From Thalassospira sp. (GTDB lineage Bacteria > Pseudomonadota > Alphaproteobacteria > Rhodospirillales > Thalassospiraceae): a stretch of 64,000 nt of DNA. The notes beneath the pieces were generated by a model that saw only the letters and a list, made by a program, of their open reading frames with translations, was not told the DNA's origin and made no database searches. This document shows, one piece after another, positions 1 through 64,000 of this stretch. Numbering within the stretch: the first letter of the stretch is position 1; each line of letters starts with the position of its first letter. The stretch covers positions 1-64,000 of the forward strand of contig NZ_PAQR01000022.1 in assembly GCF_002709775.1 (NCBI RefSeq). Reading direction: 5' to 3'. A program made the position numbers and the translations under genes.

Positions 1-1485
1 GAAGGCGGCGACAAAGGTCGACATGCGGGCGTTCTTGACGTAGCGCCCGTTCACGAGTTTTTCCGAGGTGCCGGTCTTCCCGCCAAGGAAGTAACCCGCC
101 ACTTCGGCCTTCTTGCCAGAACCTTCGGTGACGACCAGTCGCATCAGGCGACGAAGTTGTTCCGAGGTTTTCTGGGAAAACACACGTTCGCCTGCCGGTG
201 CACCATCCTGCTTAAGGATGGTCGCCGGGCGACGAATGCCACCGTTGACGATGGTGGAAATGCCACTGACAACCTGAAGCGGGGTGACAGCCAGACCATG
301 ACCGAAGGAAATCGTCATGGTGTTGATCTCGCGCCAAGGATTGGGCACAAGCGGTCCGCCGACTTCAGGGAGCTCGATCTGCGGTTTGTCGAGCATGCCA
401 AGCTTTTTAAGGTATTTGCGCTGGTTCTCGCCGCCAAAGGCCATCGCCATGCGGGCCGACCCAATGTTCGAGCTGTGAACAAGGATCTCCGGCAGGGTCA
501 GCCAGCGGTTTTCGGCGTGATAATCGCGAATGCGGAAACCGCCAATCGCCAGCGGTTCCGTCGCGTCATAGACCGAGTTCAGCGTGGAAGTGCCGGTTTC
601 AAGGGCGATTGCGGTGTTAAACAGCTTGAACACCGAGCCCATTTCATAAACGCCAAGCGTGGACCGGTTAAAGCGCGCATCGGCCGGTGCCTGACCCGGA
701 CGGTGCGGATCAAAGTTCGGAAGCGACGTCATAGCGATGACTTCGCCGGTATAGACATCCATCACAAGGCCTGCAGCACCAACCGCGCTATAGGTTTCCA
801 TCGCGGTTTCGACTTCTTCCTCAAGCGCGTATTGCACCCGGGTATCAAGCGAAAGCTGCAACGGACCGTTATTGATGCGCAGCTCGTTATCAAACTCGCG
901 CTCGGCCCCGGCGATGCCGTTATTGTCGATATCGGTAAAGCCCAGCGCGTGCGACAGCAACCGACCATGCGGGTAAACGCGACGTTCTTCACGCTGGAAG
1001 TTCAGGCCGGGAATGCCCAGCGAGTTGACTTCATATTGCTGTTCCGGCGTCAGGTTGCGGCGCAGCCAGACAAACGCCTTGCGCGAACTCAGATGACGGA
1101 TCAGCGTATCGCGATCAAGGTCCGGAAGAACGGTCAGAAGAAGGTCGGCTGATTCAACCGGGTCCTTGACGACACGGGCATCGGCATAAAGCGAATTGGT
1201 CGGAAGATCGGTTGCCAGCAACATGCCGTTGCGATCAACGATATCGGCGCGTTCGGTCTTGAGCTCGCGGGTATCGGTACCAGACGCGACAGCCGGTTCG
1301 TTGCCCTGACGCAGGACCGATGCATCAACCAGACCATAGGTGATCCAGCAAAAACCGATGATGAACATCGCGCCGGTAATGAAGATGCGGTTGCGCGCGG
1401 TTTCAAGCGCCAGGCGCTCTCGCTGATCCGGGCCCAGTTCTGGACGATCGCCGCGCAGCCAGTATGAGAAACGGGTCAGGCTCAT
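1..1485 (-). CDS. ftsI: Peptidoglycan transpeptidase FtsI (PBP3), C-terminus outside the window
   Basis: Septal class B penicillin-binding protein that cross-links peptidoglycan at the division site; it is inner-membrane anchored with a periplasmic catalytic domain. I translated 495 codons from the ATG at 1485 to the window edge without a stop. A short cytoplasmic N-terminus and one membrane segment (about residues 28-48) are followed by a dimerisation domain and the transpeptidase domain. All three active-site motifs are visible: SVFK with nucleophile S284, SSN at 338-340 and KTGT at 470-473. The start overlaps the ftsL stop by 4 bp (ATGA), so translation is probably coupled. Family members run to about 550-600 residues, so only the tail is missing. 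Last visible gene of mraZ-rsmH-ftsL-ftsI. Confidence 0.96.
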   Translation of the reverse strand, partial: MSLTRFSYWLRGDRPELGPDQRERLALETARNRIFITGAMFIIGFCWITYGLVDASVLRQGNEPAVASGTDTRELKTERADIVDRNGMLLATDLPTNSLYADARVVKDPVESADLLLTVLPDLDRDTLIRHLSSRKAFVWLRRNLTPEQQYEVNSLGIPGLNFQREERRVYPHGRLLSHALGFTDIDNNGIAGAEREFDNELRINNGPLQLSLDTRVQYALEEEVETAMETYSAVGAAGLVMDVYTGEVIAMTSLPNFDPHRPGQAPADARFNRSTLGVYEMGSVFKLFNTAIALETGTSTLNSVYDATEPLAIGGFRIRDYHAENRWLTLPEILVHSSNIGSARMAMAFGGENQRKYLKKLGMLDKPQIELPEVGGPLVPNPWREINTMTISFGHGLAVTPLQVVSGISTIVNGGIRRPATILKQDGAPAGERVFSQKTSEQLRRLMRLVVTEGSGKKAEVAGYFLGGKTGTSEKLVNGRYVKNARMSTFVAAF

Positions 1486-1913
1486 TGTGCGCCCCCCGTG
1501 TCTGCGGCAACGGACGGTGCATCAATGATCATGCTGTCGGCAGCTTCGTCATACATCAGATCACCCGGACGGGCACGCGGGACCGGCATGAAGGCAACCG
1601 CTTCGCCGAACTTGTCGATGCGATACTGATGCAGATCGGCGTCTTCGGGCAGATCGTTGATGCTTGCCATCTGCAGTACTTCAATCTGCGCAAGGCTCAG
1701 ATACTGCTTGGACAGGCGCTCAATCCGCTCCGGATTGTTCAGGTAGCTCCATTCGGCCTGAAGCACATGGATGCTTTCCTGCTCGGCCAGAATGTCGGAC
1801 TGGATGTCGGCGTAGCGCTTTTCAAGGCGTTCGACCTGATGGCTGACCCAGTAGGTGCCAGTGCCGATCAGGATGGTCATCAATAGGCCAATGATGGTTA
1901 CCGCACGGGTCAT
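1482..1913 (-). CDS. ftsL: Cell division protein FtsL-like
   Basis: Small bitopic division protein of 143 residues. A short N-terminus leads straight into one membrane segment (about residues 5-25), then a heptad-rich coiled coil (about 26-65), then a low-complexity periplasmic tail. This is the FtsL architecture; FtsL bridges FtsB/FtsQ and activates FtsWI. Sequence conservation in the family is weak, so the call rests on topology, size and position between rsmH and ftsI. Both ends overlap their neighbours by 4 bp. The tail of about 75 residues beyond the coiled coil is longer than in enterobacterial FtsL, as is common in alphaproteobacteria. Confidence 0.85.
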   Translation of the reverse strand: MTRAVTIIGLLMTILIGTGTYWVSHQVERLEKRYADIQSDILAEQESIHVLQAEWSYLNNPERIERLSKQYLSLAQIEVLQMASINDLPEDADLHQYRIDKFGEAVAFMPVPRARPGDLMYDEAADSMIIDAPSVAADTGGAQ

Positions 1914-2896
1914 TTGCGACCTCCCTGCGGTGTGGCGGGTTGCTCGTTACGGGCAACAGCGCGCAGCTTGGCCGAACGCGCACGCGGATTGGCGCGAATT
2001 TCGTCTTTCTGACCGGTCACGGCCTTGCGGGTGATGGTCGAAAACGTCGGAATGGCGACTTCCGGTTCGCCGGGCAGGCGGCGCGACATCTTGTTCGGAT
2101 CGCCGGAGCGTTCCTTCATGAATGTTTTGACCTGGCGGTCTTCCAGCGAATGGAAGGTCACGACCACAAGACGGCCGCCCGGTTTCAGTAGGTTTTCGGC
2201 GGCATCCATGGCGCGGTCAAGTTCGCCAAGCTCGTCATTGACGTAAATGCGAAGTGCCTGGAATGTGCGGGTCGCCGGATCAATCCCGTCCTTGGATTTG
2301 CGCACGACAGAACGCACCGCACGGGCAAGCTGGGATGTCGTCGTGAAGGGTTCTTCAGAACGAAGTTCGACAATCTTGCGTGCGACCTTGCGCGATGCGC
2401 GTTCCTCGCCATAGCGGTAAACGACATTGGCAATGTCTTCTTCTTCGGCGGTGTTGACGAAATCGGCCGCGGTCGGGCCGGACATCGACATGCGCATATC
2501 AAGCGGGCCGTCTTCACGGAACGAGAACCCGCGATCCGCCTGATCAAGCTGCATGGATGAAACGCCGATATCAAGGACGATGCCGTCAACCTGCGACGCA
2601 CCGGCTTCGGGGATCAGGCGGCCCATGTCACCAAAGCAACCCTCGACCATATGGAAACGACCGTCATATTCGCTCTCAAGCTTTTTGCCGGTGGCGACCG
2701 CAGTCGGATCGCGGTCGATGCCATAAAGTTCGCAATTGGCGGAATCAAGAATGGCGCGGGAGTAACCGCCTGCGCCAAAGGTGCCGTCAACCATGATCTC
2801 GCCGTCACGTGGTGCTAGGGCTTCCAGGACCTCGCGCAGCAGGACCGGCTTGTGTGGACGGTCTTCGGTGGCAAAGCTCAGATCATTGTTGCTCAT
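1910..2896 (-). CDS. rsmH: 16S rRNA (cytosine1402-N4)-methyltransferase RsmH (MraW)
   Basis: SAM-dependent methyltransferase that N4-methylates C1402 in the decoding centre of 16S rRNA. The 328 residues fit the family. Visible landmarks are the N-terminal HKPVLLREVLEAL segment, the SAM-binding motif VDGTFGAGGYSRAIL (about residues 36-50), the acidic GIDRDP turn, the DIGVSSMQLDQADRGFSF block (about 108-126) and the C-terminal VTFHSLEDRQVK stretch. It overlaps mraZ upstream and ftsL downstream by 4 bp each, so the four genes are almost certainly one transcript controlled from the mraZ promoter. Confidence 0.97.
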   Translation of the reverse strand: MSNNDLSFATEDRPHKPVLLREVLEALAPRDGEIMVDGTFGAGGYSRAILDSANCELYGIDRDPTAVATGKKLESEYDGRFHMVEGCFGDMGRLIPEAGASQVDGIVLDIGVSSMQLDQADRGFSFREDGPLDMRMSMSGPTAADFVNTAEEEDIANVVYRYGEERASRKVARKIVELRSEEPFTTTSQLARAVRSVVRKSKDGIDPATRTFQALRIYVNDELGELDRAMDAAENLLKPGGRLVVVTFHSLEDRQVKTFMKERSGDPNKMSRRLPGEPEVAIPTFSTITRKAVTGQKDEIRANPRARSAKLRAVARNEQPATPQGGRK

Positions 2897-3396
2897 GATG
2901 CGTCCTCCTCATTCGCGGTGCCGGGACGTGCACCTTTGGGGAGTTCGGTCATCGGTTTGAGCTTCAATGTCGCACCACGATTGAGCGTGCGGGTCCGGCT
3001 GGCTTCTTGCAGGGGCTTGAAGATGTCAGGGTTCCACAGGCGGAAGGTGCGACCACGGCCGACAAAGGCGACCTGATCTTCGATACGGGCAAATTCGATC
3101 AGTTCTGCGGGCAGAATGATGCGGCCTTCGCCGTCGTAAGGAAGCATATGCGAGGAGCCAAGGATGGTGTCTGCCAGATCGTCGGCCTCGTCAGAGAACA
3201 TGTCGAGTTCATCAAGCGATGCGGCAATGCGCTCCATATGGCTGTGGCTACAGCCTTCAAGCGCGCTTTCCTTGTGGGATTGATACAGGTAGATGCCGGC
3301 GAATTCTTCGTTGTCAAGGGCCGCACGGAACCGCTTGGGGACGGATACGCGTCCCTTCCGGTCCAGCTTGTGAATGTGCGTCCCTGTGAACAGCAC
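2893..3396 (-). CDS. mraZ: Transcriptional regulator MraZ
   Basis: DNA-binding regulator of the dcw cluster and of its own operon; it forms rings of AbrB-like (SpoVT-AbrB) folds. The 167 residues contain two tandem MraZ repeats. The first has HIHKLDRKGRVSVPKRFR at about residues 7-24, and the second has YDGEGRIILPAELIEFA near the middle, both with the D-x-K/E-G-R-(V/I) signature. The start is GTG: the nearby upstream ATG is out of frame, and an AGGGG sits about 10 bases before the GTG. Five TGGGN boxes at an exact 10-bp period lie 121-164 bp upstream, the expected kind of target for this protein, so autorepression is likely. Confidence 0.96.
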   Translation of the reverse strand: MLFTGTHIHKLDRKGRVSVPKRFRAALDNEEFAGIYLYQSHKESALEGCSHSHMERIAASLDELDMFSDEADDLADTILGSSHMLPYDGEGRIILPAELIEFARIEDQVAFVGRGRTFRLWNPDIFKPLQEASRTRTLNRGATLKLKPMTELPKGARPGTANEEDAS

Positions 3397-3516
3397 TTCG
3401 CCATTCCCCTGATCAAAAACCCGATCTCAGAACACAGGACCCGGTTGGGCTGTCTTGCGACGGTGATGTGTCTGAAATGGATATGCCCCGCATGGCACGG
3501 AATTTGTGCCTCTTTA

Positions 3517-3561
3517 TGGGGTACCATGGGAAATGATGGGGGTCAATGGGATTTGATGGGC
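3517..3561 (-). promoter_or_regulatory. MraZ operator: five TGGGN boxes at 10-bp spacing
   Basis: On the plus strand TGGG occurs at 3517, 3527, 3537, 3547 and 3557, each preceded by A and each separated by exactly one helical turn. This matches the known MraZ target architecture (TGGGN repeats with 5-nt spacers), but with five boxes where E. coli has three. On the mraZ-coding strand a TTGACC (a -35-like hexamer) lies inside the array, so bound MraZ would probably cover the promoter. The boxes read on the strand opposite to mraZ. Confidence 0.85.
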
Positions 3562-3663
3562 TGAATTATGACGTTTTGGCGCTTCCCGAGGGTTTCTGCG
3601 GTATATGCAAAAAGGCTGAATTCGGCCAAAAATCCCGGAAAACCGGTGCTGCTCCATCTTCTG

Positions 3664-3795
3664 CCCATGAAATCCCAAACCCGTTCCATGGGTACCCATG
3701 GGAAGACCATCGAAAAACCGGAATTTGGGTTTTGATGGACCTGTTGCGAAATCGGATTTGGATGGGGTGTCGAAGACAATTTGCGATTTGATGGC
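3664..3795. promoter_or_regulatory. Distal cluster of TGGG/CCCA boxes, possible second MraZ site
   Basis: Between the MraZ array and the EF-hand gene more boxes appear. CCCA lies at 3664 and 3674 (10 bp apart), TGGG at 3689 and 3699 (10 bp apart), and TGGG at 3726 is followed in phase by TGGA at 3736. Single TGGG and TGGC copies follow at 3763 and 3792. The first four form two inverted pairs. TTTGATGG recurs at about 3553, 3731 and 3786. I see no gene in 3397-3925; the stretch appears to be regulatory DNA between the divergent mraZ and EF-hand genes. Confidence 0.5.
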
Positions 3796-3925
3796 CAATC
3801 GGGTTTGATGCGCGGGCAAACTCCTGCAAAATGTCAAAACGATCCTGCATGGTTTTTTTGATCTACCACCAGGATTGAAATATGGCCCCGAACGGGGCGC
3901 GATCATCTGGCGCGGGGCAGCGTCA

Positions 3926-4717
3926 GTGAAACGAAGGAAGCGATTGTTGCGGATAAAAGCTGCCATTCTATTAATGGGTTGCGCATTCTCCTGTGCCGTT
4001 CTGGTTTCCGGGCTGACTCCGATCAGTGGCGGGGTGGCGTCTGCGCAGGGGCTTGGTCTTGACCCGGCCGGCGGCGGATCAAATTCGCCGGAAGTTTCAT
4101 CGCCACAGATGCGTGAATTGCTGCCGCTCATCATGCAGCAGATGCAAAACAATCCAGAACTGATGTCGCAGTTCGGTCTGGGCGGGTTTTCGGGGTTAAA
4201 CGGTCTTGATGGGGCCGGTTCGGGCACTGGAGTGCCTGGCATGACTGGCGATGGCGTTGGCAATATCCCCGGTCTGAGCGAAGCAATTGCCAAGGCGCTT
4301 GCCCAGCAAAATGGTGGAGCGGGTGTTGCACCGTCCGGCATTCCCGAACAGGTCAAGGTGTACCGGGAACAATATCATCCAATCGATATCGATCAGGATG
4401 GGCGGATCAGCGCGGACGAGGCCGCTGCCTATGCCAGCTGGATGTTCCGCCGGCGTGATATCAGCGGGGATAATGTTCTGGTCGCACGAGAATTCGCCGC
4501 GGTTGAAAAGCTGCCCGGTTCTGCAGAGGTCAATCGTCAACGGCTGCGGACGGAAAGCCGCCGCCTTGATCTGCTGTTCCCCGAATATGATGCGGATGGC
4601 GACAAGATGATCACCAAGGATGAGTTCATGGCAAAGGTTCGCGCGACATATAATGAAAAACGCGGATCGGACGCCGATATTGATCCGTTTTCCTTCCAGA
4701 CGGTGCTGCCGTTTTAG
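3926..4717 (+). CDS. Secreted EF-hand calcium-binding protein
   Basis: A 263-residue protein with a classic export signal (Arg/Lys-rich start, hydrophobic core, cleavage after about A-S-A). A low-complexity Gly/Gln/Asn segment follows, then three EF-hand loops: residues about 154-165 (DIDQDGRISADE, canonical), 178-189 (DISGDNVLVARE, less regular) and 222-233 (DADGDKMITKDE, canonical). It probably binds Ca2+ in the periplasm or outside the cell; partner and role are unknown. I chose the GTG at 3926 because it opens directly into the signal peptide. A TTG at 3875 would add 17 residues that look untranslated. It is divergent from mraZ and shares the box-rich intergenic DNA. The LMGC in the signal is followed by more hydrophobic residues, so a lipoprotein is less likely. 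Confidence 0.8.
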   Translation: MKRRKRLLRIKAAILLMGCAFSCAVLVSGLTPISGGVASAQGLGLDPAGGGSNSPEVSSPQMRELLPLIMQQMQNNPELMSQFGLGGFSGLNGLDGAGSGTGVPGMTGDGVGNIPGLSEAIAKALAQQNGGAGVAPSGIPEQVKVYREQYHPIDIDQDGRISADEAAAYASWMFRRRDISGDNVLVAREFAAVEKLPGSAEVNRQRLRTESRRLDLLFPEYDADGDKMITKDEFMAKVRATYNEKRGSDADIDPFSFQTVLPF

Positions 4718-4811
4718 CGGCGCGTTGATCCGAAACGCATTCATCACATGACAAGCAACAGATAAACTGGCATCGGTATTGATCGGTAAGCCGGAAGAGA
4801 CGGAGAGGCTC

Positions 4812-5873
4812 ATGGACACCAACGAATTCTTTGCCCCGGTGCGCGCAAGCGCCGATGACGGCAATACAGCAGGTCCGGCGACCTCCGAAGGTGCTGTGAG
4901 TGCTAACAGTGGTGAAACTGCTGCAACCAATGTGGTGAGCGAGCAATCAGTGGCCAAACCGACGGCACCCAAGGCCGAACGCCTTCCGGTCTGGGTGGAT
5001 TTGCATGCGCCGACCTCTGAGGAAATTCACGAGATCGAAGAGCGCTTTGGTATCGAGATGCCAACCCGCGAAGAAATGCAGGAAATTGAGCTGTCCTCGC
5101 GTCTTTATGACGAAGACGGCGCGCTTTTCATGACGGTTTCGGTTCTGACCAAGGCAACCACCGATGCACCGCAAACGACGGCGGTGACCTTTATTCTTGT
5201 CAAAAAGACCCTGATCACGGTGCGTTATGCCGATCCGGTTCCGTTCAAGACCTTTATCCGGCGCGTCAAACGCAGCCCGTCACTTGCCAACAGTGCCGAG
5301 GCCGTTCTGTTTGGCCTGCTTGAACAGATTGTTGATCGACTTGCCGATTTGATGGAGCAAACCGCGACCGACCTTGAAAACTTGTCCAATCAGGTCTTTA
5401 TCAGCCCCGAAGAACAGGGATCAGATCGCGATCATCGTGAAACCCTGCGTCAGATCGGGCGTACCGGCAACCTGTCGGGCAAGGCCAAGGACAGTCTTTT
5501 GAACCTGCATCGTTTGGGCTTGTTCCTTTCGACCCAGGCGCGACTTAAAAAGGACGCCAAGGCGCGGCTCAAGATCCTGTCGCGCGATATTGTCTCGATC
5601 ACCGAGCACGCCAATTTCATCGCCAACAAGGTGACCTTCCTGCTTGATGCGACACTGGGCATGATCAGTCTTGAGCAGAACAACATCATCAAGATCTTCT
5701 CGGTCGCGGCCGCTGCCTTCCTGCCGCCGACCCTGATTGCCAGCATCTACGGCATGAACTTCGAATTCATGCCGGAACTTGAATGGCAGTTCGGATACCC
5801 GGTAGCGATTGCGCTGATGGTGCTGTCTGCTGTCCTGCCGCTTTTGTATTTCAAGCGTAAAGGCTGGCTTTAA
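4812..5873 (+). CDS. corA: CorA-family magnesium/divalent cation transporter
   Basis: Inner-membrane channel-like transporter for Mg2+ (also Co2+ or Ni2+ in some members). The 353 residues comprise a large cytoplasmic alpha/beta and long-helix domain and two C-terminal membrane helices. The signature GMN is at residues 314-316 at the end of the first helix, followed by an acidic periplasmic loop (EFMPELEW). The ATG at 4812 has GGAGAGG four bases upstream. An in-frame TTG at 4779 was rejected because it lacks a ribosome site. The first 60 residues are Ala/Ser/Thr-rich and probably disordered. It seems to be a single-gene unit. Confidence 0.93.
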   Translation: MDTNEFFAPVRASADDGNTAGPATSEGAVSANSGETAATNVVSEQSVAKPTAPKAERLPVWVDLHAPTSEEIHEIEERFGIEMPTREEMQEIELSSRLYDEDGALFMTVSVLTKATTDAPQTTAVTFILVKKTLITVRYADPVPFKTFIRRVKRSPSLANSAEAVLFGLLEQIVDRLADLMEQTATDLENLSNQVFISPEEQGSDRDHRETLRQIGRTGNLSGKAKDSLLNLHRLGLFLSTQARLKKDAKARLKILSRDIVSITEHANFIANKVTFLLDATLGMISLEQNNIIKIFSVAAAAFLPPTLIASIYGMNFEFMPELEWQFGYPVAIALMVLSAVLPLLYFKRKGWL

Positions 5874-5967
5874 GTCATCTGGCAATATTGGTGGGGCTTC
5901 TGTCCTTTCAGACATTCTTCGTGCTGCTAGATTGACGAGAGTATTTCCCTGACTTTGGAGCCCCGCA

Positions 5968-7206
5968 ATGAGCCATCCCGCCCTGATCCTGATTGACTGG
6001 CAGCAAGGATTTGATGACCTGAATTATTGGGGTAATCGCAATAACCCCAATGCAGAAGCCAATGGGGAGAAGCTGTTGGCATATTGGCGGGCACGAGGGT
6101 GGCCGGTTTTCCATGCAAAGCATGATTCAAAGGAGCCGCAATCGCGGCTTCATCCTGATCACCCCGGTAATGCCTTCAAGCCGGGGTTTGAACCCCAGGG
6201 GGATGAGCCGGTCTATGGCAAGAACGTCAATTCGGCCCTGATCGGAACGGAACTTGAGGCGGATTTGCGCGCACAGAGCATTTCAAAGCTGGTTCTTTGC
6301 GGGATCACGACGGATCATTGCGTTAATACGACGACGCGCATGGCGGCCAATCTTGGCTTTGACGCGACCATTGCCGCAGATGCCTGCGCGACCTTTGATC
6401 GCAGCCTGCCGGATGGGCGTGTTTTCCCGGCGGATCTGGTGCATGACGTGGCCCTGGCCAGCCTGAATGGCGAGTTTGCGGTGGTCAAAACAGTGAACGA
6501 AATTATGGCTGGGGAATCAGCAATTGACTTGCGTTCGCAACTCAAGCAGTTTCTGCCTCCAATCCCCGCGAAAGGTGTGCCTGCCATGACGAAAATTGAT
6601 ACCCAGGAAAAACTCCGCGCCATCTATGGAGAGCCGCTTGGGCTTGCCGCAGCTAAATGCTTGCCAGCACTTGATCCGCACTGCAAACACTTCATCTCGC
6701 TTGCGCCGTTTGCCGTGATTTCGTCTGCAGATTCTGATGGCAATGCCGATGTCAGCCCACGCGGCGATGGCCCGGGCTTTATCAAGGTACTTGATGACAA
6801 GACGCTGGTCATGCCGGACCGTCCGGGCAACAACCGGGTCGATAGCCTGTCTAACATCATCGACAACCCGAAAGTCGGAATGCTGTTTTTCGTGCCGGGC
6901 GTGAATGAGACGCTGCGCATTAACGGTATTGCTGAAATCAGCACCGACCCGGAACTGCTTGGCCTGTTTGCCGATACGCCAAAGGCACCTATCACCGCGA
7001 TCAAGATCACGGTCGATGAAGCCTTCCTGCACTGTGCCAAGGCCCTGATGCGCTCCAAACTTTGGGATCCGGAAACCCGCATTGAGCGCAAGACGCTGCC
7101 GACCCTGGCCAAAATGATCAAGGACCAGACATCGAGCGATTTCGCCGAAGGTACGCAGGAAGAAGCGGATAAATATTTCGCGCAGTCGATTGCCGAGCGC
7201 GGCTGA
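5968..7206 (+). CDS. Isochorismatase-family hydrolase fused to FMN-dependent PPOX-family protein
   Basis: A 412-residue two-domain protein. Residues 1 to about 185 are a cysteine hydrolase of the isochorismatase/nicotinamidase type, with Asp in LILIDWQQGFDD (D9), Lys in VYGKNVNSAL and the nucleophile in CGITTDHCVNT. Residues from about 207 are a pyridoxamine-5'-phosphate-oxidase-like flavin domain of the TIGR04025 type (DVSPRGDGPGF, MPDRPGNNRVDSLSNI, VNETLRINGIAEI). An internal ATG sits where free-standing PPOX proteins start (MTKIDTQEKLRAIYGEP), preceded only by a weak GAAAGG, so a second internal start cannot be excluded. The reading frame is uninterrupted. The substrate is unknown. A strong terminator follows at 7239. 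Confidence 0.88.
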   Translation: MSHPALILIDWQQGFDDLNYWGNRNNPNAEANGEKLLAYWRARGWPVFHAKHDSKEPQSRLHPDHPGNAFKPGFEPQGDEPVYGKNVNSALIGTELEADLRAQSISKLVLCGITTDHCVNTTTRMAANLGFDATIAADACATFDRSLPDGRVFPADLVHDVALASLNGEFAVVKTVNEIMAGESAIDLRSQLKQFLPPIPAKGVPAMTKIDTQEKLRAIYGEPLGLAAAKCLPALDPHCKHFISLAPFAVISSADSDGNADVSPRGDGPGFIKVLDDKTLVMPDRPGNNRVDSLSNIIDNPKVGMLFFVPGVNETLRINGIAEISTDPELLGLFADTPKAPITAIKITVDEAFLHCAKALMRSKLWDPETRIERKTLPTLAKMIKDQTSSDFAEGTQEEADKYFAQSIAERG

Positions 7207-7238
7207 TCCGGCCAACGCAATCCAGCGCATTCTATCCG

Positions 7239-7270
7239 GGCGATGACGGGAAACTGTCATCGCCTTTTTT
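7239..7270 (+). terminator. Rho-independent terminator after the isochorismatase-PPOX gene
   Basis: A 9-bp perfect stem (GGCGATGAC / GTCATCGCC) with an 8-nt loop is followed directly by six T. It separates this gene from the oppositely transcribed RNase P RNA. Confidence 0.9.
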
Positions 7271-7285
7271 GTGTCTGAAAAGATA

Positions 7286-7682
<397 letters not shown>

Positions 7683-7687
7683 ACCGG

Positions 7688-7716
7688 GATTTAGGTCACA
7701 TATCAGGTGGCGTCAA
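7688..7716 (-). promoter_or_regulatory. Sigma-70 type promoter of rnpB
   Basis: On the minus strand TTGACG (7716-7711), a 17-base spacer and TAAATC (7693-7688) precede the P1 strand of rnpB. The predicted start at about 7681-7682 coincides with the RNA 5' end deduced from base pairing. Confidence 0.75.
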
Positions 7717-7732
7717 GAAAAAGCGATGTGCT

Positions 7733-8485
7733 CTAACTGGCAATCGCGCTGGCCAGCACCTTGGCAATGGCATGGCATTCGTTATCAACTTGGCCGGAAA
7801 TGTCATTCTGGCGCCAGTGACGCTGGAAGGCGATGGTGCGTTTGGTTCCGTCTTCTTCGTTGGTTGCCGGGCCATAGCCGATGGCAGCCAGCAAAGCATG
7901 AAAGTCATCCGGGGTAGCCGGCGCGTCGATCACGTTCGAAGGGATGGCCGGAACGCCGTTGCATCCGGGCCAGAGCCCGATGCCGTTTTCAGCCAGCAGT
8001 TGCCAAGGGAAGAGTTCGCCCGGATCTTCCTTGCGATCCGGTGCCATATCGGAATGCGCGATGATGCGGTCTGCCGGGATAGCGTGACGGGTCAGGATAT
8101 CTTGGGTCAGGTCGATAACCGACTGGATCTGAATGTCGGGGAAGGGGCGATAACCGAACTCATGACCCGGATTGACGATTTCAATGCCGATGGAGTGCGA
8201 ATTGACGTCCCGGCTTTCCTGCCAGCACCCCACACCTGCATGCCAGGCGCGTTTGTCTTCGTCGACCAGTTGAAAGATACGGCCATCTTCCTCGATCAGG
8301 TAATGGCTAGAGACCGAACTTGCCGGATCACAGAGCCGATCAAGTGCGGCCGCGCCCGATTGCATGCCGGTATAATGCAGGATCAGGATATCAATGGGGC
8401 AACCATCCGGACGATTGCCAACATTCGGGGAAGGGTGGGAAATAATACGTTCCTGCAAGCGCTTACTGTGCACGTCGTCCCCCAT
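7733..8485 (-). CDS. N-acetylmuramoyl-L-alanine amidase, AmpD/amidase_2 family
   Basis: Zinc amidase of 250 residues that cleaves the lactyl-amide bond between MurNAc and L-Ala in peptidoglycan or its fragments. Visible features are LILHYTG (first Zn-ligand His), SSHYLIEEDGRIFQLV, RAWHAG, NSHSIGIEIVN and the C-terminal AHSDMAPDRKEDPG, which carries the second His and the catalytic Lys/Asp region. No signal peptide is seen, which favours a cytosolic, AmpD-like recycling role. The ATG at 8485 lies 6 bases after the stop of the upstream transporter, so the two are probably co-transcribed. GTG at 8472 is an alternative start. An upstream extension to 8554 would overlap the transporter and was rejected. 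Confidence 0.87.
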   Translation of the reverse strand: MGDDVHSKRLQERIISHPSPNVGNRPDGCPIDILILHYTGMQSGAAALDRLCDPASSVSSHYLIEEDGRIFQLVDEDKRAWHAGVGCWQESRDVNSHSIGIEIVNPGHEFGYRPFPDIQIQSVIDLTQDILTRHAIPADRIIAHSDMAPDRKEDPGELFPWQLLAENGIGLWPGCNGVPAIPSNVIDAPATPDDFHALLAAIGYGPATNEEDGTKRTIAFQRHWRQNDISGQVDNECHAIAKVLASAIAS

Positions 8486-8490
8486 GCCGA

Positions 8491-9363
8491 TCAGTCCATC
8501 CCCTGTACTTTGCGCTGAACCGGCTTGCGCAACATGATCACAGCGACACCGCATAGTACAATGATGCTGCCGATGATCTTAAGCAGAGAGAACGTCTCGT
8601 CAAACACGATGAACGATCCGATCACACTGATCACGGGTGACAGCAACATCCATGGCACGACAACGTTCACATCCTGTGTTTTCAGCAGGTGATACCAGAA
8701 GCCATAAGCAACGATGGAAGACATCACCACGGTGAATGCCAGATTGGCCCAGGCCACCCAGCTTGCTGCGGCAATCGCCTGAAAGGCATGTGGTTCAAAA
8801 ATCAGGGACAAGACAAACAATTGCGGGGCTGCCATCAACGCCATCCAGCCATTGAGCTGGAAGGTATCAATATCACCAAGCTTCTTGATCATGACATTGG
8901 CAACCGCCCACATGAAGGAGGCAAACACCACGAGTAACAGCGGCAACTGCAACTCGGTCATGGTCGGGTCCCAGAACATGACGGTAACGCCGATAAAGGC
9001 CAGTGCCATCCCCGAAAGGCGCTTCCAGCCCAGCCGATCATTAAAAAAATAGGTTGCAAGCATCGATGAGAACGGCACACCCAGAAGAATGATGATCGCC
9101 ACCGGCCCGGCATCAATCATCGAGAGGGCATAAAACAGAACCCCGAAATGCAGGCCGCCAAACGTCACCGAAATCAGTGCTAGTTTGCCAAAGCGTCCAC
9201 GCGGGGCTCTGGTAAACGGGATCAAAAGCACTGCTACCGCTGCAAAGCGCATCGCAGTCAGGATAAAAGGCGGGATTTCACCAACCGCCCCTTTGACGGT
9301 CAGCATGTTCACGCCCCAGATGACAGCGACGGAAAAGGCCATAAGCAAGGCTTTGATCGGCAT
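8491..9363 (-). CDS. DMT-superfamily (EamA) transporter
   Basis: A 290-residue inner-membrane protein with about ten hydrophobic helices arranged as two EamA repeats, typical of small-metabolite exporters of the RhtA/YdcZ type. N-terminal MAFSVAVIWGVNMLTVK and the start of the second half (FASFMWAVANVMIKKLG) are the usual repeat openings. It probably exports amino acids or related compounds, but the substrate cannot be read from sequence. An AAAGG lies 6-10 bases before the ATG. The amidase gene follows after 5 bases. Confidence 0.88.
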   Translation of the reverse strand: MPIKALLMAFSVAVIWGVNMLTVKGAVGEIPPFILTAMRFAAVAVLLIPFTRAPRGRFGKLALISVTFGGLHFGVLFYALSMIDAGPVAIIILLGVPFSSMLATYFFNDRLGWKRLSGMALAFIGVTVMFWDPTMTELQLPLLLVVFASFMWAVANVMIKKLGDIDTFQLNGWMALMAAPQLFVLSLIFEPHAFQAIAAASWVAWANLAFTVVMSSIVAYGFWYHLLKTQDVNVVVPWMLLSPVISVIGSFIVFDETFSLLKIIGSIIVLCGVAVIMLRKPVQRKVQGMD

Positions 9364-9550
9364 GACGAGGCCTTTCGGTAAAAGGGCGGTATTTGCACCA
9401 ATGATATCAGATGGATGATCAAGCCCGTCGATATTTTTAGACGGGTTATAAATCCTGACCTGCGCCCTTGATCCGATGTTTTGGCGCCAAGCACAAATGA
9501 GTTGTTCTCAACTCAGGGCTCAACTGTCGCGCGATGGCATGGGGAAGTGG

Positions 9551-11374
9551 TCAGGACTGACCCAGTTCCTCACGCAGCATTTCAAGTTCAAGCCAGCGTT
9601 CCTCGGAGGATTCAAGTTCTGCGCGCGCCGCATCCAGACGGTCGACCTTTTTCTGGAAGCCATCCGGGTCCTTGGTAAACAGGCTGCTGTCCGAGAGTGC
9701 ATCTTCAAGGGTTGCGATTTCGCTTTCCAGCTTGGCCATGGCACCCGGCAGGTTGTCATATTCGCGCTGATCCTTATAGCTCAGCTTGCCGGATGGTTTT
9801 GACTTGGGTGCGGATGCCTGTGCTGTCTTTTTGACCTGTTTGGCGGCAGCCTTTTCTTCCTTGGCCGCTTCGGCGCGTGAAAGTTTGCGCTGGGCAATAT
9901 AATCGGAATAGCCGCCGGCATATTCGATGGCGGTGCCATCACCTTCCATCACGATGGAGGATGTGACCACGCGATCAAGGAAATCACGATCGTGGCTGAC
10001 CAGAAGAAGTGTGCCTTCATAGTCGCTCAGCATCTCCTGCAGCAGATCCAACGTATCCATATCCAGATCGTTGGTCGGCTCATCCATGATCAGAAGGTTG
10101 GTCGGCTTGGCGAGCTGCTTGGCCAGCAAAAGACGGTTGCGCTCGCCACCGGACAGCGCACCAACCGGGCTTCTGGCCTGTTTTTCATCAAACAGGAAAT
10201 CACGCAGGTAACTTACGACATGGCGCGGATTGCCGCGCACCATGACCTGATCGCCGCCAACATCACACAGCGTATCCCAAAGGGTCTTGGTGTCATCAAG
10301 GGCCACGCGTTTCTGATCGAAGTAACTCGGGTTCAGGTTGGTTCCGATCTTGATCGTGCCGCTATCGGGTTCCAGCTTCCCGGTCAGCATTTTCAGAAGT
10401 GTGGTTTTACCAGCCCCGTTCGGGCCGATAATACCAACCTTGTCACCGCGCATGATACGGGTGGAAAAGTCCGAGATGATCGGACGGGCGCCAAATGATT
10501 TGGCGATGTCGGTGGCCTCAATAACGACCTTGCCCGATGTTTCACCGGCATCCGCCGAGAGCGAGACATTGCCAATGCGATCAACCTGTTTGGAACGCTG
10601 TTCGCGCATGTCGTAAAGTCTGCGCAGGCGGCCCTGGTTACGTTTGCGACGGGCGGAAATGCCCTGTACCGACCAGACGGTTTCCTGTGCGATCAGTTTA
10701 TCAAGCTTGGCGCGTTCCTCGGCTTCCTTGCGATAGATTTCCTCGGACCATTCCTCGAACTGGGAAAAGTTGATCGCACCTTGGTGCATGACACCGCGAT
10801 CCAGCCACAGCACGCCGTTTGATACGGCATTCAGGAAGGCACGGTCGTGCGAGATCACGACAACGGCACCCCGGAAATTCTTGATCTCGCCTTCAAGCCA
10901 TTCAATGGTCGGCAGATCAAGGTGGTTGGTCGGCTCATCAAGCAACAATACTTGCGGGTCGGCAATCAGGGCGCGCGCAATTGCGGCCCGGCGGCCTTCA
11001 CCACCGGAAAGCTGTTTGGGATCGGATTTCGGATCGATATCGACCGATGCCAGCAACATGTCGGCGCGATAGGCATATTCCTGTTCATGGTCATCAAGTG
11101 CGGCAAGAACGAAATCCTCGACCGTGTCATACCCGTCGAATTTCGGTTCCTGATTAAGATAGGCAACCTTGCAGCCCGGTTGAACAAACCGTTCGCCACC
11201 ATCGGGCTCGATTTCACCGGCGATGATTTTCAAAAGCGTCGACTTGCCGCCACCATTGCGCCCGACAAGGCACAGACGGTCGCGATCGCCAATGGCAAAT
11301 GACACATCGGAAAACAGATCATTCCCGCCAAAGGTCAGGTGAATGTCATTTATATTGATCAGCGGTGGCGCCAT
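9551..11374 (-). CDS. ABC-F family ATPase (Uup-like)
   Basis: Soluble tandem ABC ATPase of 607 residues that acts on ribosomes rather than in membranes. Two nucleotide-binding domains each have Walker A (GRNGGGKSTLLK near residue 35; GPNGAGKTTLLK near 320), signatures LSGGE, and Walker B (LLLDEPTNHLDL; LIMDEPTNDLDM). A charged linker between them (RRKRNQGRLRRLYDMR) and a C-terminal helical coiled coil from about residue 525 place it with Uup. The start at 11374 (MAPPLININDIHLTFGG) fits the family, and a 27-residue upstream extension looks like leader. Roles suggested for Uup include ribosome stall relief and suppression of transposon excision. Confidence 0.92.
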   Translation of the reverse strand: MAPPLININDIHLTFGGNDLFSDVSFAIGDRDRLCLVGRNGGGKSTLLKIIAGEIEPDGGERFVQPGCKVAYLNQEPKFDGYDTVEDFVLAALDDHEQEYAYRADMLLASVDIDPKSDPKQLSGGEGRRAAIARALIADPQVLLLDEPTNHLDLPTIEWLEGEIKNFRGAVVVISHDRAFLNAVSNGVLWLDRGVMHQGAINFSQFEEWSEEIYRKEAEERAKLDKLIAQETVWSVQGISARRKRNQGRLRRLYDMREQRSKQVDRIGNVSLSADAGETSGKVVIEATDIAKSFGARPIISDFSTRIMRGDKVGIIGPNGAGKTTLLKMLTGKLEPDSGTIKIGTNLNPSYFDQKRVALDDTKTLWDTLCDVGGDQVMVRGNPRHVVSYLRDFLFDEKQARSPVGALSGGERNRLLLAKQLAKPTNLLIMDEPTNDLDMDTLDLLQEMLSDYEGTLLLVSHDRDFLDRVVTSSIVMEGDGTAIEYAGGYSDYIAQRKLSRAEAAKEEKAAAKQVKKTAQASAPKSKPSGKLSYKDQREYDNLPGAMAKLESEIATLEDALSDSSLFTKDPDGFQKKVDRLDAARAELESSEERWLELEMLREELGQS

Positions 11375-11404
11375 GGAAAAACCGATAAGCTTGAGAATGT
11401 AAAT

Positions 11405-11454
11405 CCGGTCACGATGACCGGTCCCCTGCAAACAGCAAATCGGGCGCTGTTGCA
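11405..11454 (-). other. Two stem-loops in the leader of the ABC-F gene
   Basis: Between the ABC-F start (11374) and the djlA stop there are two inverted repeats: TGCAAACAGC (11427-11436) with GCTGTTGCA (11446-11454), and CCGGTCA (11405-11411) with TGACCGG (11415-11421). They fall in the putative 5' leader. Some ABC-F genes are controlled by leader attenuation, but no leader peptide was identified, so a regulatory role is only a suggestion. Confidence 0.4.
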
Positions 11455-11511
11455 AGGGAAATCATATCAGGGCGGGATGCCATAAGATGGCGGGTGATGC
11501 CGTTCAGTGGT

Positions 11512-12249
11512 TTACCGAATGCCGCGTTCCTTGCGGATTTGATCCCAGGCGGCATTGATCCGCGCCATCTTGTCATTGGCCTGCTCGATGAATTCGGGCG
11601 GCATCCCCTTGGCGATCAGGGTGTCGGGATGGTTTTCGCGCGACAATTTGCGGTGTGCTGATTTCAATTCATCATCACTGGCACCGCGTGTCAGTCCAAG
11701 CTGTTCGTAGGGATCAGGGCCATTTGATGCGGTAAAGGCATGATGCACCCGGTCAAAGTCGACATCGGCAAAACCAAAGATATGGGCGACCTTTTTCAGG
11801 TAATCCTGTTCAGCCGGGTGCAATTCGCCGTCGGCCATGGCGATCTGATAAAGGGCCTCTAGCACGCCTTCAAGGATGGCGCGCTCACCCCGGAACATTG
11901 TTGCCATCTGGCGGGCATAAATTTCAAACCCGTCAGAAGACGTTCGCGCCATGTCAAAGATGCGCCCGACATTCTTTTCTTCGCCGGGCGGAATGTGAAA
12001 CACGCGCTTGAAGGTGTTGATCTCATCGCGCGAGACATGGCCATCCACCTTGGCCATCTTGGCAGCAAGGACGATCACGCCGGTGGCAAAGGCAATCTGA
12101 CGGTGATCATGGCCGCCAATTTGTGGCCCGCGCATGCCGCCCTTGATCTTGTCGACCACATGGCCTGCGGCCGCACCCAGGATTGCACCCAATGGTCCGC
12201 CCAAGGCGAAACCTGCGGTCCCGCCAATAATTTTGCCCCAGATGCTCAT
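11512..12249 (-). CDS. djlA: DjlA-like TerB/DnaJ co-chaperone
   Basis: A 245-residue protein with three parts. There is a glycine-rich hydrophobic N-terminus (IIGGTAGFALGGPLGAILGAAAG, given only as residues about 5-27), a TerB-like helical middle (about 50-165) and a C-terminal J domain from about 180. The J domain contains YEQLGLTRGASDDELKSAHR and ARINAAWDQIRKERG. The catalytic HPD of the J domain reads as ENHPDTL, so DnaK stimulation should be intact. This is the membrane-anchored DjlA architecture. The ATG at 12249 was chosen because it opens the hydrophobic segment. It is probably a stress-linked co-chaperone upstream of the ABC-F gene. Confidence 0.88.
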   Translation of the reverse strand: MSIWGKIIGGTAGFALGGPLGAILGAAAGHVVDKIKGGMRGPQIGGHDHRQIAFATGVIVLAAKMAKVDGHVSRDEINTFKRVFHIPPGEEKNVGRIFDMARTSSDGFEIYARQMATMFRGERAILEGVLEALYQIAMADGELHPAEQDYLKKVAHIFGFADVDFDRVHHAFTASNGPDPYEQLGLTRGASDDELKSAHRKLSRENHPDTLIAKGMPPEFIEQANDKMARINAAWDQIRKERGIR

Positions 12250-12497
12250 GGGTGATCTTAATCCTGTTTGTTGTCGCGTGGCACGGGAAGAAAGTTTCGC
12301 CCGGTGCCCAAGGCACAAACATAGTGCGCAAGCCGCGAAAAGAAATGGGCAAATTCACGGGTGGTATTGCTAAAGGTAGTGCTAATTAACAATTAGTCTA
12401 TACTTTAGTGTTTATATATCTACTGATGGTAGAATGTTTTATGATGTTGAAATAACGAACAAAAAGAACACGAACATCAGGAATGTGGGGTGGAAAC

Positions 12498-14495
12498 ATG
12501 TCTTTCTTGTCGCGTATGAAACTGGTTTACCAGATTTCGTTGCTTAGTATCGTCGCATTGGTGATTTTCGCCATTGTCGGAATTACCCAATTTGTTGCCG
12601 ATCAACAGCGCCAGGCGGCGCAGGAGATCGCAAAGGCCGCAAGCGTGGATTCCCGGACTGTTGGTCTTGTCTCGCGGGCGTTTCTGGATGCCCGACGTCA
12701 TGAGAAGGATTTTGTCCTTCGACGGAGAGAGGAATATGTCACCGCGCACGCGGAGTCAGCTGCAGAAATCCGGACCGGGCTGGAAAAACTGGCCGGGCGT
12801 GAAGAGCTTGGCGGTCTTCTTGAACAGGTCGGTCTGGCCCAAACAGCTGTCGACAATTATGTCGCCGAGTTTGCCACCGTTGTCGATCTTCAGCGCAAGG
12901 TCGGCCTTGATCCAAGTTCCGGATTGCTGGGTGAAATGCGAAATGCCGCATCGGAAGTCGAAACCGCTTTGGGGGAAGTGGCGAAGCTTGAGGCGATGCT
13001 GGGGCTAAGCGGTACCAAAGATCTTTCGATTGCCGTCTTACAGATGCGCCGCGACGAAAAGGATTTCCTTGCCCGTCTTGATCCGGCCTATGTCGAAAGT
13101 GTCGAGGCAACCGGCAAGCAGTTTGCGACGGCCCTTGCACAGGCGGGCAGCATTCAGGATGAAAAGAAACAGCAGCTTGGCAAGCTGATGGATTCCTATC
13201 TGGCGAACTTTAAAACGCTGGCGGACGCGGTTCTCGAACGTGAATCATCGCTTGAACGTCTGAGTGGCTATTACGCGGCGGTCGAGCCCGTTTTGGCAAC
13301 ACTGGATAATGAAGTTCGAACGGTCGCAGAAAACATGCAGCGCCGGGCAGAGGAAATCGCCCATACCGGTGTCCGTGTGACCTTTGGGATATTTATCGCC
13401 GGTGCGATCATTATGATCTTGATGTCGACGGTTCTGGCGCGCGCCATTGTTCGGGCGATCACAGGCCTTACCACCAAGATGGCGCGACTGGCGAAAAACG
13501 ACTTTGACGTCAAGCTCGACGAGGCGGACCGCAAAGACGAGATCGGCGAAATGGGCCGGTCGGTGGTTGTCTTCCGCGAAAACGGGTTGGAGCGGCAAAA
13601 ACTTGAAGCCCAGCAGCGCGAACTTGATGAAAAGCAGCGCCAGCGTATCGAGCAGCAGGAACAGCATATTCGCGAATTTGACGACGATGTCGTCGCGATG
13701 ATGAGCGAAGTGGGCACGGCCGTGCAGCAGCTCCATTCCGTGTCCGAGCTATTGCGCAAAAGTGCCGATACAGCCAATCAGCAATCGACAACTGTTTCTG
13801 CCGGCAGTGAAGAGGCCTCTTCGAACGTGCAATTGGTTGCAACGGCTGCGACCGAACTTTCGGCCTCCATCCACGAGATCGCCGGTCAGATCAGCGATAC
13901 CTCGAAAATGGCAGCGACGGCCAGTGACCGTGCCCAGACCACCAATGACGACATTCAGGGTCTGAATGCCGCAGCGGTGCGGATCGGCGAGGTCATCAAC
14001 CTGATCAGCGATATCGCAGAACAGACCAACCTTCTGGCGCTGAACGCAACGATCGAGGCCGCGCGTGCCGGTGATGCCGGCAAGGGTTTTGCGGTTGTCG
14101 CAAGCGAGGTCAAGAACCTTGCCAATCAGACCGCCAAGGCGACCGAGGATATCTCAAGCCAGATCAACGATATCCAGCAGGCAACGCAATCGGCGGTCGA
14201 TGCGATTGATGCCATCGTTCAAATGATCACCGATATCAGTGAACGGGCATCTTCGGTCGCGGCGGCGGTGGAACAACAGACCGTTGCGACCAGCGAGATT
14301 TCAGAAAATGTCGAACAGGCCGCATCGGCAACCAGCGAAATCTCAAACGCCATGCAGGGTGTCTCGTCTGCGGTTGCCGAAACCAGCGAGGCGGCCAATG
14401 ATGTGCGTGGATCGGCCGACAATCTGGGCCGCCAAAGCGACGGACTCAGCGAGCGTATCGATACGTTCCTTGCGAAGATGCGCTCCATCTCATAG
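12498..14495 (+). CDS. Methyl-accepting chemotaxis protein with HBM-type sensor domain (copy 1)
   Basis: Transmembrane chemoreceptor of 665 residues. The first membrane helix is at about 12-35. A helical periplasmic sensor follows (about 36-285) whose repeated R-R-x-E-K-D-F-L motif ([24 protein letters not shown]) is typical of the HBM domain known from McpS-type receptors. Then come membrane helix two (about 293-315), HAMP, and a cytoplasmic signalling domain with the hairpin tip [28 protein letters not shown]. There is no C-terminal CheR/CheB-docking pentapeptide. The ATG at 12498 has a GGGGTGGA ribosome site; an upstream in-frame ATG at 12483 has none. A close paralogue follows at 14803. 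The ligand is unknown; some HBM receptors bind organic acids. Confidence 0.93.
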
Positions 14496-14533
14496 GGCGA
14501 TTTAGCGAGACTTCATTTCAGGATTGAAATTGG

Positions 14534-14570
14534 AACAAGGGGAAAGAGTGATCTTTCCCCTTGTTTTGTT
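14534..14570 (+). terminator. Rho-independent terminator after chemoreceptor 1
   Basis: A perfect 14-bp stem (AACAAGGGGAAAGA / TCTTTCCCCTTGTT) with a 4-nt loop is followed by TTGTTG. It makes the second chemoreceptor a separate unit. The rest of 14496-14802 shows no gene; it should carry the promoter of copy 2, though I see no clear -35/-10 pair. Confidence 0.9.
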
Positions 14571-14802
14571 GTGTCTGAGTTCAAATGTGAATCACTTGAG
14601 TAAAAGCAGGCACCGGGCAGACATCATGAATGTCTTGCCATGGCTTTGAAGCCGAAATGTTTTCCCGGCAATTGGGGATGAGGTCCCCGAACTTGGGCTG
14701 GCGGGTGCGTGAGGTGTCTTCATTTCGTTGTTGAATAGAACCTGTGCATTTGCCGGAGGGCGAAAAGCCGTGGCAGATGCGACGTAACTGCTGGGGGCCA
14801 GT

Positions 14803-16764
14803 ATGAACTTTCTTTCCAGAATGAAGCTTCTCTACCAAATATCGCTGATAGGTGGGGTGGCGCTGCTTATTTTCGTTGTTGTCGGCGTCGTGCAATTCGT
14901 TGCCGAGCAGCAAAGACAATCGGCCGAGGCGGTAGCCGAGACTGCGCTTGAGAACAAAATAATCGCCGATGGGATTTCAAAGGATTTCCTCAATGCCCGG
15001 CGGCGTGAAAAGGACTTCCTGCTGCGCATGGACGAAAAATACGTCGAACAGCATGCTGACGTTGTCGCAGATGTAAATACTGGCTTGGGGCGGCTTGAGG
15101 ACGCGCCAACTCTGGAAGCTTATGACGCTGAACTTGCTGAAATCATCTCGTCCTTTGCCAATTATTCAGCGAAGTTCGCAACCGTTGTCGAACTTCAGCG
15201 CGAGATTGGCCTGAACGAGGAGGATGGCCTTCTGGGGCGGTTGCGCAGTTCGGTGCATAACGTCGAAGAGGCATTGGGTAAATACAATGCTGACAATCTG
15301 ACTGTCATCATGTTGATGATGCGCCGTCACGAGAAGGACTTTCTGGCGCGTCTTGACCCGAAATATGTAGGTCGCATAGATGACCGCCTTGCCGAGTTTG
15401 GACCTGCTCTGGCAGCCTCAAGTATCCCTGCCAGTGAAAAGGCGGAGATCACCAATCTGATGAAGTCGTATGTATCGGACTTCAAGGCACTGTCGGAGAA
15501 GATCCTTCAGCGTGAGGCAGAATTGGGTTTCCTGTCTGACTTTTATGCCGAGGCAGAGCCACTTCTTGATCAGATCAGTGTTGCCATTGGTGCAGCCGCC
15601 CAAGCCGAGAAGGAGCGCGCAGATCAGATCGCAGCCACCAGTCTGACCGTCACGGTCATCATGTATGTCATCGGTGTTCTGGCATTGATGGGGCTGTCAT
15701 TCCTGCTGTCGCGCGCGATTGCCCGTGCCATTGCCGGGCTGACGGGCAAGATGACCCGCTTGGCGGAAAACGACTTTGATGTTGATATCAATGAAGTTAA
15801 TCGGGCAGACGAAATCGGTGAAATGGGACGTGCGGTTCTGGTGTTCCGTGAAAACGGTATCGAGCGCATCAAGCTTGAAGCCGCCCAGAAAGCCGAAGAC
15901 GAAAAACGTCGCAAGCGCATGGAAACGCAGGAACGCTATATCAAGGAGTTTGATCAGGCCGTCGTGGCCGTCATGGCAGATGTCGGAACCGCGGTTGAGC
16001 AACTCCATCAGGTGTCCAAGGTACTACGCAGCAGTGCAGAAACGGCGACAAATCAGTCAATGGTCGTTTCATCCGGTGCCGAAGAGGCATCTTCGAATGT
16101 TCAACTGGTTGCAACGGCTGCGACCGAGCTGTCCGCGTCAATCAGCGAGATTTCCGGTCAGGTGACGGAAACATCGAGCATGGCTCAATCTGCCACTGAA
16201 CGTGCCCGCCATACCAACGATAACATTCAAGGGCTAAATGAATCGGCGATCAAGATTGGCGAGGTCATCAGTCTGATCAGCGACATTGCCGAGCAAACCA
16301 ACCTTCTGGCCCTGAACGCGACAATCGAGGCGGCCCGCGCCGGTGATGCAGGCAAGGGCTTTGCGGTGGTTGCAAGCGAGGTGAAAAACCTTGCCAATCA
16401 GACCGGCAAGGCGACAGAGGAAATCACTTCCCAGATCAATGATATTCAGCAGGCAACGGGCCTTGCGGTTGATGCGATTGATGAGATCGTCAAAATGATC
16501 TCGGATATCAGCGAAAGGGCCGCTGCGGTTGCCGCTGCAGTAGAACAGCAAACAGTTGCCACGGCGGAGATTTCGCAAAACGTCGAACAGGCCGCCGCCG
16601 GGACTGAGGAAATTTCGTCGGCGATGCAAGGGGTGTCGGAAGCTGTGAGTGACACCAATGCAGCAGCTGGCGATGTTAACGACTCTGCGGACAATCTCGG
16701 TCGGCAAAGTGGCGATCTGCGATCCCAGATTGACGGGTTCCTGGAACGAATGCGCACACTTTAA
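14803..16764 (+). CDS. Methyl-accepting chemotaxis protein with HBM-type sensor domain (copy 2)
   Basis: A 653-residue paralogue of the preceding receptor with the same order: membrane helix (about 12-35), HBM-type periplasmic domain with two R-R-x-E-K-D-F-L motifs ([12 protein letters not shown] and [12 protein letters not shown]), second membrane helix, HAMP and signalling domain. The signalling tip is identical over the long [15 protein letters not shown] stretch and the two proteins stay similar to the C-terminus. The periplasmic domain has diverged more, which suggests duplication followed by a change in ligand. It ends FLERMRTL, again without a docking pentapeptide. GGGGG lies upstream of the ATG. 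Confidence 0.93.
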
Positions 16765-16785
16765 TGACGAATTGTCGATAAGTAT

Positions 16786-16815
16786 AAGGCGGCGAGGGGT
16801 TTACCTTGCCGCCTT
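16786..16815 (+). terminator. Probable terminator after chemoreceptor 2
   Basis: The inverted repeat AAGGCGGC / GCCGCCTT (with extra pairing AGG/CCT inside) is followed by TTATCG. The T-tract is short, so termination may be modest. Confidence 0.6.
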
Positions 16816-16903
16816 TATCGCGATAAAATTCCGACAAATTTCCAACAACGCTGGTCATCTTTGCCGTGCATGACCAGAAGAACCGGATAACAGGAAACGT
16901 CGG

Positions 16904-17413
16904 ATGGCTGATAAAACGCGCATTGTCTCTTCTTCTCATCTTGTCTCGGAACGCGCAGCCGAGCTCTCAGAACTTGAATTCGCCCTGATCCTGTCGGGCA
17001 ACGCGTTTAACCGCTGGATGGTGCGTTGCATGCGTGCGGCCGGTATGCCTGATGTGTCGGTTCTTGATATTCTGGTTCTGCACAACGTCAATTCGCGTGA
17101 ACGTGAAAAAAGCCTGTCCGAGGTTTGCTTTGTGCTCAATGTCGAAGACAGCCATCTTGTGAACTATTCCCTTAAAAAGCTCCGCAAGCTTGGTCTGGTT
17201 GACGGGGTCAAGCGCGGCAAGGAAGTGCATTACGCAACGACCGCCGCGGGCCGTGAGATGTGCGAGAAATATCGCCAGGTCCGCGAAGACTGCCTTGTCG
17301 AAACCTTCCAGCGTCTCGGCGTGAATGCTGAGGAAGTTGGCGATGTTGCCAAGACGCTCCGCGCAATTTCCGGCGTTTACGATCAAGCATCCCGCGCGGC
17401 GAGCTCGATCTAG
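16904..17413 (+). CDS. Winged-helix (MarR-like) transcriptional regulator
   Basis: A 169-residue protein with a winged helix-turn-helix in the middle. The DISVLDILVLHNV-like helix (about 46-58), the LSEVCFVLNVEDSHLVNYSLKKLRKLGLV recognition region (about 67-95) and the wing GVKRGKEVHYATTAAGREM are visible. The layout matches MarR-related winged-helix proteins that dimerise through terminal helices. It lies upstream of, and on the same strand as, the TRAP transporter and oxoprolinase genes, so it may control them, but a terminator separates it from them. The effector is unknown. Confidence 0.8.
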   Translation: MADKTRIVSSSHLVSERAAELSELEFALILSGNAFNRWMVRCMRAAGMPDVSVLDILVLHNVNSREREKSLSEVCFVLNVEDSHLVNYSLKKLRKLGLVDGVKRGKEVHYATTAAGREMCEKYRQVREDCLVETFQRLGVNAEEVGDVAKTLRAISGVYDQASRAASSI

Positions 17414-17466
17414 GGGGCAGCCCGCAGCAATTTGTACATTTTTCTTGGTATCATCCTAAAAAATTT

Positions 17467-17502
17467 ACGGGCGGCAGTTCAGATGGACTGTCGCCCGTTT
17501 TC
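17467..17502 (+). terminator. Terminator after the winged-helix regulator
   Basis: A stem of ACGGGCG-CAGT with ACTG-CGCCCGT (one mismatch) is followed by TTTTCTG. It separates the regulator from the TRAP operon. Confidence 0.75.
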
Positions 17503-17590
17503 TGTTGTGGGACAAGGGATTGGGGTTGGGCTGGAAATTCGCGGGGTACTTTCCGGGTTGCAGTTTTTGCATGGTAGTTATGAAACAACA

Positions 17591-17619
17591 TTGACAATTT
17601 ATCGGCAAAATGTGATCAA
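17591..17619 (+). promoter_or_regulatory. Candidate promoter and operator of the DctPQM-oxoprolinase operon
   Basis: TTGACA at 17591-17596, a 17-base spacer and GATCAA at 17614-17619 form a plausible alphaproteobacterial promoter about 80 bases before the receptor gene. It is embedded in an inverted repeat, ACATTG (17588-17593) and CAATGT (17617-17622), which could be an operator for the neighbouring regulator. Confidence 0.5.
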
Positions 17620-17697
17620 TGTGTCGGGAGGCTACTTTGGAGTCTCGATACACCAAACCGTGTATCGGCTTGCATCACACACAGGGAGACTTGAAAA

Positions 17698-18672
17698 ATG
17701 TTGAAAAAAGCACTTTCAACCGTCGCAGTTGCAGCGATCACCATGTCCGCCGGTTTCGCATCCGCTGAAGAAACCTGGGATATGGCGACACCGTATCCGG
17801 ACGCGACGTTCCACACCCAGAACATCATCGAATTTGCCAAGGACGTGAATGAAGCATCCGGCGGCGAACTCAACATCACCGTTCATTCCGGTGGTTCGCT
17901 GTTCAAGCATGCTGACATCAAACGTTCCGTTCAGCGCGGCCTGATCCCGATCGGCGAAACCCTGATTTCGCTGCTGGCGAACGAAAACCCGATCTACACC
18001 GTTGACGCGATCCCGTTCCTGGCGACTTCCTATGAAGACGCAGAGAAACTTTGGGAAGTATCGCGCGCAGGCATCGAAGCAGCCCTTGCTGAAGACGGCC
18101 TTAAAGTTCTTTATGCTGTTCCGTGGCCGGCACAGGGCCTTTACACCGCAAACGAAGTCAACACCGTTGCTGACCTCGAAGGTGTCAAGTTCCGTGCTTA
18201 TAACGCCACCACCTCTGAACTGGCGTCCCTGACCGGCATGGTTGCGACCCAGGTTGAAGTTCCGGAAATCCCGACCGCCTTTGCCACCGGCATTGTCGAA
18301 GCGATGATCACCTCGCCGTCGACCGGCGCGAACTCCAAGGCTTGGGACTTCGTTTCGAATTTCTATGACGTTCAGGCATGGCTTCCGAAAAACATGGTTG
18401 TCGTGAGTGCAGCCGCATTCGATGGCCTTTCTGCTGACGTTCAGGCTGCCGTTCTTGAAGCAGCTGCCAAAGCCGAGACCCGCGGTTGGGAAATGAGCAT
18501 GGCAGAAGCCGAAGAGAAAAAGAAAATTCTCTCTGACAACGGCATGAACGTTGCTGCACCGAGTGCAGAACTCAAAGACGGTCTGGCAGAAGCTGGCGAC
18601 AAGATGGTTGCTGGTTGGCTGGAAAAAACCGGCGATGAAGGCAAAGCCATCATCGACGCGTTCAAGAACTAA
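17698..18672 (+). CDS. TRAP transporter solute-binding protein, DctP type
   Basis: Periplasmic receptor of 324 residues with a signal peptide (cleavage after about A-S-A, residue 22). It carries the DctP-family core: MATPYPDATFHTQ at the mature start, the GGSLFKHADIKRSVQRG segment, and LEGVKFRAYN, whose Arg normally pairs with a substrate carboxylate. The following segment to about residue 205 (EVPEIPTAFATGIVEAMITSP) is the usual second half of the pocket. It is the first gene of receptor, small permease, large permease and oxoprolinase, so the ligand is probably 5-oxoproline or a related cyclic amide carboxylate. That assignment comes from the neighbours only. Confidence 0.92.
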   Translation: MLKKALSTVAVAAITMSAGFASAEETWDMATPYPDATFHTQNIIEFAKDVNEASGGELNITVHSGGSLFKHADIKRSVQRGLIPIGETLISLLANENPIYTVDAIPFLATSYEDAEKLWEVSRAGIEAALAEDGLKVLYAVPWPAQGLYTANEVNTVADLEGVKFRAYNATTSELASLTGMVATQVEVPEIPTAFATGIVEAMITSPSTGANSKAWDFVSNFYDVQAWLPKNMVVVSAAAFDGLSADVQAAVLEAAAKAETRGWEMSMAEAEEKKKILSDNGMNVAAPSAELKDGLAEAGDKMVAGWLEKTGDEGKAIIDAFKN

Positions 18673-18813
18673 TAGCTGGTTCTTGCCAATTGCCGGGGCC
18701 GGGCGGTTGTCGTCCTCCGTTCGGTCCCGGACAATCCGCACATTTTAATGTTACTGTCCGTTCATTACGATAAGTCGCTTTGGGGATAATCGTTGGCGGA
18801 AAGGGGGACTGCT

Positions 18814-19326
18814 GTGCGCAGACTGCTAGATTATTTATTCAAATTCAGTGCCGTTCTGGCGGCCGCATTCCTGGTAATCATCGCGCTGCTGATCCTGACT
18901 CAGTCCTTGGGGCGCCTTGTCGGGATCGCCGTTCACGATGCCAACGAATTGGCCGGGTTCTCGCTTGCTGCTGGTACGTTCCTTGCCCTTGGTCCTGCAC
19001 TTCGTGCCGGCACCCATATCCGGGTAATGATCGTTCTTTCCCACCTTAAAGGCGGTGTCCGCCGTTTGGTCGAAGCGATCACCCTTTTGGCTGCGATCTA
19101 TCTTGCCGGTTACTTCGCCTGGTGGATGGCGGTTCTGGCCCAGGAAAGCTTTTCGTATGGCGATACGTCGCCGGGCGTTCTTGCCTTCCCGCTGTGGATC
19201 CCGCAAACCGCCATGGCGTTTGGACTTGTTGTCTTTACCATCGCACTGCTCGAAGCATTTGTTGATCTTCTGGCTGGCCGCGAACCCGCTTTCGTCAGCG
19301 GCGAAGCAAACGAACTGAACGAGTAG
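18814..19326 (+). CDS. TRAP transporter small permease, DctQ type
   Basis: Inner-membrane subunit of 170 residues with four predicted helices (about 10-30, 45-65, 85-110 and 130-152). It joins DctM and receives substrate from the receptor. I chose the GTG at 18814 because AGGGGG lies 6 bases upstream. A TTG at 18793 would add seven residues and is possible. The gap from the receptor gene (141 bases) contains a G/C-rich imperfect hairpin, as often seen where receptor mRNA is more abundant than permease mRNA. DctM follows after 9 bases. Confidence 0.88.
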   Translation: MRRLLDYLFKFSAVLAAAFLVIIALLILTQSLGRLVGIAVHDANELAGFSLAAGTFLALGPALRAGTHIRVMIVLSHLKGGVRRLVEAITLLAAIYLAGYFAWWMAVLAQESFSYGDTSPGVLAFPLWIPQTAMAFGLVVFTIALLEAFVDLLAGREPAFVSGEANELNE

Positions 19327-19335
19327 GGGGCGGTC

Positions 19336-20637
19336 ATGGACGTACTTCAAATCGGTCTTATCCTGATGGGCCTGCTGTTCCTGTTTCTGGGCGCTGGTCT
19401 GTGGGTTGCACTTGCACTTTTTGCCATTGGCGTTTTTGCCATTGATGTTTTCACAAGCGGCCAAACCGGTCCGATCATCGCGACCACAGCATGGTCAAGC
19501 CTTGCGACTTGGTCCCTGGCACCGCTGCCGCTGTTTATCTGGATGGGTGAAATCCTGTTCCGGTCTCGCCTTTCAGAAGACATGTTCACCGGGCTTGCCC
19601 CGTGGCTGAACAAGCTTCCGGGCCGGTTGTTGCATGTGAACATTCTGGGGTGTGGTATCTTTGCGGCTGTGTCTGGTTCGTCCGCGGCGACTGCTGCGAC
19701 CATCGGACGCATGTCGATCCCCGAACTTCGTAAACAGGGCTATGCCGATAGCCTGATCCTTGGCACGCTTGCCGGGTCCGGTACGCTGGGTCTTCTGATC
19801 CCACCATCGATCATCCTGATTGTTTATGGTGTCTCGGCCGAACTTTCCATCGCCCGTCTTTTCATTGCCGGCGTCATTCCCGGTGCCATGCTGATCGTCA
19901 TGTTCATGAGCTTCGTTGGCATCTGGGCCACGATCAACAAGGACAAGATGCCAGCAGCTGAACCGAGCATCCCGTTTGCAGAGAAAATCCGTGCATCGGG
20001 TCGTCTGATCCCGGTCATCCTTTTGATCTCTGCTGTGATCGGTTCTATCTATGGCGGGGTTGCGACCCCGACCGAGGCCGCGGCATTCGGTGTGGTTGGT
20101 GCATTGATCCTCTCAGGCCTTAGCGGTTCGCTTTCCAAGGAAAGCCTGCTGGATGGCATCATGGGCGCAACCCGCACATCCTGCATGATCTGCTTTATCC
20201 TTGCAGGGGCGGCGGTGCTGACGGTTGCCATGGGCTTTACCGGTGTGCCGCGCGAACTGGCCGCATGGATCGCCCATATGGAATTGTCGCCTTATGCGCT
20301 GCTTGGCGCATTGACCATTTTCTTCATCGTCCTTGGCTGTTTCCTTGACGGGATTTCGGTGGTGGTTCTGACCACTTCGGTGATCCTGCCGATGGTACAG
20401 GCCGCGGGCATCGACCTTCTGTGGTTTGGCATCTATGTGGTGCTGGTGGTCGAAATGTCACAGATCACGCCACCGGTCGGCTTTAACCTTTTCGTGCTGC
20501 AAGGCCTGACAGGCAAGAACCTGTTCAAGATTGCAGTTGCTGCCTTGCCATTCTTCTTCCTGCTGTTGTTTGCCGCCCTTCTGATCACAGTCTTCCCGGG
20601 GATCGTGACCTGGCTGCCAACGCAGATGAGTGGCTAA
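19336..20637 (+). CDS. TRAP transporter large permease, DctM type
   Basis: Sodium-coupled inner-membrane permease of 433 residues with about 11-12 hydrophobic helices. It has family landmarks such as AAVSGSSAATAATIGRMSIPELRKQGY (residues about 111-137), LGLLIPPSIILIVYG and GGVATPTEAAAFG, all typical of the DctM Na+/substrate sites. The ATG at 19336 follows GTAGGGGGCGG. It should pair with the DctQ protein encoded just upstream. Confidence 0.94.
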   Translation: MDVLQIGLILMGLLFLFLGAGLWVALALFAIGVFAIDVFTSGQTGPIIATTAWSSLATWSLAPLPLFIWMGEILFRSRLSEDMFTGLAPWLNKLPGRLLHVNILGCGIFAAVSGSSAATAATIGRMSIPELRKQGYADSLILGTLAGSGTLGLLIPPSIILIVYGVSAELSIARLFIAGVIPGAMLIVMFMSFVGIWATINKDKMPAAEPSIPFAEKIRASGRLIPVILLISAVIGSIYGGVATPTEAAAFGVVGALILSGLSGSLSKESLLDGIMGATRTSCMICFILAGAAVLTVAMGFTGVPRELAAWIAHMELSPYALLGALTIFFIVLGCFLDGISVVVLTTSVILPMVQAAGIDLLWFGIYVVLVVEMSQITPPVGFNLFVLQGLTGKNLFKIAVAALPFFFLLLFAALLITVFPGIVTWLPTQMSG

Positions 20638-20705
20638 CGGCGATCGACTGAACTGACTTAAATATTCGAATTTTCTGACTACAGATGCCTTAAGGAGTGC
20701 GCATC

Positions 20706-23700
20706 ATGGCACCGCTCGACCAAAATTCGCCCACCTCGCAGACGACCGGACAGCCGAAATGGCAGTTCTGGATTGATCGCGGCGGCACCTTTACCGATAT
20801 CGTTGCCCGCAAGCCCAATGGCACGCTTGTCACCCACAAGCTGCTTTCGGAAAACCCCGAACGCTACAAGGACGCCGCCATTCAGGGCATCCGCGAGTTG
20901 CTTGAGGTTGCCGAGGGTGAAAAAATCCCGGCAGAAAAGATCGAAGCCGTCAAGATGGGCACCACGGTTGCGACCAACGCCCTGCTGGAGCGTAAGGGTG
21001 ACCGCACCGTTCTGGTCACCACCAAGGGCTTCCGCGACGCGCTGCGTCTGGCCTATCAGAACCGCCCGCGTCTGTTTGATCGCAACATCATTCTGCCCGA
21101 AACGCTTTATGAAACCGTGATCGAGACTGCGGGCCGCTTTAACGCGCAGGGTCACGAGCTTGAAGGCATGGACCTTGATGCGCTGCGTGCTGATCTGCAG
21201 AAAGTTTATGACAGCGGCATTCGTGCCTGTGCCATCGTCTTCATGCATGGTTATCGCTATACCGCCCATGAACTGGCGGCCGAAAAGGTTGCCCGTGACA
21301 TCGGCTTTACCCAGGTTTCGACCAGTCACCAGGTCAGCCCGCTGATGAAGCTGGTATCGCGCGGCGATACCACCGTGGTTGATGCCTACCTGTCGCCGAT
21401 CCTGCGTCGTTATGTCGAACAGGTCGCCGGTGAGTTGGGTGGCGTAAAGCTGATGTTCATGCAGTCCAACGGTGGTCTGACCGATGCGGCCAAGTTCCAG
21501 GGCAAGGACGCAATCCTGTCCGGTCCGGCTGGTGGCGTGGTCGGCATGGTCCGTACTGCAGAAATGGATGGCTATAAGCAGGTCATCGGTTTCGACATGG
21601 GCGGTACTTCGACCGACGTTTCGCATTATGACGGCGAATACGAACGCGATTTCGAAACCCAGGTTGCCGGTGTGCGCATGCGTGCGCCGATGATGAAAAT
21701 CCACACGGTCGCCGCCGGTGGCGGGTCGATCCTGCACTTTGACGGCGCGCGTTTCCGCGTTGGCCCGGACAGTGCCGGCGCAAACCCAGGCCCGGCGGCC
21801 TATCGCCGTGGTGGTCCGCTTGCCGTTACCGACATCAACGTCATGCTGGGCAAGGTCCAGCCGGACTTCTTCCCGAATGTCTTTGGCCCCGAAGGTGACG
21901 AGCCGCTTAATGCCGAAGCCGTCCGCAAGGGCTTCGAGGAAATGGCGGCCGATATCGAAAAGAACACCGGCCAGATCCGCACCCCCGAAGAAGTCGCAGA
22001 AGGCTTCCTGCGTATTGCTGTTGAAAACATGGCAAACGCGATCAAACAGATCTCGGTGCAGCGCGGCTATGACGTCAGCGACTATATCCTGCAGTGCTTC
22101 GGTGGTGCCGGTGGTCAGCATGCCTGTCAGGTGGCTGATACCCTTGGCATGACCAAGGTCTTTGTTCATCCGTTCGCGGGCGTTCTGTCGGCCTATGGTA
22201 TGGGCCTTGCCGATATCCGCGCCATGCGTGAACAGGCCGTCGAAGGTCAACTGGCAGCCGAAGGACTTGCCGATCTTGATAAGCAGCTTGATGCGTTGGC
22301 AGTTGATGCCCTGGCTGAGCTGAAAGAGCAGGGCATTTCTGATGACAAGATCAGCCTGCTGAAACGCCTGCATCTGCGGTATGACGGTACCGACACCCCG
22401 CTGATCGTTGATTTCGGCGATGTCGATGCCATCAAGGCCCAGTTCGAAGAGCAGCACAAACAGCGCTACGGCTTTGTCATGAGCGAGAAGCCGCTGGTCG
22501 TCGAGGCCGTCGCGGTCGAAGCCATTGGCGAAACCCAGAGCCTGCCGTCAGCGATGGCAGAACTGGGTGGCGCGGAAGTCATGCTCAAGCCGCTGGCGAC
22601 CCGTCCGGTCGTGTTCGATGGCAAAACCGAGCAAACCCCGTTCTACAAACGTGAAAACCTCAAACCGGGTGCGACCGTCCGTGGTCCGGCCGTTATCGTG
22701 GAACCTGTCGGCACCACCGTGATCGATCCGGGTTGGGAAGCCAAGGTCAACGGCCTTGATCATCTGATCCTGAACCGTGTTGTGCCGATGAAACGGACCG
22801 AGGCCATCGGGACCCAGGCCGATCCGGTGATGCTTGAAGTGTTCAACAACCTGTTCATGAACATTGCCGAGCAGATGGGTGTCACCCTTGCCAACACGTC
22901 CTACTCGGTCAACATCAAGGAACGTCTGGACTTCTCCTGTGCGGTGTTTGATCAGGAAGGTCTTCTGATCGCCAACGCCCCGCATATGCCTGTCCACCTT
23001 GGTTCGATGGGTGAGTCTGTTCAGGCCGTGATCAATAATAACGCCGGGAAAATGAAACCGGGCGATGTTTATATGCTCAATGACCCGTATAACGGCGGCA
23101 CCCACCTGCCCGACATCACCCTGATCACGCCGGTATTTGGCGATGATGGCAAGGAAGTGCTGTTCTATGTCGCATCGCGTGGTCACCATGCTGATGTTGG
23201 CGGCATCACCCCGGGCTCCATGGCGCCAAACTCGCGCGTTCTTGAAGAAGAAGGCGTTCTGATCAACAACTTCAAACTGGTTGATCAGGGGGCGTTTGAT
23301 GAAAAAGGTCTGACCGATCTTCTGGAAGGGGCAAAATACCCGGCACGTAACCCTTATCAGAACATCGCCGATCTGCGCGCACAGATCGCGGCCAATGAAA
23401 AGGGTGTGCAGGAACTGCGCAAGATGGTCGATCACTTTGGCCTTGATGTGGTGCATGCCTATATGCAGCACGTTCAGGACAACGCCGAAGAAAGCGTGCG
23501 TCGTGTCATCGACGTGCTGAAAGACGGTGAATACGCCTACGAGATGGACAATGGTGCGGTCGTCCGCGTCAAGGTCACCATCGACAAGGCAACCCGTTCG
23601 GCAACGGTCGATTTCACCGGCACGTCCGATCAGCTTGATAACAACTTCAACGCGCCTTCTGCGGTGACCCGTGCGGCTGTACTGTATGTCTTCAGAACGC

Positions 23701-24347
23701 TTGTTGATGATGACATTCCGCTTAATGCCGGGTGCCTGAAGCCGGTCAACCTGATCGTGCCCGAAGGATCGATGCTTAACCCGCGTTATCCGGCCGCCGT
23801 TGTTGCCGGTAACGTCGAAACCAGCATGCATGTCACCGATACGCTTTATGCCGCCCTTGGTGTGCTTTCGGGTGGTCAGGGCACGATGAACAACTTCACC
23901 TGGGGCAATGATACGCACCAGTATTACGAAACCATCTGTGGCGGTACCGGTGCCGGTCCCGACTTTGATGGTACGGCAGCTGTTCATTCGCATATGACCA
24001 ACTCGCGCCTGACCGATCCGGAAGTTCTTGAATGGCGCTTCCCGGTCCTGCTTGAAAGCTTCGAAATCCGCAAGGGTTCCGGTGGTGCGGGCAAGCACAA
24101 GGGCGGCGATGGTGCGATCCGTCGTGTCCGCTTCCTTGAAGACATGACCGCATCGATCCTGTCCAACCACCGTCGCGTGCCGGTTCAGGCATGCCAGGGT
24201 GGGGAACCCGGGCAGCTTGGTCGCAATGCCATCGAACGGATCGACGGCACGGTGATCGAGCTCAAGGGCACCGACGGTGCGGAAATGCATCCGGGCGATG
24301 TCTTTGTCATCGAAACCCCGGGCGGTGGCGGTTACGGCAAGGCCTGA
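20706..24347 (+). CDS. 5-oxoprolinase/hydantoinase, fused HyuA-HyuB
   Basis: A 1213-residue ATP-dependent cyclic amide hydrolase. The HyuA half (about 1-695) carries [13 protein letters not shown] and [16 protein letters not shown], the phosphate-binding motifs of the ASKHA fold. The HyuB half begins near residue 705 and has [33 protein letters not shown] and the [12 protein letters not shown] region. The fused form is typical of 5-oxoprolinase (5-oxo-L-proline + ATP to glutamate), but hydantoin-type substrates are not excluded. The ATG at 20706 has TAAGGAG 8 bases upstream. It lies 68 bases after the TRAP permease, suggesting uptake and hydrolysis in one operon. Confidence 0.92.
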
Positions 24348-24386
24348 CCGCCCACCCAACCAGATGTCCCGGGCCGGGAATGTGTT

Positions 24387-24396
24387 CCCCCCCCCC
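24387..24396. repeat. C10 homopolymer tract
   Basis: Ten consecutive C between the oxoprolinase stop and its terminator. It is intergenic; the length may vary or be a sequencing artefact. Confidence 0.6.
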
Positions 24397-24423
24397 TTAA
24401 ACACCTGATGTTTCCGGTCCCCA

Positions 24424-24459
24424 AAGCCGCCTTGCTCCCTGTTGCAAGGCGGCTTTTTC
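24424..24459 (+). terminator. Rho-independent terminator of the TRAP-oxoprolinase operon
   Basis: A perfect 11-bp stem (AAGCCGCCTTG / CAAGGCGGCTT) with a 10-nt loop is followed by TTTCTTG. The rest of 24348-24661 holds the C10 tract and no recognisable gene. Confidence 0.92.
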
Positions 24460-24661
24460 TTGATGTTCGAAAGATCGTCCCTACATGCAATTCACGTGGG
24501 GATTCATTAAAAATCAACGACATTGCCATTGAGGCCCGTGGTCAAATCAACGATGATCATGGATGTTGCTGCTATCTTGGATGCGAAATACCAGATGCCT
24601 GCCCGCACAGGCGGTATTTCGGGGGATCAGATCGGCCTGAACAGGACAGGAAGAGAGCACC

Positions 24662-26338
24662 GTGAAATTCTTCATATTGAACCAGCGCTATTTCGTGATC
24701 GCGAGTGTTGTGGTTTTGGCTTTGGCCTCAGGGGTCCTTGCGCTGGCGATGGATAGCTGGTTCTGGGTGCCGGCCGCCATTTTCGGTGTGCTGGTGCTGG
24801 TTGGGTTGCATGACCTTTATCAAAACAAGCACTCGATCCTACGCAACTATCCGATCAGTGCGCATATCCGCTTCATCCTCGAAAGCTTCCGTCCGGAAAT
24901 ACGCCAATACCTGCTTGAAAGCGATCAGGACGAAATTCCGTTTAGCCGTCAGGCACGCGGTCTTGTCTATCAGCGCGCCAAGGGTGTCGAAGACAAACGC
25001 CCGTTCGGCACGATCGAGGAAGTTTATAAATCGGGCTATTCTTGGATCACCCATTCCGTCGCGCCCAAGCACATTACGGATACCGATTTCCGGGTGCGTG
25101 TTGGCGGCCCGCATTGCAAGCAGCCCTATGATTGTAGCCTCTATAACATCTCGGCCATGAGCTTCGGCGCGCTTTCGGGCAACGCCATCCTGGCGCTCAA
25201 CAAGGGTGCGAAGAAGGGTGGCTTTGCGCACGATACCGGCGAAGGCAGCATTTCACGCTATCACCGCGAAGGTGGCGGGGATCTGATTTATCAGGTGGCG
25301 TCGGGCTATTTCGGTGCGCGCAACGAAGATGGCAGTTTTTCCGAGGAAAAATTTGCCGTAACTGCGGCCGACCCGCAGGTCAAAATGATCGAGGTGAAGC
25401 TGAGCCAAGGCGCAAAACCGGGCCATGGCGGCATGTTGCCATCGGCCAAGATTACCCCGGAAATCGCCGAGGCGCGTGGCATCCCGATGGGGCAGGATTG
25501 TGTGTCGCCTGCAGCGCACAGCGTCTTTAATACGCCAATTGGCCTGATGGAATTCATCGGTCGCTTGCGCGATCTTTCCGGTGGCAAACCGGTCGGGTTC
25601 AAGCTGTGTATTGGCCACCGTCGCGAATTCATGTCGATCATCAAGGCGATGCTCAAAACCGGCATCACCCCGGACTTCATCGTGGTCGATGGCAAGGAAG
25701 GTGGCACTGGTGCGGCCCCGGTCGAATTTGCCAACCGCGTCGGCATGCCGATGCAGGAAGGCCTGACCTTTGTCCACAACGCGCTGCGTGGTGCTGGCAT
25801 CCGCGATCAGATCAAGATTGGTGCAGCGGGCAAGATCGTGTCGGCCTTTGATATCGCGCGTACGCTGGCGCTTGGGGCTGATTGGTGTAATGCCGCGCGT
25901 GGCTTCATGTTTGCGCTGGGCTGCATTCAAGCCCAAAGCTGTCATACCAACTGCTGCCCGGTCGGCATCGCGACACAGGACAAAATCCGCCAGCGCGCCC
26001 TTGATCCGGGCGACAAGAGCGAACGTGTCGCGCGCTTCCACAAAAACACCATGCATGCATTGGCGGAAATCACCGGGGCGGCCGGTTTGACCGACCCGCG
26101 CAATTTCATGCCCTATCACTTCATGGTGCGTCAGAAAGACAACGAATTTGTCGATGGCAACGAAGCCTATCCGTATCTGCCCGAAGGCTTCCTGTTGCAA
26201 GATACCGAACTTCCGGAACTCCACGAATGGCATTCCCGCTGGGGCCGCGCCTCTGCCGAAACCTTCGATCCCAAGGAAATTCCTACTGGACCCTATAAAC
26301 GGGCACAGGCGATTGCGGGTGAGAAGGCTGCGCAATAG
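24662..26338 (+). CDS. FMN-binding glutamate synthase family protein, membrane anchored
   Basis: A 558-residue protein with two N-terminal membrane helices (about 10-30 and 33-50) followed by the FMN/Fe-S synthase barrel of glutamate synthase large subunits. Visible are MSFGALSGNAILALNKGAK, GEGSISRYHREGGGDLIYQ, GAKPGHGGMLPSAKIT, DFIVVDGKEGGTGAAP and the cysteine cluster SCHTNCCPVGIATQ, which binds the iron-sulfur cluster. The amidotransferase and GXGXG domains of true GltB are absent. The reaction is not established for this stand-alone family; an oxidoreductase using FMN is the safe statement. Start is GTG with AGGAAGAG upstream. Confidence 0.86.
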   Translation: MKFFILNQRYFVIASVVVLALASGVLALAMDSWFWVPAAIFGVLVLVGLHDLYQNKHSILRNYPISAHIRFILESFRPEIRQYLLESDQDEIPFSRQARGLVYQRAKGVEDKRPFGTIEEVYKSGYSWITHSVAPKHITDTDFRVRVGGPHCKQPYDCSLYNISAMSFGALSGNAILALNKGAKKGGFAHDTGEGSISRYHREGGGDLIYQVASGYFGARNEDGSFSEEKFAVTAADPQVKMIEVKLSQGAKPGHGGMLPSAKITPEIAEARGIPMGQDCVSPAAHSVFNTPIGLMEFIGRLRDLSGGKPVGFKLCIGHRREFMSIIKAMLKTGITPDFIVVDGKEGGTGAAPVEFANRVGMPMQEGLTFVHNALRGAGIRDQIKIGAAGKIVSAFDIARTLALGADWCNAARGFMFALGCIQAQSCHTNCCPVGIATQDKIRQRALDPGDKSERVARFHKNTMHALAEITGAAGLTDPRNFMPYHFMVRQKDNEFVDGNEAYPYLPEGFLLQDTELPELHEWHSRWGRASAETFDPKEIPTGPYKRAQAIAGEKAAQ

Positions 26339-26367
26339 TACCAGACGCGAATTCGGTTAAAACGGAC

Positions 26368-26401
26368 AAAGCCCGGCTGCCAAAGCAGCCGGGCTTTGCT
26401 G
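26368..26401. terminator. Bidirectional terminator between the GltB-like and YjhX-like genes
   Basis: A 13-bp perfect stem (AAAGCCCGGCTGC / GCAGCCGGGCTTT) with a 4-nt loop lies between convergent genes and can serve both strands. Confidence 0.85.
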
Positions 26402-26659
26402 TTAGCGTTGACATAGTTCTGCGCGAACTGCCAGGAGCCCGTCACGGGTGATGCGATAGGGGGCACCCCCTTGTGAGCGGATCAGGCGGCGTTTGCGCAA
26501 TTTCTTGAAGACATCAAGCGTACATGAGGTCAGAAACCATCCGTCGCGTGTAATGCAATCTGCTTCGAGAACATGGTTTTTGTCGTCCTTGATCACTTTG
26601 ATCAGGCCGCCTTGAGCGAGTGCATGAAGCACGCGCTGTTCATTTTTTGAAATATTCAT
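26402..26659 (-). CDS. yjhX: YjhX-family protein (possible toxin)
   Basis: An 85-residue winged-helix-like protein that I recognise as the YjhX (UPF0386) family. Landmarks are [18 protein letters not shown] at the N-terminus, [17 protein letters not shown] in the middle and [18 protein letters not shown] near the end. In E. coli YjhX has been reported as the toxin of a pair with YjhQ, a GNAT acetyltransferase. No YjhQ lies next to it here. A same-strand GNAT gene occurs 1.4 kb upstream, beyond the repeat-bounded islet. Many alphaproteobacterial YjhX proteins are solitary, so toxicity should not be assumed. Confidence 0.82.
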
Positions 26660-26887
26660 CGGTCAAAGTCCGAAAACCAGTTGGTAAAACGGTTTCCGAT
26701 CGGGACGGGCACAACAGTACCGGTCACGCGCACCCGGTTTTAAGGTCGGGCAGGCGGTCCGATCTGCTGATCAGCGGTCTTGCGTTGAAAGGCTCAAGGC
26801 TGTCAAACCGCGATCAGCGGCTGTGCCGGGACTCTGACATAAAATCTCCGATTAAGGTTCGGACGCAAAGTTGTCCGATTGCGCGCA

Positions 26888-26904
26888 TTTGTCAAGCTGC
26901 GCGC
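26888..26904. repeat. Left 17-bp direct repeat bounding the AT-rich islet
   Basis: TTTGTCAAGCTGCGCGC, identical to the copy at 28022-28038. Five more bases (TGCGC) match three positions further left, giving a 22/25 match. The preceding 26660-26887 is normal-GC DNA with GATCAGCGG repeated twice and no gene. Confidence 0.85.
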
Positions 26905-27194
26905 CAATTTTGTTGTCCGTGATCTATTCCGCAAACATGTCGGTACCCTTGAGCACAAATAACCAAACGCCGACTTTGTTGTTTTGTTGCAACAGCTTCA
27001 CTAGTTGCGCGTCGAATTTCGTCATTCTGTTGCGAAGTTTTTTGTACCCACGACAAATATCGCGGGATAACGGAAGATCCTGAACATAAAAAAACTAGGC
27101 GCCGCGAGACTGCTCAACCTCATCTGCCAAGTTTTTTAATCGTGCCAATTAGTCACGTCAGCTCGATACTCACAAAAATGAAAAACTAAACCTC

Positions 27195-27210
27195 TGTGAT
27201 ATTGATCACA
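27195..27210 (+). promoter_or_regulatory. CRP/FNR-family binding site
   Basis: TGTGATATTGATCACA matches the CRP consensus TGTGA-N6-TCACA perfectly, and flanking C and G extend the palindrome to 18 bp. It lies 86 bases before the lipoprotein ATG. Confidence 0.65.
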
Positions 27211-27265
27211 GTAACACGCTGTGTTTGTACTCATTGTTTCGGGTGATTAGCCTCATTGCGCAATT

Positions 27266-27281
27266 TGTCCATTGATCACAG
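27266..27281 (+). promoter_or_regulatory. Second, half-degenerate CRP/FNR-like site
   Basis: The half ATTGATCACAG at 27271-27281 repeats the right half of the site at 27195. The left half is degenerate. The two centres are 71 bp apart (close to seven helical turns), and the site ends 15 bases before the ATG, where a bound protein would block transcription or translation. Confidence 0.4.
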
Positions 27282-27295
27282 AAAGTTAAGACAAA

Positions 27296-27784
27296 ATGGT
27301 TAGAAATAATTTCCATGACACTTCATTTTTGTTGTTGGTAACGGCTGTTTTAGTGCCCCTTGTGCTGTCTGGATGTGCAACCCATGCTCCTCGCCTTGAT
27401 GAGACTAAGGGGCCAATTGCCAAAGTAGTTTCAACGCCCGTCACAGTGTTTTGGCAGGGGTCGGAGACTCGCCCTCATTCACTGGCAGCATTGTCATTCG
27501 ATTTTGAGTGCTATGATAGCGTGGAAAACCTAACTTTGACGCAGCAAGAGAGAGCAGACTCATCCACTGACTATGCCGATGTTATAAAATACAAAGCGGT
27601 GAGGTTCTGGATAAACCAATATGAGAAGAATCGCTGGAAGAAACAAATCAACATGAAGAGTGTCGATGAGTATGGTTGTCGCGCTCGGAGTGTAAATTTT
27701 GTTCCCCTGACCGAAGAGCAATCCGTAGTGGGGGCTTTTCTTGTTCAGAATCCGGAAACATTTATTGAGGCTAAAAGCTGGTAA
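27296..27784 (+). CDS. Predicted lipoprotein of unknown function
   Basis: A 162-residue protein with a lipoprotein signal: hydrophobic residues 11-24 then L-S-G-C with the lipidated Cys at 27. No Asp follows at +2 (C-A-T), so outer-membrane sorting is expected. The mature part has three further cysteines (in FECYD, YGCRA and the lipid Cys makes the fourth overall is not met, so at least one pair could form a disulfide) and no domain I recognise. Codon use is AT-rich and unlike the neighbours, in keeping with the islet. Expression is probably controlled by the CRP/FNR-like sites upstream. Nothing in the sequence gives a function. Confidence 0.75.
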   Translation: MVRNNFHDTSFLLLVTAVLVPLVLSGCATHAPRLDETKGPIAKVVSTPVTVFWQGSETRPHSLAALSFDFECYDSVENLTLTQQERADSSTDYADVIKYKAVRFWINQYEKNRWKKQINMKSVDEYGCRARSVNFVPLTEEQSVVGAFLVQNPETFIEAKSW

Positions 27785-27937
27785 TTCAAACCTGACACTG
27801 TGAAAAAGTAGAACGCAGAAGCCGTGAGTTTATATACGGATACGTTTGGTTAAGGCGTTTATTCTTCCGGTACTTTTCTCAGTCCATGACTGAAATCATT
27901 TCTGAGATGGTTTCATCAAGTGTTTGGAAAACGACTG

Positions 27938-27967
27938 AGCCCTCGAAATTGATTTTCGGGGGCTTTC
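27938..27967 (+). terminator. Terminator-like hairpin in the islet
   Basis: AGCCC-CGAAA pairs with TTTCG-GGGCT (one unpaired base on each arm), followed by TTCG. It is about 150 bases after the lipoprotein stop. Confidence 0.5.
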
Positions 27968-28021
27968 GTAATTGGGACTTAACGGCTGAGAGCTCGATCT
28001 TGTCATGAACGGCTGCGCTTG

Positions 28022-28038
28022 TTTGTCAAGCTGCGCGC
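28022..28038. repeat. Right 17-bp direct repeat, overlapping the GNAT stop codon
   Basis: Identical to 26888-26904. It contains the last codons and the stop of the GNAT gene read on the minus strand (Arg-Ala-Ala-stop). Integration at gene 3' ends with regeneration of the end is typical of att sites. Confidence 0.8.
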
Positions 28039-28502
28039 TGCATTTCGACCATGGGAACCTTGTGGTCATTGACCGGGCCGGTCACCATAAAGCCGAATTT
28101 GCGATAGAACGCCTTGGCACGTTCATTGGTCACCGGAACGGTCAGGCGGACATTGCTGCGCACGCCGATTTCGGCCAGGACATCAAGGGCGGCAATCATC
28201 AATGCCTTGCCCGCACCGCTGCCTTGTGCCGTTGGATCAACAACGATCCAGCGGATTTCAGGTGCATCGTGAATGGCAACGACATAGCCCAGAAGAACGT
28301 CGTCGCGTGCGGCGACATACACAGAATGATTGTCAGATTCTATGCCCGCAACAAATGCGTCAATGGCTGCTTCCGTTAGGCTATGAACGAAGGTGCTGGT
28401 TGCTTCGTCGAGTTCCTCGACAAGACAGCAGGCCTCTGTTGCGCGCTCAGAAATCGCACGCACGTTTGGCAAATCGTTTGCAGTTCCTTTGCGTATCTGC
28501 AT
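28026..28502 (-). CDS. GNAT-family N-acetyltransferase
   Basis: A 158-residue single-domain acetyltransferase. The acetyl-CoA-binding motif A is visible as WIVVDPTAQGSGAGKALM (about residues 88-105), and the C-terminal part NERAKAFYRKFGF gives the usual Tyr general-acid region. The substrate cannot be deduced. ATG at 28502 is preferred; a GTG at 28511 would add three residues. The last codons lie in the right direct repeat of the islet. If the islet is removed, this gene and the YjhX gene would be about 230 bp apart on the same strand. Confidence 0.85.
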   Translation of the reverse strand: MQIRKGTANDLPNVRAISERATEACCLVEELDEATSTFVHSLTEAAIDAFVAGIESDNHSVYVAARDDVLLGYVVAIHDAPEIRWIVVDPTAQGSGAGKALMIAALDVLAEIGVRSNVRLTVPVTNERAKAFYRKFGFMVTGPVNDHKVPMVEMQRAA

Positions 28503-28656
28503 GTTTTGCACTCTAAGTCATTGTTCTTTTGGGCGGACCCTTTGGGATCAGTTTTACCCAAAAAGAATACCGGGAGGTTAATGCCACAGTGCTCGCCACA
28601 GCGGGGATGACATTTCGGTTATGACTTGAAACGGTTTGGGATTAGCCGGCGCGGGG

Positions 28657-29658
28657 TTACTTGCGGCGGCTTTTCTTGTCGCGATACATCTCAAGATCGG
28701 CAATCGCCATCATGTCCTCAAGGCTCTTATCAAGCGGATCGAAGAAGACCGACGCACCGGAACTGATTTTTGGCGTCTCGCGGATCGGCGACTTTGAGGT
28801 CGGGACCGTCAGTTTGGCGTGATCAAGGGCGTTGCGTACCCGGGTAATGATCGTCGTCAGATCACCGCGATTGCGCACATAGCCCAGAACCGCAAATTCA
28901 TCGCCGCCAATACGGCCGCAAATATCAACCTCGCGGATGCTGTCGGTGATGGCCTTGGCGACGGCACGAAGGGCTGCGTCACCAGCGGCATGGCCGTAAT
29001 CATCGTTCCAGTGTTTCATGTCATCAAGATCGATAAAGATGATCCCGATATTGTGGTGATAGCGTTTGGCGATGCGGATCTTTTGCTGGGCAAGCAGTTC
29101 AAACCCTGCGCGGTTGCTCATGCCGGTCAGCGGATCGGTCATCGACAGGTTGCGCATGATTTCATACTGCTCATACAGGCGCAGATCGGCTTCGATCAGG
29201 TCGCGAAAAACCTCCATCAATTCCTGAAGGGTGTTTTCATATGCCGTTGCTTTGGTATCGAAAACGCAAAGCGTTCCGAAAACAACGCCGTTCGGCCACA
29301 TAAGCGGCACCCCGAAATAGGAAATATAGCCTTCTTCGACCACTTCGGGGTTATCGGCCCATTCGGGCTTGTTGCTGGCATCGGGTTCGTAAAAGGCGGA
29401 TTTGGCCCCAACGACGCGACGGCAATAAAGATTGGCATCAAGCGATTGCGGCTTGCCCGAAACCTTGGGAGACGGGTTTTCCGGATTCTTGCTTGTCAGG
29501 GCTGCGAGAAAACCCAGCTTTTCGTTGTATTCAACAACGTAACCGGCCGTCGCACCAAGAAGCTTCGTCATCAGGTCGACAACGCGTTGCCACTTGTCCA
29601 GTGAAGCCATCATGACTTCTTCCTGGGTGATCCAGTCGACCTTTTTAAGCAAGACCAT
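28657..29658 (-). CDS. Diguanylate cyclase with N-terminal GAF domain
   Basis: Makes cyclic di-GMP from two GTP. The 333 residues comprise a GAF-type sensor (about 15-160; contains YISYFGVPLMWPNGVVFGTLCVF) and a GGDEF domain (about 170-328). The active site GGDEF is intact within GRIGGDEFAVL, and an RxxD inhibitory site (R-E-V-D) lies five residues before it, so product inhibition is expected. DPLTGMSNRAGF and IDLDDMKHWNDDYGH are the usual substrate and metal segments. No membrane helix is seen, so this is a cytosolic sensor of an unknown small ligand. A TTATAG/CTATAA palindrome lies about 55 bases upstream. Confidence 0.93.
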   Translation of the reverse strand: MVLLKKVDWITQEEVMMASLDKWQRVVDLMTKLLGATAGYVVEYNEKLGFLAALTSKNPENPSPKVSGKPQSLDANLYCRRVVGAKSAFYEPDASNKPEWADNPEVVEEGYISYFGVPLMWPNGVVFGTLCVFDTKATAYENTLQELMEVFRDLIEADLRLYEQYEIMRNLSMTDPLTGMSNRAGFELLAQQKIRIAKRYHHNIGIIFIDLDDMKHWNDDYGHAAGDAALRAVAKAITDSIREVDICGRIGGDEFAVLGYVRNRGDLTTIITRVRNALDHAKLTVPTSKSPIRETPKISSGASVFFDPLDKSLEDMMAIADLEMYRDKKSRRK

Positions 29659-29711
29659 CGTGCGCGCCTTTACCCCATGCCGATCAATCTGCCTGATCAG
29701 CTCAAATTACA

Positions 29712-29730
29712 TTATAGCACAGTACTATAA
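29712..29730. promoter_or_regulatory. Palindrome upstream of the diguanylate cyclase gene
   Basis: TTATAG-N7-CTATAA lies 54 bases before the ATG of the cyclase and may hold its -10 element or an operator. No matching -35 is obvious. Confidence 0.35.
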
Positions 29731-29943
29731 GGAAGTATAAGAAACCTCTTAACAAAATGCTTTCGCTTCAACATCTTGAGGGTGGTTTTTTGATCCCTTG
29801 TATAGATCCGGGAAATGGAAAGTCGATGAGCTGATCTTTGGCGGAGCTGTCGTGTTTTTGCCCCTTTTTCTTGCGATTGAAACCCACAGGTTCCAAACTT
29901 GTGCGCAAGACGAAATCCAAACAGATAAACAGGAGACGCCCAC

Positions 29944-30651
29944 ATGGCAGACGTGATCGACTATACGATCCATGGCGAAGAGATGCAGCTGGTTGAAATC
30001 GAACTCGATCCCGGCGAAGGGGTTCGGGCCGAGGCCGGGGCCATGATGTATATGGGCGATGGCATTGCCATGCAGACCGGCACGGGTGGTGGCCTGTTTT
30101 CCGGCTTCAAGCGTATGCTGACTGGCGAGGGCTTCTTTATCACAAGCTTTGTCCATGAAGGATCGGGCAAGGGACATGTCGCCTTTGCCGCACCCTATCC
30201 GGGCAAGGTGGTGCCGCTTAATCTGGCGGAACATGGTGGCGAGATTATCTGTCAGAAGGACGCGTTTTTGTGTGCGGCAGCTGGCATTGATATCGACATC
30301 GCCTTTTCCAAGAAACTCGGTGCGGGCCTGTTTGGCGGTGAAGGTTTCATTCTGCAGCGCCTGAGTGGTGATGGCATGGCCTTCATGCATGCTGGCGGCA
30401 CGATCATCCGCAAGGATTTGCAGGCGGGCGAAACGCTTCGGGTTGATACCGGGGCATTGGTGGCCATGACCCCGTCGATTGATTATTCCATCAAGTTTGT
30501 CGGCGGCTTTACCAACGCGCTGTTTGGTGGCGAGGGGCTTTTTGTCACGACCCTTGAAGGGCCGGGGACGGTATGGTTGCAAAGCTTGCCATTCTCGCGT
30601 CTGGCGGATCGCATTGCCGCCGCCCTGCCGCAGGACCGTAACAAGGGCTAG
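29944..30651 (+). CDS. TIGR00266/AIM24-family protein
   Basis: A 235-residue beta-rich protein of the TIGR00266 (AIM24-like, biogenesis-AIM24) family, biochemical role unknown. It starts with [25 protein letters not shown] and contains the glycine-rich repeats [18 protein letters not shown] and [17 protein letters not shown], then [15 protein letters not shown] near the end, all characteristic of the family. No signal or membrane helix. AGGAGA lies 8 bases before the ATG. It appears to be a single gene, followed by a G/C-rich stem (GGGGATAG / CTATCCCC, 30683-30721) without a T-tract. Confidence 0.87.
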
Positions 30652-30903
30652 GCGCTGCGTTGCATTGAGGCGACCGTAAATGGCGGGGATAGTGTGGTTT
30701 CGCAAAGCATGCGCTATCCCCATATCCCTTGCAGAGCTGCGTCGTGATAATTTTTTGCCGGTTTTGGGTAAAAGGTAATCCCAATTTCGGGCATCACGGC
30801 GTAGGGTGTCTGCCAAATTTCAGTCCGCTGCTGTCTTCCCCACGGTATCAAGGCAACCCGGACAAACGCCATCAGGACCACACAGGCCGAAAGAGTAAAC
30901 ATC

Positions 30904-32307
30904 ATGTCAGTTCGTGAGTATGAACGTATCGAAACCCCGGAAAGTCTGATCAGCGCGCTTCGCGAGATGCTTGGCGATCGTCTTTCGACTTCCGCATCCG
31001 TGCTTGAACAGCATGGCAAGGATGAAAGCTGGCATGAAGCATCCCCGCCCGATGCGGTTGTGTTTGCAAACTCGACCGAGGAAGTGGCAGAGGTGGTCAA
31101 GCTTTGCGCCGCCCACGATGTGCCGATCGTGCCGTTTGGTACGGGTTCCTCGCTTGAAGGTCACGTTGCGGCACTTCGCGGCGGTATCTGCATCGATGTG
31201 TCGCAGATGAACCAGATCCTTGAGGTCAATAACGAGGATCTTGATTGCCGTGTTCAGGCCGGTGTGACCCGCGAACAGCTGAATGATCATCTGCGTGATA
31301 CCGGCTTGTTCTTCCCGATTGATCCGGGTGCCAATGCCTCGATCGGGGGCATGACCGCGACCCGGGCATCGGGCACCAACGCGGTGCGGTATGGCACCAT
31401 GCGTGAAAACGTCCTGAGCCTGACGGTTGTCACCCCGGATGGCAAAATCATCAAGACCGCCAACCGCGCGCGCAAATCATCGGCGGGCTATGACCTGACC
31501 CGGTTGTTTGTCGGCTCCGAAGGGACGCTGGGTGTTATTACCGAAATCGGCCTCAAACTTTATGGTATCCCCGAAGCAATGTCGGCGGCTGTCTGTGCCT
31601 TCCCGACGGTTGAAGATGCGGTTAATACCGTCATCCTGACCATTCAGGCCGGCATTCCGGTCGCACGTATCGAGTTCTTGGATCCGCTGCAGGTCCGTGC
31701 GGTGAATAACTATTCCAAGCTCGACCACAAAGAAGCACCGACCCTGTTCTTTGAGTTCCATGGCACCGAAGCCGGGGTCAAGGAACAGGCAGAATTCGTG
31801 CAATCGGTTGCCGAGGAATTTGGCGCCGAGGAATTCCAGTGGGCCACCCGTCAGGAAGATCGCAACAAGCTTTGGGCAGCACGCCACAAGGCCTATTACG
31901 CCTCGCTTCAGCTTGAACCGGGCAAGGCCGGTATGCCGACCGATGTCTGTGTGCCGATTTCAAAACTGGCCGAGGCGATTTCGGAAACCCGTGCTGATTG
32001 CGATGCCAGCCCGCTGACCTGCACGATCATTGGTCATGTTGGCGATGGCAACTTCCACACCCTGATCCTGCTGGATCCCGAAGACCCGGCCCAGATGGAA
32101 GAAGCCAACCGTTTGCATCGTCGCATGGTCGAACGCGCACTCAAGCTTGGGGGTACCTGCACAGGCGAACATGGCATTGGTTATGGCAAGCTTGATTTCA
32201 TGGTGACCGAGCATGGCGAAGACACCATCGCTGTCATGCGCGCGATCAAAACTGCCCTTGATCCCAAAGGTCTGATGAATCCCGGCAAGCTGATCCCGGG
32301 ACTTTGA
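30904..32307 (+). CDS. FAD-linked D-lactate dehydrogenase / glycolate-oxidase-type oxidase
   Basis: Flavoprotein of 467 residues with an N-terminal FAD-binding (PCMH) domain and a C-terminal FAD-oxidase domain. Visible are VPFGTGSSLEGH (residues about 76-87), FFPIDPGANASIGGMTATRASGTNAVRYG (only the family block at about 138-166), LFVGSEGTLGVITE, and the C-terminal GHVGDGNFHTLI and TGEHGIGYGKLDFM. The closest functional match is the cytochrome-linked D-lactate dehydrogenase type; GlcD is an alternative. It probably passes electrons from D-lactate to the respiratory chain. A strong terminator follows. Confidence 0.88.
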   Translation: MSVREYERIETPESLISALREMLGDRLSTSASVLEQHGKDESWHEASPPDAVVFANSTEEVAEVVKLCAAHDVPIVPFGTGSSLEGHVAALRGGICIDVSQMNQILEVNNEDLDCRVQAGVTREQLNDHLRDTGLFFPIDPGANASIGGMTATRASGTNAVRYGTMRENVLSLTVVTPDGKIIKTANRARKSSAGYDLTRLFVGSEGTLGVITEIGLKLYGIPEAMSAAVCAFPTVEDAVNTVILTIQAGIPVARIEFLDPLQVRAVNNYSKLDHKEAPTLFFEFHGTEAGVKEQAEFVQSVAEEFGAEEFQWATRQEDRNKLWAARHKAYYASLQLEPGKAGMPTDVCVPISKLAEAISETRADCDASPLTCTIIGHVGDGNFHTLILLDPEDPAQMEEANRLHRRMVERALKLGGTCTGEHGIGYGKLDFMVTEHGEDTIAVMRAIKTALDPKGLMNPGKLIPGL

Positions 32308-32337
32308 TATCATCAGACCAATAGGTCTATCACATTG

Positions 32338-32366
32338 AAAACGGGGCCATTTGGCCCCGTTTTTGT
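32338..32366. terminator. Terminator between the dehydrogenase and the LpxR-like gene
   Basis: AAAACGGGGCC / GGCCCCGTTTT with a 4-nt loop and TTTG/T-run on the plus strand; it can also serve the convergent LpxR-like gene. Confidence 0.9.
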
Positions 32367-32373
32367 TTTTCAC

Positions 32374-33462
32374 TCAGAAGCGGAAGGAAAGCGATAGCGA
32401 CCCGAACTGATCGGCCCCGCTTTGGGCGGTGAATTCCGGGGTGCGATAGACATGGGTGTAGGTCAGGCGTGCCTGACCAATAATCACCGCCAGACCGATC
32501 TGCAGATCACCAACCAATGGCTCCTTGTCGACCGAGTTGCTGTCGGCAAAGGTATTGCCATCAAGGGTGATGTCGCGCGCAACGTAGCGCCCGGCAAATC
32601 CGGCAAAGATATAGCCGCTCAGCGGGAAGCCTTCGGTATCGGGGACGAAGAAATCCGATCCCGGCAGGCTGGGGCGGATACGCGGTGGGCCGTAATCGGC
32701 CGGCAGGTCAAAGCCCATACGGAACATCGTGCCGAGCTCCGCATTGGTAAAGGCATTACCAAGTGTCACTGCGCCGTGCGGCGTGGCATCGAACTCGACC
32801 CCCAGAAGATCGGCTTCAAACCAGCCACGATATTTCCTTTCATAGGTCAGGCCAATGATCGGTTCGTTTTTGATCTGATTGTCCCAGCCTTCGGGATGCG
32901 GGCTGTTGATCTGCTTATGAACAAAGGACTGCGTTTCATCGGCAAGCGATGCCGGACCGACCACGCCAAGGGTCAGCTCCAGCGTATCAATGCGCGAATA
33001 GTTGCTGTCCGATCCCTTTTTCTGAAGACCGGTATCGGACAAAAGTCCCGCTGTACCATACAGCATCCCGGCCCACGGGCGGTCATCGGGCTGATTTTCC
33101 GCAATCGTGATGTCATCGGGGGTGAACATGGTCTGGCCCAGCGAGTAGCTGGTGCGAATGCGGCCTTCGGAGGCAAAGAACGGAACCTGTTTGGCAACGT
33201 TCAGAAAGCTTGCCGGGGCTGAATCTTCGGGCGAAATGAAGGCAAGGCGCACACCGTTGGTGTAGTGCTGATCGCTGTTGGTGGGCGTGAACAGATCGTT
33301 TTCAACCGACAGCGACACTCCCCACTTGTCATCCGGGGTGCGGGTCGATTGCGGTCCATCGGCCGTGTTGGTTTGCGCCATGGCCCCTTGCGTGCCCGCA
33401 AACAGGGCAAACAGGGAGGCTGAGACAGCGATAACACGACGAGACGCGCGGACGTTGAGCAT
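32374..33462 (-). CDS. LpxR-like lipid A deacylase family outer-membrane protein (DUF2219)
   Basis: A 362-residue predicted outer-membrane barrel with a signal peptide (cleavage after G-A-M-A, about residue 29) and a C-terminal Phe (SLSLSFRF), the barrel-insertion signal. It matches the LpxR/DUF2219 family through VSLSVENDLFTPTNSDQHYTNGVR (residues about 47-70, with the Asn-Asp and D-x-H-Y-T-N-G elements), DDRPWAGMLYG and the FVHKQINSPHPEGWDNQI region. LpxR removes the 3'-acyloxyacyl chain of lipid A; activity here is inferred from family. ATG at 33462 opens the signal peptide; a 27-residue upstream extension was rejected. Confidence 0.85.
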   Translation of the reverse strand: MLNVRASRRVIAVSASLFALFAGTQGAMAQTNTADGPQSTRTPDDKWGVSLSVENDLFTPTNSDQHYTNGVRLAFISPEDSAPASFLNVAKQVPFFASEGRIRTSYSLGQTMFTPDDITIAENQPDDRPWAGMLYGTAGLLSDTGLQKKGSDSNYSRIDTLELTLGVVGPASLADETQSFVHKQINSPHPEGWDNQIKNEPIIGLTYERKYRGWFEADLLGVEFDATPHGAVTLGNAFTNAELGTMFRMGFDLPADYGPPRIRPSLPGSDFFVPDTEGFPLSGYIFAGFAGRYVARDITLDGNTFADSNSVDKEPLVGDLQIGLAVIIGQARLTYTHVYRTPEFTAQSGADQFGSLSLSFRF

Positions 33463-33675
33463 GATCAAATGAACTCGTGAAAGCAGTTGGTTACCAGATA
33501 GCGATCTGTTGCCGACTGATCTTGGACAATTTATGGCAAGCATGCCAGTGAAGTTTGCGGGGTCGTGAACGATGTCTCACCGCATCTACACGGATTGATC
33601 GCCACAAAGCTTAAACCGCCAAGGGCGGGTTTTGTTCCCGCGCGCTGAATCATTCTTTTTAATTTGTTAGGCCAA

Positions 33676-33710
33676 CGAAAAACGCCGCCCCTGAATCAAG
33701 GGCGGCGTTT
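33676..33710 (-). terminator. Terminator of the DUF2189 gene
   Basis: AAACGCCGCCC / GGGCGGCGTTT with a 9-nt loop; on the minus strand a further TTTCG follows. It lies 25 bases past the stop. Confidence 0.85.
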
Positions 33711-33734
33711 GTAAAATAGATTGCTGGGAAAGGC

Positions 33735-34571
33735 TCAGGGAACCTGACGGCGCAGGCGGGCAACGTCGGCCTGACTTTCATCAATAATCCCGCGATAGGC
33801 ATGCCAGCTTGAAAAGCCCAGAAGCGGCATCGTAATCGCCAGTCCGAACATGAAGACAACCATGCCGCAGGCTGACAGGATGGCAATAACGGCACCCCAG
33901 CCAACCAGAACCTTCCAGTTTTTGCGAAACGCCGAAACACTGATGATGATCGCAGTAATGAGGTCGACATCGCGATCCACCAGAAGCGGGATCGAGACGA
34001 CCGAAACCGCAAATGCAATAACGGCCAGAACACCACCAAGAAGGCCGCCGGTGATCAGGAAGGTGATCGCATCGCGCGAGAAAAATGTCTGCCAAATCAG
34101 CACATCAAGAGATGGCATGGTGCCGTTATAAAACAGGGCAAAAAGCAGCATCGCAATGCGGGTCCAAGCCAGGAAGAACAGCATCAGCAGAACGCCAATC
34201 GCACCGATCTGACCGGGATTGCGACGGAAGCCATTCAGACTGTGCCAAAGGGTAACGTTTTCCCCCATCTCAAGGCGGCGACTGGTTTCATAAAGACCAA
34301 CCGCAACCAACGGGGCCAGCAACATAAAACCAGCAGCAAGCGGCAATGTCAGATAGAGCTGTCCGGATTGAAAAATACTAAGCACAATCAGCCAGCCGGC
34401 AATGGTACATAGGGCGCCATAGGTCAGGCCGATGGCGGGGGTACGTTTGAAATCGCGCCAACCGGCTTGCAGCCAAGCACCCGATTGATCGGTGGTGATG
34501 GTCCGAATGGCGATTCCATGCTGACCGGGTTCGACCGCTTTTTCTGGCGTTTCGATTGTTGTATCGGTCAT
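33735..34571 (-). CDS. DUF2189 family integral membrane protein
   Basis: A 278-residue inner-membrane protein with about six hydrophobic helices. It has the features of DUF2189: a soluble N-terminus, then AWLQAGWRDFKRTPAIGLTYGA, LLAPLVAVGLYETSRRLE, and the C-terminal PLLGFSSWHAYRGII. The function of the family is unknown; in some alphaproteobacteria its members sit near cytochrome oxidase genes, but not here. The ATG at 34571 has AGGGAGGA 6-13 bases upstream, which decided the start over an in-frame ATG at 34601. Confidence 0.82.
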   Translation of the reverse strand: MTDTTIETPEKAVEPGQHGIAIRTITTDQSGAWLQAGWRDFKRTPAIGLTYGALCTIAGWLIVLSIFQSGQLYLTLPLAAGFMLLAPLVAVGLYETSRRLEMGENVTLWHSLNGFRRNPGQIGAIGVLLMLFFLAWTRIAMLLFALFYNGTMPSLDVLIWQTFFSRDAITFLITGGLLGGVLAVIAFAVSVVSIPLLVDRDVDLITAIIISVSAFRKNWKVLVGWGAVIAILSACGMVVFMFGLAITMPLLGFSSWHAYRGIIDESQADVARLRRQVP

Positions 34572-35031
34572 TTTAATCCTCCCTGTCGCGATTGCGTACA
34601 ACGATCATCCGGTTGGAATGAAAGTCAGGATTGAATTTTTTGTTTTATAAAATGTATCATTTTGAAAGCCGATTTCCACCATCCAATTGATTTTAAACTA
34701 CGTATTTCGCCGATTGGTAAATTCGCAAATGGCGTTAAAGGTTTTCTTTCCGTGGATTCCGGTTTTGTTTTTAATCCTTCAAAATAACGTAATATCAAGG
34801 TGATGCTTGATCAGGGGGCTGTGCTGACACACATGAAGATGGTGCCTTCGGAACAAAGGGGCGCCGTTCGGGTTACACAGTGATTAAGCTTGCCCGAAAT
34901 TAGCTATAATCTTTGGCCATTTTCTGTTGCGAGAGTCATCACGAGCCTTATGCTTTCGGACATGAAATCAAACCTTTGTGGGCTTCTGCCATATTCGGCG
35001 GATGACCTTGCGATCTAGCGGAGCCTGACTG
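34572..35031 (+). other. 460-bp intergenic region, likely asmA promoter
   Basis: AT-rich, without a recognisable gene. It must carry the promoters of the divergent DUF2189 and AsmA genes. A perfect TATAAT occurs at 34905-34910 pointing to asmA; the hexamer 17 bases upstream (GATTAA) is a poor -35, so the promoter call is weak. A second AT-rich block at 34630-34680 lies behind the DUF2189 start. Confidence 0.4.
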
Positions 35032-38000
35032 TTGAAAAAAATCCTAGCCGCAATTGGCGCACTTCTCGTGGTTCTTGTTGCCGCGTTACTTATCATTCCG
35101 TCGCTGATCGACTGGAATGGCTACAAGGCACAGATCAGTCAGGCTGTGCGTGATGCCACCGGCCGCGAACTGAACCTTGCCGGTGATCTGTCGATGTCGC
35201 TGATCCCGTCGCCGTCACTGACTGCGACCGATGTCAGTCTGGGCAATGTGGCTGGCGCGCAGGACGCCAACATGGTCGAGATCGGCGAAGTCCGGGTATC
35301 GGTGGCCCTGATGCCGCTTCTGACCGGCAATGTGCAGGTGACCGAAGTCAGCCTGATCAATCCGGTGATTGCCATTGAAACCTTTGAAGATGGCAGCAAT
35401 AACCTGGTGTTTGATCCCAACCAGGCAACGCGATCCGGCCCGGATGCCGGTATGATCACAACGCCGGGTGCGGGTAGCGAAACCGCGTCTACCCCGACCG
35501 AAGGTGGGGATGCTGCCGCTGAGAGTGGTGAAGAGGCCGGCAGTGATTTTGCCAGCACCATTCAGGTCGACCGTCTGGAAATCGAAAATGCGACCATCAT
35601 CTATCGTGCGCCGGGCTCCGAAGAACGCATCGAGGGCCTGACCCTTGGTGTTTCCGCACAGACCCTGAATGGCCCGATCGAGGGTGAAGGTTATGTCTTC
35701 TATCGCGGTATTCCGCTGACCTTCGCGCTTAATGTTGGCGAGATCAGCCAGACGGCTCCGTTCCCGGTCAGCCTGAAGCTTGGCATTGATGAGGTTGATG
35801 GTGGTGTCACCGTCGCCGGTCGTGTCGACCTTTCATCCGAAAATCCCGGTTTTGATGGCGAAATTGATAGCGATTTTGACGACCTGCGCGAAGCCGCCCT
35901 TCGGATTGCCGGTGATCATGCCGATATCCCCGATATCGCGGCCAAGCCGCTTGATCTCGGCGGGCATATCACCGCCAATGCCAAATCTGTAACGCTGAAT
36001 GACCTTTCGATCCGCTTTGGTGAAACCCGCGGGTCGGGCGCGATTGCCATTGATCAGGAACCGAGCCTCAGTGCTGATGTCGCGCTTCGCTTCAACCAGC
36101 TTGATCTGGATAGCATTCTGGTGCTGGCCGATATGGGCGATGCGGCGTCCTCACCTGCTGCAAGTGGTGCCGAGAGTGCATCTACTGCATCAAGCGATGC
36201 CGCAGGTGGTGCGCAATCCATTCCATCGCAAAGTTCGGTCAAGAAGAGCGGTGCGGCCAATGCACCGGCCATTCCGGCCGATCTAACCGCCTCGATCGAT
36301 TTTGAAGTCGAAACCCTGATCTATAATCAAACACCGGTCCACAATGCGCGGATCAATGCGGCAATCGCCAACAGCAAGATGACGCTAAACGAAGTCTCTG
36401 CCGGTTTGCCGGGCGGGACGGACGTTGCCGTGTTCGGCAGCATTTCCGGTGAAACACCAACACCGAGTGCCGCACTGAGCTACGAAGTGGCTTCGGAAAA
36501 CATTCGTGCGGTTATTCGCTGGCTGGGTGCGGATGTCGATGGCATTCGTGCGGATCGTCTGCGTCGTTTCTCGCTGACCGGCGGGATCAAGGGTACGAGT
36601 GAACAGCTTAATATTTCCGATCTTGATCTTCGGGTTGATGACACCGCCATCCGTGGTGCGGTTGTTGCCAATTTGAGTGGTTCGGGCCTGCCGGCCTTGG
36701 GTATTGGCCTCAAGCTTGATCGGATCAACCTTGATCAATATATCGCCGCCAGCCCGGATGCAGAGGTTTCTGTCTCCACGACCTCGGATGCAGGTTCTGC
36801 GTCTTCTGGTGATGGCGGAACGGCATCTTCGGGTAGTGGCACGGCGTCTGCCGCGAAGCCCGATATGGTCAAGGTCATCAAGGATGCGTTGGCCCCGCTT
36901 GAAGGGTTGGCGGCCAATTACCGACTGGCGGCTGATGAAATCATTTCATCGGGTGTCTCGGTACGTGGCATTTCAATTGATGGCAGTATCAGCGGCCCTG
37001 ACATTACCCTGACCAACTTTGCCGTTGCCGATGCCGCTGGTCTTTCGGCCAGTGCAAAGGGTGTGTTTAACGGTTCGGCCAATGTTCCGGCATTCGATAA
37101 CTTGTCGGTGCGTGTCACCGCCAAAACGCTTGAGCCGCTGGCGAAGCTTACCGGCATTACCCTGCCGGCCCCGGCCAGCAGCTATAAAAGTGTTCAGGCC
37201 AATCTTGGCCTGAATGGTCCGGTGACGGGGCCGACGGTTGCGGTTGATGTTTCCAACCCGCTTCTGCAGGTGGCGCTTGATGGTGTTGTCTCGGAAATGC
37301 TGGGCAGCAATCCGGGGATTAACGGCAAACTTGCCGTTCAGGCATCAAGCCTCAACCGTGCGCTGGAACTTCTGGCGCCGACTTATACGCCATCGGGCAA
37401 CCTTGGCCGTCTGGCGGTGTCGGGCAATGTTCAGGGCAATGCGCAGAATGTCGCACTGGATGGCTTGAAGCTTATCCTTGGCGCGTTTGAAACGGCTGGT
37501 AACGTTCGTTTCGATGGTTCGCAGGCACAGCCCAAACTTTCTGTAGCCCTTTCGGGTGGCAAGCTTGTGGTTGATCCGTTCCTGCCGGCCGCAGAACGTG
37601 CAAGCCTTATGCCCGGTATCGGCAGTGGTCCGCGCAAGGCGGCATTCAATCTGCCGAAAACCACAAACGTTACCCGTGTTGATGCGCGCGACGGCACGCC
37701 GTGGGATGACAATGTGATTGATGTATCGGCGCTGCGTTCGATTGATGCCGATATCGCGATTGCATTGGATCAGCTGGACTTTGATACCTACAGCCTGATC
37801 AATCCGGACCTGAAAGCCAATCTGGTCAATGGTCTTCTGACCATTCCGTCCTTTACCGGGCTTTTGGGGCAGGGCGACCTTGCCATTAACGGCACCTTTG
37901 ATGCCCGCAGTGCCGATGTTCCCAAACTGGCGCTTGCCGGGAAACTCGATGGTTCACGAATTGAAAGCCTGGCACCGATCCGGGTTGCAAACGATACCAT

Positions 38001-38589
38001 CCTTGGCGGTGTTGGGCTTACCTTTGATGCCAATGCGCAGGGCAATACATCCCGCCGTCTGGTATCCGCACTTAACGGGACGGCCAATCTGGTTCTGAAC
38101 AATGTGCGTTTTAGCAATGCCGATAAACGTTCGGCTGATCCGCGCTTGAATATCGAAGCCCTGCTGCGTCAGGGACCGCAAGCGATGGTGGTCGAAGGTG
38201 TCGGCAACAATGATCTGTTGCAGACGCTCGAAGCAGACATGACCATTACCAACGGTATTGCCAAAACCACGCGGGTTGAGGCGATCTCGCGGGTCGGGAC
38301 GGCGGATGCGGATGCGACCCTTGATCTGCCGCGCTGGGTCATGGATACGCAGGCTGATTTCGATTTCTCCGAAAAGATCGAAGAACTGCCACCGTTTAGC
38401 GTCTATGCCAAAGGCAAGATCGACGATCCGGCCATTACCGGTCGCATGGACAAGGTTGCTGTGAAGGTTCTTGATAACCTGATCGACAAGGCGCTTGGCG
38501 GTGACGGATCTTCCGGATCTGGCGGTGGTTCTGCCGAGGATGCGGCAAAGGGGCTTCTGAAAGGACTGCTCAATCAGTTCGGTCGCTAA
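35032..38589 (+). CDS. asmA: AsmA family protein
   Basis: A 1185-residue envelope protein with one N-terminal membrane anchor (residues 4-25) and a very long periplasmic beta-rich body, as in AsmA/YhdP-like proteins now linked to phospholipid transport across the periplasm. The N-terminal signature (DWNGYKAQISQAVRDATGRELNLAGDLS-like, residues about 28-55) and the C-terminal AsmA_2 part (LDGSRIESLAPI, VLNNVRFSNADKRSADPRLN, TRVEAISRVGTADADATLDL) are clear. Two Ala/Ser/Gly-rich linkers (about 140-175 and 375-405) are probably flexible. Start is TTG with GGAG 8-11 bases before; no nearby ATG fits. It appears to be monocistronic. Confidence 0.9.
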   Translation: MKKILAAIGALLVVLVAALLIIPSLIDWNGYKAQISQAVRDATGRELNLAGDLSMSLIPSPSLTATDVSLGNVAGAQDANMVEIGEVRVSVALMPLLTGNVQVTEVSLINPVIAIETFEDGSNNLVFDPNQATRSGPDAGMITTPGAGSETASTPTEGGDAAAESGEEAGSDFASTIQVDRLEIENATIIYRAPGSEERIEGLTLGVSAQTLNGPIEGEGYVFYRGIPLTFALNVGEISQTAPFPVSLKLGIDEVDGGVTVAGRVDLSSENPGFDGEIDSDFDDLREAALRIAGDHADIPDIAAKPLDLGGHITANAKSVTLNDLSIRFGETRGSGAIAIDQEPSLSADVALRFNQLDLDSILVLADMGDAASSPAASGAESASTASSDAAGGAQSIPSQSSVKKSGAANAPAIPADLTASIDFEVETLIYNQTPVHNARINAAIANSKMTLNEVSAGLPGGTDVAVFGSISGETPTPSAALSYEVASENIRAVIRWLGADVDGIRADRLRRFSLTGGIKGTSEQLNISDLDLRVDDTAIRGAVVANLSGSGLPALGIGLKLDRINLDQYIAASPDAEVSVSTTSDAGSASSGDGGTASSGSGTASAAKPDMVKVIKDALAPLEGLAANYRLAADEIISSGVSVRGISIDGSISGPDITLTNFAVADAAGLSASAKGVFNGSANVPAFDNLSVRVTAKTLEPLAKLTGITLPAPASSYKSVQANLGLNGPVTGPTVAVDVSNPLLQVALDGVVSEMLGSNPGINGKLAVQASSLNRALELLAPTYTPSGNLGRLAVSGNVQGNAQNVALDGLKLILGAFETAGNVRFDGSQAQPKLSVALSGGKLVVDPFLPAAERASLMPGIGSGPRKAAFNLPKTTNVTRVDARDGTPWDDNVIDVSALRSIDADIAIALDQLDFDTYSLINPDLKANLVNGLLTIPSFTGLLGQGDLAINGTFDARSADVPKLALAGKLDGSRIESLAPIRVANDTILGGVGLTFDANAQGNTSRRLVSALNGTANLVLNNVRFSNADKRSADPRLNIEALLRQGPQAMVVEGVGNNDLLQTLEADMTITNGIAKTTRVEAISRVGTADADATLDLPRWVMDTQADFDFSEKIEELPPFSVYAKGKIDDPAITGRMDKVAVKVLDNLIDKALGGDGSSGSGGGSAEDAAKGLLKGLLNQFGR

Positions 38590-38614
38590 GGCGTCAAACC
38601 ATTGCAAACTTGAT

Positions 38615-38645
38615 AAAACGGCCCTGCTTCGCGGGGCCGTTTTTG
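38615..38645 (+). terminator. Terminator after asmA
   Basis: AAAACGGCCC / GGGCCGTTTT with a 9-nt loop and trailing TTG. Confidence 0.9.
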
Positions 38646-38760
38646 TTTCAGTTCAATAAGTTGATGTTGGATTGTCATAAATAAGCAAAAAAACCTTAAC
38701 AAAGAGGTCCGGCTTCGACATGATCCGCCCGTCGATTCCCTTTGATGGTAACGGTTGATT

Positions 38761-40287
38761 ATGTCGGTAAAGAAAACTGCTCTGGATAAGGATCTCAAGT
38801 GGCAAAAACGCATGGATGCGGGGCTGGGTGAAACCGCTTCGATCAGTGCAAAGCTTGGTCTGGCACTTGTCTTCCTGCTTGCCTGTAGTGCGTTTGTCGC
38901 CTTTCACATGGGCGGACTGCCGCAAAGTGGCTTTCTGATCGCGGCCGCTGTTATTGGCGGCTATATGGCGCTCAATATCGGCGCAAACGACGTTGCCAAC
39001 AATGTTGGCCCGGCGGTGGGCTCCAAGGCGCTGACCATGGTTGGCGCCCTTTTGATTGCCGCGATATTCGAAGCGGCCGGTGCGATCATTGCCGGTGGCG
39101 ATGTTGTCGGCACGATCAAGAACGGCATTATCGACCCGACCCAGATGCCCGATGCCAAGACCTTTGTCTGGGCTATGATGGCAGCTCTTCTGGCGGCAGC
39201 GCTTTGGCTGAACCTTGCAACCTGGCTTGGCGCACCTGTTTCCACCACGCACTCCATCGTCGGGGGTGTCATGGGCGCTGGTATGGCGGCCGTTGGTATT
39301 GGGGCGGTTAACTGGCCGACCATGGGCAAGATCGCCGCAAGCTGGGTGATTTCACCGGTGCTTGGCGGGTTGATCGCCGCAGGCTTTCTGGCCTTCATCA
39401 AATTCCGCATTCTTTACACCGAAGACCGTGTGACGGCTGCGCGCAAATGGGTCCCGATCCTGGTGGGCGTGATGGTTTCCGCGTTTTCGATGTACCTGAT
39501 GATGAAGGGTGTAAAAAAAATCTGGAAGGCCGATACCCCGGTCGTGATCGCTATTGGTATTGCTGCCTTCTTCCTGACCGTGATCCCGGTGCGCAAGGCC
39601 GTCTTCCGAGCATCGGCAAGCATGACGGGACGTCGCAAGGAAATCGCATCGCTGTTTCGTATTCCGCTGGTGGTATCGGCAGCCCTGCTTTCCTTTGCGC
39701 ATGGCTCCAACGACGTTGCCAATGCAATTGGTCCGCTCGCTGCCATTGTTTCGGGTGTTGATAGCGGTCAGATCGTGACCTCTGCCCCGATCCCGATCTG
39801 GGTTATGGTGATTGGCGCGGTCGGTATCTCTGCCGGTCTGATCTTGTTTGGTCCGAAGCTGATCAAGACGGTTGGTTCGAAAATCACCAAGCTTGATCCG
39901 ATCCGTGCCTATACCGTGGCATTGTCAGCCGCCCTTACGGTGATTGTAGCATCTGCACTGGGCCTTCCGGTCAGTTCGACCCACATTGCTGTTGGTGCGG
40001 TCTTCGGGGTTGGCTTCCTGCGTGAAAGCCTGTCACATCGTCGTCGCCAGATCGCACCGCCGATGCTGGTGGATCGTAGCGAGAACGAGCAGGCGGACGA
40101 GCATATCGAAGCACTCCGTCAGATTGATCCGAGTGAAGCCGAAAAGGCAGAGAAGAAATTCCGCAAGCGCCTTCTGGTGCGTCGTCGCTATGCGGTGACG
40201 ATTGCAACCGCGTGGGTGGTGACGGTGCCGGCCGGGGCCTTCCTTGGGGCGCTTCTGTTCTTCACCATTCGCGGCATCATGCTGTAA
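38761..40287 (+). CDS. pit: Inorganic phosphate transporter, PiT family
   Basis: Low-affinity phosphate:cation symporter of 508 residues. The two inverted family repeats show the signatures GANDVANNVGPAVGSKAL (residues about 76-93) and GSNDVANAIGPLAAI (about 316-330), and PVSTTHSIVGGVMGAG with PVSSTHIAVGAVFGVG repeats the second element. About 10-12 membrane helices are present, with a cytoplasmic segment rich in Glu/Lys near residues 430-465. ATG at 38761 is preferred over an in-frame TTG six bases upstream. No PhoU gene is adjacent. A terminator follows at 40356. Confidence 0.93.
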   Translation: MSVKKTALDKDLKWQKRMDAGLGETASISAKLGLALVFLLACSAFVAFHMGGLPQSGFLIAAAVIGGYMALNIGANDVANNVGPAVGSKALTMVGALLIAAIFEAAGAIIAGGDVVGTIKNGIIDPTQMPDAKTFVWAMMAALLAAALWLNLATWLGAPVSTTHSIVGGVMGAGMAAVGIGAVNWPTMGKIAASWVISPVLGGLIAAGFLAFIKFRILYTEDRVTAARKWVPILVGVMVSAFSMYLMMKGVKKIWKADTPVVIAIGIAAFFLTVIPVRKAVFRASASMTGRRKEIASLFRIPLVVSAALLSFAHGSNDVANAIGPLAAIVSGVDSGQIVTSAPIPIWVMVIGAVGISAGLILFGPKLIKTVGSKITKLDPIRAYTVALSAALTVIVASALGLPVSSTHIAVGAVFGVGFLRESLSHRRRQIAPPMLVDRSENEQADEHIEALRQIDPSEAEKAEKKFRKRLLVRRRYAVTIATAWVVTVPAGAFLGALLFFTIRGIML

Positions 40288-40355
40288 TCGCAAAAGAATA
40301 TAGTTTCGCGGCGCGGAGCCCCATTTTCCCCGGGGCGACTTGCAGCGATCTGCAG

Positions 40356-40387
40356 CGGCGATCAGGTTCTTCCTGATCGCCGTTTTT
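40356..40387 (+). terminator. Terminator after the phosphate transporter gene
   Basis: CGGCGATCAGG / CCTGATCGCCG, 11-bp perfect stem, 5-nt loop, five T. Confidence 0.93.
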
Positions 40388-40398
40388 CCTTGACCGGG

Positions 40399-40430
40399 CT
40401 TTGGTCTGCGCGTAAACAGCCGCACCAAAG
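40399..40430 (+). other. Stem-loop in the leader of the queuosine genes
   Basis: CTTTGGT-(2-nt bulge)-GCG pairs with CGC-ACCAAAG around a 10-nt loop, about 90 bases before yhhQ. It does not fit the preQ1-I or preQ1-II riboswitch consensus as I know them. It may be a leader structure or operator. Confidence 0.35.
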
Positions 40431-40519
40431 TTACACAGAATCCGTCCGAGATCGTCGCCCAGTTTGGTGGGCCGCGAGATTTGTTATGCGTGGGTTCATT
40501 TGATTAGAAAGGCTAACAG

Positions 40520-41065
40520 ATGAAAGCGATCATTTTCGGTGTTCTCGCCATGGCGGTGACCGTTGTCGCATCGAACATTCTGGTCGAATACCCGCTGCCG
40601 GGCCTTCTGGCCGACTGGCTGACCTATGGTGCCTTCACCTATCCGGTCGCCTTCCTTGTTACCGATCTGACCAACCGCGCACGCGGTGCGGCGGCGGCAC
40701 GTGTTGTCGTGCTGGCCGGTTTTGCGCTGGCGGTTGTTTTGTCGCTGATCTTTGCCGATACGCGCATTGCCATCGCATCGGGTTCGGCATTCCTGATTGC
40801 TCAGATGCTGGATGTCACCGTGTTTGACAAGCTGCGCCGCGCAAGCTGGTGGAAGGCCCCGCTGGTGTCGTCGGGTATCGGTTCGGCGGTTGATACCGCG
40901 CTTTTCTTCTCGATCGCGTTTGCGGGTACGGGTCTTCCTTGGGATACGTGGGCGATGGGCGACTTTGCCGCCAAGATGATTATGGCGCTGACCTGCCTTG
41001 CACCGTTCCGCCTGTTGATGAGCGTGGTCACCCCGCGCGTCAATGCGGAACCGGCCCGGGGCTAA
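40520..41065 (+). CDS. yhhQ: Queuosine precursor transporter (YhhQ/VUT family)
   Basis: Inner-membrane importer of 181 residues with about five to six helices, of the family that takes up the queuosine precursors preQ0/preQ1. Family marks are VVASNILVEYPLP near the N-terminus, AFTYPVAFLVTDLTNR (residues about 38-53) and SGSAFLIAQMLDVTVFDKLR in the middle. It leads the queA-tgt-queF group. No queC/D/E genes for de novo preQ0 synthesis lie nearby, so salvage may matter, but those genes may be elsewhere in the genome. Confidence 0.88.
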   Translation: MKAIIFGVLAMAVTVVASNILVEYPLPGLLADWLTYGAFTYPVAFLVTDLTNRARGAAAARVVVLAGFALAVVLSLIFADTRIAIASGSAFLIAQMLDVTVFDKLRRASWWKAPLVSSGIGSAVDTALFFSIAFAGTGLPWDTWAMGDFAAKMIMALTCLAPFRLLMSVVTPRVNAEPARG

Positions 41066-41129
41066 GGCCCAAACTGATGCAGGACCAGGACGGATCAGAT
41101 ATGCCGTTCATGGCCTTGTGATTTATTCC

Positions 41130-41160
41130 GAAGGGGCGCATAAGACGCCCCTTCATTTGC
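41130..41160 (+). terminator. Hairpin between yhhQ and queA
   Basis: GAAGGGGCG / CGCCCCTTC with a 7-nt loop, followed by ATTTGCTTTC; the T-tract is interrupted, so it may be leaky. Confidence 0.65.
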
Positions 41161-41191
41161 TTTCTCAATTGACCCGGAATTGCCCTGATCC

Positions 41192-42244
41192 ATGAAAGTC
41201 GATCTGTTCGATTTTGAATTGCCGCGCGAACGCATTGCAGAACATCCGGCCAATCCGCGCGATGCTGCCCGTATGCTTGATCTTTCCGGTACGGGAACTG
41301 TGGACCGTATCGTGCGCGAACTGCCCGATATTCTGCGTCCCGGTGATTTGCTGATTTCCAACGATACGCGTGTTATTCCAGCGCGCCTTTTTGGTAAACG
41401 CGGCGATGCCAAGGTTGAAGTCACCCTGCATAAGCAGGAAGGCCTTGGCACCTGGGTGGCGTTCGCCAAGCCGGCCAAGAAGCTGCGCATCGGGGAAACC
41501 TTCAAGGTCAATGAAGAATTCGAAGCCGAGGTTCTGGATAAGAAGGACGGTGGTGAAGTTACGCTGCGCTTTAACAAGTCGGGTGCAGATCTGATTGCAG
41601 CCCTTGAAAAGTACGGCGTCATGCCGCTGCCGCCCTATATCCGCCGTGAGGTCGGAGGTGATGATCAGGACAAGTCCGATTATCAGACCATCTTTGCCCA
41701 GAAGGACGGCGCGGTGGCTGCCCCGACGGCAGGTCTGCATTTTACCCCGGAACTTCTGGCCAATCTGGATGCGCGCGGGATCAAGCGCCGCACGATTACG
41801 CTTCATGTCGGGGCGGGAACGTTCCTGCCGGTCAAGGTCGATGATACCGATGATCACAAGATGCATGCCGAATGGGGATCAATCAGTAAGGAAATCGCCG
41901 ATCTGATCAACGAGACGCACGCCAAGGGTGGGCGCGTGATTGCGGTCGGGACCACGTCGCTGCGCCTTCTTGAAAGTGCAGCGCGCGAGGACGGTGTGGT
42001 TGAACCGTTCGAGGCAGAGACAGACATCTTTATCACGCCGGGTTATAAGTTCCGCGCGGTGGATATGCTTCTGACCAACTTCCACTTGCCGCGCTCGACG
42101 CTGTTTATGCTGGTTTCGGCCTTTGCCGGGTTTGACCGGATGAAGGCAGCCTATAGCCACGCCATCGAAAACGAATACCGCTTCTATTCCTATGGCGATT
42201 GCAGCCTGCTTGAATGCGCCAACAAAATTGATGCACGGACATAA
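41192..42244 (+). CDS. queA: S-adenosylmethionine:tRNA ribosyltransferase-isomerase QueA
   Basis: Transfers and isomerises the ribosyl of SAM to preQ1-modified tRNA, forming epoxyqueuosine. The 350 residues match the family length. Visible blocks are [17 protein letters not shown] (N-terminus), [17 protein letters not shown], the middle [19 protein letters not shown] and the C-terminal [24 protein letters not shown] with [13 protein letters not shown]. tgt begins 6 bases after its stop, so the two are one transcript with queF. Confidence 0.96.
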
Positions 42245-42250
42245 GAACCG

Positions 42251-43393
42251 ATGACCGAATTTCGCTATGAATTGCTTGCCCAGGATGGCAAGGCCCGTCT
42301 GGGGCGCATTCACACAGCCCATGGCGTAATTGATACGCCGACCTTCATGCCGGTTGGCACAGCTGCCACCGTCAAGGGCATGCTGCCTGAAAACGTTGCC
42401 GATACCGGGGCGCAGATCCTTCTGGGCAATACGTACCATTTGATGCTGCGTCCGGGCGCTGAACGTATCGCGCGTCTGGGTGGCCTGCATAAATTCATGA
42501 ACTGGGACAAACCGATCCTGACCGACAGTGGCGGGTATCAGGTCATGTCACTGGCGAAACTGCGCAAGATCACCGAAGACGGTGTGACGTTTAAAAGCCA
42601 TATCGACGGGCGCAAGTTCAACCTGACGCCGGAACGTTCGATGGAAATCCAGCATCTGTTGGGCTCGACCATTACCATGGCATTTGATGAATGCACCCCG
42701 TTCCCGGCGACCGAACAGCAGGCGCGCGAAAGCATGCAAATGTCGATGCGTTGGGCAAAGCGGTCCAAGGATGCGTTTGTTAACCGCGAAGGATACGCGC
42801 TTTATGGCATTCAGCAGGGCAGCGTTTTTGAAAACCTGCGTCGCGAAAGCTCTGAAAAACTTGCAGAACTTGATCTTCCGGGCCATTCGGTGGGTGGTCT
42901 TGCGGTTGGCGAGGGTCAGCAGATCATGTTTGATACGCTTGATTTCTGCGTTGATATGCTGCCTGCCAACAAGCCGCGCTATTTGATGGGGGTTGGCAAA
43001 CCGTCCGATCTTGTCGGTGCGGTGATGCGCGGGATTGATCAGTTTGACTGTGTGTTGCCGACCCGATCCGGGCGCAACGCACAGGCCTTTACCCATCGCG
43101 GGACGCTGAACCTTAAGAACGGCCGTCATCGCGATGACGATCGTCCGCTTGATGATCAGTGCGGTTGTCCGGCCTGCACGAAATATTCGCGTGCCTATTT
43201 GCATCACCTGATCAAGGCGGGGGAAATCCTCGGTGCGGTTCTGCTGACCTGGCATAACCTTGCCTATTATCAGGACCTGATGCTCGGCATGCGTGAAGCC
43301 ATTGCCGAGGGACGCATGGACGCCTTTGCGCGCGATTTCCATGCCGGACAGGAAGGCGGGGATATCGATCCCGTGCCGATTATCGAGGACTAA
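42251..43393 (+). CDS. tgt: tRNA-guanine transglycosylase
   Basis: Exchanges G34 for preQ1 in tRNAs with GUN anticodons. The 380-residue TIM barrel has [14 protein letters not shown] (with the catalytic acid near residue 90), [41 protein letters not shown] and the zinc cluster [17 protein letters not shown] (C-x-C-x2-C and a His). All residues expected in the bacterial enzyme are present. queF starts 3 bases after its stop. Confidence 0.97.
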
Positions 43394-43396
43394 GCC

Positions 43397-43864
43397 ATGG
43401 CCGATCAAACGATTTACGACAACCTGACCATGCTGGGCGGCGATACCAAGCAGCCGGCATCGCCCGATGAAGCAGTTCTGGAACGCGTTTCAAACCCGCA
43501 GGCCGGAACCGATTACTGCGTGCGGTTTGTTGCACCGGAATTCACGTCCCTGTGCCCGATCACCGGCCAGCCTGATTTTGCCCATCTGGTGATTGACTAT
43601 GTGCCGGGCGACTGGCTGGTGGAAAGCAAGTCGCTAAAGCTTTTCCTGACCTCGTTCCGCAACCATGGATCTTTCCATGAAGATTGCACGATCAAGGTCG
43701 GCAAACGCATTGTTGAAACCCTCGATCCGAAATGGCTGCGCATCGGCGGGTACTGGTATCCGCGCGGCGGTATTCCGATCGATGTGTTCTATCAGACCGG
43801 CCCGGCCCCGGACGGTGTCTGGATCCCCGAGCAGGGCGTCGCCCCGTATCGTGGGCGCGGCTAA
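43397..43864 (+). CDS. queF: NADPH-dependent 7-cyano-7-deazaguanine reductase QueF
   Basis: Reduces the nitrile of preQ0 to preQ1, the substrate of Tgt. The 155 residues form a single T-fold (the short, type I QueF). The active-site Cys is at about 53 and Asp at about 60 in [11 protein letters not shown]; the NADPH-binding E-S-K-S-L-K stretch follows ([17 protein letters not shown]). Directly downstream of tgt and followed by a strong terminator at 43902. Confidence 0.95.
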
Positions 43865-43901
43865 GCGCCAAGACAGACGCAACGCACTCCTAACGTGTCT
43901 G

Positions 43902-43937
43902 AAAAGACCGTCCGGTATTTCCGGGCGGTCTTTTTGT
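43902..43937 (+). terminator. Terminator after queF
   Basis: AAAAGACCG-CCGG / CCGG-CGGTCTTTTT around TATTT; T-run of five. Confidence 0.92.
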
Positions 43938-43975
43938 TTGTCGGGGCTCCGAAGTTCATGCTTGATCTAATATTT

Positions 43976-43994
43976 GCGAATTATTCTCATTGTC
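43976..43994 (+). promoter_or_regulatory. Fur-box-like sequence before fecI
   Basis: GCGAATTATTCTCATTGTC resembles Fur boxes found before FecI-type sigma genes (AATnATTCTCATT core). It lies 75-93 bases before the fecI start and would make the cassette iron-repressed. Confidence 0.65.
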
Positions 43995-44068
43995 ATAAAT
44001 GGGGATTGCTGTTATTCGATGGCCATCAGGTATCTGCCTGTCTTTGGGTAACGAATGGTTCGACATCA

Positions 44069-44593
44069 ATGGCGCGCAGCAGCGCATCAATCTTGATTGC
44101 AAGTTTTCAGGAAAACTATGAACAGCTTCTGCGGTTTCTGACCCGGAAGCTGAATGGTGATTCCGAACGCGCAGCCGATGTGGTGCAGGATACCTATGTC
44201 CGGCTTGCCGGAACGTCCGAGCCAGATGAAACCATTGATAATCCGCGTGCCTATATCTATCGCGTGGCGGGGAACCTTGCGATTGATCGTGTTCGTCGCG
44301 AACGGCGGATGTCGGCACATATTGAAACGGATCCTGCGCAATCAGACATTCATGATCCCAAGCCCGGGCCGGAAAAGATTTTCCTGTCACGTGAACAGAT
44401 CGCGATTCTTGATCATGCGCTTTCCGAGTTACCAGAAAAGCCGCGCCAGGCGCTTTTGCTGTTTCGTGTTGATGGGCTGTCACATAGCGAAATCGCCGGT
44501 CGGCTGGGCGTATCGAACAGCATGGTTGCCAAGTATATCGCGCGTGCATTGAAACACTGCCGCGATGCCCTTTTGGCGGAGGGCAAAAAATAA
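44069..44593 (+). CDS. fecI: ECF sigma factor, FecI type
   Basis: Extracytoplasmic-function sigma factor of 174 residues that should transcribe the receptor gene when the FecR-like regulator signals. Region 2 (about residues 8-80) shows LLRFLTRKLNGDSERAADVVQDTYVRLA and PRAYIYRVAGNLAIDRVRRE. Region 4 (about 112-160) shows LPEKPRQALLLFRVDGLSHSEIAGRLG with its helix-turn-helix. The start at 44069 (ATG) gives the usual FecI length; the open frame upstream to 43895 crosses the queF terminator and was rejected. A Fur-like box precedes it. Confidence 0.92.
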   Translation: MARSSASILIASFQENYEQLLRFLTRKLNGDSERAADVVQDTYVRLAGTSEPDETIDNPRAYIYRVAGNLAIDRVRRERRMSAHIETDPAQSDIHDPKPGPEKIFLSREQIAILDHALSELPEKPRQALLLFRVDGLSHSEIAGRLGVSNSMVAKYIARALKHCRDALLAEGKK

Positions 44594-44747
44594 TGATAAA
44601 TTTTGGTGCGGATTTGAGGGCGGTAATTCGTCTAATGAACAGGGGTTGCGTGTCAGGCGCGGTCGGAATGGATATTCGGGGATACAGGTTTTGGCGTCCG
44701 GTATAAGCACAGACCAAACCACAGTGCTGCAGGACTACAACGATGAC

Positions 44748-45743
44748 ATGATTGCGCTGAGCGATCAGGCCATTGACCGTCTGGTGCGTCTGCATTCCGG
44801 GGATGCCAAGTCTGCAGAGTTTCATGAATTCGATATCTGGCGAGCCCAAAGTGCGGAGCATGAACGCGCCGCCCGCGATGCAGAAGGACTGCTTGGGGCG
44901 CTTGGCGAAACCGAAACTGCCAGGAACTCTGACTGGCGCGAAACAGTTGATCCTCAACGCATACCGATTGCCTCAGATGTTGCTAAAAAGCCATCGGTGC
45001 CTGCACGGTCACGCGGCTTTATCCGCCGTCGACCGGTTGTATCTACGCTCGCAGGTCTCGCGGCGATGCTGATGCTCATGATTGCTGGTCTTGAAGCCGG
45101 GGGCATATGGGCGCGCTACCATGCGGATTATGTTACCGAAACGGGGCAGTATCAGACCATCGACTTGCCTGATGGGTCGGTGGCGCACATGAATACGGCA
45201 TCTGCCTTCTCGATTGATTTTTCCGGTGATGTACGGCGTGTCAGTCTGGCGTCCGGTGAAGTCATCTTTGAAGTTGCAAAGGATGCCGATCACCCGTTTG
45301 TCGTCGCAGCCCTTGATGGCGAAGCCATGGCCGTTGGCACGGTATATGGCGTTCGCATCAATGATGATTGCGCCAAGGTCACCGTGCAGGAAGGTGTTGT
45401 CGAGGTCCGCAATGGTGCGGGTCCGGCTCTTCGCCTGTCTGCGGGGGAACAAGGGGCCTATCAAAGTGGACAGGCGCCGGAACTCAACGCGGATGCGGAT
45501 ATTGCTACCTATGGCAGTTGGCAGCGCGGCAAGCTGATCTTTAACAGTCAGCCGCTGGGGGCAGTGATTGCCGAAGCGCAGCGCCACACATCCGGGCGGA
45601 TCGTCGTCGCCCGCGATGATCTGCGCGATATGAAAGTCACCGGGGTGTTTGAGACTGCCCGACTGGATGATTTGCTGCAATCGATCGAGCAAACCACCGG
45701 TGCACACGTTCTGAAATTGCCACTCCTGACCGTAATTTACTAG
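44748..45743 (+). CDS. fecR: FecR-type anti-sigma/sigma regulator
   Basis: Inner-membrane signal transducer of 331 residues. A cytoplasmic DUF4880-type N-terminus (IDRLVRLHSGDAKSAEFHEFDIWRAQ) binds the sigma factor. There is one membrane helix (about residues 95-118), then a periplasmic FecR domain (QTIDLPDGSVAHMNTASAFSIDF, GEVIFEVAKDADHPFVV) and a C-terminal secretin/STN-like part that contacts the receptor plug. The start is uncertain: ATG 44748 fits the domain, but GTG 44724 or TTG 44691 would add residues. There are 154 bases between the fecI stop and this start. Confidence 0.88.
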   Translation: MIALSDQAIDRLVRLHSGDAKSAEFHEFDIWRAQSAEHERAARDAEGLLGALGETETARNSDWRETVDPQRIPIASDVAKKPSVPARSRGFIRRRPVVSTLAGLAAMLMLMIAGLEAGGIWARYHADYVTETGQYQTIDLPDGSVAHMNTASAFSIDFSGDVRRVSLASGEVIFEVAKDADHPFVVAALDGEAMAVGTVYGVRINDDCAKVTVQEGVVEVRNGAGPALRLSAGEQGAYQSGQAPELNADADIATYGSWQRGKLIFNSQPLGAVIAEAQRHTSGRIVVARDDLRDMKVTGVFETARLDDLLQSIEQTTGAHVLKLPLLTVIY

Positions 45744-45858
45744 GCGCAAAAGCCCGGTTTCCGGTCGGTTTGCAAAAAATCTCAAAAAAATTGAAAAATC
45801 TGGTGCAAGTCTCGTTGGGTGAGATCGTCTTAAGGTCAAAAGCGAATGATTGTGGTTC

Positions 45859-45873
45859 TGAATATCATTCGCA
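45859..45873 (+). promoter_or_regulatory. Second Fur-like sequence, before the receptor gene
   Basis: TGAATATCATTCGCA is an imperfect inverted repeat of the Fur-box type, 29-43 bases before the receptor ATG. The receptor may be controlled both by Fur and by the sigma factor. Confidence 0.45.
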
Positions 45874-45901
45874 ATGGGGAATCCAATTAGAAGGCCTTAT
45901 G

Positions 45902-48412
45902 ATGAATTCAGTAAATGCGATGACGAAAACGACCGCCGATGCGTCGGTCAATCTTCGTCATGGGGGAACGCGCAGCCTTTGGATGCGCAGGCTTGTTGCA
46001 ACCACACTCATTTCCGGCTCGGCCATCCTGAGCCCGTGGCAGGCAGCAGCCAACAGTATTGCACCGGATGCCAAGGCCGGTGTTGAAGTTGCTCAGTCAA
46101 GCATGGTCACGGTTGATATCCCGGCCCAAAGCCTTGATCGCGCGCTAACCAGCCTCGCAGATCAGGCTAACCTGAAACTGTTCTTCCCGTCCGAGGGGCT
46201 TGGCGGCCTTGAAGCGCCGGCCCTTCAGGGGGAAATGTCCATTGATGCAGCGCTTACCACATTGTTGCGCGGCTCTGGCTACACCTGGCGTTACACCGAT
46301 GGCGGTACCATCACCATTGAACAGCTCAGTTCCGGCAGTGAAGACGTACTCGATACCGTCCGGGTCGAGGCGACTGTCACGGAAGAGGCTGATGGTCCGG
46401 TTGATGGCTATATCGCCACGAAATCACTGGCAGCGACAAAGACCGGAACGCCAATCCTTGAAACTTCCCAGAGCATCACGGTCGTTACCAAGGATCAGAT
46501 GGAAGATCAGGGATCGCAAACCATTATGAAGGCCATGCGCTATACGCCAGGTGCCTTTACCGGCCAGGTGGGTGCATCGAACCGCTATGACTATGTGATC
46601 TTGCGTGGTTTGGTCGACCGGTCGATTGACAACATCTATCTTGATGGTCTCAAGACCATGAATGATGACTCGACCTATAGCTCCATGCAGGTTGATCCGT
46701 ATTTTGTCGAACGTGCTGACGTGGTCAAAGGGCCGGCGTCGGTGTTGTACGGTCGAAGCTCCCCGGGCGGTATTGTCGCGCTTTCAAGCAAGAAGCCACA
46801 GTTTGAACAACAGGGCGAAGTCGAGGTTTCCTACGGCAACCGTAACCAGCGCGGTGTCGGTTTCGATCTGACCGGTCCACTCGACGATGCCGGCAAGCTT
46901 GCATATCGCGTTGTCGGCAAGGCGGATGCGGCCGACACCCAGTTTGAAGGTACGGAAGAAGAGCGCTATGCAATTTCACCTTCGCTAACCGCGAACTTCA
47001 CGGATGATACGCGCGTTACCCTGATGGCGTATCTTCAAAAGGACCCGGAGGGCGGAACCCATAACGGTCTGCCATCAGAGGGCACATTGTTCCCGCGGAA
47101 CGGCAAATACATCTCGACCGGATTTTTTGATGGTGACCCGTCGCTTGAAGCGTTCGAAAGAAATCAGAACATGGTCGGATATCAGTTTGAACATGATTTC
47201 GACGATTCTCTTACCGCCCGACAGAACTTCCGTTTCCTTGATGCTTCGGTTCACATCGACCAGATTTATCAAACGGGTTGGGATGGATCGTCGGATAACC
47301 TGAACCGGCGTTATGGTGGCGGCGATGAGAGCATGCGTGCTTATGCGGTCGACAACCAGCTACAGGCTGAGTTTGCGACAGCAGACGTTGATCATACTTT
47401 GTTGGGTGGGTTTGATTACCAGCATCGGCGTACCGAAAATACCTGGCAGTTTCCGACCGCTTCGGACATCAATGCTTTCAATCCTGTATATGGAAGCCCG
47501 GGCGTAACCCTTGGTGCGCCAACCACCAGCAGTGTGCAAACGCTTGAACAAGCTGGACTGTATCTTGAAGACCAGATCGAATACGACAACTGGCGGTTTT
47601 CGCTGGGCTTGCGTCAGGATTGGGTCGAAACAACAAAGCTTAATCGCCTGACAGAGAAAAAGACTGGCGAAGATCGCCAGAAGCTGACGAAGCGCGCCGG
47701 TGGGCTCTATCTGTTTGATAATGGCATCGCACCCTATGTCAGCTATTCAGAATCCTTCAACCCAAGTCTGTATGCGGACGTTGCGGGCAACCCGATCGAA
47801 CCATCCGAGGGAACGCAGTACGAGGCGGGTGTGAAATACCAGCCGGAGAACGGCAACCTTCTTTTGAGTGCGGCAGCGTTTTACCTCGAACAGGATAATG
47901 TCGCGATTTATGACTCATCGACTTTTGCCTACGATCCCGTTGGCAAGATCGAAAGTCAGGGTCTTGAACTGGAAGCACGCGCGAACCTGAACGAGAACCT
48001 GAGTGTCATTGCATCCTACACATACACTGACGCAGCCTATGATGCGCCGGGCGACACCAAAGACGGCAAGCAACCGATGCAGGTGCCAGAGCATATGGCA
48101 TCGCTTTGGGGGAATTATTCCTTCTATTCAGGTGCGTTAAATGGCCTGTCTGTTGGTGCAGGTGCTCGGTTTGTTGGTGAAATGGCGGCCAATGAAACCA
48201 ACACCATCACGGTGCCCGATTACACCATTTTTGACCTGTCCCTGAATTATGACATGTCCAATGTCGGATTGGAGAACACTGATCTTCGGGTGAATGTGAA
48301 CAACCTGCTGGATGAAGAATATGTCGCATCCTGCTTGATCACATCGTCGTCGGATAACTGTTACTATGGTGAAGAACGCTCAATCCTTGCGACTGTTCGC
48401 TATCGTTTCTGA
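45902..48412 (+). CDS. TonB-dependent ferric-siderophore receptor with STN signalling domain
   Basis: Outer-membrane receptor of 836 residues (start at the second of two adjacent ATGs, 7 bases after AGAAGG). Order: signal peptide to about residue 45; STN domain (VDIPAQSLDRALTSLADQ, about 64-135) that talks to FecR; plug (SQSITVVTKDQMEDQG, YTPGAFTGQVGASNRYDYVILRG, about 190-320); 22-strand barrel ending in VRYRF with terminal Phe. The plug motif PGGIVALSSKKPQFEQQGEVEV matches the siderophore (FhuA/FpvA/IroN-like TIGR01783) group. It is the output of the fecI-fecR pair. The siderophore cannot be named. Confidence 0.92.
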   Translation: MNSVNAMTKTTADASVNLRHGGTRSLWMRRLVATTLISGSAILSPWQAAANSIAPDAKAGVEVAQSSMVTVDIPAQSLDRALTSLADQANLKLFFPSEGLGGLEAPALQGEMSIDAALTTLLRGSGYTWRYTDGGTITIEQLSSGSEDVLDTVRVEATVTEEADGPVDGYIATKSLAATKTGTPILETSQSITVVTKDQMEDQGSQTIMKAMRYTPGAFTGQVGASNRYDYVILRGLVDRSIDNIYLDGLKTMNDDSTYSSMQVDPYFVERADVVKGPASVLYGRSSPGGIVALSSKKPQFEQQGEVEVSYGNRNQRGVGFDLTGPLDDAGKLAYRVVGKADAADTQFEGTEEERYAISPSLTANFTDDTRVTLMAYLQKDPEGGTHNGLPSEGTLFPRNGKYISTGFFDGDPSLEAFERNQNMVGYQFEHDFDDSLTARQNFRFLDASVHIDQIYQTGWDGSSDNLNRRYGGGDESMRAYAVDNQLQAEFATADVDHTLLGGFDYQHRRTENTWQFPTASDINAFNPVYGSPGVTLGAPTTSSVQTLEQAGLYLEDQIEYDNWRFSLGLRQDWVETTKLNRLTEKKTGEDRQKLTKRAGGLYLFDNGIAPYVSYSESFNPSLYADVAGNPIEPSEGTQYEAGVKYQPENGNLLLSAAAFYLEQDNVAIYDSSTFAYDPVGKIESQGLELEARANLNENLSVIASYTYTDAAYDAPGDTKDGKQPMQVPEHMASLWGNYSFYSGALNGLSVGAGARFVGEMAANETNTITVPDYTIFDLSLNYDMSNVGLENTDLRVNVNNLLDEEYVASCLITSSSDNCYYGEERSILATVRYRF

Positions 48413-48433
48413 TCAGACCCGATTTCAGATCAC

Positions 48434-48465
48434 AGGCCGCAGCTTCATGCTGCGGCCTTTTGCGT
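48434..48465 (+). terminator. Terminator after the receptor gene
   Basis: AGGCCGCAGC / GCTGCGGCCT with a 5-nt loop and TTTGCGTTTT. Confidence 0.9.
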
Positions 48466-48531
48466 TTTGGGCGGATGATTATATAAGGCAGCAGACAGAG
48501 GCCGTGAAACAAGACAAGCCCGCACCACGCC

Positions 48532-49686
48532 ATGACGAAGAAAACGCGCCAAAACATCACGTTTGAGATGCTTCAGGCCAAAGCCCGTGAAATCGGCTTT
48601 GATGTCTGTGGTGTGGCGCGGCCAAAGATTGATGCGCGTAATCAGCAACGTCTTGATGAATTTGTCGCCGGTGGTGAATACGGCTCCATGGGCTGGATGA
48701 ATGATCCGGAACGGTTGCCGCGTCGGCGCGATCCGGAAATGCTTTGGCCCGATGTCAAATCGGTCATTGTTCTGGGCAGCAATTATGGACCGGCAGAAAA
48801 TCCGATGGCGTTACTCGACCATCCCGACCGGGCGATGATTTCGGTCTATGCCAAGAACAAGGACTATCACGACCTGATCAAAAAACGCCTGAAGCAGCTG
48901 GCGCGCTGGGTCGTTGAGCAGTCCGGCGGGACGGAACAGGTCAAGGTGTTTGTCGATACCGCCCCGGTTCTGGAAAAGCCGCTTGGGCAGGCATCTGGGA
49001 TTGGCTGGCAAGGAAAGCACACCAATCTTGTGTCGCGCGAATTTGGCAGTTGGTTGTTCCTTGGTGAGATTTTCACGACCCTTGAACTGCCGGAAGTCGA
49101 ACCGGAAATCGATCATTGCGGTTCCTGCTCAAAATGCCTGTCAGCCTGTCCGACGGATGCCTTTCCTGCCCCCTACAAGCTTGATGCGCGCAAGTGCATC
49201 AGTTACCTCACAATCGAACATGAAGGGCCGATCCCGGTCGAGTTCCGCAAACCCATGGGCAATCGTATCTATGGCTGTGATGATTGTCTGGCGGCCTGCC
49301 CGTGGAACAAGTTTGCCATCCGAACGGAAGAGTTGGCCTTTATCCCGCGTGTCGAATTGACCGCGCCGCGACTGGCGGATTTCCTTGATCTTGATGATGC
49401 AGGTTTTCGCGCGTTCTTCACCGGATCGCCAATCAAACGGATCGGTCGGGCAAAGTTCCTGCGCAATGTTTTGATCGCTGCGGGCAATAGCGAGGCACCG
49501 CATCTGATTCCGCGTATTGAAAACCTGCTGACGGATGAAAGTGCCTTGATCCGGGCCAGCGCAGTTTGGGCTTTGTCACAATTGATCGAGCCTGCGGCGT
49601 TTGCCCAAGCCCGGAAAGCACATTTTGCAAACGAAGCGGACGCCACCGTTCGCGATGAATGGGATCGGGCCACACAAGCCGCCTGA
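48532..49686 (+). CDS. queG: Epoxyqueuosine reductase QueG
   Basis: Cobalamin- and iron-sulfur-dependent enzyme that reduces epoxyqueuosine to queuosine in tRNA. The 384 residues show a nitroreductase-like N-terminus (GFDVCGVARP, YGSMGWMNDPERLPRRRDP), the cobalamin part (APVLEKPLGQASGIGWQGKHTNL), two 4Fe-4S motifs (CGSCSKCLSACPTDAF, GCDDCLAACPWNKFA) and a C-terminal HEAT-like repeat segment (about 330-384). It completes the pathway begun by yhhQ-queA-tgt-queF, although the fec cassette lies between. No obvious ribosome site before the ATG. Confidence 0.95.
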   Translation: MTKKTRQNITFEMLQAKAREIGFDVCGVARPKIDARNQQRLDEFVAGGEYGSMGWMNDPERLPRRRDPEMLWPDVKSVIVLGSNYGPAENPMALLDHPDRAMISVYAKNKDYHDLIKKRLKQLARWVVEQSGGTEQVKVFVDTAPVLEKPLGQASGIGWQGKHTNLVSREFGSWLFLGEIFTTLELPEVEPEIDHCGSCSKCLSACPTDAFPAPYKLDARKCISYLTIEHEGPIPVEFRKPMGNRIYGCDDCLAACPWNKFAIRTEELAFIPRVELTAPRLADFLDLDDAGFRAFFTGSPIKRIGRAKFLRNVLIAAGNSEAPHLIPRIENLLTDESALIRASAVWALSQLIEPAAFAQARKAHFANEADATVRDEWDRATQAA

Positions 49687-50472
49687 TCAAGCTTCCATAT
49701 CAAACTTCACGAAATTGAAGTGATAGCGAAGCCCGCCCGCGCTATCGGCAAAGGCAATGCCATAGCCCGGTCCAAGCGGGTTGGGGTCCTGAAGCTCTTC
49801 TTCCTTCTCATGGCGGAAATCAAGCGGTTCACCCGACTGGGTGCTGACGCCGAGAACAAACGGAACGCCAAGCCAGGTGCCAGTTGCCGGACGATGCAGA
49901 TGACCAAAGAAAAGGTGTTTGATCTGCGGGTTGGCGGTGACGATTTCACCAAGTTCTGCTTCGGCATCGAGACGGATCGAATCAATAAAGGGCAGGCCCA
50001 TTTCCATCGGTGGGTGATGCATGAACAGGAAGGTCGTCGTGTCACGATGTGCCGTCAGTTCATCGCGCAACCAGTCCAAACGTTGTGCACACAGCGTGCC
50101 GTGATGGTGGCCGGGAACGATGCTGTCCATCAGGACAAAGCGTACGCCATTGAAGGTCTGGCCGAAGTTGACAAAGCCATGGGTGTCGGTTTCGGTTGTC
50201 GGAAAGGCATCGCGAAACGCTTCACGGATGTCATGATTACCCGGAATAATCAGATATGGGATGGCAAGGTCCGAGAGGATCTCGACCGCATTTTCATACT
50301 GTTCCGGTGTGCCGCGATGGGTGATGTCACCGGTGATGATGCAGATTTCCGCATCCGCGTGATAGGTGTTGACCTCTGCTATGACCTTGCGGAGGGTCGC
50401 TGCCGCATCGGGCAGGCGCGATACGTCATTTCGGGCCAGAATGTGAAGGTCGGAAAGATGTATGAATTTCAT
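49687..50472 (-). CDS. Metallophosphodiesterase, CpdA/class III cyclic nucleotide type
   Basis: Calcineurin-like phosphoesterase of 261 residues, most similar in layout to CpdA (3',5'-cAMP phosphodiesterase). Metal-binding motifs in order: FIHLSDLHI (residues 3-11), GDITHRG, IIPGNHD, MHHPPMEM and FFGHLHRP. Natural substrates in the family range from cAMP to other phosphodiesters, so cAMP is inferred. Convergent with queG, with the two stops abutting at 49686/49687. Confidence 0.87.
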   Translation of the reverse strand: MKFIHLSDLHILARNDVSRLPDAAATLRKVIAEVNTYHADAEICIITGDITHRGTPEQYENAVEILSDLAIPYLIIPGNHDIREAFRDAFPTTETDTHGFVNFGQTFNGVRFVLMDSIVPGHHHGTLCAQRLDWLRDELTAHRDTTTFLFMHHPPMEMGLPFIDSIRLDAEAELGEIVTANPQIKHLFFGHLHRPATGTWLGVPFVLGVSTQSGEPLDFRHEKEEELQDPNPLGPGYGIAFADSAGGLRYHFNFVKFDMEA

Positions 50473-50546
50473 GTCGATGCCCTATCATGGCGGAAAGCTT
50501 TTGAAATCATGGTCGTTTTTGTGCCGGAGTTAAAGACTAAACACCG

Positions 50547-50819
50547 ATGGATGATGCCGTTCGTAAAAGATCAGTGACAATTGCCGGCCACCGGACGAGC
50601 TTTTCGCTCGAAGATGCGTTCTGGGAAGAACTGGTTGGCATTGCAGAGCGTCGCGACCTGACGCTGGCCGAACTGGTTGTCGAAATCGATACCGACCGTG
50701 AAGGCAATCTTTCGAGTGCCCTGCGCCTGTATGTTCTGCGCGATCTGCAAGGCCGGTTGGCCGGTGACGATGATGATGCCGAGCTGGCCGGTCCTGAAAG
50801 CGGCAGCGACCGGATTTAG
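50547..50819 (+). CDS. Ribbon-helix-helix domain protein
   Basis: A 90-residue protein with a ribbon-helix-helix fold of the type (RHH_4) often annotated in alphaproteobacteria. The beta strand is RKRSVTIAGHRTSFSLE (residues 6-22), helix one WEELVGIAERRDLTLAELV (25-43) and helix two IDTDREGNLSSALRLYVLRDL (47-67). The tail is acidic. It is probably a DNA-binding dimer, target unknown. It starts divergently 74 bases from the phosphodiesterase gene, and asnB follows after 11 bases on the same strand. Confidence 0.8.
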   Translation: MDDAVRKRSVTIAGHRTSFSLEDAFWEELVGIAERRDLTLAELVVEIDTDREGNLSSALRLYVLRDLQGRLAGDDDDAELAGPESGSDRI

Positions 50820-50830
50820 GCAGGGCATCC

Positions 50831-52693
50831 ATGTGTGGCGTCGCAGGCTTAACCCAAACGGACGATCCGAATGCCATCAATGCCATGCTCCAGCGGCTTG
50901 CCCATCGGGGGCCGGATGGTTCTGGCGTCTGGGCAGATCCAGGCAGCAAGATCGTGCTTGGATGTGCGCGCCTTGCCACTACTGATTTGAGCGATCAGGC
51001 CAACCAGCCATTCGTTACGTCAGATGGGCGGTTTGTTCTGGTCTTTAATGGCTATATCGTCGGTCATCGGCGCCTGATGCAGGCGGCGAAAGCCGACAAC
51101 GGGCTAGTTTTCGAAACGGGAAGTGATGCGGAACTTGTCCTGCAATTACTGGCCCGGGCGGTCCGGCGCGGAGATGATCCTGCCAGCGTGCTTGAAACCT
51201 TGTCCGGGCAGTATGCGCTTGCCTTGTGGGATAGGACGCAATGCTGTCTGTGGCTGGCGCGCGATCCGCTGGGGATCAAGCCGCTTTATGTTTTGAAGCG
51301 CCCGAACGGGCAGATTGCCTTTGCCTCAGAGATATCGGCGTTTTCGGCAATCGCTCCGCTTAAGCGTGATGAGACGATCAAGCGGCAATATCTCGCCCAT
51401 CTGTTTGTGCCCGCACCGGAAACGGGGGTAGCGGGCGTAACCCTTCTTCTGCCCGGGACTGTTTTGCGGTGGCAGGCGGGCGAGGTGGATGAGCGGCGTA
51501 TTGCGCACCCGGCTCAGAAGGCTGGCGGAGCAGGGAATGTCGCGACACCTGAGACATTGCTTTCTGCTGTTCGACAATCGGTTGCTGGTGCAATGGATGC
51601 CGATTGCCCGGTCGGGTGTCTGGTTTCGGGCGGGCTGGATAGCGCCGGGGTTGCGGCATTGGCGTGTGATATTGCCCGCGAAACTGGAGAACCATTGCCG
51701 CCAGCGTTTGTCATGGGGTTCGATGATCCGGCTATCGATGAAACGGCTGCGGCGCAAAACCTGTGTCGTCATCTGGGACAGGACCTGCATGTCGTTGCTG
51801 CTCCAAACACGCCAGAGGAAATCCATCAGGAGCTTATTGCAGGATTGCAGAGCGTCGGCGGACCTTTCGCCAATCCGTCCATTGTTCTGATGCGCTGCCT
51901 TGCAAAGGCTGTCAGCGCGGATGTCAAAGTGTGCCTGTCTGGTGATGGCGGTGATGAGTTGTTTGGCGGCTATCCGCGATATCGGGCGGCACAGCTTTAC
52001 GACGACTATTGGCGGTATGTGCCCAAACCCGCGCGACGCTTGATGGCTAGCCTGTCCGGGTTTGGCAATCACAGGGAAATGCAGCGCTTTCTGTCGGGCA
52101 CATCGGGTGGGCCCGATCATGCTTTTGACGTCTGGAACAACCGTTGTGCCATTCCCGAATGTGATGCCCGGATTGCTTGGCGACCGGATCTGGACTGTGG
52201 CTTGGTGGGCGCGATGATGAATTTTGATCGTGATGTCACACTGCCGGGTAATCAGTTGCTGATGTCAGATCGGTGCGGGATGGCGCATGGGTTGGAATAT
52301 CGCCTGCCGCTTTTGGGGAATGACGTTGTGCGTATTGCCGCCTCAGTCCCGGCGAAGCAACATCTTAAAACCGGTCCAAAGACCCTCTGGCGTCAGGCCA
52401 TCTCGCCTTGTCTGCCAGCCGGGCATGTCCGGAACCGTAAGATCGGGTTTAATCCGCCGGTGGCAAAATGGCTTGGCGATGTTGCCCGATATCTGTGGGG
52501 AGATGAGAACCGTATTCTTGAGACGGTGTTTGCGGATGTCGCGATTTCACGTGATGTCAAAGCCGCCTACTGGAAGCGCGCGGTGTCCGGCCATGATCTT
52601 GATATGGCGCTTAGCATCTGGGCGCTGATGGTCTGGCAAATATGGTGTGGGCTGGATGGATCAAACGTGCGGAGCACTGCTGATATTGCGTGA
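50831..52693 (+). CDS. asnB: Asparagine synthase (glutamine-hydrolysing)
   Basis: A 620-residue two-domain enzyme. The N-terminal class II glutaminase begins with Met-Cys, so Cys2 becomes the nucleophile after Met removal (MCGVAGL, LAHRGPDGSG). The synthetase domain has the pyrophosphate loop CLVSGGLDSAGVA (about residue 258-270) and DGGDELFGGYPRY. Chemistry is the ATP-dependent amidation of Asp, or of a similar carboxylate in polysaccharide or peptide paralogues. No such cluster surrounds it here. It is downstream of the small RHH gene; its last 33 bases overlap the convergent PAS-REC-Hpt gene. Confidence 0.9.
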   Translation: MCGVAGLTQTDDPNAINAMLQRLAHRGPDGSGVWADPGSKIVLGCARLATTDLSDQANQPFVTSDGRFVLVFNGYIVGHRRLMQAAKADNGLVFETGSDAELVLQLLARAVRRGDDPASVLETLSGQYALALWDRTQCCLWLARDPLGIKPLYVLKRPNGQIAFASEISAFSAIAPLKRDETIKRQYLAHLFVPAPETGVAGVTLLLPGTVLRWQAGEVDERRIAHPAQKAGGAGNVATPETLLSAVRQSVAGAMDADCPVGCLVSGGLDSAGVAALACDIARETGEPLPPAFVMGFDDPAIDETAAAQNLCRHLGQDLHVVAAPNTPEEIHQELIAGLQSVGGPFANPSIVLMRCLAKAVSADVKVCLSGDGGDELFGGYPRYRAAQLYDDYWRYVPKPARRLMASLSGFGNHREMQRFLSGTSGGPDHAFDVWNNRCAIPECDARIAWRPDLDCGLVGAMMNFDRDVTLPGNQLLMSDRCGMAHGLEYRLPLLGNDVVRIAASVPAKQHLKTGPKTLWRQAISPCLPAGHVRNRKIGFNPPVAKWLGDVARYLWGDENRILETVFADVAISRDVKAAYWKRAVSGHDLDMALSIWALMVWQIWCGLDGSNVRSTADIA

Positions 52694-53740
52694 TCGACGA
52701 TAAAGATTGAGTGCGGTCAGGGCCGTGGGGGCGAGCTGCACAACCTGGCGCGAAAGCGACAGCAGTCGGTTTTCATCGGGATCGTTATCTTCGAATTCGG
52801 ACTGGGTTGTCTCGCACAGCTCAGACAGCTGGCGAAGGCCAAAGGTGCCTGACGTGCTTTTAAGGGCATGGACCTCGTTGCGCACGGTGGTCATGTCGTC
52901 CTCAGAAAGCGCCTTGTCGATTTTGACCAGACGGGATTCCGTTTCGTTGATGAAGATCTCGATCCCGCATCCGGCCCCTTCATCGCCAGCATCGGTATAA
53001 AGCTGCTCAAGAATGCGGACATCAAGAACCGGGCTGGTCAGGGATTCCGGGCGCGGCGGGCGTCCGATCCGTGCACCCTTGCTGCGTTTCTGGGCGGCAT
53101 TCGGATCAACGGTGGTGCCACTGCGCCGGGTGATCAATTCCTGCATGGTGTCGATCAGTTTTTGCCGCTGGATGGGTTTGTTGATGAAATCATCAACGCC
53201 AGACTGCCGGGCAATGACGTTCCAGTCACGCGACTGATGGGCGGAAAGCGCAATGATCGGGGTACGCGCCACCGGGCCGCTCATATGGCGGATGCGTCGC
53301 GTCGTATGCAGGCCATCCATGTCGGGCATTTCGACATCCATCAGGATCAGGTCGGCATTCACCCCGCGTTTGAGCATGTTCAGAACAGTCTGACCATTGC
53401 TGGCCTCAACAATGCCATATCCCTCGGCCTGAAGAATGCGCCGTGCGACCATGCGGTTGCTTTCACTGTCATCGGCGATAATGATGGTGCCGATCTTGGC
53501 GTCATTGGCAGAACTCGCCAGATCAAGCCGCTCGGACTGCGGAACCTGTGGTTTGACAAAGCAGACCGAGATCATGCCGCCATCGGCAAGTTCGGTTTCA
53601 TTGAAGATCAGGTCTTCCTCGGCAACGCCCGAAATCAATTGTTCCCACGCCGGATTGGCAAAGACAATCCGTTCTTCTGCATCAAACAGGGCAATGCCTG
53701 CTTGTGCCTGATTAAGGGACTCAATGATCTTTGTTTCCAT
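52661..53740 (-). CDS. PAS-receiver-Hpt phosphorelay protein
   Basis: A 359-residue signalling protein with no kinase domain. Residues 1-70 look like a small PAS sensor (ESLNQAQAGIALFDAEERIVFANPAWEQLI). The receiver domain (about 82-205) has all key residues: Asp pair in IIADDSESNR, phospho-Asp in LILMDVEMPDMDG, Ser in IIALSAHQS, Lys in DFINKPI. The Hpt domain (about 245-345) has the phosphoryl His in EVHALKSTSGTFG. It should exchange phosphate with an unlinked histidine kinase and response regulator. It is divergent from rpiR; the TGAAAC repeats between them may control both. Confidence 0.88.
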   Translation of the reverse strand: METKIIESLNQAQAGIALFDAEERIVFANPAWEQLISGVAEEDLIFNETELADGGMISVCFVKPQVPQSERLDLASSANDAKIGTIIIADDSESNRMVARRILQAEGYGIVEASNGQTVLNMLKRGVNADLILMDVEMPDMDGLHTTRRIRHMSGPVARTPIIALSAHQSRDWNVIARQSGVDDFINKPIQRQKLIDTMQELITRRSGTTVDPNAAQKRSKGARIGRPPRPESLTSPVLDVRILEQLYTDAGDEGAGCGIEIFINETESRLVKIDKALSEDDMTTVRNEVHALKSTSGTFGLRQLSELCETTQSEFEDNDPDENRLLSLSRQVVQLAPTALTALNLYRRSRNISSAPHV

Positions 53741-53800
53741 TGGTCATCCACCGATTCGGTGTTGCGACTTCCACCATTGGGCGCTTTTGCGTTTGCGATA

Positions 53801-53818
53801 TGAAACGCAAGAGTTTCA
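53801..53818. promoter_or_regulatory. TGAAAC inverted repeat, possible RpiR operator
   Basis: TGAAAC-N6-GTTTCA lies 61 bases before the PAS-REC-Hpt gene and 200 bases before rpiR. The half-site matches those of the cluster at 53902-53950. Confidence 0.5.
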
Positions 53819-53901
53819 CCTTTGAACCCCGGTATTTTTACAGTTTTTTCTAATAAGTCCATGTTTTTTAGACTTCACGCAAATTCCAACTGCCCTTGCG
53901 A

Positions 53902-53950
53902 TGAAACATAAAGCTGAAACAAGTGTTTCAAAATTTGAGCTTGTGAAACA
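53902..53950. promoter_or_regulatory. Cluster of TGAAACA sites upstream of rpiR
   Basis: TGAAACA occurs at 53902, 53915 and 53944, and TGTTTCA at 53924. The pair 53915-53930 forms the near-perfect palindrome TGAAACA-AG-TGTTTCA. RpiR-family repressors often use such TGAAA...TTTCA sites, so autoregulation is likely. Confidence 0.6.
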
Positions 53951-54018
53951 TGTGTTGTGTCGATGCGTCACCTGTGGCGTAATCATGGTTTCCTTGGTTC
54001 GGCGCGGGTATCTTGGTG

Positions 54019-54894
54019 ATGGGTGTGCAGACTGATTTGCGTGAAAAACTGATATCGGACTACGCCAAACTTAGTCCGCAAATGCAAAAGGCTGCGCGCT
54101 ATATCCTTGATCATCCAAGTGATGTCGCCCTGCGCTCGATGCGGGCACTGGCCCGTGCCGCAGACGTCCCGCCCAGCACGATCACCCGGTTGATGAGCGC
54201 GATTGGCGTCGAAACCTGGCAAGAATTTCGCGATCATTATCAGAATCGGTTGCTTGATCAGCCGGCGAGCTATGCCCAGCGCGCCCGCGAAACCCAGCGG
54301 ACCGAGAATGATGCCAACCGCGATGAGCATCTTCTTGAAAGCATCTGCCGCACAGAGATTGATAATATCAGTGCTGCCTTTTCGCCCGAACTTGTGTCGC
54401 GCATGATCGAAGCCTGTGAGGCGATCGAAGATGCCCGGCAGGTGTTCATCGTCGGGCGTGGTGCGGCCTATCCGGCGGCATGTCAGTTTGCCTATGCCTA
54501 TCGGCTGTTTTGCGACAATGGCGTTCTGGTCGACGGCCATTCGGGCACGTTTGGTGATGAGCTGCGCGGCATCGGGCGACGGGACCTTTTGATTGCGGTC
54601 GGTGCCAAACCCTATATTCGCGATACGGTGCGCGCGGTCGAGTTTGCCCGCTCCCAGCATTGCCCGGTGATTGCACTTACAGATTCCGACGTGTCGCCAA
54701 TTGCCATGGATGCGCTGTGCAAGCTTGTCGTGCGCGATACGTCACAATCCTTTTTCCAAAGTTTTACCGCCGCCCTTTCGGTCATGCAGGCGCTTGTTGC
54801 CCTGCTGGTCGCACGCGGTGGCCCGAAGGCCCTGCAACGGATTGCCGCTGCAGAAGAACAACTCGCTGTCTTTGATACATATCTCGAAGACTAG
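54019..54894 (+). CDS. RpiR-family transcriptional regulator
   Basis: A 291-residue regulator. The N-terminal helix-turn-helix (about 1-80) contains LREKLISDYAKLSPQMQKAARY, LARAADVPPSTITRLMSAIG and WQEFRDH. The C-terminal SIS domain (about 120-270) contains VFIVGRGAAYPAACQFAY and DLLIAVGAKPYIRDT, normally a pocket for phosphosugars, but several RpiR proteins sense other metabolites. It is the first gene of the set with aminotransferase, BKACE and TRAP genes, and the aminotransferase starts 22 bases past its stop. ATG at 54019 preferred over TTG 54013. Confidence 0.9.
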   Translation: MGVQTDLREKLISDYAKLSPQMQKAARYILDHPSDVALRSMRALARAADVPPSTITRLMSAIGVETWQEFRDHYQNRLLDQPASYAQRARETQRTENDANRDEHLLESICRTEIDNISAAFSPELVSRMIEACEAIEDARQVFIVGRGAAYPAACQFAYAYRLFCDNGVLVDGHSGTFGDELRGIGRRDLLIAVGAKPYIRDTVRAVEFARSQHCPVIALTDSDVSPIAMDALCKLVVRDTSQSFFQSFTAALSVMQALVALLVARGGPKALQRIAAAEEQLAVFDTYLED

Positions 54895-54916
54895 GCACTT
54901 TACGGAACGTCCGATC

Positions 54917-56305
54917 ATGACCAACGCGTCAAACTCTGCCCAATCCAATGCCCCGGTTCCGAATGCAGGCACCCGTGTTCTGCACCGCACGAGCACATCC
55001 ACGCCCCCGCGCGCTGTCCGGGGTGAGGGGATCTACATCTTTGATCAGAACGGAAAGAGTTATCTCGATGCTTGCGGTGGTGCCGCGGTGTCTTGCCTTG
55101 GCCATTCCGACCCGGATGTTCGGGCTGCCATGCATGCCCAGATTGATCAGATTGCTTACGCCCATTCCGGGTTCTTTTCATCTGATGCGATGGAAGAACT
55201 GGCCGATGAACTGGTCGCATCCGCACCCGAAGGCATTGATAAGGTCTATTTCGTTTCTGGCGGGTCGGAGGCCACCGAAGCCGCCCTTAAGATGGCGCGT
55301 CAGTACTTTCTGGAAATCGGGGAACCGAACCGCAAATACGTGATTGCGCGCCGCCAATCCTATCACGGCAATACCCTTGGTGCTCTGTCGGTTGGCGGCA
55401 ATATGTGGCGGCGCAAGCAGTTTGAACCGCTTCTGATCACGGCAAGCCATATCGCACCCGTTTATCAGTATCGCGATCAGCGCGACGATGAAACGCCAGA
55501 GGCCTATGGCCTCCGCGTTGCCAATGAACTTGAAGCGGCGATCCTTGAACTCGGATCTGAAAACGTCGCGGCGTTCGTTGCCGAACCGGTTGTCGGGGCA
55601 ACCGCCGGGGCGTTGGCACCGGTGCCGGGCTATTTCAAACGCGTGCGCGAGATTTGCGATCAATATGGTGTGTTGCTGATCCTCGATGAGGTCATGTGCG
55701 GCATGGGACGTACTGGCACCCTGCACGCGATTGAGCAGGAAGGCATTTCTGGCGATCTGCAAACCATCGCCAAGGGGCTTGGTGCAGGATATCAGCCGAT
55801 TGGTGCGGTTCTTGTATCCAAGAAAATCAACGAAGCCATCGCCAATGGATCGGGCTTCTTCCAGCATGGCCATACCTATCAGGGCCATGCAACCGCCTGT
55901 GCCGCAGCCCTTGCGACCCAGCGTGCGATCAAGGAACGCAACCTTCTGGCCAATGTTGTCAAGCAGGGTGAAAACCTTGTCAGCGCCCTTGAGGCAAAAC
56001 TGGGGCAGCATCCGTTTGTCGGCGATATCCGTGGCCGTGGTCTGTTCCGCGGCGTGGAGCTTGTCGCCAATCGTGAAACCAAGGACCCGTTTGACCCAGC
56101 TTTGAAGATTAATGCCAAGATCAAGAAGGCCGCTTTTGCGCGTGGTCTGATGGCTTATCCCATGGGCGGCACGATTGATGGTGTTCGCGGTGACCATGTG
56201 TTGTTTGCCCCGGCTTTCATCATTGATGAAAGTGATGTCGCCAAGATCGTCGATCTGTTTGCAGGTGCGCTTGATGACGTCTTCAAGGCAGAGGGACTGG
56301 CGTAA
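54917..56305 (+). CDS. Class III PLP-dependent aminotransferase
   Basis: A 462-residue fold-type I aminotransferase of the omega-amino-acid group. Visible are LDACGGAAVSCLGHSDP (about 46-62), VYFVSGGSEATEAALKMAR, ARRQSYHGNTLGALS, the PLP-ring segment LILDEVMCGMGRTG and the Schiff-base Lys in QTIAKGLGAGYQPIGAV (about 279-295). The amino donor cannot be read. The stop overlaps the BKACE start (TAATG), so coupling is tight and the two enzymes probably act in sequence: deamination of an omega-amino compound, then cleavage of the resulting beta-keto acid. ATG at 54917 chosen; the upstream open frame overlaps rpiR. Confidence 0.9.
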   Translation: MTNASNSAQSNAPVPNAGTRVLHRTSTSTPPRAVRGEGIYIFDQNGKSYLDACGGAAVSCLGHSDPDVRAAMHAQIDQIAYAHSGFFSSDAMEELADELVASAPEGIDKVYFVSGGSEATEAALKMARQYFLEIGEPNRKYVIARRQSYHGNTLGALSVGGNMWRRKQFEPLLITASHIAPVYQYRDQRDDETPEAYGLRVANELEAAILELGSENVAAFVAEPVVGATAGALAPVPGYFKRVREICDQYGVLLILDEVMCGMGRTGTLHAIEQEGISGDLQTIAKGLGAGYQPIGAVLVSKKINEAIANGSGFFQHGHTYQGHATACAAALATQRAIKERNLLANVVKQGENLVSALEAKLGQHPFVGDIRGRGLFRGVELVANRETKDPFDPALKINAKIKKAAFARGLMAYPMGGTIDGVRGDHVLFAPAFIIDESDVAKIVDLFAGALDDVFKAEGLA

Positions 56306-57135
56306 TGGAATATGGTGACAAGCCGTTTCTGATTGCATCTGCCCCAAATGGTGCGCGCAAAACACAAGTCGACTTGCCAAACATTCCGATCACGCCGGCC
56401 GAAGTTGCCAAAACGGCCCTTGAGTGCAAGGCGGCGGGGGCGTCGATGATGCATCTGCATGTTCGTGATGATGAGCAGAAACACAGTCTTGATGTTGGCC
56501 GCTATCGCGAAATGCTCGCCGAGGTCAGATCATCGGTCGGTGACGATATGCTGTTGCAGGTCACAACCGAGGCGGTGGGCATCTACACAGCCCAGCAGCA
56601 GATGGAAATGATCAGAAGCCTCGTGCCAGAGGCTGTGTCGATTGCCGTGCGCGAAATTGCGCCAGATGATGCGGACCTTAATGCGCTGAAATCGTTTTTC
56701 GAATTCATGCGCGAAGCCAAAATCGCACCGCAACTGATCCTGTATGGGCCAGAAGATGTCGCGCGGTTTAATCAGCTGGTTGAAATCGGCGTTCTGCCCG
56801 GCGACAGGTTCCCGGTTTTGTTCGTGCTGGGCCGTTACACCGCAGGGCAGGTATCGCAGCCATCTGACCTTTTGCCATTTATCGGGTCCAGTCCGTATGT
56901 CTCGGAATGGATGCTATGTGCCTTTGGGGCTTATGAAAATGCCTGCATTCTGACGGGGGCGGGGCTTGGTGGGCATGCGCGTATCGGGTTTGAAAATAAT
57001 CACCTTAAGGTTGACGGATCGCCCGCTTCGAACAATGCTGATCTTATTGCTCAGGCACATGACGGTTCAATCTTGATGGGGCGGCCAATCGCAACAGGCG
57101 AACAGGCACGCCAGATTATGCAACCCATGTGGTAG
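56305..57135 (+). CDS. BKACE-family beta-keto acid cleavage enzyme (DUF849)
   Basis: A 276-residue TIM barrel of the BKACE (3-keto-5-aminohexanoate cleavage enzyme, Kce) family. These enzymes use acetyl-CoA and Zn2+ to convert a beta-keto acid into acetoacetate and a new acyl-CoA. The Zn motif H-x-H is in SMMHLHVRDD (about residues 49-58). The family pattern also shows QVTTEAVGIY, GAYENACILTGAGLGGHARIGFENN and the final GRPIATGEQARQIM. BKACE subgroups differ in substrate, which sequence inspection alone does not settle. It is coupled to the aminotransferase and lies upstream of a TAXI-TRAP importer. Confidence 0.88.
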   Translation: MEYGDKPFLIASAPNGARKTQVDLPNIPITPAEVAKTALECKAAGASMMHLHVRDDEQKHSLDVGRYREMLAEVRSSVGDDMLLQVTTEAVGIYTAQQQMEMIRSLVPEAVSIAVREIAPDDADLNALKSFFEFMREAKIAPQLILYGPEDVARFNQLVEIGVLPGDRFPVLFVLGRYTAGQVSQPSDLLPFIGSSPYVSEWMLCAFGAYENACILTGAGLGGHARIGFENNHLKVDGSPASNNADLIAQAHDGSILMGRPIATGEQARQIMQPMW

Positions 57136-57204
57136 GAGGGGCAAAACGAAACAGGCTATACGCGAAAATGCGTAAATTCGTCAGGAGGTTTCGGGGTTAT
57201 AGGG

Positions 57205-57233
57205 TTTTATTCCGATAAGGCGGACACTATAAT
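57205..57233 (+). promoter_or_regulatory. Weak promoter candidate before the TAXI gene
   Basis: A perfect TATAAT at 57228-57233 is preceded, 17 bases earlier, by a poor -35 (TTTTAT). It lies in the 206-base gap after the BKACE gene. No terminator was seen between the two genes, so this may be a secondary start for extra receptor mRNA. Confidence 0.35.
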
Positions 57234-57341
57234 CCCCATCGTCGAAACATCTGATTTTTCTGATGTTTCCGTTTAATTCAGCTGTTCAATGTCGAACACT
57301 GGAAAGCCTTATAACAGGGTGTAAAAAGGGAGCGAATCCTT

Positions 57342-58319
57342 ATGAAAAAACTTATTGCTGTAGCGGGTGCAGTCGCTGCAATTGCTGGCGCCTCGCTGTT
57401 TGCCGGTCAGGCCTCGGCACAGGAAAACCGTTTCATCACCATCGGTACCGGTGGTGTGACCGGTGTGTACTATCCGACGGGTGGCGCTATCTGCCGTCTG
57501 GTCAACAAGGATCGCAAAGAGCACGGAATTCGTTGCTCGGTCGAATCCACTGGTGGTTCGGTCTACAACATCAACACCATTCGTACCGGCGAGCTGGACA
57601 TGGGTGTTGCCCAGTCTGACTGGCAGTACCATGCCTATAACGGTACTTCGAAATTCGAAGACCAGGGTCCGTTCGAAGACCTGCGCGCTGTGTTCTCCGT
57701 CCATCCGGAGCCGTTCACCGTTGTTGCCCGTGCAGATGCAGGCATCAAGACCTTTGACGACCTCAAAGGCAAGCGCGTGAACATCGGTAACCCGGGTTCC
57801 GGTCAGCGCGGCACGATGGACATCGTTCTGGCTGCCAAAGGCTGGACGCTGGACGACTTCTCGCTGGCATCCGAACTGAAGCCGGCTGAACAGTCCCAGG
57901 CGCTTTGCGACAACAAGATCGACGCGATGATCTACACCGTTGGTCACCCGTCCGGTTCGATCCAGGAAGCAACCACTGCCTGTGATTCGGTTCTGGTTGA
58001 AGTTGCCGGTCCGGCAATCGACAAGCTGATCGCTGACAACCCGTACTACCGTGCAGCCACCATTCCGGGCGGCATGTATCGTGGTAACCCGGATGACGTT
58101 GTCACCTTCGGCGTTGGCGCGACCTTCGTGTCCTCAACTAACACCGATGCGGACGTTGTCTACAACGTTGTCAAAGCAGTCTTTGAAAACTTCGATGATT
58201 TCAAAAAACTGCACCCGGCATTCGCTGTCCTGAAGAAAGAAGAAATGATCAAGGACGGTCTGTCGGCCCCGCTGCATGATGGTGCAGCCAAGTACTACAA
58301 AGAAGCAGGCCTGATGTAA
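57342..58319 (+). CDS. TRAP transporter receptor, TAXI family
   Basis: Periplasmic receptor of 325 residues with a signal peptide (cleavage after A-S-A, about residue 26). The TAXI (TRAP-associated extracytoplasmic immunogenic) marks follow: [26 protein letters not shown] (only the family block at about 31-56), [43 protein letters not shown] and the [13 protein letters not shown] segment. Ligands known for TAXI proteins include glutamate-like acids. Here the enzymes next door suggest an amino or keto acid. A strong hairpin (58331) after it sets it apart from the permease mRNA. Confidence 0.93.
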
Positions 58320-58330
58320 TCAGCCTTGGG

Positions 58331-58360
58331 ACGGAGGGCGTTTATCGCCCTCCGTTTTTC
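58331..58360 (+). terminator. Terminator/attenuator between receptor and permease genes
   Basis: ACGGAGGGCG / CGCCCTCCGT, 10-bp perfect stem, 5-nt loop, T-run of five. Incomplete termination here would give more receptor than permease. Confidence 0.88.
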
Positions 58361-58517
58361 TTTTGCGCCCGACGGGTTTGCTCACAAAAATTGAATAAAC
58401 ATAACGCCGTAACTTAGGTGTTGGAGTACTCCGTAGGGGACCGGGTGTGTGTCGACGGAGGCTTTTTGTTTCTGGACCACCAGTTCAATTGGCTTTCGTA
58501 GTGACCGGGAGTTTGTG

Positions 58518-61121
58518 ATGACTGACGATCAAAAAACGGAAAATCCGTCCGTTGATCAGGGGCTGCAGGACCTGATTGCGGAAAATGATACAGGGGCCCG
58601 TCAGCCAAGCGGTTTGACGGCGAAAATATTACTTTGGCTTGCGGTTTCATGGTCGCTGTTCCAGCTTTGGCTGGCTTCACCATTGCCATTTATCTTTAAT
58701 TTTGGCGTTTTGAACTCGACCGAAGCACGGTCGATCCATCTCGCTTTTGCAATTTTCCTGGCCTTCATGGCCTATCCGGCCTTCAAGAATTCACCGCGCA
58801 GCTATATCCCGATCCTTGATTGGGTGCTGGCTTTGATCGGTGCGTTCTGTGCGGCCTATATTTACATTTTCTATCGCGACCTCTCGGACCGTCCGGGCCT
58901 GCCGATTACGGCTGATCTGGTTGCGGCTGGTGTTGGCCTTGTCATGTTGCTTGAAGCAACCCGTCGCGCCCTTGGCCCGCCTTTGATGGTCGTTGCCATG
59001 GTCTTCCTGGCTTATGTCTTCTTTGGCAATGCGGCCTGGGTGCCGGATGTTTTGCAGTGGAGTGGCGCAAGCTTCTCCAAGGCGATGTCGCATCAATGGA
59101 TCACCACTGAGGGCGTGTTTGGGATCGCGCTTGGCGTGTCGACCAGCTTTGTGTTCCTGTTTGTTCTGTTTGGCTCGCTTCTCGATAAGGCCGGTGCAGG
59201 CAACTATTTCATCAAGGTGGCGTTCGCGGCCCTTGGTCACATGCGTGGTGGCCCGGCAAAGGCAGCGGTTTTGTCATCGGCGATGACCGGTCTTATTTCC
59301 GGCTCCTCGATTGCCAACGTTGTGACGACCGGTACCTTTACCATTCCGCTGATGAAGCGTGTTGGCTTCCCGGGTGAAAAGGCCGGGGCGGTCGAAGTGG
59401 CGTCTTCGGTCAACGGTCAGATCATGCCGCCGGTCATGGGGGCTGCGGCCTTCCTCATGGTGGAATATGTCGGCATTCCGTACCCCGAAGTCATCAAGCA
59501 TGCCTTCCTGCCAGCAACGATTTCCTATATCGCGCTGATCTATATTGTTCACCTTGAAGCGCTTAAGGCGAACATGCAGGGCCTGCCGAAACGGGTGACC
59601 TCGACCTTGGGGCAGACCCTGATCAGATCGCTTCTGTTCGTGCTGTCGCTCGTGGTTCTTTCCGGCGTCGTCTATTACGCGATCGTCTTCCAGAAGGGGC
59701 TGTTTGGTGACGTGGTCGGTTGGGTTGTTGCTGCTGAATGTGCGGTGATTTATCTGGCCGGTCTTTATTACGCCGCCAAATATCCTGACCTTGAAATGGA
59801 TGATCCCAACCAGCCGGTTGTTGAACTGCCGGCACTGGGTGAAACCGCCAAGGCAGGTTTGCATTATCTGCTGCCGGTCGTGGTTCTGGTCTGGTTCCTG
59901 ATGATTGAGCTGAAATCACCGGGTCTGTCAGCTTTCTGGGCGACGGTTCTGATGATCTTCATCATGCTGACCCAGCACGCCGCCAAGGGCTTCTTCCGCA
60001 AGAAACCCGATTTCGCGAATGACCTGAAACTTGGTGTCATCGACGTCATTGACGGGTTTGCTACGGGGGCGCGTAACATGATCGGTATCGGTGTTGCCAC
60101 TGCGGCTGCCGGTATTATCGTGGGCACGGTTTCACTGACCGGTATCGGTCAGGTGATGGTTGAATTCGTCGAGTTGATTTCGGGCGGCAATCTGATGCTG
60201 ATCCTGATCTTTACCGCCGTGATCAGCCTGATCCTTGGCATGGGGCTTCCGACCACGGCGAACTACATTGTGGTATCGAGCCTGATGGCGCCGGTGATCG
60301 TGGAACTCGGTGCTGCAAACGGCCTGATCGTGCCGTTGATTGCGGTTCACCTGTTCGTCTTCTATTTCGGCATCATGGCCGATGTGACCCCTCCGGTTGG
60401 TCTGGCATCCTTTGCCGCGGCGGCTGTGTCGGGGTCTGATCCGATGAAGACCGGGGTTGTTGCGTTCCTCTATTCGATGCGTACCGCGGTCTTGCCGTTC
60501 CTGTTCCTGTTCAACACCCAGCTTCTGATGATCGGTCTGGATCATCCGGTTGATGTGGTTGTTGTGGTGGTGGTTTCGACAATCGCTATGCTGGTCTTCG
60601 CTGCAGCGACGCAGGGGTACTTCTTTGCCCGGTCCAAGCTGTGGGAAAGTGCGGCATTGCTGTTGATCGCCTTCACCCTGTTCCGTCCGGGTTTCTGGCT
60701 CGACATGATTGCGCCGCCTTATGAAAACCTGCCGGCGACAACCATTGTCGAAGACGCTGCCAACATGCCGCCTGAATCCAGCATCCTTTTGGATGTCGAA
60801 GGGATCAGCATCGAAGGCGATGAAGTATCCAAATCCGTTATGCTGCCACTTGGGCCAGCAGGATCAGGTGAGGATCGCCTGTATCATGCCGGTATCGGCA
60901 TTCGTGATGAAGATGGTCGTATCTATATCGATGATCTGGTCTTTGCCGGTCCGGCCGAAAAAGCCGGTCTTGATTTCGACTTTGAAATCACTGCGGTCAA
61001 GATCGAAGCTGATCGTCCGGCCAAGGAAGTCTTCTTTATTCCGGCCTTCCTGTTGCTGGGCGGGATCATTGTTCTTCAACGCCGGCGCAAGCGCAGTGAA
61101 GACGCGCTTGGTGCGGCCTGA
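58518..61121 (+). CDS. Fused TRAP permease (4TM-12TM) with C-terminal DUF3394 domain
   Basis: An 867-residue inner-membrane permease in which DctQ (about residues 35-185) and DctM (about 195-680) parts are fused, as usual for TAXI systems. MTGLISGSSIANVVTTGTF and GMGLPTTANYIVVSSLMAP are the family sites. After about residue 720 comes a soluble PDZ-like DUF3394 tail (LDVEGISIEGDEV, DDLVFAGPAEKAGLDFDFEITAV) and a final membrane helix (IPAFLLLGGIIVLQRRRK). ATG at 58518 has GGGAG upstream. The universal stress protein gene follows 14 bases later. Confidence 0.92.
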   Translation: MTDDQKTENPSVDQGLQDLIAENDTGARQPSGLTAKILLWLAVSWSLFQLWLASPLPFIFNFGVLNSTEARSIHLAFAIFLAFMAYPAFKNSPRSYIPILDWVLALIGAFCAAYIYIFYRDLSDRPGLPITADLVAAGVGLVMLLEATRRALGPPLMVVAMVFLAYVFFGNAAWVPDVLQWSGASFSKAMSHQWITTEGVFGIALGVSTSFVFLFVLFGSLLDKAGAGNYFIKVAFAALGHMRGGPAKAAVLSSAMTGLISGSSIANVVTTGTFTIPLMKRVGFPGEKAGAVEVASSVNGQIMPPVMGAAAFLMVEYVGIPYPEVIKHAFLPATISYIALIYIVHLEALKANMQGLPKRVTSTLGQTLIRSLLFVLSLVVLSGVVYYAIVFQKGLFGDVVGWVVAAECAVIYLAGLYYAAKYPDLEMDDPNQPVVELPALGETAKAGLHYLLPVVVLVWFLMIELKSPGLSAFWATVLMIFIMLTQHAAKGFFRKKPDFANDLKLGVIDVIDGFATGARNMIGIGVATAAAGIIVGTVSLTGIGQVMVEFVELISGGNLMLILIFTAVISLILGMGLPTTANYIVVSSLMAPVIVELGAANGLIVPLIAVHLFVFYFGIMADVTPPVGLASFAAAAVSGSDPMKTGVVAFLYSMRTAVLPFLFLFNTQLLMIGLDHPVDVVVVVVVSTIAMLVFAAATQGYFFARSKLWESAALLLIAFTLFRPGFWLDMIAPPYENLPATTIVEDAANMPPESSILLDVEGISIEGDEVSKSVMLPLGPAGSGEDRLYHAGIGIRDEDGRIYIDDLVFAGPAEKAGLDFDFEITAVKIEADRPAKEVFFIPAFLLLGGIIVLQRRRKRSEDALGAA

Positions 61122-61135
61122 CAGGGAGAGTGAAC

Positions 61136-61564
61136 ATGTACAAGGATATTCTGGTCACAGTAGATCTTGATCATGAGTCTTCCTGGAAAAAGGCCGTGCC
61201 GGTCGCCATCAAGCAGGCGCAAAGCTTTGGCGCGCGCCTTCATGTTCTGACAGTGGTACCCACGGTCGGAATGTCGATGGTCGGTCAGTTCTTCCCGAAG
61301 GGCTACGAAACCAAGGTTCTTGATGCCTATAACGAACGTCTGCACCAGTTTGTGTCTGAACACATTCCTTCAGACATCAAGGTTCAGCACATCGTTGGTC
61401 AGGGAACGGTTTACGAGGTCATCTTGCAGATGGCCAAGAAAACCAGTTGCGACCTGATCGTGATCGGATCGCATCGCCCGGAACTCAAAGACTATCTTTT
61501 GGGCCCGAACGCGGCGCGCGTTGTCCGCCATGCGGATTGCTCGGTCATGGTCGTTCGCGACTAG
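61136..61564 (+). CDS. Universal stress protein (UspA family), probable TRAP regulator
   Basis: A 142-residue UspA-fold protein. The ATP-binding pattern G-2x-G-9x-G-(S/T) is partly visible as VIGSHRPELKDYLLGPNAARVVRHADCSVMVVRD at the C-terminus (residues about 108-141). In Halomonas the UspA-like TeaD, encoded with the TeaABC ectoine TRAP transporter, lowers transport activity, so a similar role is likely for this last gene of the operon. GGGAG lies seven bases before the ATG; a GTG six bases upstream was rejected because it overlaps the ribosome site. Confidence 0.88.
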   Translation: MYKDILVTVDLDHESSWKKAVPVAIKQAQSFGARLHVLTVVPTVGMSMVGQFFPKGYETKVLDAYNERLHQFVSEHIPSDIKVQHIVGQGTVYEVILQMAKKTSCDLIVIGSHRPELKDYLLGPNAARVVRHADCSVMVVRD

Positions 61565-61593
61565 ATCGTCAGGCAATTCAAAGATAAAGAAAA

Positions 61594-61623
61594 ACGGGGG
61601 CGATGTGAATGCATCGCCCCCGT
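61594..61623 (-). terminator. Terminator between convergent usp and Cys-rich genes
   Basis: ACGGGGGCGATG / CATCGCCCCCGT, 12-bp perfect stem. On the minus strand it is followed by TTTTCTTTATC, so it best serves the Cys-rich peptide gene. Confidence 0.9.
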
Positions 61624-61646
61624 TGCTGTTGGAACAGATCAAATGA

Positions 61647-61985
61647 TCAGTTTGCTGCGCACGGGTTCGCAGCGCACGGATTGGCAGCACACGGGTTGGC
61701 TGCTGCACACGGGTTTGCCGCACAGGGGTTCGCAGCACACGGGCTGCAGGGGTTAACGACTTTCTTGGCAGCACACGGGTTGGCAGCGCATGGGTTTGCT
61801 GCACAGGGATTAGCCGCGCACGGGTTGGCTGCACAAGGGCTGCATGGCGCACAGCTTGCGACCTCAGCAGTCGGTGCCGGCAGCGGGGCTGCCATCGCCA
61901 TCGGGGTTGCCATGGCAAGGGTGGTGCCGATCGCCATTGCCGGGATCAGTGCCTTATGTGCGAAAGTCTTGGATTTCTTGGTCAT
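61647..61985 (-). CDS. Secreted Cys-rich peptide with Asn-Pro-Cys-Ala-Ala repeats
   Basis: A 112-residue protein: signal peptide (residues 1 to about 32, cleavage after A-M-A), a short Pro/Ala linker, then about 70 residues made almost wholly of the pentapeptide N-P-C-A-A. I count 14 cysteines, 11 spaced by exactly five or six residues and three as C-x2-C (CAPCSPC and CSPC). An interruption AAKKVVNPC splits the array into two blocks. Synonymous codons vary among repeats, so the peptide, not the DNA, is being kept. Possible roles are metal binding, disulfide-linked surface material or a modified peptide. GAGAGG lies 6 bases before the ATG; a 25-residue upstream extension was rejected. I know no named family for it. 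Confidence 0.8.
   Translation of the reverse strand: MTKKSKTFAHKALIPAMAIGTTLAMATPMAMAAPLPAPTAEVASCAPCSPCAANPCAANPCAANPCAANPCAAKKVVNPCSPCAANPCAANPCAAANPCAANPCAANPCAAN
61650..61853 (-). repeat. Coding 15-bp repeat array (Cys-rich peptide)
   Basis: About a dozen imperfect 15-bp units encoding N-P-C-A-A, one with an extra Ala codon. Third positions drift, which argues for old repeats under selection. Confidence 0.85.
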
Positions 61986-62310
61986 TAGTGCCTCTCTGGA
62001 TGTCCGGTAAGTTTCAGCCGGGGCGTTCTGTCGCCCGTCGGTGAAGGCACTATGGTCCAAATTTTCATCGCTGCGGCGTCACATGGTTTCACTGTTATGT
62101 GAGCCCTGCGTGTTCAAAAAGTTGTTTGCGTACAGTTAATTAGAAGACTGTTTCACAAAAAAGATGTGATAAATTCGTGCCGGAAACCGTCAAACCGATT
62201 GAAAGTGTGGCGAAATTTCCGCATCTTGTGGATAGGGAACAAGGGGGCAGGATATGTTGTGGCGCTTGAATAAAGCGTGAGCCACGCTGCCCATCAGGAC
62301 GGAAGTTTGT
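61986..62310. other. 325-bp divergent intergenic region with palindrome
   Basis: No gene is seen. It holds the promoters of the divergent Cys-rich and SUMF1-like genes. TCACAT (62079-62084) and ATGTGA (62097-62102), 12 bases apart, form an inverted repeat suited to a dimeric regulator. Confidence 0.45.
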
Positions 62311-63183
62311 ATGAGAGTCGGGGACTGTATCGCAGATATCTGGAAATTCTGCGCTGTTGGATGCCTTTTGGCCGTTGCGGGAGTCTCCCACGCACAGGCT
62401 GCAGGCGATGGAATCCCCGATGTGGTGCGCATTCCGTCTGGCTGGTTCTGGCAGGGGTCCGATTCTGTCGAACGGCAATATGCTTATCAGATTGACGAGC
62501 AGGTCTATGGCCACGATATCAGTCGCCGTAATCGTTGGTACGATCTCGAAACCGATAAGTGGCACGTCCACCTTCTGGCCTATGATATCGCCAAGACACC
62601 GGTGACCAATGACCAATACGCTGTTTTCGTCAACGCAACCGGTCACCCGGCACCTGATATCAGTCAGGAAGACTGGGAACGTCAGGGCCTGATTTATACC
62701 TATGACACCATTATACCGTTCCTTTGGAAAAATGGTCGCCCACCCCGTGGGCGCGGCCGCCACCCGGTTGTGCTGGTATCCTGGCAGGATGCCAATGCCT
62801 ATGCCCAGTGGTTGAGTGAAAAGACCGGTGAGACGTGGCACCTGCCCGATGAACTTTATTGGGAAAAGGCGATACGCGGACCGGACGGCACATTCTATCC
62901 GTGGGGCAATATTTTTGACGCCGGTCGGTTGAACAGTGCCGATAACGGCCCGTTTGATACCATGCCGGTTGGCCGGTTCGAGCCGGGACCCTATGGCGTG
63001 CTTGACGGTGCGGGTCAGGTGTTTGAATGGACGTCGACGTCTTCCCAGCCGGGCTATCGCATCGTTAAAGGTGGATCATGGGATGATCGCGGGTGCGGGG
63101 TCTGTCGGCCAGCTGCCCGTCACGGGCGTCCGGAATATCTCAAACATATCCTGATCGGCTTTCGGGTGATGCGCGATCGCTGA
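62311..63183 (+). CDS. Periplasmic SUMF1/formylglycine-generating-enzyme-like protein
   Basis: A 290-residue protein with a signal peptide (cleavage after about A-Q-A, residue 30) followed by an FGE-sulfatase (SUMF1, PF03781) domain. Visible blocks are RIPSGWFWQGSD (about 40-51), DIAKTPVTNDQYAVFV, HPVVLVSWQDANAYAQWLS, WHLPDELYWEKAIRG, FYPWGN, GAGQVFEWTST and KGGSWDDRG at about 253-261. A C-x2-C pair (C262, C265) sits where formylglycine-generating enzymes carry copper-binding cysteines, but the spacing differs (five residues there), so the classical oxidase activity is uncertain. No sulfatase gene is adjacent. The divergent neighbour is the 14-Cys peptide, a conceivable substrate. Confidence 0.85.
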   Translation: MRVGDCIADIWKFCAVGCLLAVAGVSHAQAAGDGIPDVVRIPSGWFWQGSDSVERQYAYQIDEQVYGHDISRRNRWYDLETDKWHVHLLAYDIAKTPVTNDQYAVFVNATGHPAPDISQEDWERQGLIYTYDTIIPFLWKNGRPPRGRGRHPVVLVSWQDANAYAQWLSEKTGETWHLPDELYWEKAIRGPDGTFYPWGNIFDAGRLNSADNGPFDTMPVGRFEPGPYGVLDGAGQVFEWTSTSSQPGYRIVKGGSWDDRGCGVCRPAARHGRPEYLKHILIGFRVMRDR

Positions 63184-63317
63184 GCTGTTGCGAAGATTGT
63201 TGCAAAGCGCCTTGAAATCACTAACTGTTGAAAGGGGTTTATTGGCGCGATCGGTCGCAAACCATCCATTCTGCTCAGACGGAATAACGGGTGGATCGCA
63301 ACGATGTTGGTAAAGAT

Positions 63318-64000
63318 ATGACTGAAGATACACTTGATTTGGCGTCGATCCCGACAGATCATCTTGAAAAGATGTTGGCTGCGGGGCGTGACGTTATGGA
63401 ATGTCACCGCGTCCTGACGGCGACCGGCGATAACATCGTTGGTGAACTGATCAAAAGTGCGGGGACATTCTATGAATGGAACCATTACCCCGAAGGCGAT
63501 GTCTATGATCGTCAGTCACATGCGCAGTTCTATTATCATGCCCATCCCAAGGAAGAACGTCGCGATTGGGATGAGCACGGGCATTTTCACACCTTCATGC
63601 GCCCGCGTGGCATGCCGGATGGATGCAAGCCCAAACAGATTGATGGTTTTGACTATCCCGAAGGCCCCAATGATGCGCTGTCGCACCTGATTGCGTTTTC
63701 GATGGATGAGTTCGGATTTTGTCAGCGCCTGTTTACCACCAACCGCTGGGTTACCGGCGAAGTCTGGTACGACGCGGAAGATGTCATTGCCATGCTTGAC
63801 GGGTTTGTCATCGACCATGCGCAGCCATCCTGGCCGGTTAATCGCTGGGTATCTGGTATGATGATCCTGTTCCGCCCGCAAATCGAAAAGCTGATCCGGG
63901 AACGTGATCAGGCGGTTGCCGAATGGGCGAACAAACATCCTGACCGTGATGTCTATGAAGACCGCGAGCTTGAAGTTACCTCGACACTGGATGTCGCGAG
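63318..64000 (+). CDS. His-rich protein of uncharacterised family (DUF6969-like), C-terminus outside the window
   Basis: I translated 227 codons from the ATG at 63318 to the window edge without a stop. The middle is rich in His and aromatic residues: YEWNHYPEGDVYDRQSHAQF, FYYHAHPKEERRDW, DEHGHFHTFMRP (about 52-100), then FTTNRWVTGEVWYDAEDV and a helical C-terminal part. The pattern of closely spaced His, Asp and Glu suggests metal binding. From memory the family resembles DUF6969; that name is not verified. It lies 134 bases after the SUMF1-like gene on the same strand. No signal peptide is seen. Confidence 0.72.
   Translation, partial: MTEDTLDLASIPTDHLEKMLAAGRDVMECHRVLTATGDNIVGELIKSAGTFYEWNHYPEGDVYDRQSHAQFYYHAHPKEERRDWDEHGHFHTFMRPRGMPDGCKPKQIDGFDYPEGPNDALSHLIAFSMDEFGFCQRLFTTNRWVTGEVWYDAEDVIAMLDGFVIDHAQPSWPVNRWVSGMMILFRPQIEKLIRERDQAVAEWANKHPDRDVYEDRELEVTSTLDVA

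Follow-up and report, generated by a model that had tools for sequence, protein, structure and literature searches.

Secreted cysteine arrays cluster with a CxxC-type SUMF1 protein and DUF6969, pointing to a system for cysteine-rich proteins outside the cell membrane

Across the genomes that we sampled, the genes for secreted cysteine arrays, for DUF6969 and for a CxxC-type protein of the SUMF1 family lie together far more often than chance would allow, as judged from their sequences. The association, found in Alphaproteobacteria and in some other Pseudomonadota, points to an undescribed system that handles cysteine-rich proteins outside the cell membrane. It is about an even call, in our estimate, that one conserved and apparently undescribed system is built around arrays of the NPCAA(K/N) and CNPC type and operates by the mechanism proposed below.

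Results

Architecture of the locus

An earlier note on this DNA had proposed a maturation system made up of a cysteine-repeat peptide, a SUMF1-like protein and a His-rich protein. All three genes are present in the window (the whole stretch of 64,000 nucleotides that was analysed): the peptide gene at 61647–61985 on the minus strand, a gene for a PF03781 protein at 62311–63183 on the plus strand, and a DUF6969 gene, also on the plus strand, that begins at 63318 and runs past the end of the window (64000) to contig position 64058. The note also had them either under a shared regulatory region or in sequence; the shared region fits the peptide and SUMF1 genes, which are divergent, but the DUF6969 gene stands 134 bp downstream of the SUMF1 gene, on the same strand.

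The peptide has 112 residues, 14 of them Cys, arranged in NPCAA(N/K), CSPC and CAPC units behind a signal-like N-terminus (from the ORF and our reading of the sequence), and matched no Pfam or NCBIfam model. Its ORF spans 61647–62060, with the ATG at 61985 as the likely start by sequence reading; that the stretch upstream of 61985 extends the peptide is doubtful. None of 119 block-shuffled loci contained a Cys array, so the array in the window is not a product of chance, and the same pattern finds no other array in the 64 kb. A protein search of the genome with the peptide returned one further strong match, on a 1.8-kb contig (E 2.3e-19); the other rows, of nine in all, were pieces of that match or weak.

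Among 20 Thalassospira-type loci (L003–L022), 17 carried a Cys array, and L019, L021 and L022 kept SUMF1 and DUF6969 with no array nearby. Alignment of ten Thalassospira-type intergenic regions recovered a conserved element, TCACAT-N12-ATGTGA, which lies at 62079–62102, between the divergent peptide and SUMF1 genes. With up to two open bases, it occurs at 16 of the 17 loci with an array and at none of the 3 without one. A genome scan allowing up to 3 mismatches found no second copy of the element, and consequently no regulon can be read from it. Just downstream of the peptide gene is a terminator-like hairpin with a T-run (61593–61624, minus strand; 13 pairs, 9 of them G-C), the longest of three such sites in the region, where 2.1 were expected. 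An Rfam search of positions 61000–64000 gave nothing at the gathering score, and the two sigma-70-like promoters found do not exceed the shuffles (mean 1.0).

Co-occurrence across genomes

The co-occurrence in other genomes by which the earlier note proposed to check its idea was observed. DUF6969 was nearby at 57 of 80 SUMF1 loci, a Cys repeat likewise at 57 of 80, a P460-like protein at 25 of 80 and at least one of these partners at 67 of 80, against 0/40 for each partner, and for any, at control loci of other SUMF1 proteins. Among 289 genomes drawn evenly from the class, 20 had a CxxC-type SUMF1; DUF6969 adjoined it at 18 loci, a Cys repeat lay within the fetched flanks at 14, a P460 gene accompanied 10 and some partner accompanied 19. 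Set against the empty controls, these counts make it very probable, as far as sequence can tell, that the three genes form one system. The co-occurrence of SUMF1 and DUF6969 over the 289 genomes has a hypergeometric p of 1.4e-11, a value that ignores kinship. Neighbours were clustered on the basis of a codon-position gene caller.

DUF6969 shares the strand of SUMF1 in 55 of 57 loci, with a median ORF gap of 77 b, and the array or P460 ORF closest to SUMF1 lies divergent and upstream of it in 42 of 59 loci, at a median of 154 b (both gaps are rough, since longest-ORF starts were used). The placement of the array varies, being divergent, upstream, downstream or fused, while the partners stay the same.

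At 13 SUMF1 loci no partner was nearby; DUF6969 was found elsewhere in 11 of these genomes and had no match in 2. Arrays were present in 8 of the 13, each within 2 kb of DUF6969. Where SUMF1 was absent and DUF6969 present, arrays were detected in 14 of 42 genomes, compared with 0/36 of DUF6969-negative genomes. The other 28 of those 42 genomes had no array match, and 24 of 39 loci with DUF6969 only lacked an array by the pattern used, so that DUF6969 may have other roles. Further exceptions to the full set were seen. In a draw across the phylum, 9 of 11 genomes with DUF6969 had no SUMF1 match at E 1e-60. Counted by locus, 10 of 59 SUMF1 loci with an array or P460 had no DUF6969 nearby. One genome of the even draw (G124, locus L188) contained SUMF1, array and P460 with no DUF6969 match, and another (G040, locus L130) had a divergent CxxC SUMF1 that stood without a nearby partner, again with no match to DUF6969. 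Draft genomes are possibly incomplete and may break in repeats.

A related SUMF1 group carries GGxxC rather than CxxC (8/8 read). Neither DUF6969 nor an array occurred within about 1.5 kb of these eight loci, and DUF6969 was found in none of the 13 genomes of the group.

The SUMF1-like protein

The product of 62311–63183 has 290 residues and an export-like N-terminus. Its PF03781 match (E 1.1e-39), together with a structure model of pLDDT 87 that aligns with human and bacterial formylglycine-generating enzymes (FGEs) at VIA-align Z 23.4–24.8, assigns it a predicted SUMF1 fold. The active-site cysteines of human FGE, a copper enzyme, are given as Cys336 and Cys341 in PMC4505483. The earlier note had the C-x2-C pair standing in for both, which is half right: by alignment, the Cys336 place is taken by Asp259 and C265, three residues beyond C262, is new, but C262 itself holds the Cys341 place. 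The GGS at the place of Ser333 is also kept. The two-cysteine FGE form, GGS-x2-C-x4-C, occurs in 8 of 38 control rows and does not occur in the window protein.

The motif GGS-W-D-D-x-G-C-G-x-C was present in 81 of 81 SUMF1 rows, with C262, C265, D258, D259, R273 and H279 invariant throughout, and many further invariant residues are spread over the whole domain; the CxxC recurred in 19/19 readable loci of the even draw. For alignment A1, near-identical or otherwise redundant rows were removed by hand, which left 68 of 81. The CxxC proteins form a clade of their own (74 rows, SH-aLRT 99, stem 1.26) in a quick tree that excludes 7 Thalassospira rows and one short control row.

By model alignment, the top rows were PvdO, CalU17 and ToxD (Z 25.6, 25.2 and 25.1), SUMF1-fold members of biosynthetic pathways that tied with FGE, and ToxD and CalU17 also led the Foldseek results for the window model. 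The NCBIfam PvdO model gave the protein 53.6 bits, where its cut-off is 500. The sulfoxide synthases EgtB, SenA and OvoA were rejected as candidates, since their equivalog models scored far too low: 60 bits for EgtB (cut-off 360), 50.2 for SenA (420) and 31.4 for OvoA (400).

DUF6969

The assignment to DUF6969 (PF22308) is strong, with E 1.9e-88 and 295.8 bits against a gathering score of 27. The protein is His-rich, has no signal-like N-terminus and has invariant residues H56, H74, H76, E86, H89, H91 and H123 (alignment A2 holds 52 of 57 rows, near-identical or otherwise redundant ones having been removed by hand). Its structure model is confident; Foldseek found no PDB match at E 0.001, and the best VIA-align Z, among Foldseek's own candidates, was 3.8. 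The model thus appears to match no solved fold in these searches, which falls short of proof of a new one.

Cysteine arrays and haem domains

Neighbouring Cys residues in the arrays are mostly spaced by three (1018 such pairs), and the repeat units shown consist almost exclusively of N, P, C, A, K, G and S. The 91 array ORFs contain 2079 Cys; Pro stands at +2 of 914 of these, and 4 lie in CxPxR, the FGE substrate motif. Export-like N-termini were scored in 65 of 70 array proteins, 69 of 70 SUMF1 proteins and 1 of 55 DUF6969 proteins, rows with too short an N-terminus being excluded. We infer export for both the arrays and the SUMF1 protein, and a cytoplasmic location for DUF6969.

Array proteins frequently carry a haem domain as well, either cytochrome P460 or c-type. 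Eight of ten P460-like proteins tested passed the PF16694 cut-off, one of the eight being without an array; the protein of L188 fell under the cut-off (25.5 bits) and that of L032 gave no match. The CxxCH haem motif was present in 36 of 42 P460-like rows. In many array proteins the P460 domain is C-terminal; in L096 (215–1162) an array also lies inside it, and L037 combines an array with a cytochrome c domain of SoxA/TsdA type in one protein. The peptide of the window carries no P460 domain. The domain departs from cytochrome P460 here in being attached to long Cys arrays, and our literature search found no report of such a fusion.

Discussion

Proposed function

Our best guess, based on sequence comparisons, is that the SUMF1 protein acts on the array cysteines. 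DUF6969, His-rich and probably metal-dependent, would bind the precursor of the array, or process it, while it is still in the cytoplasm; after export, the periplasmic SUMF1 protein, with C262 kept and now paired with C265, would either modify the thiols of the array oxidatively or engage them in thiol exchange; and the matured array, with its haem domain, could then serve a redox or metal task. A plain FGE reaction on a sulfatase-type motif was considered and set aside: hardly any array Cys lies in CxPxR, so that such conversion is unlikely, and one active-site Cys is replaced. A stronger version of the proposal is tentative. It would make the trio a new post-translational system, in which a DUF6969 enzyme of new fold and an FGE-derived CxxC enzyme convert array cysteines to a product that is redox- or metal-active together with the haem of the same chain.

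The arrays might instead be periplasmic, metallothionein-like binders of soft metals such as Cu(I) or Zn, with the SUMF1 protein as a helper that binds metal and is no enzyme, and DUF6969 as cytosolic metal-binding partner. The regular Cys spacing and restricted composition of the units, the CxxC of SUMF1, the conserved His of DUF6969 and the copper of FGE itself (PMC4505483) all suit such a buffer. We regard it as possible though doubtful: no recurrent neighbour family resembled a metal pump or sensor (by look, few having been searched against Pfam), and invariance over the whole SUMF1 domain resembles an active site more than a simple binder. A role in sulfur handling, with arrays carrying periplasmic sulfane sulfur or thiol adducts and haem domains accepting electrons, seems improbable. 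In a sub-lineage the SUMF1 gene does accompany genes for a membrane protein of the Sulf_transp family (PF04143) and for a DUF302 protein (neighbour clusters at 8/60 and 6/60 non-Thalassospira loci, named by Pfam from two members each), and the cytochrome fusion of L037 points the same way, but most loci, the window included, have neither cluster nearby. Neighbours without any shared function are strongly disfavoured. The fixed Thalassospira gene order could reflect block inheritance, and upstream TRAP transporter and Usp genes are also conserved, but partners attend 19/20 even-draw loci against 0/40 controls and persist through changes of arrangement, and arrays lie near DUF6969 where SUMF1 is elsewhere.

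Whichever reading holds, the association places DUF6969, a clade of FGE-fold proteins whose cysteines are rearranged, and a repeat protein unmatched in Pfam and NCBIfam in a common biological context, so that three orphan families become a single system open to test. Should the arrays be modified by the SUMF1 protein, one short repeat would bear many modified Cys, of use in metal chemistry and aldehyde tagging; if it does not, the arrays would represent a new type of haem-joined periplasmic metal or sulfur buffer.

Relation to known systems

A literature search covering few subscription papers and no bioRxiv preprints yielded no description of the system, of the NPCAAK repeat, of DUF6969 or of cytochrome P460 together with SUMF1. 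Bufferins, with their MNIO (DUF692) enzymes, offer a parallel as secreted Cys-rich peptides having dedicated partners. The NPC arrays tested, however, reach the cut-off of no model in Pfam or NCBIfam, and their recurrent partners are DUF6969 and SUMF1. Rare fusions of Buf1, cytochrome c and FGE-sulfatase domains are reported for bufferins in PMC12452194, the sole paper judged related in a broader literature search.

Organization of the locus

Contig C22 (NZ_PAQR01000022.1), part of a 4.24-Mb draft genome, carries the arrangement that the earlier note had described: a Cys-repeat peptide gene divergent from a SUMF1-like gene (PF03781), with a third gene downstream of the latter. The peptide ORF (the NPC-repeat "array") spans 61647-62060, with a likely true start at 61985 and a terminator-like hairpin 3' of it; the SUMF1 gene occupies 62311-63183, and the third gene, encoding the His-rich protein DUF6969 (PF22308), extends to contig position 64058. 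Among the relatives fetched, the closest SUMF1 protein (98% identical) was from Thalassospira sp. HJ. No Rfam matches were found in 61000-64000.

Between the divergent genes lies a palindromic element, TCACAT-N12-ATGTGA (62079-62102), which is single-copy in the genome even with up to three mismatches allowed. The block holding this inverted repeat is kept across 10 aligned Thalassospira-type intergenic regions. With at most two open bases, the element occurs in 16 of the 17 array-bearing Thalassospira-type loci (the exception being L020) and in none of the three lacking an array.

Upstream of the trio (57342-61564), a TAXI-type TRAP transporter, made up of a binding protein and a fused, DUF3394-containing permease, is encoded together with a universal stress protein. 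Both are again neighbours of the system in Thalassospira and at a few other loci. Just beyond the window, a small cytochrome c gene (64148-64546, minus strand) adjoins DUF6969. One cluster of related genes of this kind, with one member matching PF00034, was represented at 27 of the best 80 of 324 SUMF1 loci.

Co-occurrence across genomes

Judging from their co-occurrence, the array, SUMF1 and DUF6969 genes very probably form one system, of which we found no literature record among open-licence PubMed Central papers. Searching bacterial and archaeal genomes with the SUMF1 protein as query yielded 324 relatives; the counts that follow cover the best 80 of them (L003-L082). Among these 80, DUF6969 was near SUMF1 at 57 loci (20/20 Thalassospira-type loci, L003-L022, and 37/60 others) and a P460-like domain (cytochrome P460, PF16694; own profile) at 25. 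Cys-repeat ORFs, defined by at least four [NSGKHTDA]PC inside 80 residues, were likewise present at 57 (17/20 and 40/60), counts that are lower bounds because several contigs stop within the repeat (e.g., L045, L058, L059, L082); block-shuffled loci yielded 0/119. At least one partner was found at 67 of the 80. DUF6969 was accompanied by an array or P460 domain at 49 (32 of the 60 non-Thalassospira loci), and 10 of the 59 loci bearing an array or P460 domain had no DUF6969 nearby.

The expectation that the genes would co-occur across genomes was borne out when 289 genomes were drawn evenly from the class. SUMF1 of this type (E up to 1e-40) was present in 20 genomes and DUF6969 in 62, with both, adjacent, in 18 (hypergeometric p 1.4e-11, uncorrected for kinship). 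The 20 loci held DUF6969 in 18 cases, a Cys repeat in 14, P460 in 10 and any partner in 19; eight are the same genes as among the best 80, so the two sets are not independent. As controls we used 40 SUMF1 loci of the same class but outside the clade, hand-picked from the PF03781 list with neighbours unseen, 10 of them from genomes also holding the clade. Each partner was found at 0/40, some stretches being short in controls and other loci alike. Two even-draw loci lacked DUF6969: L130 in genome G040, whose divergent SUMF1 has no partner, and L188 in G124, which does have an array and P460. The DUF6969 search of the draw gave no match in either genome.

Thirteen SUMF1 loci had no nearby partner; DUF6969 occurred elsewhere in 11 of these genomes and an array in eight, in all eight within 2 kb of DUF6969. 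Among the 44 class-draw genomes positive for DUF6969 and negative for SUMF1, the array search covered 42 and found arrays in 14 (10 within 2 kb of DUF6969) and none in 28, while the same queries gave 0/36 in DUF6969-negative genomes. Arrays therefore tend to adjoin DUF6969 regardless of SUMF1, and DUF6969 is not exclusive to arrays.

In one sub-lineage (L028, L044, L047, L057, L069, L077, L080, L104), the SUMF1 or DUF6969 locus has extra genes: a Sulf_transp (PF04143) protein, DUF302 and/or an exported-looking protein of ~165 aa (IELTQTxCQFLE...), for which neither of the two members tested had a Pfam match above cut-off.

The SUMF1 clade and its cysteines

In a quick tree, the clade formed a single well-separated group (74 rows, SH-aLRT 99, stem 1.26). 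The AlphaFold2 model (pLDDT 87, pTM 0.84) matched PvdO (Z 25.6), CalU17 (25.2), ToxD (25.1) and formylglycine-generating enzymes (FGEs; 23.4-24.8), with a tie among the top rows.

Every clade row (81/81) carries both C262 and C265, and the pair occurs in none of the 38 control rows, which are ORFs, some incomplete, drawn from 36 of the 40 control loci. D258, R273 and H279 are also clade-specific against these rows; D259 is shared by 7/38. The genome search used six peptide patterns, and since VKGGSWDD was among them, its conservation partly reflects how the rows were picked; none of the patterns contained GCGxC. The eight FGE-type control rows read instead KGGS-x2-C-x4-C. C262 falls at the position of human FGE Cys341 (alignment anchored at the following AAR) and D259 at that of Cys336 (anchored at GGS). 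The spacing of the human sequence agrees with the residue numbers in PMC4505483, which gives Cys336, Cys341, Ser333, His337 and Tyr340 as important in FGE.

CxxC was present in 19/19 even-draw loci with a readable motif, L188 being truncated at a contig end. When 299 genomes were drawn evenly from the phylum, related SUMF1 proteins (E up to 1e-60) turned up in 13 genomes of one other family; all eight read have GGSWDDxGGxC and no C262. Neither DUF6969 nor an array lay beside these eight, with ~1.5 kb or less visible per side, and DUF6969 was found in none of the 13 genomes, the draw containing 11 DUF6969-positive ones. Within these few loci and the flanks read, C262 therefore appears to accompany the array system, although G040 has a CxxC SUMF1 yet no partners.

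DUF6969 and possible roles

Invariant residues of DUF6969 (52 rows; L003 numbering) include H56, H74, H76, E86, H89, H91, H123, D61 and D64. The model is confident (pLDDT 93.4, pTM 0.91); Foldseek gave no PDB match at E 0.001, the best VIA-align Z was 3.8, and the sole match in a PDB sequence search (E 0.79) was at chance level. A strongly hydrophobic N-terminal segment occurs in 65/70 arrays, 69/70 SUMF1 proteins and 1/55 DUF6969 proteins, by a crude hydropathy test (no signal-peptide predictor) that excluded rows with too short an N-terminus. Such segments are compatible with export of arrays and SUMF1 proteins. We take DUF6969 to be a putative cytosolic metalloprotein.

We consider it an evenly balanced proposition that the SUMF1 protein acts on the array cysteines with DUF6969 as its cytosolic partner. 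Metal buffering by the system is a possible but doubtful alternative, and sulfur handling seems improbable.

Array proteins

The 91 array ORFs contain 2079 Cys, mostly in the contexts NPCAAK, NPCNPC and NPCAAN, with a most frequent spacing of 3; CxPxR occurs four times. No array tested had an NCBIfam match above cut-off, nor did the array parts of the proteins tested have one in Pfam. Many arrays form the N-terminal portion of proteins ending in a cytochrome P460 domain. Eight of 10 P460-like proteins tested passed the Pfam cut-off, one of them (L096, 3749-4384) array-free; those failing were from L188 (score below) and L032 (no match). CxxCH is present in 36/42 P460 rows. In the gammaproteobacterial L037 and L081, the array flanks a c-type cytochrome domain, not P460, on both sides.

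At L096 (215-1162), a P460-like domain has one Cys array ahead of it and another inserted within it. Another NPC(A/G)A-repeat ORF, 230 aa long, lies elsewhere in the Thalassospira genome itself, at positions 2-691 of the short contig C66 (L084, 1843 bases), and is followed by a putative HNH-endonuclease-like ORF.
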